From IMG/VR virus record IMGVR_UViG_3300032086_003275, positions 1 to 22,717 of that record: a DNA stretch of 22,717 nucleotides; one strand, 5' to 3'. Of this stretch, positions 1 through 22,717 are shown piece by piece. Position numbers and translations under genes: made by a program. The notes beneath the pieces are model-generated. The model saw nothing but the letters and a program-made list of their open reading frames with translations, did not search any database and was not told the origin of the DNA. The DNA comes from a virus. Each line of letters opens with the position of its first letter. The stretch's first letter is position 1.

Positions 1-1839
1 GGCATAATTGGTATGGATACCGAGCGCTCACCCGAAGAACTGGCAGAGTTGGAAATGATACGGCGTAGTAGTCCTGACTCTGCTTACAAGATTGGCGAGT
101 TTGCTGGAAAGATGGTTCCATCTGTTGCTCTTGGTGGCGGTATTGGTGCGGCCACTAGAGGTCTCGGAGCGATTGGTCAGGGCGCAGCTCAGGTCGTCGG
201 AGGGGCGGCGGAAGGCGCGGCAATGGCCGAAGGTGAGGGCGAATCACCACTTGCTGGTGCTGCACTTGGTGCTATTGGTGCTGGTATTGGCAGTACTGCC
301 GTACCTGCACTGCAAGCAGGAGCACGACAGGCTCGCAGGGCTGGCAGAGGTATATCACGATCCTTTCGAGATGCCACTAAGCCACATATCGACGCTAACA
401 CGGGACAAGCAACACCAGAGTTAACGCAAGCGTTAGAGGCAGAGGGTTTGTCGGTCGGCGATCTGTCTCCTGAAACAATGCAGGGCTTAACCCGCATATC
501 TTCCAGCTCTTTACCTCCTGAGCAGGCGGCTCGTTATGCTCTATTTGAGTCTCAGGGTGTCACCCCCACTAGGGCGCAGATTACGAGAGATATTGACGAT
601 GCCCTTAACGAGGCTGAGCTATCAAAAGTCAATTCTGGACTTACTGGCAGGCTAGACGAACAAAGCGAAACCATACAGAACGCTTTCAATCAACGAATCA
701 AGGATATGGGAGGCTCTCGACGTGAGGACGCCTATGTTCATGACGTAGTTACAGCTCGTAATGATATGCTTAGGGATGCCACCAAGGCGGCCTATAGGGA
801 AGCGGCGGAAGATGCAGCCCAACAGGGGGTTAGCGTTAGGCCTGATAATTTGCTGGAAGAGATAAAGAAAGCATCTGGATACAGCAAAGATCGACGTGCG
901 ACGGCAGAGAGCATAAAGCAGGAGCTGGAAGGTTTAGGTATCCTCAATAAGGACGGCGAAATTTCTGGCAGAATCCGCGCCGACTATGCTGAGACTCTGC
1001 GCCAGACCATGAATCAGTTCATGAAAGAGAACTACCAAGAGGGAGCCAAAATACAAAACCCTGTTACTCAGGCATTAATCAAGGCTTATGATGATGACCT
1101 ATCTCGAGACATGAACACGGAAGCCTACAAAATTGCTCGCTCCAATGCCAAAAAGCATTTTGACGCCATGAAAGCCTTCACTAGAACCACTGGTAAAGAG
1201 AAGAAAAAGAGCTTGGTATCTGAGATATTGGATGACAAAATATCGCCAGACGAGCTTATCAACAAAGCTGTATTTAGCAAGTCATACGATGACACACAGT
1301 TGAAGTCATTAAGGGAATTTATGGAAGGACAGGGGCAGGCTGGGAAAGAGGCTTTCGACTCCCTTAGGGCTGACGCACTACAGGAGTTGTTCGATAAATC
1401 ATCTCTTGTAAACAAGACAACTGGCGAGTTTAGTCGTTTGAGCGCCAACAAATTTAGTCGCAACCTAAAACAGATCGGGGACAGAAAACTCAAAGAGCTG
1501 TTTACGCCGGAAGAAGTTAAATTCCTGAAGCAAAATGCTCGATTGCTAGAGAAATTCAATATGCCTTCTGGTGTTGGTCGTGGTCTTGGTGGTGTATCGA
1601 ACACCATTAAGGCATTAGAAAACATGGCCAGAAAGGCGGCAGGGACGGCAGGGGATTACACGGCAGAGCTTGGCAGGCTGGTAAGATCTTCGAATGAGGA
1701 CAAACTGGCACTAAGCGTTGCTTTGCGTGACCTGTCTGGCTCTCAAGACAAGATCACTAGTAAGGTTAGGCCAGTTGCTAAAGGTGTTGGGTCTGGTGCT
1801 GGCGCTGTAGCGGCTCAGTCTGTTCAACAAAGAGATTAA
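1..1839 (+). CDS. Phage DNA ejection (internal virion) protein, 5' partial
   Basis: Likely a P22 gp16/gp20-type ejection protein, packaged in the head and delivered into the host with the DNA. From the first ATG at 13 there are 608 codons, but the frame is open to base 1 and no ribosome site precedes that ATG, so the true start probably lies left of the window. Visible parts are a Gly/Ala-rich stretch at about residues 31-105 (glycine-zipper-like, suited to membrane insertion), then a long charged, mostly helical body with GARQARRAGR near 103-112. P22 ejection proteins share this design of a Gly/Ala-rich N-terminus and helical remainder. The C-terminus is again Gly/Ala/Val-rich. Its stop overlaps that of the opposing gene at 1836. 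The downstream antirepressor and tailspike support the assignment. There is no catalytic motif, and the family call rests on composition and context. Confidence 0.7.
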   Translation, partial: GIIGMDTERSPEELAELEMIRRSSPDSAYKIGEFAGKMVPSVALGGGIGAATRGLGAIGQGAAQVVGGAAEGAAMAEGEGESPLAGAALGAIGAGIGSTAVPALQAGARQARRAGRGISRSFRDATKPHIDANTGQATPELTQALEAEGLSVGDLSPETMQGLTRISSSSLPPEQAARYALFESQGVTPTRAQITRDIDDALNEAELSKVNSGLTGRLDEQSETIQNAFNQRIKDMGGSRREDAYVHDVVTARNDMLRDATKAAYREAAEDAAQQGVSVRPDNLLEEIKKASGYSKDRRATAESIKQELEGLGILNKDGEISGRIRADYAETLRQTMNQFMKENYQEGAKIQNPVTQALIKAYDDDLSRDMNTEAYKIARSNAKKHFDAMKAFTRTTGKEKKKSLVSEILDDKISPDELINKAVFSKSYDDTQLKSLREFMEGQGQAGKEAFDSLRADALQELFDKSSLVNKTTGEFSRLSANKFSRNLKQIGDRKLKELFTPEEVKFLKQNARLLEKFNMPSGVGRGLGGVSNTIKALENMARKAAGTAGDYTAELGRLVRSSNEDKLALSVALRDLSGSQDKITSKVRPVAKGVGSGAGAVAAQSVQQRD

Positions 1840-2318
1840 TCTATCCTCTCGCACTTTCCTCTGGCTATGTATTCCGATGCATGGCCATTCTTTTTGTTTG
1901 ATCTCCATGCTGTCCCAAAGCTTGCCAGCATAAATTTGCCTGTCTCTTTATCCATCATAAAGCTGGATATTGGCGAAGAGTAAGATGACGCCTTGCAGTA
2001 AACCGAGTGTTCTTCAAGCTTGCACAAAGTGCTCCTATACATCCCAACTCTTTCCCCCATTTCAACAACCTCATGCGTGTATTCAGGAGGATCGATTTCG
2101 TACCCCTTTACCTCCTTAATAATGTACTTCGACTGGCTAAACCTTTTGTATTCAGCGCCGCCGCTTGATTTGGGATCGAAGCCAGTTGTCATATCTGTCA
2201 CGCACAAATAAGTCTCTGCGCTTGCTTCTTCCGCCATTGCAGTAAGTGCTACGCCAACTACCGCAGAGACAGCCAGATATAGAACTGCGCCAGCATTAGA
2301 ACCTAATAAGCTTTTCAT
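1836..2318 (-). CDS. Putative secreted/periplasmic protein of unknown function
   Basis: 160 aa. The N-terminus is a good export signal: a short basic start, a hydrophobic core at about residues 10-28 and a possible signal peptidase site after EEASA (residue 34). The mature part has four cysteines (39, 99, 108, 156), enough for two disulfides in the periplasm. A GAGGG ribosome site lies 8 nt before the ATG. The gene faces the ejection-protein gene and their stop codons overlap; it sits downstream of the antirepressor on the same strand. In P22 the matching interval holds the superinfection-exclusion gene sieA, so a host-surface or exclusion role is a reasonable guess, but no sequence similarity to SieA is evident to me. 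It could equally be a lysogenic-conversion protein. Function not recognised. Confidence 0.7.
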   Translation of the reverse strand: MKSLLGSNAGAVLYLAVSAVVGVALTAMAEEASAETYLCVTDMTTGFDPKSSGGAEYKRFSQSKYIIKEVKGYEIDPPEYTHEVVEMGERVGMYRSTLCKLEEHSVYCKASSYSSPISSFMMDKETGKFMLASFGTAWRSNKKNGHASEYIARGKCERID

Positions 2319-2342
2319 GTCTAAACCCTCGATTTGTTTATA

Positions 2343-2360
2343 TTTGAATGATCGTTCAAA
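2343..2360. promoter_or_regulatory. Near-perfect palindrome, candidate operator
   Basis: An 18-bp inverted repeat, TTTGAA-N-GATC-N-TTCAAA, lies about 25 bp upstream of the start codon of the secreted-protein gene at 2318. A TATAAA-like -10 lies between it and the ATG on the minus strand. The position would suit an operator for a dimeric repressor. No binding protein is known. Confidence 0.35.
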
Positions 2361-2369
2361 TTAACTATA

Positions 2370-2387
2370 GCCCCTCGACTGAGGGGC
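2370..2387 (-). terminator. Hairpin after the antirepressor gene
   Basis: A 7-bp GC-rich stem (GCCCCTC / GAGGGGC) with a 4-nt loop begins 9 nt after the antirepressor stop codon. On the minus strand it is followed by TATAGTTAAT rather than a clean T-run, so it may terminate weakly or attenuate read-through into the secreted-protein gene. Confidence 0.45.
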
Positions 2388-2395
2388 GTGTTGGT

Positions 2396-3157
2396 TTAGA
2401 TGCCTATTTTTTCGAGAAGCTCTTTTGACGTATCAACGTACCATAAAGGTGTTGTTTCTCTCTCATTTTTTGGGTTTGGAACATTTTTTCCGAACTCTAG
2501 CCCCTTGTCTGTTACAGACTTAAACTTCTTAACCTTGTCGCCAGTAGATGGCCGTTCCTTCTCTTCCAGCAACCCCTCAGCCATTAGCAGTTTGTTTGCC
2601 GCTATAGCACTGATTCCTACGTCGTTGTCATCAAGGATGCGCTTTATAGCTTTGGCGGGTCGATTGTCTTCCGACTCCGAATAGTTGGGCAGGAAGCTAG
2701 AATCTACGCCGTTAGATTGGCATAGCCTATGAATTACACCAATCTTCCCCGACTCTGACAGATTTAAGGTTCTCATAGCCATTTCGGCAAAAGTAGCCTG
2801 AACCTCATGTTTGGCAACGCATGAAGACTCCAAGCTGTATGATCCAGTCTTTCGTATAGACGGAAGAACTTCGCTAGTAACCCAATCTGAAAACGGTTCA
2901 GCCTTTGGTTTATCGGAGCGAAGCACAACCTTGTAAAAACCTGACTCAGACACGATAGTCGTATTTGGGTTGCCGCGATTACCGTCGTTTAGGGCTACGG
3001 TATTCTTTTCGTTATTTTTCAGGCGGGTTGCTACGTGGCGAGAGTTTTCAATCCCCAGAACATCGCAGATGTCTTTAAGTACAAACCAGATGGAGCCATC
3101 TTCATGTTGAACGGTACGGACTTTTTGAGAATTGAAATTAAAAGGGTTGATATTCAT
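2396..3157 (-). CDS. Phage antirepressor with BRO-N domain
   Basis: 253 aa from the chosen ATG at 3157. The N-terminal ~100 residues are a BRO-N domain: FNFNSQKVRTV, then WFVLKDICDVLGI, ESGFYKVVLRS and the SDWVTSEVLPSIRKTGSY block. BRO-N antirepressors bind DNA or repressor proteins and inactivate the prophage repressor. The C-terminal half (about 150-253) resembles the Lys-rich C-terminal module of phage antirepressors that ends near a LLEKIG-like motif. The frame is open 28 codons further upstream to an ATG at 3241, but the extra segment does not resemble the family, and BRO-N proteins usually start just before FNFN. The gene lies divergent to the tailspike gene, as in the P22 immunity-I/gene 9 region. 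Strong for family, weaker for start because neither start has a clear Shine-Dalgarno. Confidence 0.85.
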   Translation of the reverse strand: MNINPFNFNSQKVRTVQHEDGSIWFVLKDICDVLGIENSRHVATRLKNNEKNTVALNDGNRGNPNTTIVSESGFYKVVLRSDKPKAEPFSDWVTSEVLPSIRKTGSYSLESSCVAKHEVQATFAEMAMRTLNLSESGKIGVIHRLCQSNGVDSSFLPNYSESEDNRPAKAIKRILDDNDVGISAIAANKLLMAEGLLEEKERPSTGDKVKKFKSVTDKGLEFGKNVPNPKNERETTPLWYVDTSKELLEKIGI

Positions 3158-3298
3158 TAGAGTTTTACCAAGTGTTATGGTGGGGCTACTCGGGTGGAAG
3201 ATGAGCGGCGTAATTCGCCCAAACCTTTCGCCCCATAACAAGTATTACGCTCGGTACTGCACTTTGTTGCTTAGCTTCCACACTTTGCAACTGACTTA

Positions 3299-3322
3299 AA
3301 CAATAGTATGTATTATATTGTT
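3299..3322. promoter_or_regulatory. Inverted repeat overlapping a possible antirepressor promoter
   Basis: Arms AACAATA and TATTGTT are separated by 10 bp. On the minus strand TTGATT, 17 nt and TATTGT overlap this repeat and could be a weak sigma-70 promoter for the antirepressor. A repressor bound to the repeat would block it. The remaining part of the 3242-3463 gap shows only the tailspike ribosome site (AAGGT, 8 nt before the ATG) and a TAAAAT at 3428-3433. Confidence 0.3.
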
Positions 3323-3463
3323 AATCAAGGAATAATAGCTATTTCTTTGGGTTTTCGACCTGTTTAGTCCTTGTATTGCCCTAAGAAGTACAGTTCAGTA
3401 GTTTCACGGGAAGACATAGTTCCATGATAAAATGCCTGAAACCAAAACAAAAAGGTATAAGCA

Positions 3464-5728
3464 ATGGCCAATCTAGTTGAGCTGGGCATCCAGTATTTTA
3501 ATGATCCTGTTCGGGGTAGACCCATTTATCGTGGCTACATCTATGTAGGCGAGCCTGACACCGATCCAGAGGACATTCCGAACAATCTCAAGGACATATC
3601 AGTAATCACGGCGGACGGCACTACGCTTGCTGTATCCCAGCCGCTCAGAACCAATACGGGTGGCAACCCCACTTACAATGGTGAGCCTGTCGGAATAGTT
3701 ACCGACGGAGCCTATTCGTTGTTGGTGCAGGACTCGGCACAGAGAGATAAGTTCTATGTCAGGAATAACACCCAAATAAATAACTCCCTTACTCTTGGGG
3801 ATATATCAACCAACGGCATATATGCGTGGCAGTCTACTCTTGAATACCAGATGGGTTCTTATTCGATAGGTTCCGATAGAATTGTATATGAGTCAATCTC
3901 TAGCTCTAATACCGGTAATGATCCGGCGAATGATGGCGGCTCGAACTGGGTTGTATGGCAACCTCAGGATAAGGTTCAGAACGTCGCCGCATTGAGGCTA
4001 ACAGAGCCGCGCACGGATGGCGAGACAGTGACTGTTATAGAGCACACCTATGGTGGCATAGGTGGCGGCAGATTCCAGTATGACGCATCAGACAACTCAA
4101 CTCCCGATGACAACGGTGTAACTTTTGTAACCTCTGGTGGCGCCAGATGGAAAAGACAAGATGCGCCTACTCACATAACCCCATCAATGTTTGGTGCGTA
4201 CACAGACGAAACCAATGGATCGGCTACAACCACGGCGCTTAACAACTGGTTCGATTACTGTAACGTTAATGGTGGAGGATGCGTGGACATAGATGCATTC
4301 TATTTGTTTGATTCCACAATAGATAAGACAGTGCTAGGAACAAGTTCAATTGACTATGACATGAATACCGCAACATTTGTTCCTTCTGCCGACTTTAAGC
4401 CGTTCGAACTTACCCTGTCTGGAACCGCAGCCAGAAATCCGAGGAAGGTTTTTAGGGGGTGGCGCGTAAATGTTAAGAACATCTCAACTCTAGAAACCGC
4501 TGTATGGACGCTCAACAACTGCACTACTTTCTCGTTTTTCGGGTCTAGTATGTACAACGATGAGGTTAGCACTGGAGCCGCGAACGGTCATGCCGTGTGC
4601 TGGATGTTTGATTGTGTTAATGCAGCAGACTCAAATTGGTCTGAAAACATGCACTTCTATGATACATATGCCCATACACCAAGACGAGTATTCAATTTCC
4701 GACGTACTGCTGGCGGAGTCGCCCCAAAGAACAGCTTCGCCCGAACCATTATCAAAGACCTGTTTGTGGCAACGGGGGAGACTGGAGGTCAAAAGCCAGA
4801 CTATTTGATTGCTGTTGCGTCCGATGTGGCCGTGTATGACTCCAAAATAGATGGGGTGTATGGTAACAACGAGGGGGATGCAACATGTTTCTTCTGGAAT
4901 GGTGATGGCCAGAACACAACCTGCTCCGGTGTCCGCATAGAATCGGGTGGAGGTTTTTTATGTGACCTTGGGTCGGGGGGGACTAGAAAGCCTAGATTCT
5001 TGGACATAGAAGATAACTTTGGGTTTGGGGACGGGTTGTTCAAGGGAAGTTACGACAATATCGACGGTATCGTCGGCGTTGGAATGTACCCTTTTGCTAA
5101 AACTCCGTCCGTATTTTTGGATGATTTTAAATACCTCAAGTCGGGAACAGCTACCTCTGCGGCAGCGTCTGTTCTTACTGATTCGACGGCATCATTCCCA
5201 GTGACTGGTGATGGATTGGTGGGTAGCACAGTAACTAATGTTAGTGACGGATCTAGCGGAACCATTACGGCCAACACGGCCACGACCGTAGATGCTGTTT
5301 TATCGGGCGGCGGGTCTAACACTTGGTCAGTGTCTGACATATATCTAATTGATAAGTTTGTGGTGGATACTCCCAGTATCTCAGGAACTAATGGGCGCGC
5401 CCATTTCGGGGTTATTGAGGATTGCGTAAAAGATCAATGGTATGAATTTCCTTACGCTAGAGCTAGGGGTGCATATCTAATAAATATTGCCGGAACACCT
5501 AACGACACTCCGGCGTATGTTTATGCTATGGCGGATGACTCTGTGTCTAACGGGTCTTCTTCATTCTCTGCTCTCACTTCTGCTGTTCCAGCTAGCGGGG
5601 AAACGATTGAGGTTAGGTGGCCGTCAGGATCTTCTGCACCTGAGTTCAGGTGGACTTCAGGGGCTAGAACAGATCCTTTATCAATATCATTCTCCTATAT
5701 CGGTACAGATGACGGATTCAGAGGTTAG
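3464..5728 (+). CDS. Tailspike with P22-type head-binding N-terminus
   Basis: 754 aa receptor-binding and probably polysaccharide-degrading spike at the tail tip. Residues 1-110 match the P22 tailspike head-binding pattern: RPIYRGYIYVGEPDTDP, then VSQPLRTNTGGNPTYNGEPV and a VQD-x-F-YVRN ending. Residues about 115-168 form a small Trp/Tyr-rich module (AWQS, MGSYSIGSDRIVYES, WVVW). From about 235 (ITPSMFGAYTDET) the sequence looks like the start of a right-handed parallel beta-helix, common in pectin-lyase-type spikes. Residues about 559-630 form a Gly/Ser/Thr-rich module (DSTASFPV, VTNVSDGSSGTI) also seen in other phage structural proteins. Catalytic residues cannot be assigned by eye. The start has AAGGT 8 nt upstream. 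The stop overlaps that of the opposing gene at 5725. Confidence 0.88.
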   Translation: MANLVELGIQYFNDPVRGRPIYRGYIYVGEPDTDPEDIPNNLKDISVITADGTTLAVSQPLRTNTGGNPTYNGEPVGIVTDGAYSLLVQDSAQRDKFYVRNNTQINNSLTLGDISTNGIYAWQSTLEYQMGSYSIGSDRIVYESISSSNTGNDPANDGGSNWVVWQPQDKVQNVAALRLTEPRTDGETVTVIEHTYGGIGGGRFQYDASDNSTPDDNGVTFVTSGGARWKRQDAPTHITPSMFGAYTDETNGSATTTALNNWFDYCNVNGGGCVDIDAFYLFDSTIDKTVLGTSSIDYDMNTATFVPSADFKPFELTLSGTAARNPRKVFRGWRVNVKNISTLETAVWTLNNCTTFSFFGSSMYNDEVSTGAANGHAVCWMFDCVNAADSNWSENMHFYDTYAHTPRRVFNFRRTAGGVAPKNSFARTIIKDLFVATGETGGQKPDYLIAVASDVAVYDSKIDGVYGNNEGDATCFFWNGDGQNTTCSGVRIESGGGFLCDLGSGGTRKPRFLDIEDNFGFGDGLFKGSYDNIDGIVGVGMYPFAKTPSVFLDDFKYLKSGTATSAAASVLTDSTASFPVTGDGLVGSTVTNVSDGSSGTITANTATTVDAVLSGGGSNTWSVSDIYLIDKFVVDTPSISGTNGRAHFGVIEDCVKDQWYEFPYARARGAYLINIAGTPNDTPAYVYAMADDSVSNGSSSFSALTSAVPASGETIEVRWPSGSSAPEFRWTSGARTDPLSISFSYIGTDDGFRG

Positions 5729-6297
5729 AACAGCGTGTAAGTGAAAGAGTTGCCGTAACGTTCGGCGCTCTTTTGCGCTATAGCAAACAGTACCGCCATA
5801 TCCTCCTTGGCGATTATCTGGCATCCTGCCGACCAGTTTCGGCTTTTCCCGTCGTGTATGTTTATCCCGAAATACCCACTTTGCATCTTCCCGCCAATAT
5901 CTATTACTCCATCCAAGTTTTTATCTCTCCATACGTCTACAGGAGCCCCAGTCTGTATTAGTGCGTTTCGGCCTTTGTGTTTTCCTATTTGATGGCTACC
6001 CCTGTATTGCCCTTCTTTAAGTATTGCGCACCCGCTGGGGTTAACTGGACTTTCTAGGTACTTTATTGCTGGAATGGTGCAAGCATCAAAGAACAGGGAA
6101 ATAGGGCATCCGCTGTCATCAATAAAGCAGACGCCGAGCTTTTCGTTAAGTTTTGAATCTTGTTGCGACAATTCAAGATCTCGAATGCCAAAAACGTTAA
6201 TACTCCATTTTTTTTCGAAAAATTTATGGCCTTTACTTCGGTATAGGTCTTTAATGTCATTGTACATAAAATAAATATCCACTTTTTTTAAACACAC
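5725..6297 (-). CDS. Putative peptidoglycan-active enzyme with YkuD-like HxnSAGC motif
   Basis: 190 aa from a GTG start at 6297, chosen because AAGG lies 7 nt upstream; an ATG at 6267 has only a distant, weak ribosome site. The conserved core is YRGSHQIGKHKG (about 98-109), a Trp-Arg-Asp-x-Asn-x-Asp-Gly turn (123-130), GINIH at 144-148, then WSAGCQ ending at 160, and a terminal GNSFTYTL. His148 and Cys159 in an H...S-x-G-C arrangement recall the active site of YkuD-type L,D-transpeptidases, though with a shorter spacing. I recall related WSAGCQ proteins from other phages, without a firm function. No lysozyme, amidase or peptidase is visible elsewhere in the window, so it is the best endolysin candidate here; that is inference. 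No signal peptide or membrane segment is seen. Confidence 0.6.
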   Translation of the reverse strand: MCLKKVDIYFMYNDIKDLYRSKGHKFFEKKWSINVFGIRDLELSQQDSKLNEKLGVCFIDDSGCPISLFFDACTIPAIKYLESPVNPSGCAILKEGQYRGSHQIGKHKGRNALIQTGAPVDVWRDKNLDGVIDIGGKMQSGYFGINIHDGKSRNWSAGCQIIAKEDMAVLFAIAQKSAERYGNSFTYTLF

Positions 6298-6311
6298 ATA
6301 GGAACCTTAGC

Positions 6312-6524
6312 ATGACAGGACGATATGACAAGTTATCAATCTGGCGATCTAAAGACAATGTGGTCTGGTATGTGTACGAAACAGAAAGGCGCCAAGGTAT
6401 AAGTAAGGTCAGAATAACTAATGGCTGGCGCACAAAGGCGCTTATGGCTGGCGATTTAAGGAAGGAATATAAGCATATTGGTTACTCCGACTGCATCCCT
6501 TCATTTAATCTAGAGCGAGTATAG
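6312..6524 (+). CDS. Small protein of unknown function
   Basis: 70 aa, starting 15 nt from the divergent GTG at 6297. GGAA lies 7 nt before the ATG, inside the same short segment that supplies the ribosome site of the opposite gene. The protein is basic and rich in aromatic residues (WRSKDNVVWYVYETERR) with a later WRTKALMAGDLRKEY. It is first of four same-strand genes with 2-nt gaps or overlaps, so they probably form one transcript. Function not recognised. Confidence 0.6.
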   Translation: MTGRYDKLSIWRSKDNVVWYVYETERRQGISKVRITNGWRTKALMAGDLRKEYKHIGYSDCIPSFNLERV

Positions 6525-6526
6525 CC

Positions 6527-6913
6527 GTGACAAAAAAAATAAGCCAAAAGGCTAGAGCTAGATTAATGCGGTACATTAATGGATTGAGGTTTAACTTTAC
6601 AGTTGATAACGAGGCTCTTGGAGGCGAATTTCACTCATACAGCCTTTCCCACAAGAATCCATTTGTTGATCCAGCATCATTTAAACCTCTTGGTAATTGG
6701 CTTTTTGATACGCCGATGCGGTGGCACGCAACAGTTGTGTGTGACGCCTCAAAAGAGGATGAGGTGGTCTACGAGGTAGATATACAGGACTATATTAAAG
6801 GTAGTGACCTAACGGCAGCGGTCAACGAAGTTATGGAAGATGGCGCCGTAGATCATGATTTGGTTTTAAATTACAAAATTTGTTTCGAGTGTCGAGGATT
6901 TAAAAAATGTTGA
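6527..6913 (+). CDS. Hypothetical protein
   Basis: 128 aa from a GTG two bases after the preceding stop. The ribosome site is poor (GAG 11 nt upstream), so translation may depend on coupling; an ATG at 6566 is the alternative. It has a basic N-terminus (KKISQKARARLMRYI), a middle with RWHATVVCDASKEDEVVYEVD, and ends with CFECRGFKKC, a pair of C-x-n-C that could bind metal. Its last codons overlap the next start. No family recognised. Confidence 0.6.
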   Translation: MTKKISQKARARLMRYINGLRFNFTVDNEALGGEFHSYSLSHKNPFVDPASFKPLGNWLFDTPMRWHATVVCDASKEDEVVYEVDIQDYIKGSDLTAAVNEVMEDGAVDHDLVLNYKICFECRGFKKC

Positions 6914-7206
6914 TAGGTATTTTCAAGAGTGACGAAGAATGGAGTTATAGTTATGAAGATGGGTGCCCATATATTCTCGAGGAGGACTATAATCCAGAAG
7001 ACTGGGAGCTTGTTACTAAAGCTAAGAAATTTAAGCGCCTAAAGACTGTAAATTGCTTTATTGATAGAGGTGATATTATTGAGTGTGCAGTACTCGACAG
7101 TCTCCCCGACTATGATGGAAAGGTAATAATTTTTGTAAATCCAATCGTTGGCGGAAAATGCTTGGTTGTGTGGAATTATCACCCAGAAAATTGGGAGGAA
7201 ATGTAA
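6907..7206 (+). CDS. Small acidic protein with W-E-terminated modules
   Basis: 99 aa, overlapping the previous gene by 7 nt (ATG inside AAAAATGTTGA). The sequence has two short units, the first ending DWELV (about residue 36) and the second reading CFIDRGDIIEC...VIIFVN...ENWEEM. The second unit resembles the N-terminus of the next protein (KGGIYEC...VVYVN...DWELV), so both probably carry the same small beta-barrel-like module. Acidic overall. Function not recognised; a role in phage takeover is possible but not shown. Confidence 0.65.
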   Translation: MLIGIFKSDEEWSYSYEDGCPYILEEDYNPEDWELVTKAKKFKRLKTVNCFIDRGDIIECAVLDSLPDYDGKVIIFVNPIVGGKCLVVWNYHPENWEEM

Positions 7207-7971
7207 GTGACAATGAAATACAGGTGTCTTAACGACAGCATAGCATGGTTTAACAAGGGCGGCATATATGAGTGCGTGACATATGACGAGTCTAGCAACA
7301 TGAATGGATTGGTGGATGGTGACGGTAGCGTTGTTTATGTTAATCTTGGCAGCAATGATTGGGAGCTGGTGGAGGATGATGAGATTTTAGGCATGTTTAT
7401 ATTTAAGGATCATGGTTTCAGTGGTAAATTCGTTAGTCAAAAATATGAAATAGGCAGGAAGGACGAAGACGGCAAACTTTTTGTTTTTTGCCAGAAAAAA
7501 AAGGAATTTACGCCATCTAATGACTGTTATTTTCACGGCAAGATTGAACTCCGGTTAATGAAGAACAGCAAGACTGGCGGCGTTTTTCGGGCTGCTTACT
7601 CTTATAATGACGAGGATGGATGCCACGAAATAGTTTATGTATCGGAAAGCGAAGAGCATGGACTAGCCATAGGAATTGACTCAGACCACGAGTCATGGGA
7701 ATACTTGGATAGCACCTCTGTAGACCTTAATGATACTGACGGTGACGATAATGTTAACCACCCTAGCCATTACACGAGTCACCCGAGTGGCGTGGAGTGC
7801 ATCCAGATAACCGAGCACATGGGTTTTTGTTTGGGTAACGCGATGAAGTACATTTGGAGAGCAGACTTAAAGGGCAAGGACATCGAGGATTTAAAAAAAG
7901 CAGCTTGGTATATTAATCGAGAAATCGAAAAGCGCCTCAAACAAGAGACGCCACAAGATCCTCAAGGATAG
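7207..7971 (+). CDS. DUF3310-like protein with N-terminal repeated modules
   Basis: 254 aa from GTG at 7207, chosen because GGAGG ends 8 nt before it; the ATG at 7213 would be too far. Residues about 7-55 form a KGGIYEC...VYVN...DWELV module, and a looser second copy ends SWEYL near residue 168. The C-terminal ~60 residues, beginning VNHPSHY and containing GVECIQITEHM, GNAMKYIWRADLKG and DLKKAAWYINREI, are a textbook DUF3310 domain. Small DUF3310 proteins are common in phages, and some are related to T7 gp1.7 nucleotide kinase, so a nucleotide-metabolism role is possible. The extra N-terminal modules are unusual, since DUF3310 is often a short stand-alone protein. The gene end overlaps the opposing gene by 35 nt. 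Confidence 0.85.
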   Translation: MTMKYRCLNDSIAWFNKGGIYECVTYDESSNMNGLVDGDGSVVYVNLGSNDWELVEDDEILGMFIFKDHGFSGKFVSQKYEIGRKDEDGKLFVFCQKKKEFTPSNDCYFHGKIELRLMKNSKTGGVFRAAYSYNDEDGCHEIVYVSESEEHGLAIGIDSDHESWEYLDSTSVDLNDTDGDDNVNHPSHYTSHPSGVECIQITEHMGFCLGNAMKYIWRADLKGKDIEDLKKAAWYINREIEKRLKQETPQDPQG

Positions 7972-8446
7972 ATATTCTCTTTTGCTGGCTGGCTACCATA
8001 GCAGCTAGCGCCGCATTATCCTCACTTGAATCCTTAACCCCTTCCAGCAACTGAAAAAGAACCTGAATCCTTGGGTCTTCCATCTCATTCTCAGTAATCG
8101 AGTCGAAAAGGCTTAATGCCTTTCTGGCTAACAGTAGCGCTATGGACGCATCCTCACCAGATTCCAAGTCGGCTATCGCATCTGTGTTTTGCTGTATGTC
8201 GCTGGCATTTTGATCAACTTCAACTTGAATGGCATCAATAGTTGTATTTATTGTGTTGATTTCATTATTAATATCTAGAACGTCTGACTGCAATTGATCA
8301 ATTTCAAATTGAATTGTTTCTATTTCTTCTTCAAAGCCCACCGCCTCGTCCTGAGCCTGTGTGTAATCATCAACGACGCGCTGAGGCCACCCTGTAAGGG
8401 TTCTTAGCTCTTGGGTAGAAAATCGGTATCTAGTAACTGTTGCCAT
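7937..8446 (-). CDS. Coiled-coil virion protein in tail-needle (gp26) position
   Basis: 169 aa from the ATG at 8446, whose A is the last base of the upstream stop (TAATG coupling); an in-frame ATG at 8467 would lie inside the upstream gene. After a short N-terminal segment (TRYRFSTQELRTLTGWPQ) the protein is a heptad-rich coiled coil (FEEEIETIQFEIDQLQ, DINNEINTINTTI, VEVDQNASDIQQN) followed by a helical C-terminus with QQKRISILEDLVASL. In P22 the gene after gp10 encodes the trimeric needle gp26, which plugs the portal. Position and coiled coil fit, but the protein is shorter than gp26 (233 aa) and no sequence match is evident. A small fibre or scaffold-like protein is an alternative. Confidence 0.6.
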   Translation of the reverse strand: MATVTRYRFSTQELRTLTGWPQRVVDDYTQAQDEAVGFEEEIETIQFEIDQLQSDVLDINNEINTINTTIDAIQVEVDQNASDIQQNTDAIADLESGEDASIALLLARKALSLFDSITENEMEDPRIQVLFQLLEGVKDSSEDNAALAAMVASQQKRISILEDLVASLV

Positions 8447-9816
8447 TAAGTTAAGTCCAGTCTGCAAAACGTCATTTTTGATGCGGTGTAGCCGCGCATC
8501 CGTATGGTGAACCAGTTTCTGATGTAGCCAAGCCTTCGTAGAATAAACCTCTTGTCGTATTCCCCAAAGTCGCCATATGACATTCTCACTTCTTTGCCAA
8601 ATGTAAGCCCATCCCGCCCTAGGGAGACAAATACCGTGTCGTCATCATTTATTCCAGCTATGGTTTCTGCTTCCAGCTTGTTTATGGCCTGTGCTGGCAT
8701 TTTGATTAGCGGCGTAAATATTTCCCACTGAGCGCGTTCACCATATTGTAGACATTGCGAGGTGTTTATTGATGCGAATGTGCCATTGTTTTTATTCCCA
8801 TAGACCCACTTGTCACCATTGAATACGCCATTAATGGCTTGGTAATTTTCATTTCGACCACTGCCAAGACGATACCAAGCCACACTTGCTGGAAGGCCTA
8901 GATTGCAAGCTAGTGTCTTTGCTGGAAGATGTATAATTAGCGTGGCTTGCCCTTCGATGGTTCTACCTTCCAGCCTTATGCCACTTAATTCTATCTCGCT
9001 AAATTCCGCCAAAACCTTCTCTATCTCTCGGTTAGAAACCTTCTTATATTGCCCTAAAGATACTGCATACACGGCTAAGGATTCATTCTTTTTGCCACCA
9101 ACAATGTAGTGCGACCCATTAACCTCGGTGACAGCATGAGAGGACACGACACCAAGTTTTAGCGTGTTTGACTGCAGATAATCAAAGGCAAACTCCGATC
9201 CCCCTGACGGCTGAAAGTAGCTAATTGACTCTCTATCCAGAACCATTAGCTTGTTATCGTCGGTCTTTTGTAGTGCCAATGTTGGGTCTGGCGAGTACTC
9301 GGAGGTAGCAAAACTGAATGGACTTATTTCCTCCTCGTTGGTGATGTCGGTGTGATATATGTTTTCGCCATCGGTGAATACGTAATATCCACCTATCCAT
9401 ATACCATCAATAGGATTTCCTAGTTCTTCGTCAACAATTTGGCGGAACCCAACAGAATCATCATACAGATAGTAGTTGCCGCCAGCTATGATAGCCTGAG
9501 TATTGAACGAATACGGCATTGATACTTGCTCAACACCTGCAACAGTACCGAGTCTCGTGGCTACGCCATTAGAGCTTATCTCGAAAAATCCAGAACCGAC
9601 AACGGCGTAATGCTTATTCATTCTACGATTGTAGATGGCGCCACGACACAAGCTCTCCCCATCAACACTGGCGAATTGATCTAGTCCGTATTCCTGTTGC
9701 ATGTACGCCTCGGATTGAAACATCCTCTTTAGCACTGCATACATATTGAGAGGCATTGCGTCACGAAAGTCGTTATCGTCGCCCCTCTTATCTCCTGACA
9801 CCAAATCAACAATCAT
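8446..9816 (-). CDS. P22 gp10-like tail adaptor / packaged-DNA stabilisation protein
   Basis: 456 aa from the ATG at 9816, close to the 472 aa of P22 gp10. Several blocks line up with gp10 as I remember it: the N-terminal DFRDAMPLNMYAV (gp10 YIDYLPINMLA), LIIHLPAKTL (LIIHLPRHVL), IFTPLIKMPAQAINKLE (LFTPLFKADNARCFDLE), LTFGKEVRM (INYGREQMI) and EYDKRFILRRLGYIR (VYDKRVLWKRVGRIR). gp10 closes the portal channel below gp4 and receives the needle and spikes. The frame runs upstream to an ATG at 9858, but that start lacks a ribosome site, whereas GGGTGA lies just before 9816 and the N-terminus then matches gp10. It is followed by the needle-like gene. It is on the opposite strand to the ejection protein and tailspike. 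Confidence 0.85.
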   Translation of the reverse strand: MIVDLVSGDKRGDDNDFRDAMPLNMYAVLKRMFQSEAYMQQEYGLDQFASVDGESLCRGAIYNRRMNKHYAVVGSGFFEISSNGVATRLGTVAGVEQVSMPYSFNTQAIIAGGNYYLYDDSVGFRQIVDEELGNPIDGIWIGGYYVFTDGENIYHTDITNEEEISPFSFATSEYSPDPTLALQKTDDNKLMVLDRESISYFQPSGGSEFAFDYLQSNTLKLGVVSSHAVTEVNGSHYIVGGKKNESLAVYAVSLGQYKKVSNREIEKVLAEFSEIELSGIRLEGRTIEGQATLIIHLPAKTLACNLGLPASVAWYRLGSGRNENYQAINGVFNGDKWVYGNKNNGTFASINTSQCLQYGERAQWEIFTPLIKMPAQAINKLEAETIAGINDDDTVFVSLGRDGLTFGKEVRMSYGDFGEYDKRFILRRLGYIRNWFTIRMRGYTASKMTFCRLDLT

Positions 9817-9818
9817 CC

Positions 9819-9863
9819 TGTCACCCAATAAGCTGCAATAATATAAAATTACGCTCATTATAA
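9819..9863. promoter_or_regulatory. Two-box repeated element, copy 1
   Basis: Box A TGTCACCCAATAAGCTGCA (9819-9837), a 19-nt spacer, then box B ATTATAA (9857-9863). The same layout with one change in box A and identical spacing recurs at 10863-10907, while the spacer is mostly different. The boxes sit between the gp10-like gene (-) and a tiny + strand reading frame. Box B contains TATAAT on both strands, so the direction is open: on + it would be a -10 with an upstream activator box; on - box A would lie in the gp10 leader, where GGGTGA can also serve as its ribosome site. Confidence 0.5.
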
Positions 9864-9896
9864 TTGCAGGAAGAACGGTAGGCCAGTGAGGGGGTT

Positions 9897-9977
9897 ATGA
9901 GAAATAGAGAGGTGCGAAAGCGCTGCTCATACAAACATATGCAGCTCAACTCCCGCAGCATGAATAGGCTGTTTTGA
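9897..9977 (+). CDS. Possible 26-aa basic peptide
   Basis: A short reading frame with a strong ribosome site (GAGGGGG ending 2 nt before the ATG). The peptide starts MRNREVRKR, ends SRSMNRLF and is Arg/Lys-rich. It lies 34 nt downstream of two-box element copy 1 and just before a perfect hairpin at 9987-10006, so a promoter-like element, ribosome site, frame and terminator-like hairpin follow in order. Short length makes chance possible. If real it could be a regulatory or RNA-binding peptide. Confidence 0.35.
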   Translation: MRNREVRKRCSYKHMQLNSRSMNRLF

Positions 9978-9986
9978 CTGGGCTAA

Positions 9987-10006
9987 ATGGGTGATTACTC
10001 ACCCAT
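9987..10006. terminator. Perfect 8-bp-stem hairpin, terminator or operator
   Basis: ATGGGTGA, loop TTAC, TCACCCAT. It lies 6 nt beyond the end of the AT-rich - strand gene and 9 nt beyond the small + frame, so it could terminate both. T-runs are weak on either side. Each arm contains the heptamer TGGGTGA/TCACCCA that also occurs in both two-box elements and at 10833-10839, so it may instead be a protein-binding palindrome. Confidence 0.5.
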
Positions 10007-10012
10007 ATTAAT

Positions 10013-10603
10013 TTAGCGTAAAGCTTTCTTCATTTCACGTTCAAAATGGTTCAAAAGATCAAACCTTAACTTCAAATATGCGAATCTATCATGATGTTTA
10101 TATAATTCAGCATCACAATTAGAAAAAATATCAAAACCCGCTTCTCTATCTGAATAAAAATGGTGGCCGAAAATGGAAAGCTTGCTGTCGTGCTCTGATA
10201 TTTTTAAAATTTCACATTCTATCAATTCTCTTATTACCTTATTTTCGTCTAGGATGCCTGAACTATGAGCTTGATTTAAGTCATGAATAAAATTATCGAA
10301 GTCAAAAGGTATAACATAAGAACCTAATTCACCATGCTCATTAAATTCAACATATCGCCATGAGCTAAATATGCTCTCTAAGGAATCATTAAGTGACCCT
10401 AACCTTTCGTTAAATAATCGATCTCGGTCTATGGAATCATAAGAATTATGATTAAATAATTTAATTAAGTTAGATTTAAACTGATGACACAAACCTGTCC
10501 TCATAACATCATCTAAATATCTAGGATGTTTCATGAGATGTAGAACAGTTAAAATGTCTTGATCGTCGCAAAAGAATTTGCCGTTTTCTTCAGTAATAGG
10601 CAT
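10013..10603 (-). CDS. AT-rich orphan protein of unknown function
   Basis: 196 aa with a clear GAGGAG ribosome site before the ATG. Composition differs sharply from its neighbours: two hand-counted 60-base stretches are 27-28% GC, against about 45% around it. The protein is rich in Asp, His, Phe and Leu, with no membrane segment or signal. I see no known catalytic motif; features include a short Cys-containing N-terminal part (KFFCDDQDILTVLHLMKHPR) and a helical C-terminus (KLRFDLLNHFEREMKK). Composition and placement between two repeated promoter-like elements suggest a recently acquired, independently expressed gene (a moron). A defence, exclusion or toxin-type role is possible but nothing in the sequence shows it. 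Confidence 0.75.
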   Translation of the reverse strand: MPITEENGKFFCDDQDILTVLHLMKHPRYLDDVMRTGLCHQFKSNLIKLFNHNSYDSIDRDRLFNERLGSLNDSLESIFSSWRYVEFNEHGELGSYVIPFDFDNFIHDLNQAHSSGILDENKVIRELIECEILKISEHDSKLSIFGHHFYSDREAGFDIFSNCDAELYKHHDRFAYLKLRFDLLNHFEREMKKALR

Positions 10604-10628
10604 TATTAATCTCCTCGCTTGGGTTTGT

Positions 10629-10703
10629 TTATGCGCTGGGAACTGCCACGATCCAAACGCCTTTATTCTTGCCTGCTGTAACGATTGGGGCTTTAAGTTT
10701 CAT
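10629..10703 (-). CDS. Possible 24-aa peptide upstream of the orphan gene
   Basis: A short frame with AAGGA 10 nt before the ATG. It starts MKLKAPIVTAGKNKG, continues with a hydrophobic VWIVAVP and ends 25 nt before the orphan gene on the same strand. It has ordinary codons and could be a leader peptide or a tiny phage protein. Only the ribosome site and operon position support it. Confidence 0.4.
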   Translation of the reverse strand: MKLKAPIVTAGKNKGVWIVAVPSA

Positions 10704-10862
10704 GATTAAATATCCTTATTTAGTCAGATGCGGGCAAAGCGACTCAAACGCCTCACCCTTACACTTTCAACTATATCGTCATAAAATAAATCGCGTGTGT
10801 GATTCAGCGCCCTTTTTTCTAATTTCGGTAGCTGGGTGATTCAAAAAAATAAATAGCAATTT

Positions 10863-10907
10863 TGTCACCCAATAAACTGCAGCGATCTTAGATATTCACT
10901 ATTATAA
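10863..10907. promoter_or_regulatory. Two-box repeated element, copy 2
   Basis: TGTCACCCAATAAACTGCA (10863-10881), a 19-nt spacer, then ATTATAA (10901-10907), matching copy 1 at 9819. On the minus strand TTGGTT, 18 nt and TATAAT make a fair sigma-70 promoter pointing to the 24-aa frame and orphan gene; on the plus strand the boxes precede the gene at 10948. An inverted TGGGTGA heptamer stands at 10833-10839. The rest of the 10704-10862 gap shows nothing I can name. Confidence 0.5.
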
Positions 10908-10947
10908 ATGTGAGCAGCAGGACAAACCAACTAGAGAGGATGAAATA

Positions 10948-11223
10948 ATGAACAGATACGCCAGCACGGTATGTTTGACTCGATACGGCACCAACCCGTC
11001 CGATTGGGAAGACTGGCTAGAACTTGAGGCCAAGGAGTGCTTACTCCGAATGACAAGAAAGGCAATGGCAAGAGATGTAAGCAGGGCTATTTCCGATATT
11101 GAGACGGCGATAGAATCAATATCACTTTCCCTTGATGCGACTAAGAACAGCAACACCAAAGTAGGCGTACACGATAGTATCAAAATGCGGCTCAACAAAT
11201 TGCGTAAGGCCATCTTTAAGTAG
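10948..11223 (+). CDS. Small helical protein of unknown function
   Basis: 91 aa with GAGAGG about 9 nt before the ATG. It starts NRYASTVCLTRYGTNPSDWEDW, then ELEAKECLLRMTRKAMARDVSRAI, and has a helical end. The middle resembles a segment of the small protein at 11491-11682 (EA-x-EC...R...RKA). The last 102 nt overlap, tail to tail, the holin gene on the other strand. The longer opposite-strand frame over this region looks like a shadow. Function not recognised. Confidence 0.6.
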   Translation: MNRYASTVCLTRYGTNPSDWEDWLELEAKECLLRMTRKAMARDVSRAISDIETAIESISLSLDATKNSNTKVGVHDSIKMRLNKLRKAIFK

Positions 11224-11475
11224 CTGATACTGGGCATCATAACCAGACATTCCAGCAATCTGCATTGCCAAGTAGGATATGATCCATACACCTCCAACAC
11301 TCCAAGCCAAAACGCGCATGGTAGTGTTGTGAGGCAGTGAGGCGTCAAGCCATTTTAATAGGTAGTTCGCCTTTTCTTCTTTGGTAAGAATGGATTCGTC
11401 AACGCCCTTGGTGATGGAGTCAACAATCTTTCCGGCGGACTTTGAAACTGGAAATATTTTATTTAACACACTCAT
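11122..11475 (-). CDS. Putative holin, 3TM (GTA_holin_3TM) type
   Basis: 117 aa. The pattern GKIVDSITKGVDESILTKEEK, a Leu/Trp linker, then SLPHNTTMRVLAWSVGG and a first membrane segment (about 55-74, VWIISYLAMQIAG), followed by a second near 97-113 (VYAYFGVAVLSRIKGK), matches the 3TM holin family of tailed phages and gene-transfer agents. Holins form inner-membrane holes that time lysis. The start is 15 nt from a divergent small gene, and its ribosome site is weak. It is last of a - strand series of membrane proteins (11695-12342), a plausible lysis cassette. The 102-nt 3' overlap with a + strand gene is unusual. Confidence 0.75.
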   Translation of the reverse strand: MSVLNKIFPVSKSAGKIVDSITKGVDESILTKEEKANYLLKWLDASLPHNTTMRVLAWSVGGVWIISYLAMQIAGMSGYDAQYQLLKDGLTQFVEPHFDTIVYAYFGVAVLSRIKGK

Positions 11476-11490
11476 AAGAGGAACACTGTA

Positions 11491-11682
11491 ATGGGAATTT
11501 TAAATCAGGCTTTCTTTATTTCAAAAGTAGCGATTGAAAGATACAACATGGTCACAAATCACAATATCGAGACGTCTAAGGAGTTCATGAATAGGTTTAT
11601 ATCAAACTGCGATCAAGAGGCCGAGGAATGTATGGAGCGGGAAGCAAGAAAAGCATTTGAACAGGATTACCCAGACTTCTAG
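11491..11682 (+). CDS. Small charged protein of unknown function
   Basis: 63 aa with AGAGG 8 nt before the ATG, 15 nt from the divergent holin start. The C-terminal part EAEECMEREARKAFEQD resembles EAKECLLRMTRKAMARD in the protein at 10948, so the two may be diverged copies or share a short motif. The N-terminus (NQAFFISKVAIERYNMV) is mildly amphipathic. It runs head-on into the - strand membrane-protein gene, 12 nt away. Function not recognised. Confidence 0.6.
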   Translation: MGILNQAFFISKVAIERYNMVTNHNIETSKEFMNRFISNCDQEAEECMEREARKAFEQDYPDF

Positions 11683-11691
11683 CTGTCTATT

Positions 11692-11711
11692 GCCCTACTT
11701 TTCTGTAGGGC
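11692..11711. terminator. Hairpin between convergent genes
   Basis: GCCCTAC, loop TTTTCT, GTAGGGC: a perfect 7-bp stem. It begins 9 nt after the + gene stop and overlaps the last codons of the - gene ending at 11695. There is no T-run on either side, so it may be only a weak bidirectional terminator. Confidence 0.35.
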
Positions 11712-11910
11712 TCTCCCCCATTGCTTCAATCTCCCGCCTAAGCTTTTCACTCTCTAACTTTATTTTCTCATTTCTGAGGCGCATAAACTTTATAGTAAAT
11801 ACTCCAGCAACAAGACCGATTAGAATGCTAATTGCTGAACCTATATCACTTATGTAAGCGATTACAGTCGCTCCCGCTGTTGTCGATGTTGGCAGTAATG
11901 TTTTGAGCAT
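11695..11910 (-). CDS. Small one-helix membrane protein, possible lysis accessory
   Basis: 71 aa with GGAAGG 7 nt before the ATG. One membrane helix spans about residues 20-42 (SAISILIGLVAGVFTIKFM), followed by a charged cytoplasmic tail (RLRNEKIKLESEKLRREIEAM) predicted as helix. Such short proteins next to a holin are often second holins, antiholins or lysis regulators. It follows the 142-aa membrane gene by 3 nt and precedes the holin. Role inferred from position and topology only. Confidence 0.6.
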   Translation of the reverse strand: MLKTLLPTSTTAGATVIAYISDIGSAISILIGLVAGVFTIKFMRLRNEKIKLESEKLRREIEAMGESPTEK

Positions 11911-11913
11911 CGC

Positions 11914-12342
11914 CTACCTTCCCGCAACCCTAGCCAAAATATTAGAAGAAAGAAAACTAAGCCGATTCCAATAACCTCCTGCATTTCTGCATTCCTCAAT
12001 GGTAATGAGTAGAGCCGCAACATAGACAGAAAAGAACGCCAAGGGGGTATAGGCGAATAACTGGCTACCTGAATGGTATAAGGTAAAATCTATGGCATTA
12101 AGAACAACGCAAGCTAAAGAACACCACACCAAACGCTCAGCCGCTTTTGACGGATAGAACGACATGAATGTGATTGATATTGTTGATACTATGCCAGAAA
12201 GGTGAAAGTATATGGATAGTGGCGCCATTGGCGATACAGCCAACCAAGCTAAGGCGGCACCAAAAAATATTACTGAAGCATTAATTTTGCACGCCATGCT
12301 AATAAGTAGCCCAGCAATACAAAGAAGAACAAAAGATATCAC
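11914..12342 (-). CDS. Multi-pass membrane protein of unknown function
   Basis: 142 aa from GTG at 12342, overlapping the preceding TGA as GTGA. About five hydrophobic segments (roughly 2-20, 23-43, 45-63, 70-90, 96-115) leave a short cytoplasmic C-terminus (RNAGGYWNRLSFLSSN). No family recognised. Its place between small lysine-rich and holin-like genes suggests a lysis or membrane-associated role, but a superinfection-type function cannot be excluded. Confidence 0.65.
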   Translation of the reverse strand: MISFVLLCIAGLLISMACKINASVIFFGAALAWLAVSPMAPLSIYFHLSGIVSTISITFMSFYPSKAAERLVWCSLACVVLNAIDFTLYHSGSQLFAYTPLAFFSVYVAALLITIEECRNAGGYWNRLSFLSSNILARVAGR

Positions 12343-12440
12343 CTCTTGCTACCATTCTTGTTTCTTGGCTTTTTCTTGATGGCCGTAGTAGCCTTTTTCT
12401 TGGTTGTCTTGGGCTTTGGCTTGGGTCTTTGTCCGTACAT
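12339..12440 (-). CDS. Lysine/proline-rich 33-aa protein
   Basis: A 33-codon frame with AGG 9 nt before the ATG; the ribosome site overlaps the stop codon of the gene upstream. It starts MYGQRPKPKPKTTKKK, with further KKKPR near its end; about 40% of residues are Lys or Arg. It ends with a GTGA overlap onto the 142-aa membrane gene, so its translation may drive that gene. Tiny Lys-rich proteins of this kind recur in phage lysis and structural regions; I know of no function. Confidence 0.55.
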   Translation of the reverse strand: MYGQRPKPKPKTTKKKATTAIKKKPRNKNGSKR

Positions 12441-12446
12441 ATCGAT

Positions 12447-12638
12447 CTACCTGAATCGTGGTTGAAGGTTGTATTTTACCAGTCTCTGAGCATTCAAGGC
12501 AAAAGTGTTAATAACGTGAACTTTAGTCATTTCTCTTAGGTGCTCAGGAACCAAAAAAAGCGCCTCTAGGCGCTCCTCTTTCGTTTTGAGTTTACATATT
12601 TCTAATGCGTAGTGCCTAGGCCTTTTTTCTAATTGCAT
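12447..12638 (-). CDS. Small basic phage protein
   Basis: 63 aa. Its ATG overlaps the end of the upstream nuclease gene (ATGCAATTAG). Sequence blocks KRPRHYALEICKLKTKEER and VPEHLREMTKVHVINTFAL look like a helical early-phage protein and resemble small proteins in other replication operons. No motif assigned. Lies at the end of the early operon, before the lysine-rich gene. Confidence 0.65.
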   Translation of the reverse strand: MQLEKRPRHYALEICKLKTKEERLEALFLVPEHLREMTKVHVINTFALNAQRLVKYNLQPRFR

Positions 12639-13027
12639 TCTTCAAGCCAATCCTCGAAAGCCTCAATAACTGCCTCTGCACCATATGCTACACAAGCAAA
12701 ACAACCGCATTCAACTGCTTGATTTAAAAAGGATTTCTGTTTATCTGACAATCTTGAGAGCGTTTTATCTTTGCGCTTCAACTCACAGACAAACGGAGTC
12801 TTGCCAAGTATTATTATGTCACTAGCGCCAGCATTTAAGCTGCCTAAAGCCCTGTCCTTTGCCGCTTGGTGATGCGTCCTTACACCCTCGTTTTTCGGAT
12901 GAATAAGCATGTCGTAGTGGACTGGGTGAGTCTTTTTTACCCAGTTCACAAACGCCATATGCTCAGGCGTTTCATGAGGGCAATTTTTATCTCGAAACGA
13001 TATATCTCCGTATACTTTATATTTCAA
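12629..13027 (-). CDS. Putative VRR-NUC-like endonuclease
   Basis: 132 aa from a TTG at 13027, chosen because GAGGAG lies 7 nt before it; the frame continues to an ATG at 13054 with no ribosome site. Motifs fit the PD-(D/E)xK VRR-NUC layout: HETPEHMAFVNWVK, then HPKNEG, LNAGASDI with the catalytic Asp, FVCELKRKD supplying E-x-K, and SDKQKSFL with the downstream Gln. VRR-NUC proteins are structure-specific nucleases (Fan1 family; phage forms act like resolvases). It sits directly after the helicase with an 11-nt overlap, so branched-DNA processing during replication or recombination is likely. Family call good, substrate inferred. Confidence 0.78.
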   Translation of the reverse strand: MKYKVYGDISFRDKNCPHETPEHMAFVNWVKKTHPVHYDMLIHPKNEGVRTHHQAAKDRALGSLNAGASDIIILGKTPFVCELKRKDKTLSRLSDKQKSFLNQAVECGCFACVAYGAEAVIEAFEDWLEECN

Positions 13028-14840
13028 TATCTGGCTCCTCAAGTAGTGGCTCATTGTATTTTGTTGCGCTATAGAAGTTATTTTTTGGGTTTCGGTAAGC
13101 TGTTATGGTATCTGGCATTTTTGCGTGTTGCTGAAATGCAGACATAAACATATCAACTGTAGGGGCTATATGACCCTTACCATAAACCGCTTCACATATC
13201 GCAACCCACTCAACCTTCATTGCTGGAGTATAGTATATAGAAAAGCTCCTGCATTCAGTTACCCAGTCTATTCTTACGCATAAGTTTTTCATGCCTTGAT
13301 GAAGGCAGGCATTCCACGATAAAACCTTGTCGCTGGAAGGCGTAGTGGTACTTCTTTTTATCTTCCTGAACTCCATCACAAGCTTTTCGTTTGGGTCTAC
13401 CAGTTCGTGCTTGCAACTCTTGCAATATCTGGCTGCAATGTCGTTATCATGGCCGCACTTTTCGCATTCCTTGCCGATCCAGCGCTTACCGCACTGTTGA
13501 TGGTGCCCATTAACAAGGTTATAACCTTGGCATCGTCTGCCATGGTGACTTGGAAGATTTTCAATCTTTTCTCCAAGTGCATCAACAAAATACCCATCAT
13601 CGGAGTAATCAAAATTATCAGGGTTGTCTCTTGCAGCAAACTCATTCACATAGCCGCAATCTGGGCAGGTGACATTAAGTGTTGCTGACTCTTTGCTGGT
13701 TAGCCTAGCTTCGACGGATGGACTGAATATGTCGCCGTCAGGGAAATGCGACTCGATGTTTTGAGCATAATCTAGAATCAGTGCATCCTTTTTATTTGGG
13801 TGCAGACGGAGCGCTCTACCAATAATCTGTTGAAGCAGTGCGGCACTCTCTGTCCTTCGGAGGATAGCCACTACATCTACATGAGGTGCATCAAAACCTG
13901 TTGTGAGCACGTCTCGGTTAATAATGTATCGGTATTTTTGCTGTTTAAATTCGCTTATCGCTTTCTCTCGTTGCGACTTTTTCATCTCTCCAGAGATAAC
14001 GCGATATGAATTGGCTGGAAGGGATGAAGCTATCTCGTGACAATGCTGTATTGTTGCCCCAAAAAACATAATGCCCATTCTTCCGGCGGAATTATTAACC
14101 ACATCCTCAACAATGGCGCTGGTTTTTCTTCCATGCCCCTCAAACGTCTCCTGTAACGACTCCTCGGTATACTTCCCGCGTTTCATTTCAAGCTTTGAGG
14201 TGTCGTATCCATCCTTGACGCTTGTTGTTGGTGGAGTCAAATAGCCTTTATCTATCAGCTCGTTTGCTGTTATCCTGCATAATAGCTTGAAAAATAAGGG
14301 GTTTTTAGCCTTATCTTCACCGAGAGTTTTGCCGTTTTCATCCACATTATAAATGTATCCAGTCCCCAACCTGTATGGAGTTGCGGTAAGCCCCAATATT
14401 GCCAGACTTGGGTTGGCCTCTTGCATCTTTTGGATGCAATGGATCATTGTCGGCGTCATTGCCGTGTGAGCCTCATCAATGATAATCGCGCAGTAATCGC
14501 CGCTCGAGAATCGCTTAATGTGATTCTTAATGGTCATTGGCGTACCAAAAACTACACTGTGTCGTGTACTTAGCTTTCCTGCACTAGCAGAGAACATACT
14601 TGCTTTGCCGATTGCGGTATATTTCTTGTGGTTCTGCTCCACCAACTCTTTAGACGGAGCTGTACACAAGATCCTACCGCCAGTCGTCTTGTGCAAGTAC
14701 TCAGCGATCTTTGACACTAAGATACTCTTTCCCGAGCCTGTAGCCGCTTCTATGCAGGCAGAGTCTCCGCACCTTGAAAAATGCTCAATAGCGGCGTCAA
14801 TGCACCGCTTTTGGTATGGCCTAAGATTTAATTTTTCCAT
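13017..14840 (-). CDS. SF2 DNA helicase, RadD/UvsW-like, with zinc-binding C-terminus
   Basis: 607 aa. Helicase motifs in order: LRPYQ (6-10), Walker A ATGSGKS (33-39), DEAH (122-125), TAT (152-154), GFDAPHVD (315-322) and QIIGRALR (338-345). After the two RecA lobes come cysteine pairs at 392/395, 459/462 and 473/476, with single cysteines near 437 and 450, suggesting two zinc ribbons. This layout matches RadD (YejH), and phage relatives act in replication restart or branch processing. A GGGAG ribosome site is close to the ATG. The start overlaps the 62-aa gene; the end overlaps the nuclease gene. Early-operon context supports a replication or repair role. Confidence 0.85.
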   Translation of the reverse strand: MEKLNLRPYQKRCIDAAIEHFSRCGDSACIEAATGSGKSILVSKIAEYLHKTTGGRILCTAPSKELVEQNHKKYTAIGKASMFSASAGKLSTRHSVVFGTPMTIKNHIKRFSSGDYCAIIIDEAHTAMTPTMIHCIQKMQEANPSLAILGLTATPYRLGTGYIYNVDENGKTLGEDKAKNPLFFKLLCRITANELIDKGYLTPPTTSVKDGYDTSKLEMKRGKYTEESLQETFEGHGRKTSAIVEDVVNNSAGRMGIMFFGATIQHCHEIASSLPANSYRVISGEMKKSQREKAISEFKQQKYRYIINRDVLTTGFDAPHVDVVAILRRTESAALLQQIIGRALRLHPNKKDALILDYAQNIESHFPDGDIFSPSVEARLTSKESATLNVTCPDCGYVNEFAARDNPDNFDYSDDGYFVDALGEKIENLPSHHGRRCQGYNLVNGHHQQCGKRWIGKECEKCGHDNDIAARYCKSCKHELVDPNEKLVMEFRKIKRSTTTPSSDKVLSWNACLHQGMKNLCVRIDWVTECRSFSIYYTPAMKVEWVAICEAVYGKGHIAPTVDMFMSAFQQHAKMPDTITAYRNPKNNFYSATKYNEPLLEEPDIEI

Positions 14841-15009
14841 ACTCCCACTTATCCCTTTCGTGTTGTTGCCACACTCTGGTGTCGTATTTTGTTACTTTTC
14901 CGCCATTAGCTAGATATTTTTCTACATGCCTATCTATTATTTTCTGGCGCTCCCTTGGGCATTCGACATCTTTTATTTCTGATTTTGACGCGAACCTTTT
15001 TGCCGTCAT
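14821..15009 (-). CDS. Small basic protein of unknown function
   Basis: 62 aa, Lys/Arg-rich. GGTGA lies 7 nt before the ATG, which overlaps the gp157 stop (ATGA). A VEKYLANGGKVTKYD block is followed by VWQQHERDKWEYGK. It overlaps the helicase start by 20 nt. Compact overlapping with both neighbours argues it is real; no family recognised. Confidence 0.65.
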   Translation of the reverse strand: MTAKRFASKSEIKDVECPRERQKIIDRHVEKYLANGGKVTKYDTRVWQQHERDKWEYGKIKS

Positions 15010-15497
15010 TTTATTGTCACCGACTTTTCGCCTCTGATAACCTCAACCCCTTTGATTGGATCTTGTTTTGCTCTAGCCAATAGCGCTCTTGCATCTATAG
15101 AGGGAGCTTGCCTCTTAATGCAATCGGCCGGAAGATCTTCTATGTTTGCTGTTACAGCCCCCAGCCTTGGAGCCTTGCTTCTGGTTTTAACCTGAACCTC
15201 TGGGCAGTCAATTGTGACGCCTGTCTTTATAACGCTTTCTAATATGTAATTCTTTAGTCTTCCTGACGCCTTTTCTTTTAGTTTTATTCTGGCATCCACT
15301 GAAGCTTTATGTTGCTTAAATACATCTATTTCTCCCTCTAGCGACTTATACAGAATTGCCATGCTTTTGATTTTTTCGGCCACAGGAGCCTTGTATTCTT
15401 CTAGTGTGTCTTTTACCGCTTTCGGATCATCTAAATCTTCCAGCTGCTTGGCAACAGCTAACAATTCTTCACTTAATTCAAAAAGGCTTTTTGACAT
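15006..15497 (-). CDS. Siphovirus Gp157-like protein
   Basis: 163 aa. It starts with a helical segment (SLFELSEELLAVAKQLED), then EEYKAPVAEKIKSMAILYKSLEGEIDVFKQH, a heptad-rich RIKLKEKASGRLKNYILES, and ends with a beta-rich tail after VTIDCPEVQV. This is the pattern of the Sipho_Gp157 family, found in phage replication and recombination operons and first tied to phage resistance in streptococcal phage studies. Its biochemical role is unsettled. Its start overlaps the small zinc ribbon frame by 20 nt. Confidence 0.75.
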   Translation of the reverse strand: MSKSLFELSEELLAVAKQLEDLDDPKAVKDTLEEYKAPVAEKIKSMAILYKSLEGEIDVFKQHKASVDARIKLKEKASGRLKNYILESVIKTGVTIDCPEVQVKTRSKAPRLGAVTANIEDLPADCIKRQAPSIDARALLARAKQDPIKGVEVIRGEKSVTIK

Positions 15498-15618
15498 TCT
15501 TTTGCTTCCTATCGATTGCTGGCAATTTTATGTATCTATTGCAATGTGTGCAGTAGTAGGCACGGACGGATCCGTACCTAACCAAATTAACATTGCTGCA
15601 ATTTGGGCACTTTTTCAT
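15478..15618 (-). CDS. 46-aa zinc-ribbon protein
   Basis: A short frame: Met-Lys-Lys, CPNC near the start, 15 residues, then CTHC, and a basic tail ending KKPF. Four cysteines in two C-x2-C pairs with a short spacer form a typical zinc ribbon, of the size seen in small nucleic-acid-binding proteins. Its ATG overlaps the HNH stop (ATGA), and its end overlaps the gp157 start by 20 nt, the same coupling used along this operon. Both arguments support a real gene despite the length. Confidence 0.65.
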   Translation of the reverse strand: MKKCPNCSNVNLVRYGSVRAYYCTHCNRYIKLPAIDRKQKNVKKPF

Positions 15619-16043
15619 GTTGGGTTTAACCCCTCCCCGTTATCCCTATGCCATTGCTTGTGATGCGCTTGACACATCCATCTTATTTCTAGGGGCTTAT
15701 TGTAATCATCGTGATGGGCTACCAAATTTTCTTTGGTTCCGCAAACGCAACAAGGCTCAGGATTTAATAGTCCGCTTTTTATTCCGTTGTTTATAAAACG
15801 GTGAGCTTTGTACTTTTTGGGGTACTTTTCCCTGTACTCCTTTATGTATTTGTATCCTTGTCTGTTCCCTCTTTTTCTATCGTATTCCCTTGCCTCCTCT
15901 ATTTTATTCCACCTTCTTTTTGTCGAATCTTTTTTTGCACATTCTTTGCATTTGTTTAAACGCCCATCCGCCATACCTTTGTGCTTGTAAAATTCACTTA
16001 GGGGCTTTTCAGCCCCGCATTTAAAACATTTTTTTTGAGACAT
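15615..16043 (-). CDS. HNH endonuclease with N-terminal zinc finger
   Basis: 142 aa from the ATG at 16043, 9 nt after AGGAG; the ATG at 16049 is too close to it. The N-terminus KKCFKCGAEKPLSEFYKH ... CKEC is a C-x2-C/C-x2-C finger common in phage HNH enzymes. The C-terminal part has CCVCG, VAHHDDY (the HH and D), NKP and MCQAHHKQWH, which complete the HNH metal site. Such genes are often homing-type endonucleases inserted in phage operons, or packaging nicking enzymes. Here it sits between SSB and the small zinc ribbon, with no terminase nearby in the window, so free-standing homing is more likely. Confidence 0.88.
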   Translation of the reverse strand: MSQKKCFKCGAEKPLSEFYKHKGMADGRLNKCKECAKKDSTKRRWNKIEEAREYDRKRGNRQGYKYIKEYREKYPKKYKAHRFINNGIKSGLLNPEPCCVCGTKENLVAHHDDYNKPLEIRWMCQAHHKQWHRDNGEGLNPT

Positions 16044-16097
16044 TAGCATGAGCTCCTATTTTTTCGTGCCGGAACTCACTGTAACTCAAAACGGCAC

Positions 16098-16679
16098 TTA
16101 GCTAAAAGGGATGTCATCCCCCATATCAGAGCTCTGCACTGGAGCTTGAGGAGCACCAAATGGCGAGGCAGGCGGTGGCGGAGTAAACTGTTGTTGCGTC
16201 TGTTCACGTTTTGGGCGCTTGGTTGGTTTTGGAGGCTCCTCTCCCATGTACGTGCGAATACCGTTAACGTGGTTGCCCTCGTTGCCGTTCATATTCCACG
16301 TATCCAACTTGTAGATTAGCGGCTTACCTATGCAAGCTTGTAGTTGCTCGTTTGTGGGTGCCTGCCCGCTTCCCATGATTCCCGCACCTGTTGCGCCGTC
16401 GATTGCACAAAGAAACTTTACCGCACGCTCAGCCGCCCCCTGCTTAGGGGACATCACTTTAAGTTTCATGAATTGAACTAGATTGTTGTAATGCTGGCCG
16501 CAGTTACGAAACTGCACATTAATTAGCTTTTCGCCTTGGTCTTTTTGATAATCTGCTCTTACCTCTTCCCATGAAATTTTTTCAATATTTGCCAGAAACT
16601 CCGATCCACTCAAAAACACACTGTCGGTCGAATCTGTTTCGAATGAATCTGTTGCCTGTTGTGCCCATAAGTTTGTCAT
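16098..16679 (-). CDS. Phage single-stranded DNA-binding protein
   Basis: 193 aa with GAGGAG 8 nt before the ATG. The N-terminal ~140 residues include YNNLVQFMKLKVMSPKQG and a VNGIRTYMG end of a probable OB fold; the C-terminal part is a low-complexity Pro/Gln linker ending in DMGDDIPFS, close to the DDDIPF tip by which SSBs recruit partners. It binds exposed single strands during replication and annealing. It lies two genes from the Sak4-like ATPase, and Sak4 of phage HK620 is known to be stimulated by its cognate SSB. ATGA overlap with the upstream gene. The call rests mainly on the tail and context. Confidence 0.8.
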   Translation of the reverse strand: MTNLWAQQATDSFETDSTDSVFLSGSEFLANIEKISWEEVRADYQKDQGEKLINVQFRNCGQHYNNLVQFMKLKVMSPKQGAAERAVKFLCAIDGATGAGIMGSGQAPTNEQLQACIGKPLIYKLDTWNMNGNEGNHVNGIRTYMGEEPPKPTKRPKREQTQQQFTPPPPASPFGAPQAPVQSSDMGDDIPFS

Positions 16680-17311
16680 TGCGCATTCTCCTCGATTGAT
16701 TTTACGATTGAACTAACTACATGATAGTACATATTCTTCCCTTCGCTACTGGCCTTCTCTAAAAATTCTTCACTTTTGCCAAAAAAGCACCCTGCCTCAA
16801 TATAGACATAATTTCCATCATAGATAAATTTTAATTCTCTACCCGATCCATCAACATTATTTGCTTGCATAAAATACTTAACGGCTATCTCATTTATTTT
16901 GCAGCCATTACCAAATTCGCAGCCATAACCAAATTTACAGCAATAACCAAATTTGCAACTATCACCAAATTCGCAGAGCCTGCCAATACCGCAATCATCA
17001 ACAAATTCGCATTTATCACCAAAACTGCAGAACCTGCCAAGTTCGCACCCATGACCAAATATGCAATCACAACCAAACTTGCAATCATCACCAAATTCGC
17101 AGTTACCACCAAATTCGCAGTCATCACCAAACTTGCATCCATTGCCGAAATCACAGTAATTGCCAAATTCGCAGTCATTACCAAATTCGCAGCCATAACC
17201 AAACTTACAGCCATTGCCGAATTCGCAGTTATTGCCTATAACCGAAAAGCTTGGCATTTCGGTGCCACTTGGGATTATCCAGCCACCCTTTTCATTAACT
17301 TCAAAGTTCAT
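16676..17311 (-). CDS. Cysteine-ladder hexapeptide-repeat protein, short copy
   Basis: 211 aa. Its middle (about 27-138) is 18 full hexapeptides of form C-x-F-G-x-x, such as CEFGNG and CKFGYG, with 19 cysteines in register. The V/C-x-I/F-G-[DN]-x rhythm is that of left-handed beta-helix (hexapeptide) proteins, with Cys and Phe at the two inward positions; 18 hexads would make six triangular turns. The ends are non-repetitive: MNFEVNEKGGWIIPSG at the start and a C-terminal domain beginning KINEIAVKYF, shared with the copy at 18144-18995. It sits between the Sak4-like ATPase and SSB by ATGA overlaps on both sides. No catalytic motif is seen. Role unknown; a scaffold or metal/redox ladder is conceivable. 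Confidence 0.8.
   Translation of the reverse strand: MNFEVNEKGGWIIPSGTEMPSFSVIGNNCEFGNGCKFGYGCEFGNDCEFGNYCDFGNGCKFGDDCEFGGNCEFGDDCKFGCDCIFGHGCELGRFCSFGDKCEFVDDCGIGRLCEFGDSCKFGYCCKFGYGCEFGNGCKINEIAVKYFMQANNVDGSGRELKFIYDGNYVYIEAGCFFGKSEEFLEKASSEGKNMYYHVVSSIVKSIEENAQ
16758..16840 (-). repeat. 83-bp perfect direct repeat, copy 1
   Basis: Identical base for base to 18226-18308, in the C-terminal coding part of the two hexapeptide-repeat genes. Flanking sequence remains very similar. Recombination between the copies would remove the Sak4-like gene. Confidence 0.9.
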
Positions 17312-18147
17312 TGGTTAAGATCCTCGTTATAAAACTTAATGTATTCAAGTATCGGGTTTTTACCTTTTTCTATGAAAATCTTATCGGGAAAGCTGTATCC
17401 GCGACTCTTGCAATCAAAGGCTATGTCATTATTAAACTCAATAAACACGCTGCCGGATCCGCTTACCCTTCCAGCTTTCTTAAACTTCCCTTCTGTTTCT
17501 GCACCACTAACAAACATTTCCTTGTGCATAAATCCGATAGCATCACAGGCATTTTTATACAGCGCAGTGACATTGCACAACTTTTCTGCCGGAAGCTGCA
17601 TAGAACCCTTCACATATGGATCATGTGAAATTTCATCAACTTTTCGAGTCTCGTAATGACAAATAAACACAATGCCTATGCCGCGCCCCCTAAGGATGTT
17701 GCATACCTTCAGAAAGTTTACGTGTTTTTCTTTGAGCATTTTTTCGCCAGCACCAAACCCTCCGTGAACGTTTTTCATGGTTGGAGTCTTGCCTTTTGCT
17801 ATAAGGTCTTGATCAGCCCAAAGAACTTCATTACACAAAATCTTTTCATTAAGCGATGTAACAGAATCAAACACGACTGTTTTAAAGTCAGATTTTGCAA
17901 CCTCTCTTAGTAATTCCATCAACTGCTCTTCCCTGTCAATGATTGGCGATATACATATATCGCTTAATCCTAGGTCGCCGCACTCATTAACAAGCGTTTC
18001 CTTTCCATCTTCCAGCCTAACAATTAATGGCTTTGGAAATGTTGCACCCAGCAAAGTTTTTCCTACGGCAGGCTCGCCAACAAGCATCAATATTGGAGCA
18101 GATGGCTTTATTTCTGACAGATTTTGGCATTGTGATAATAGACTCAT
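17308..18147 (-). CDS. Sak4-like RecA-fold ATPase (phage recombination)
   Basis: 279 aa. Walker A GEPAVGKT at 24-31, Walker B VVFDS at 91-95, then the sequence NVHGGFGAG and FICHYETRK, which recall the AAA_24 'phage nucleotide-binding protein' family. Sak4 proteins are short RecA relatives that anneal single strands and work with the phage SSB. Here an SSB follows one gene downstream. GAGG 8 nt before the ATG. Both flanking genes encode hexapeptide-repeat paralogues and overlap it by ATGA, so all three are probably translated together. Confidence 0.82.
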   Translation of the reverse strand: MSLLSQCQNLSEIKPSAPILMLVGEPAVGKTLLGATFPKPLIVRLEDGKETLVNECGDLGLSDICISPIIDREEQLMELLREVAKSDFKTVVFDSVTSLNEKILCNEVLWADQDLIAKGKTPTMKNVHGGFGAGEKMLKEKHVNFLKVCNILRGRGIGIVFICHYETRKVDEISHDPYVKGSMQLPAEKLCNVTALYKNACDAIGFMHKEMFVSGAETEGKFKKAGRVSGSGSVFIEFNNDIAFDCKSRGYSFPDKIFIEKGKNPILEYIKFYNEDLNQ

Positions 18148-18995
18148 TTTTGCATCCTCTTGATTTCTTCGCTAATCACCTTAATGATATTAGCGTAGAC
18201 CATTTTTCCTTCGCTATTGGCCTTTTCTAAAAATTCTTCACTTTTGCCAAAAAAGCACCCTGCCTCAATATAGACATAATTTCCATCATAGATAAATTTT
18301 AATTCTCTGCCAGAACCGTCAATATTATTTGCTTGCATAAAATATTTAACGGCTACCTCATTTATTTTGCAGTCATTACCAAATTCGCAACTATTGCCAA
18401 ACTCACAGGCATCACCAAAATTGCAGTAACTACCAAATCCGCAGCCATCACCAAGTTCGCAGCCATCACCAAGTTCGCAGCCATTACCAAGTTCACATCT
18501 ATTGCCAAATTTGCAATCATCACCAAACCTGCAGTAATCACCAAAATTGCAGTAATAACCAAGCTTGCAGCCATTACCAAGTTCGCAGGCATCACTAAGT
18601 TCGCAGGCATTGCCAAGTTCGCAGAACATGCCAAATTTGCAGTCATTACCAAATTTGCAGTACCTGCCAAATTTGCAGAGCCTGCCAAATTCGCAGGCAT
18701 TACCAAGTTCGCAGTAATTGCCAAGCTTGCAGTTACCACCAAATTCGCAATCATCGCCAAATTTGCAGTAATCACCAAATTTGCAGTAATAACCAAGCTT
18801 GCATAACCTACCAAATTTGCAGGCATCACCAAATTCGCAGCAATCACCAAATTTGCAGGCATCACCAAATTCGCAGCAATCACCAAATTTGCAATTATTA
18901 CCTACAGAGGAGTGATATGGTATTTTGGTATTGCTTGGCATTTCGGTGCCACTTGGGATTATCCAGCCACCTTTTTCGTTAACTTCAAAGTTCAT
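18144..18995 (-). CDS. Cysteine-ladder hexapeptide-repeat protein, long copy
   Basis: 283 aa, paralogue of the 211-aa protein at 16676. It has 30 in-register cysteines with 29 hexads (CKFGDY, CEFGGN, CELGNA), 11 more than the short copy, and Leu replaces Phe in several. Two extra cysteines occur in DCC units near the start. N-terminal (MNFEVNEKGGWIIPSGTEMP) and C-terminal (KYFMQANNIDGSGRELKF, EAGCFFGKSEEFLEKA) parts match the short copy closely. A left-handed beta-helix of nearly ten turns is expected. Ribosome site GGGAG 8 nt upstream. It precedes the Sak4-like gene in the operon. Different repeat counts imply expansion or contraction by slippage. Function unknown. Confidence 0.8.
   Translation of the reverse strand: MNFEVNEKGGWIIPSGTEMPSNTKIPYHSSVGNNCKFGDCCEFGDACKFGDCCEFGDACKFGRLCKLGYYCKFGDYCKFGDDCEFGGNCKLGNYCELGNACEFGRLCKFGRYCKFGNDCKFGMFCELGNACELSDACELGNGCKLGYYCNFGDYCRFGDDCKFGNRCELGNGCELGDGCELGDGCGFGSYCNFGDACEFGNSCEFGNDCKINEVAVKYFMQANNIDGSGRELKFIYDGNYVYIEAGCFFGKSEEFLEKANSEGKMVYANIIKVISEEIKRMQK
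18226..18308 (-). repeat. 83-bp perfect direct repeat, copy 2
   Basis: Matches 16758-16840 with no differences, 1468 bp away, same orientation. Confidence 0.9.
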
Positions 18996-19447
18996 TGCCT
19001 ATTCTCCCTTGTTGGTGACATTGACATTATTTTTCCAAAAATGCCCATATTCGGCGTGTAAAACACTAAAGATTTGCCGTTTTTTGATGGCATCAACAGG
19101 ACTGGCTGATTGATGCTTATAAGCAAGTCTATATACTTGATATTAAATGGAATTCCGTAAAAAAAAACAGCGCTTTCGCCGTCATAATCAAATTTTATAT
19201 TTTCCAGCTTAATGGCTGGATAGTGCTTTGAATGATCTATGCATTCTTCTTTAAACATACCTATTAGTATGCGCTTATTCTCCGACAATGACTCTATTGG
19301 TTCACAATCCAATATCGGATCAACGCCTTCAAAGAAGGTTATCATTGCATCATCCTTTATTAAGACTTCATGCTCTCCATCGAAGTATGAAATCCTTTCA
19401 AACAATCTAGAATCTGTCTCGTTCGAGACAAAATTACCGTAATCCAT
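18992..19447 (-). CDS. Hypothetical early-operon protein
   Basis: 151 aa with GAGGAG before the ATG; that site overlaps the stop region of the primase-helicase gene 6 nt upstream. Acidic N-terminal part (DYGNFVSNETDSRLFERISYFDGEHEV) and a beta-rich middle (IKLENIKFDYDGESAVFFYG). Its stop overlaps the long hexapeptide gene (ATGA). No family recognised. Operon position suggests a replication- or recombination-linked role. Confidence 0.7.
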   Translation of the reverse strand: MDYGNFVSNETDSRLFERISYFDGEHEVLIKDDAMITFFEGVDPILDCEPIESLSENKRILIGMFKEECIDHSKHYPAIKLENIKFDYDGESAVFFYGIPFNIKYIDLLISINQPVLLMPSKNGKSLVFYTPNMGIFGKIMSMSPTRENRQ

Positions 19448-19453
19448 AACTCC

Positions 19454-21826
19454 TCACTTGTAGTACTTTTTTGTACCGCGCTTTGTCTTTGTTACCTTAA
19501 TCTTAGCCGACATCTCTAGTTCTTCCAGCGCTTTTTTAACTTCATCAGCGCCATATTTTCGATTGTCACTGTAACTCCTTATTTCGGCGCAAGACATGGC
19601 TAGAGACTTTCCTCGCTTAACAGTTTTGAGCACCACATTAACCACAGCCTCGCTCCTGTCATCGAAAGCAACAGAAGCGTTAGTGGTGGCAATTTCAACC
19701 TTATTTCGAATATCGTTTAGCACAAACGCAAACGCCCACCTAACATGCTCTGCAGTTCGATACCTAACGGACGTGTTGCTGGAAGAAGTGCATAGACTCA
19801 AAATAAAGCTAACCTTATCAATCATCTCGTAGGCTCGCCTAGATAGCGGAGTAGTGCCGTGCTTTCGAAGACCTTCACCAAGTCCATGAATGTATTCGCT
19901 AATGTCCTCCATTAATTGCGCGGCCTCTGGAGAGGTACCTACTGGTTTGCGCTTCTTTGGTGCCCTTATGCCAATTTCCTTGAATCTGGCTTCCGTCTCA
20001 ACTCCGCACGTCAACGCTTTTAATGCCATCTTCATGTCTTCAGTCATTGGCGTCTTTCGGAAACCCTTCTTGAATCTAGGGTTGTCATTGAACTCCTCAG
20101 CAATAAACGCTCGACCGAAAAAACCGTCCTGAATTTTTTCGTGGTCAACCATTTTGTTAAAATTCTCTGGAGTTGATAAACCAAGCATATTTAGCGACAC
20201 GCCATTGAATGAGTTGGCAGCAAGGTAGTTTTCATTGTCGTATTGATATTCTTCAAGCAAAGCCTTTAGGTATATCTCTCGCTCCTCTGTTATCTGGTCG
20301 TCGCCTTCGTAACCCTCCTCTAGGTCGGCCTTGATTTTGGCGATATGCTTGTCTCTGGCAGCTAGGAATGTCTTAAACTCTGTTTTCCGTCCACCCCAGC
20401 GTTTATCACCCTTGGTGAATCCAGCTGTGAACTGCTTAACCATTCCAGCATTGTGGCCGCCGTTCTTGTTGATTAAGTTTAGCTCCTGCCCAACTTCATC
20501 AATGACATATGAGCCGATCTGGCTATCAAAAAGGTTCCGCTGTATCTCCTGTGATGACATGGTTTCGCCTTGGTTAGCGTCGCCCATACCTGATATGTGG
20601 AACACTTCGTTAACACCTTCCAGAACCGTATCTTTACCCGTTCCAGAAGGCGCAATACAAAATGCGTAAACGTTTGTCTTGAGTGGCTCACCCGTTTCGC
20701 TATCGCAGTGACTCAGACTACCAAGAGCTCCAACAGAATAAAGCGCACCCATTACGCACAACCGCTTAGTGTTTGTGCGTCCATTAGCTTCCATCCAGTC
20801 GGCAAGCTCACCCACAAAGTCAGGAGGGTTAAGCAAATCTACCTTGCTCACATCAACAGGGAGAGTTAGGTCTTCCTCGCTATTTTTTAGCTGAGCGTTT
20901 ATCTCTCTGCGTACTACGTCGATATTGGATAGTTGTCGCAAGTCATCCCAATCCCCAGATTTTGCGCCGTACTGCTCAAAGCGTGGCATCGAATAAGGGA
21001 GTTCGGTAGCAAGCGCAACCTCCAAGCCTTTATTGGTTTTTTCGTTGTCATTGTCTGCCAGTACCGATAGCTCGAAATCACCCCTCAGAGAATCTGCCAC
21101 GTTTTTGACGTTATCCGCCGTAAAACAAACGATTACTGGAGTGTTTGTAGCACGCCACCCAGTAAGTCCAGTAGCGAACCCTTCGCACAGCCAAGCCTTG
21201 CAGTCCCTCTCGAGCTTGCCAATGACAAAAAACCCATAGCTTTGGGTTCCATAGATGTATTTTTTTCCTGTACCAGTTATAACTTGGATACCAACAGTGT
21301 CGCCCTTTCGGTTTTTTGCTGGAAGAAGCAGTGATCCGTCTCTATTTGATTTCACACCCTCGCAGCATGGCGGCAGCTCTAGACGCTTTTTTGTGAGGTA
21401 TCCCTCTTTCCCTGTCGCTGGATCAGCCATGGCATAGGCTGTTAGTGCGTCCTGAAACTTCTTGGCTTTTTCTTCTTCCAACTCTCTTATTCTGGCTTTG
21501 GCCTTCTGCTTTGACTCCTCCATTGCCGCCCTTTGGGCTTCTGTCATTTTGGACTCGGCAACAGGACTCCAGCCTTTGGCCTTGGCCTCACCAAATAGCG
21601 CACCTTCGCCGTTATTGCGCCCATCCGAGTGATCCCATGCCTTCCTGAAGGCGTATTCCGTAAACCTCTCTGGATCGCTAGCAGACCACTCCCTAGCTAT
21701 CTCCCTGCCGTCCTCACCCAGATAATGCTTAATACACAGTATGTATTTGATCCATTGGTCTTGTGAGTATTCACAACAGTTCATCCACTCCAGTGCGTTT
21801 ATTGTTCTACTGTATCTATCCATCAA
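19454..21826 (-). CDS. TOPRIM primase / P-loop helicase fusion
   Basis: 790 aa. Residues about 11-70 (WIKYILCIKHYLGEDGREIAREW, AFRKAWDHSD) look like a primase C-terminal (PriCT) domain, followed by a charged helical linker (95-125). A TOPRIM-type unit spans about 200-300: WLCEGFATG with Glu215, FTADNVKNV, then LADND with Asp258/Asp260 and GDWDDL. From about 340 a DUF3987-like helicase lobe has Walker A APSGTGKDT (392-400) and Walker B VIDEV (441-445). The protein would prime and unwind at the phage fork. No separate prim-pol or zinc-binding primase domain is visible at the N-terminus. GGAG lies 7 nt before the first ATG of two. The end has a basic winged-helix-like tail. Confidence 0.82.
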   Translation of the reverse strand: MMDRYSRTINALEWMNCCEYSQDQWIKYILCIKHYLGEDGREIAREWSASDPERFTEYAFRKAWDHSDGRNNGEGALFGEAKAKGWSPVAESKMTEAQRAAMEESKQKAKARIRELEEEKAKKFQDALTAYAMADPATGKEGYLTKKRLELPPCCEGVKSNRDGSLLLPAKNRKGDTVGIQVITGTGKKYIYGTQSYGFFVIGKLERDCKAWLCEGFATGLTGWRATNTPVIVCFTADNVKNVADSLRGDFELSVLADNDNEKTNKGLEVALATELPYSMPRFEQYGAKSGDWDDLRQLSNIDVVRREINAQLKNSEEDLTLPVDVSKVDLLNPPDFVGELADWMEANGRTNTKRLCVMGALYSVGALGSLSHCDSETGEPLKTNVYAFCIAPSGTGKDTVLEGVNEVFHISGMGDANQGETMSSQEIQRNLFDSQIGSYVIDEVGQELNLINKNGGHNAGMVKQFTAGFTKGDKRWGGRKTEFKTFLAARDKHIAKIKADLEEGYEGDDQITEEREIYLKALLEEYQYDNENYLAANSFNGVSLNMLGLSTPENFNKMVDHEKIQDGFFGRAFIAEEFNDNPRFKKGFRKTPMTEDMKMALKALTCGVETEARFKEIGIRAPKKRKPVGTSPEAAQLMEDISEYIHGLGEGLRKHGTTPLSRRAYEMIDKVSFILSLCTSSSNTSVRYRTAEHVRWAFAFVLNDIRNKVEIATTNASVAFDDRSEAVVNVVLKTVKRGKSLAMSCAEIRSYSDNRKYGADEVKKALEELEMSAKIKVTKTKRGTKKYYK

Positions 21827-22241
21827 TCAACTCCAGACATATATCGCCATTGCGACGGGCGGACAATCTTACACGCTTAGAATTGGTTGCGTACCTAGCC
21901 ATTGCTAAAGCCGATTCACGTCTGTCAGTCATTGCCATAGCTGATATGACATCGCAAGTAGCAACACAACCGCATCCTAGTATTAAGTCTATGGCTTTGT
22001 AGCATCTCCTTCGTGGAGGATTGCCGGAAGATTCGAAATTCCCCACCTTGGCCTTGCCTCCCACCAACCTGATATTTTGCGGGAAGAATTGCTGATACTG
22101 ATAAAGCATTCTTCCGCACTGCTCTCGACTAACCCCCTTAAGCTCAATGCAGCCTAACGGGAACCAGTCATCCACTTCTTCTTCCTGCACAATCCGCAAT
22201 ATCTCCGTGATCTTTGGCCACACGCGCCTGTCGTACTTCAT
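21816..22241 (-). CDS. Hypothetical protein, first gene of the leftward operon
   Basis: 141 aa from the ATG at 22241, 7 nt after AGAGG; the frame runs open to an ATG at 22331, but that start has no ribosome site. Sequence blocks: KYDRRVWPKITEILRIVQEEE, then CIELKGVSREQCGRMLYQYQQ (helix-turn-helix-like spacing), KVGNFESSGNPPRRRCYKAID and a Cys/Ala-rich part with GCGCVATCDV. It overlaps the primase-helicase start by 11 nt. A small DNA-binding or regulatory role is possible; no family recognised. Confidence 0.7.
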   Translation of the reverse strand: MKYDRRVWPKITEILRIVQEEEVDDWFPLGCIELKGVSREQCGRMLYQYQQFFPQNIRLVGGKAKVGNFESSGNPPRRRCYKAIDLILGCGCVATCDVISAMAMTDRRESALAMARYATNSKRVRLSARRNGDICLELIDG

Positions 22242-22509
22242 CTTCGCACCTCTTTGATTACTGTAAAAACAGAATAGACCATATTGCTGGAAGAGTTGAA
22301 GATTTCCCAAATCTAGGCCAATATTACCCACAGGCCGCGCAGAATCAGGCCTCCCCGAATGTTCTAAAAACTATTTTCGTCTTTTCATGAATTATTTTTG
22401 GCAAAAAACAGCAAAAACACACCAAAAAAGATGATTTAGGCGACTTTCTTGGTGGCTTTACATCATACAAGTACATGGAAAATAAAACCCGAAAGCCACG
22501 GATGACGCG

Positions 22510-22533
22510 GCCTACAGAGTATTTAGGCTTTTT
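22510..22533 (+). terminator. Possible weak intrinsic terminator
   Basis: Stem GCCTA / TAGGC with a 9-nt loop, followed by five T. Short stem; low confidence. It lies upstream of the +strand promoter candidate and would insulate it. Confidence 0.3.
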
Positions 22534-22585
22534 CTAGTAGTTTGGTGGCTCAAATCGAGCCTGTAAAAACCCCCCTTCAAAACTG

Positions 22586-22594
22586 TGGTATACT
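22586..22594 (+). promoter_or_regulatory. Extended -10 promoter candidate
   Basis: TGGTATACT: a TG dinucleotide one base before TATACT, the extended -10 form that can work without a good -35; no good -35 is seen. Transcription would begin near 22601 and run right. Confidence 0.4.
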
Positions 22595-22617
22595 ACAGGA
22601 ACCTATGCCCGCATCTT

Positions 22618-22634
22618 ATATCTCTTAGAGATAT
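22618..22634. promoter_or_regulatory. 17-bp inverted repeat
   Basis: ATATCTC, loop TTA, GAGATAT: perfect 7-bp arms. As DNA it could be an operator; as RNA it would be a small hairpin about 20 nt into the candidate transcript, possibly a boxB-like element. Confidence 0.35.
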
Positions 22635-22675
22635 TGAGAGGGGAGAGCTATTTTTATTTTCAGGCAAATAAACAT

Positions 22676-22699
22676 AACCACCTAACGGTGGTTTTTTTT
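22676..22699 (+). terminator. Strong rho-independent terminator
   Basis: Stem AACCACC / GGTGGTT with loop TAAC, running into eight T. This is the clearest terminator in the window and acts on rightward transcripts. Confidence 0.85.
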
Positions 22700-22717
22700 C
22701 GCCTAAATTTTATGATC

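Follow-up and report, generated by a model that had tools for sequence, protein, structure and literature searches.

Left-handed beta-helix proteins such as LpxA, LpxD and GlmU, represented in Pfam by Hexapep (PF00132), share the hexad period and the hydrophobic-Gly-x-x-small phase with the two Cys-ladder proteins described here. Compared to LpxA-type proteins, the latter carry Cys at the small position and Phe or Leu at the aliphatic position, and have neither a conserved His nor a significant structural match. A C-terminal domain matching Cys-ladder members is found in PHROG 7964 and 20532, which comprise phage proteins of unknown function, but their best-scoring isolate members contain Ala-hexad repeats of the YdcK/Bactofilin type instead of a Cys/Phe core. 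Phage proteins assigned to the YdcK beta solenoid (PF18836) or Bactofilin (PF04519) include phiRM10 gp34 and proteins of Curvibacter P26059A and Mannheimia 587AP2. Based on profile comparison, their C-terminal head is homologous to that of the ladder proteins, and the phiRM10 and Mannheimia 587AP2 copies are located in the early recombination region like the genes studied here, but they differ in their A-x-V-[YS]-G-[ND] repeats and in having another N-terminal cap. The head of the pentapeptide-repeat protein gp3 of EBPR siphovirus 1 also matches phrog_20532 (1.7e-12), while its repeats are of the period-5 A-N-L-S-G type (PF00805, 2e-31). Stacked Cys residues are known from two unrelated proteins. 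In the fucoidan lyase FdlA, a Cys ladder in the core was proposed to be stabilising and not catalytic (PMC9410043); it consists of five Cys in one stack, versus 19 to 30 on a hexad period in the proteins of this study. For the LRR protein InlJ, a Cys ladder in the beta-solenoid is named in the title of a work cited in PMC3196904.

The window, i.e. the whole stretch of 22,717 nucleotides that was analysed (IMG/VR record IMGVR_UViG_3300032086_003275), encodes tailspike-type Head_binding and Phage_stabilise proteins, which suggest that the virus is a P22-like podovirus. Both ladder genes are located in a minus-strand operon with the order primase-type gene, 151-aa unknown, 283-aa ladder, Sak4, 211-aa ladder, SSB, 144-aa HNH-like ORF, Gam-like gene and helicase (Table 1). 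The 144-aa ORF was read as HNH-like from its motif; a Pfam search gave no match. Around the ladder genes, four junctions (16676/16679, 17308/17311, 18144/18147 and 18992/18995) overlap by 4 nt (ATGA). The translationally coupled arrangement proposed in the first-pass annotation of this DNA is therefore real, and its identification of the Sak4 and SSB genes was borne out by PHROG matches.

Table 1. Features of the ladder operon in the window
Feature	Coordinates	Strand	Basis
Primase/helicase-type replication protein, head of operon	19454..21826	-	phrog_3022 2e-65, PriCT_2, Toprim_3
151-aa protein, 4-nt overlap with 283-aa gene	18992..19447	-	ORF; no match in Pfam, PHROG, NCBIfam
283-aa Cys-hexad solenoid protein	18144..18995	-	ORF; Pfam Hexapep 3.9e-22; AF2 pLDDT 93.5, pTM 0.84
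N-terminal cap 'MNFEVNEKGGWIIPSGTEMPS', residues 1-34 of 283-aa protein, common to L031, L081, L125	18894..18995	-	Alignment
29 C-x-[FL]-G-x-x hexads, residues 35-208 of 283-aa protein	18372..18893	-	Sequence; TRF 18-nt array 18369-18893; AF2 EE---- every 6 residues
Constant C-terminal domain and stop codon, residues 209-283 of 283-aa protein, bbbb-aa, GCFFG motif	18144..18371	-	phrog_7964; profile-based homology across solenoid classes; AF2
Sak4-like single-strand annealing recombinase, between the two paralogues	17308..18147	-	phrog_124 1e-23; Pfam AAA_24 8e-15
211-aa Cys-hexad solenoid protein, paralogue of 283-aa protein	16676..17311	-	ORF; identity; AF2 pLDDT 85.7, pTM 0.58
18 hexads, residues 29-136 of 211-aa protein	16904..17227	-	Sequence; TRF 16901-17233
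Constant C-terminal domain and stop codon, residues 137-211 of 211-aa protein	16676..16903	-	Near-identical DNA to 283-aa copy; phrog_7964 5e-4
Phage SSB	16098..16679	-	phrog_9002 1e-15; acidic ...DDIPFS tail
Gam-like / Sipho_Gp157 protein	15006..15497	-	phrog_253 5e-24; PF05565 9e-19

The ORFs, Tandem Repeats Finder and Hexapep matches confirmed the 18 and 29 hexads with 19 and 30 in-register Cys that had been counted in the first-pass annotation, the last Cys of each series following the final hexad at residue 137 of the 211-aa and residue 209 of the 283-aa protein. In each protein, a single hexad is without the Gly (CEFVDD; CELSDA). Both the 18-nt arrays (18.5 and 29 copies) and the Hexapep scores (E=2e-13 and 4e-22 for the 211- and 283-aa proteins) are far beyond chance. 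Some long open frames read from the other strand or another frame, such as 18333-18806 (+), arise as a side effect of the 18-nt repeat. The conserved ends reported earlier were found as well: the two proteins share approximately 70% identity (71% by alignment) and the DNA of their C-terminal domains is nearly identical, whereas array length and surface residues differ between them. Identical copies of both proteins are encoded in a sibling contig (IMGVR_UViG_3300031841_004375, L005), which argues against an assembly artefact. Within the explanation favoured below, the pair would have arisen by recent duplication of an early accessory gene.

A hexad beta-solenoid is predicted for the arrays based on sequence profiles and AF2 modelling. 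PF00132 matched in phase with [LIV]-[GAED]-x2-[STAV]-x at 49.7 and 77.4 bits (cut-off 27). The AF2 models, for which the window proteins and their IMG/VR relatives formed the only input, showed a two-residue strand every six residues along the arrays and a bbbb-aa C-terminal domain set apart from them. The model of the 211-aa protein is weak at about residues 121-140. The left-handed beta-helix of the first-pass annotation is thus supported as a beta-solenoid but not in its handedness. A Foldseek search of both models against the PDB gave no match at E<=0.001 and no LpxA-type protein among the rows listed, although repeat masking may hide matches; the insignificant neighbours listed were mostly right-handed helices (tailspikes, SufB/D, bactofilin, antigen 43). 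Against BFVD, one model found no confident neighbour, its matches at E<=0.001 having a TM of about 0.2-0.3. Matches to Hexapep and LpxD/LpxA/GlmU profiles, and the label 'putative acyltransferase' carried by some phage relatives, would fit a hexapeptide acyltransferase acting on the cell surface or on nucleotide sugars. However, every NCBIfam match lies far under its curated cut-off (TIGR01853, 35.5 and 52.5 bits versus 242.5), the two proteins contain only 2 and 1 His with no conserved His column in the alignment, and the core sequence is strictly periodic without insertion loops. This function is highly improbable and was rejected on the profile cut-offs and the missing His.

A scan of IMG/VR with a DNA pattern of four C-x-[FL]-G hexads gave at least 120 stretches. 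About 70 genuine Cys-ladder proteins could be parsed from the viral stretches, a few matches being GC-rich frame artefacts. With a stricter pattern, 43 stretches were found in bacterial genomes, including around a dozen genuine members in records of, among others, Christensenella, Alistipes, Massilioclostridium and Gallacutalibacter. The N-terminus of most family members reads MKKYTQEEFDALPVVDG.KQCPTGDYS; the two window proteins group with L031, L081 and L125 in a smaller set. Multiple copies per phage were rejected as a general rule, being rare by regular expression, though at several loci another ladder gene lies close by. In a single phage lineage, Cys-hexad genes are accompanied by a further Cys-repeat (Cys-triad) gene, a pairing for which core packing alone gives no explanation.

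Over 1053 parsed hexads, position 1 is Cys in 91% (a lower estimate, since the parser takes in some edge hexads), position 3 is Phe or Leu in 98% and position 4 is Gly in 90%; positions 2, 5 and 6 vary. At position 1 the codons are mixed (TGC 679, TGT 279) while Cys is retained, which shows that Cys is clearly under purifying selection. This retention, the 19 and 30 Cys in register and the co-occurring Cys-triad genes could point to a ladder that is itself functional, by metal, Fe-S or persulfide binding, redox buffering or disulfide switching along the stack. Against this, Cys is replaced in approximately 9% of hexads, in some ladders by Ala, Ser or others (5 Ala in the 16 hexads of L089), the length is free with no preference for multiples of three hexads, and the known FdlA ladder has been interpreted as structural. 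Array length also differs between close relatives. L015 and L101 have 95% identical ends with 41 and 18 hexads, respectively, and the 41-hexad array is present in three contigs; the pairs L035/L094 and L061/L076 have identical ends and different arrays, which may be assembly effects. Repeat-number differences among metagenome contigs may partly reflect assembly collapse; judged from these sequences, array length changes much faster than the protein ends.

The C-terminal head is also found on other repeats. A DNA motif scan for V..GCFxGT..EF collected 115 proteins: 74 Ala-hexad, 20 pentapeptide, 6 Cys-triad, 2 LRR-like, 2 A/V-hexad, 1 Asn-hexad and 10 short or other proteins, the LRR-like and Asn-hexad members being assigned by motif and local sequence, not by profile comparison. 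Using hhalign, the heads of the Cys-hexad, Ala-hexad, pentapeptide and Cys-triad classes aligned with a probability of 99.1-99.8% over 56-84 columns, and of 96.7-98.8% after deletion of the GCF motif, versus 0.1-2.5% in nine column-shuffled controls. The window head itself scored 99.1% against the Cys-ladder profile, 93.7% against the pentapeptide, 91.7% against the Ala-hexad and 46.8% against the Cys-triad profile. PHROG 20532 independently matches members of all four classes. Among the Cys-ladder members, 28 of 37 match PHROG 7964 and 31 of 37 match PHROG 20532; phrog_7964 scores the two window proteins at 5e-4 and 7e-5. On this profile evidence the heads of these four classes are homologous. 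Pfam assigns the repeats to YdcK solenoid/Bactofilin for Ala-hexad members, to Hexapep for Aeromonas phage AeroV_348 and to Pentapeptide for EBPR siphovirus gp3. In AeroV_348, ASVGEWASVGEG has the surface pattern of CSFGEWCSFGEG with A/V replacing C/F, the closest parallel being ASVGEW versus CSFGEW in the ladder proteins, and L226 combines Asn hexads with a window-like C-terminal sequence. Since these repeat classes have the head in common, the solenoid core may be A/V, C/F, V/I or N/L without loss of the head. The same head on Ala, Val or Asn cores and on pentapeptide solenoids further argues against a function of the Cys ladder as such. The metal or redox role suggested for it in the first-pass annotation is disfavoured, and a functional ladder is considered unlikely. 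No function is assigned to the head in PHROG 7964/20532, and it has no significant structural match.

The pentapeptide proteins Qnr and MfpA are DNA mimics that block gyrase. An elongated acidic solenoid could block a host DNA-binding enzyme in the same way, as the head is shared with pentapeptide solenoids and the window proteins are acidic (net charge -17 and -13). Over 68 Cys-hexad proteins, however, the net charge averages -2.1 (sd 6.6) and ranges from -20 to +18, so strong acidity is not common to the family. DNA mimicry is disfavoured as a shared function by this charge distribution, and is quite unlikely as an explanation.

The position of the genes next to Sak4 and SSB had suggested a specific shared role. 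Phage HK620 provides a known case of Sak4 acting with its cognate SSB (PMC5928155). Both solenoids could accordingly be dedicated recombination or replication factors, e.g. a scaffold or regulator of annealing, given the four overlaps within one operon, relatives that adjoin Gam/Rad52/NinB (phiRM10), RecT/exonuclease (Mannheimia 587AP2) or ERF (S. suis phiST1), and RecE-like exonucleases or SSB among the neighbours. In 50 sampled ladder contigs, however, Sak4 was found in only nine, three of these matches being weak, and was adjacent in this phage only; in the other phages the nearest strong Sak4 matches were approximately 5-7 kb from the ladder gene. Sak4 linkage as a family trait was therefore rejected, and a specific role with Sak4/SSB is not supported. 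In 50 contigs of the wider family, RecT was above cut-off in five and ERF in three. By raw counts, the neighbour scans put DNA polymerase, exonuclease, helicase, SSB, methyltransferase, HNH and antirepressor families first, and no structural family was present in the top 25 neighbour families listed. A dedicated recombination factor is considered unlikely. Homologues largely lack the Sak4/SSB link, the outcome that the first-pass annotation had named as refuting its proposal, but they are mostly surrounded by genes for early replication, recombination and DNA modification. Based on these neighbour families, the family is placed in the early region, where recombination genes are often close but no partner is fixed.

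The explanation we favour, with a probability of roughly one half, is a large phage family of early accessory genes whose proteins start with an N-terminal cap, continue in a beta-solenoid stalk that varies in length, and end in a constant head of some 70 aa (four strands, two helices and a GCFxG motif) that would bind a shared partner, the Cys serving as core packing. The stalk would have been exchanged in evolution between A-x-V-x-G-x hexads, C-x-[FL]-G-x-x hexads, pentapeptides and Cys triads, as well as LRR-like repeats and Asn hexads by motif only. In this phage, its core would be packed by Cys and Phe/Leu in place of Ala and Val, with Cys having a structural and not a catalytic role. Because the constant head occurs on interchangeable solenoids and array length changes faster than the ends, Cys/Phe can be regarded as one core-packing solution among several. 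The head may dock on a partner that many phages or hosts share. The stalk, which would be rigid and changeable at its outer positions, could serve as a spacer or offer a surface for binding. Host takeover or counter-defence in early infection would be the likely setting. More tentatively, the family may supply early effectors that diversify against host factors or defences. Many phages would then place the one conserved C-terminal domain on any available beta-solenoid class, be it a hexapeptide stalk with an Ala, Cys, Val or Asn core or a pentapeptide, Cys-triad or LRR-like one, and stalk length and outer residues would change fast.

The claim that such proteins were not yet described stands in part: the matching PHROG families are of unknown function, and nothing relevant came up when the literature was searched for solenoid families of phage hexapeptide or pentapeptide proteins and for left-handed helices in anti-defence, but phage hexapeptide and pentapeptide solenoids are already known as a broad kind. 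The part worth pursuing is the family with a swappable solenoid. Through the shared C-terminal domain, proteins annotated as 'acyltransferase', 'polymer-forming cytoskeletal protein', 'pentapeptide repeat' or hypothetical are joined in one family, in which the whole solenoid with its core chemistry has been replaced in evolution while the C-terminal domain was kept. As the domain is retained while the entire solenoid is replaced, it is the place to look for the function. The family also provides clean natural variants for the effects of a Cys/Phe core, and unusual material on the packing of repeat proteins.

L226, a related stretch, carries an Asn-hexad array (N-x-L-G-x-x), and its C-terminal sequence resembles that of the window proteins; judged from sequence, it appears to be a natural core swap from Cys to Asn. 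The C-terminal head was also observed on proteins with period-3 cysteine repeats, the single one of which tested (L214) gave no Pfam match. In one set of related phages, a second Cys-rich gene composed of (C-x-x)n triads, with ends of its own type (MRYVSSVSPRGNRSWS...), is situated near the Cys-hexad gene. Apart from one antisense artefact, this gene was found in none of 99 loci of relatives carrying the head on other solenoids.

Features of the window and of related stretches (L-numbers)
Feature	Location	Strand	Remark
Bro-N antirepressor-type protein	2399-3241	-	PF02498, 1e-24
P22-type Head_binding tailspike protein	3464-5725	+	
254-aa protein	7207-7968	+	DUF3310 at C-terminus, 3e-16
Phage_stabilise protein	8449-9858	-	
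151-aa protein	18992-19447	-	operon shared with ladder genes
Alternative-frame ORFs	16865-17332, 18333-18806	+	
Alternative-frame ORFs	16894-17214, 18362-18886	-	
Period-3 cysteine repeat with head	L207, L214, L223, L227, L270, L292		phrog_15341
Second Cys-triad gene	L056, L059, L063, L092, L097, L101, L105, L115, L121, L028/L069		

The long alternative-frame ORFs over the window repeats are generated by the 18-nt repeat and are likely non-genes. For the 151-aa protein, no matches were obtained in Pfam, PHROG or NCBIfam. The Head_binding tailspike and Phage_stabilise proteins suggest that the window phage is a P22-like podovirus.
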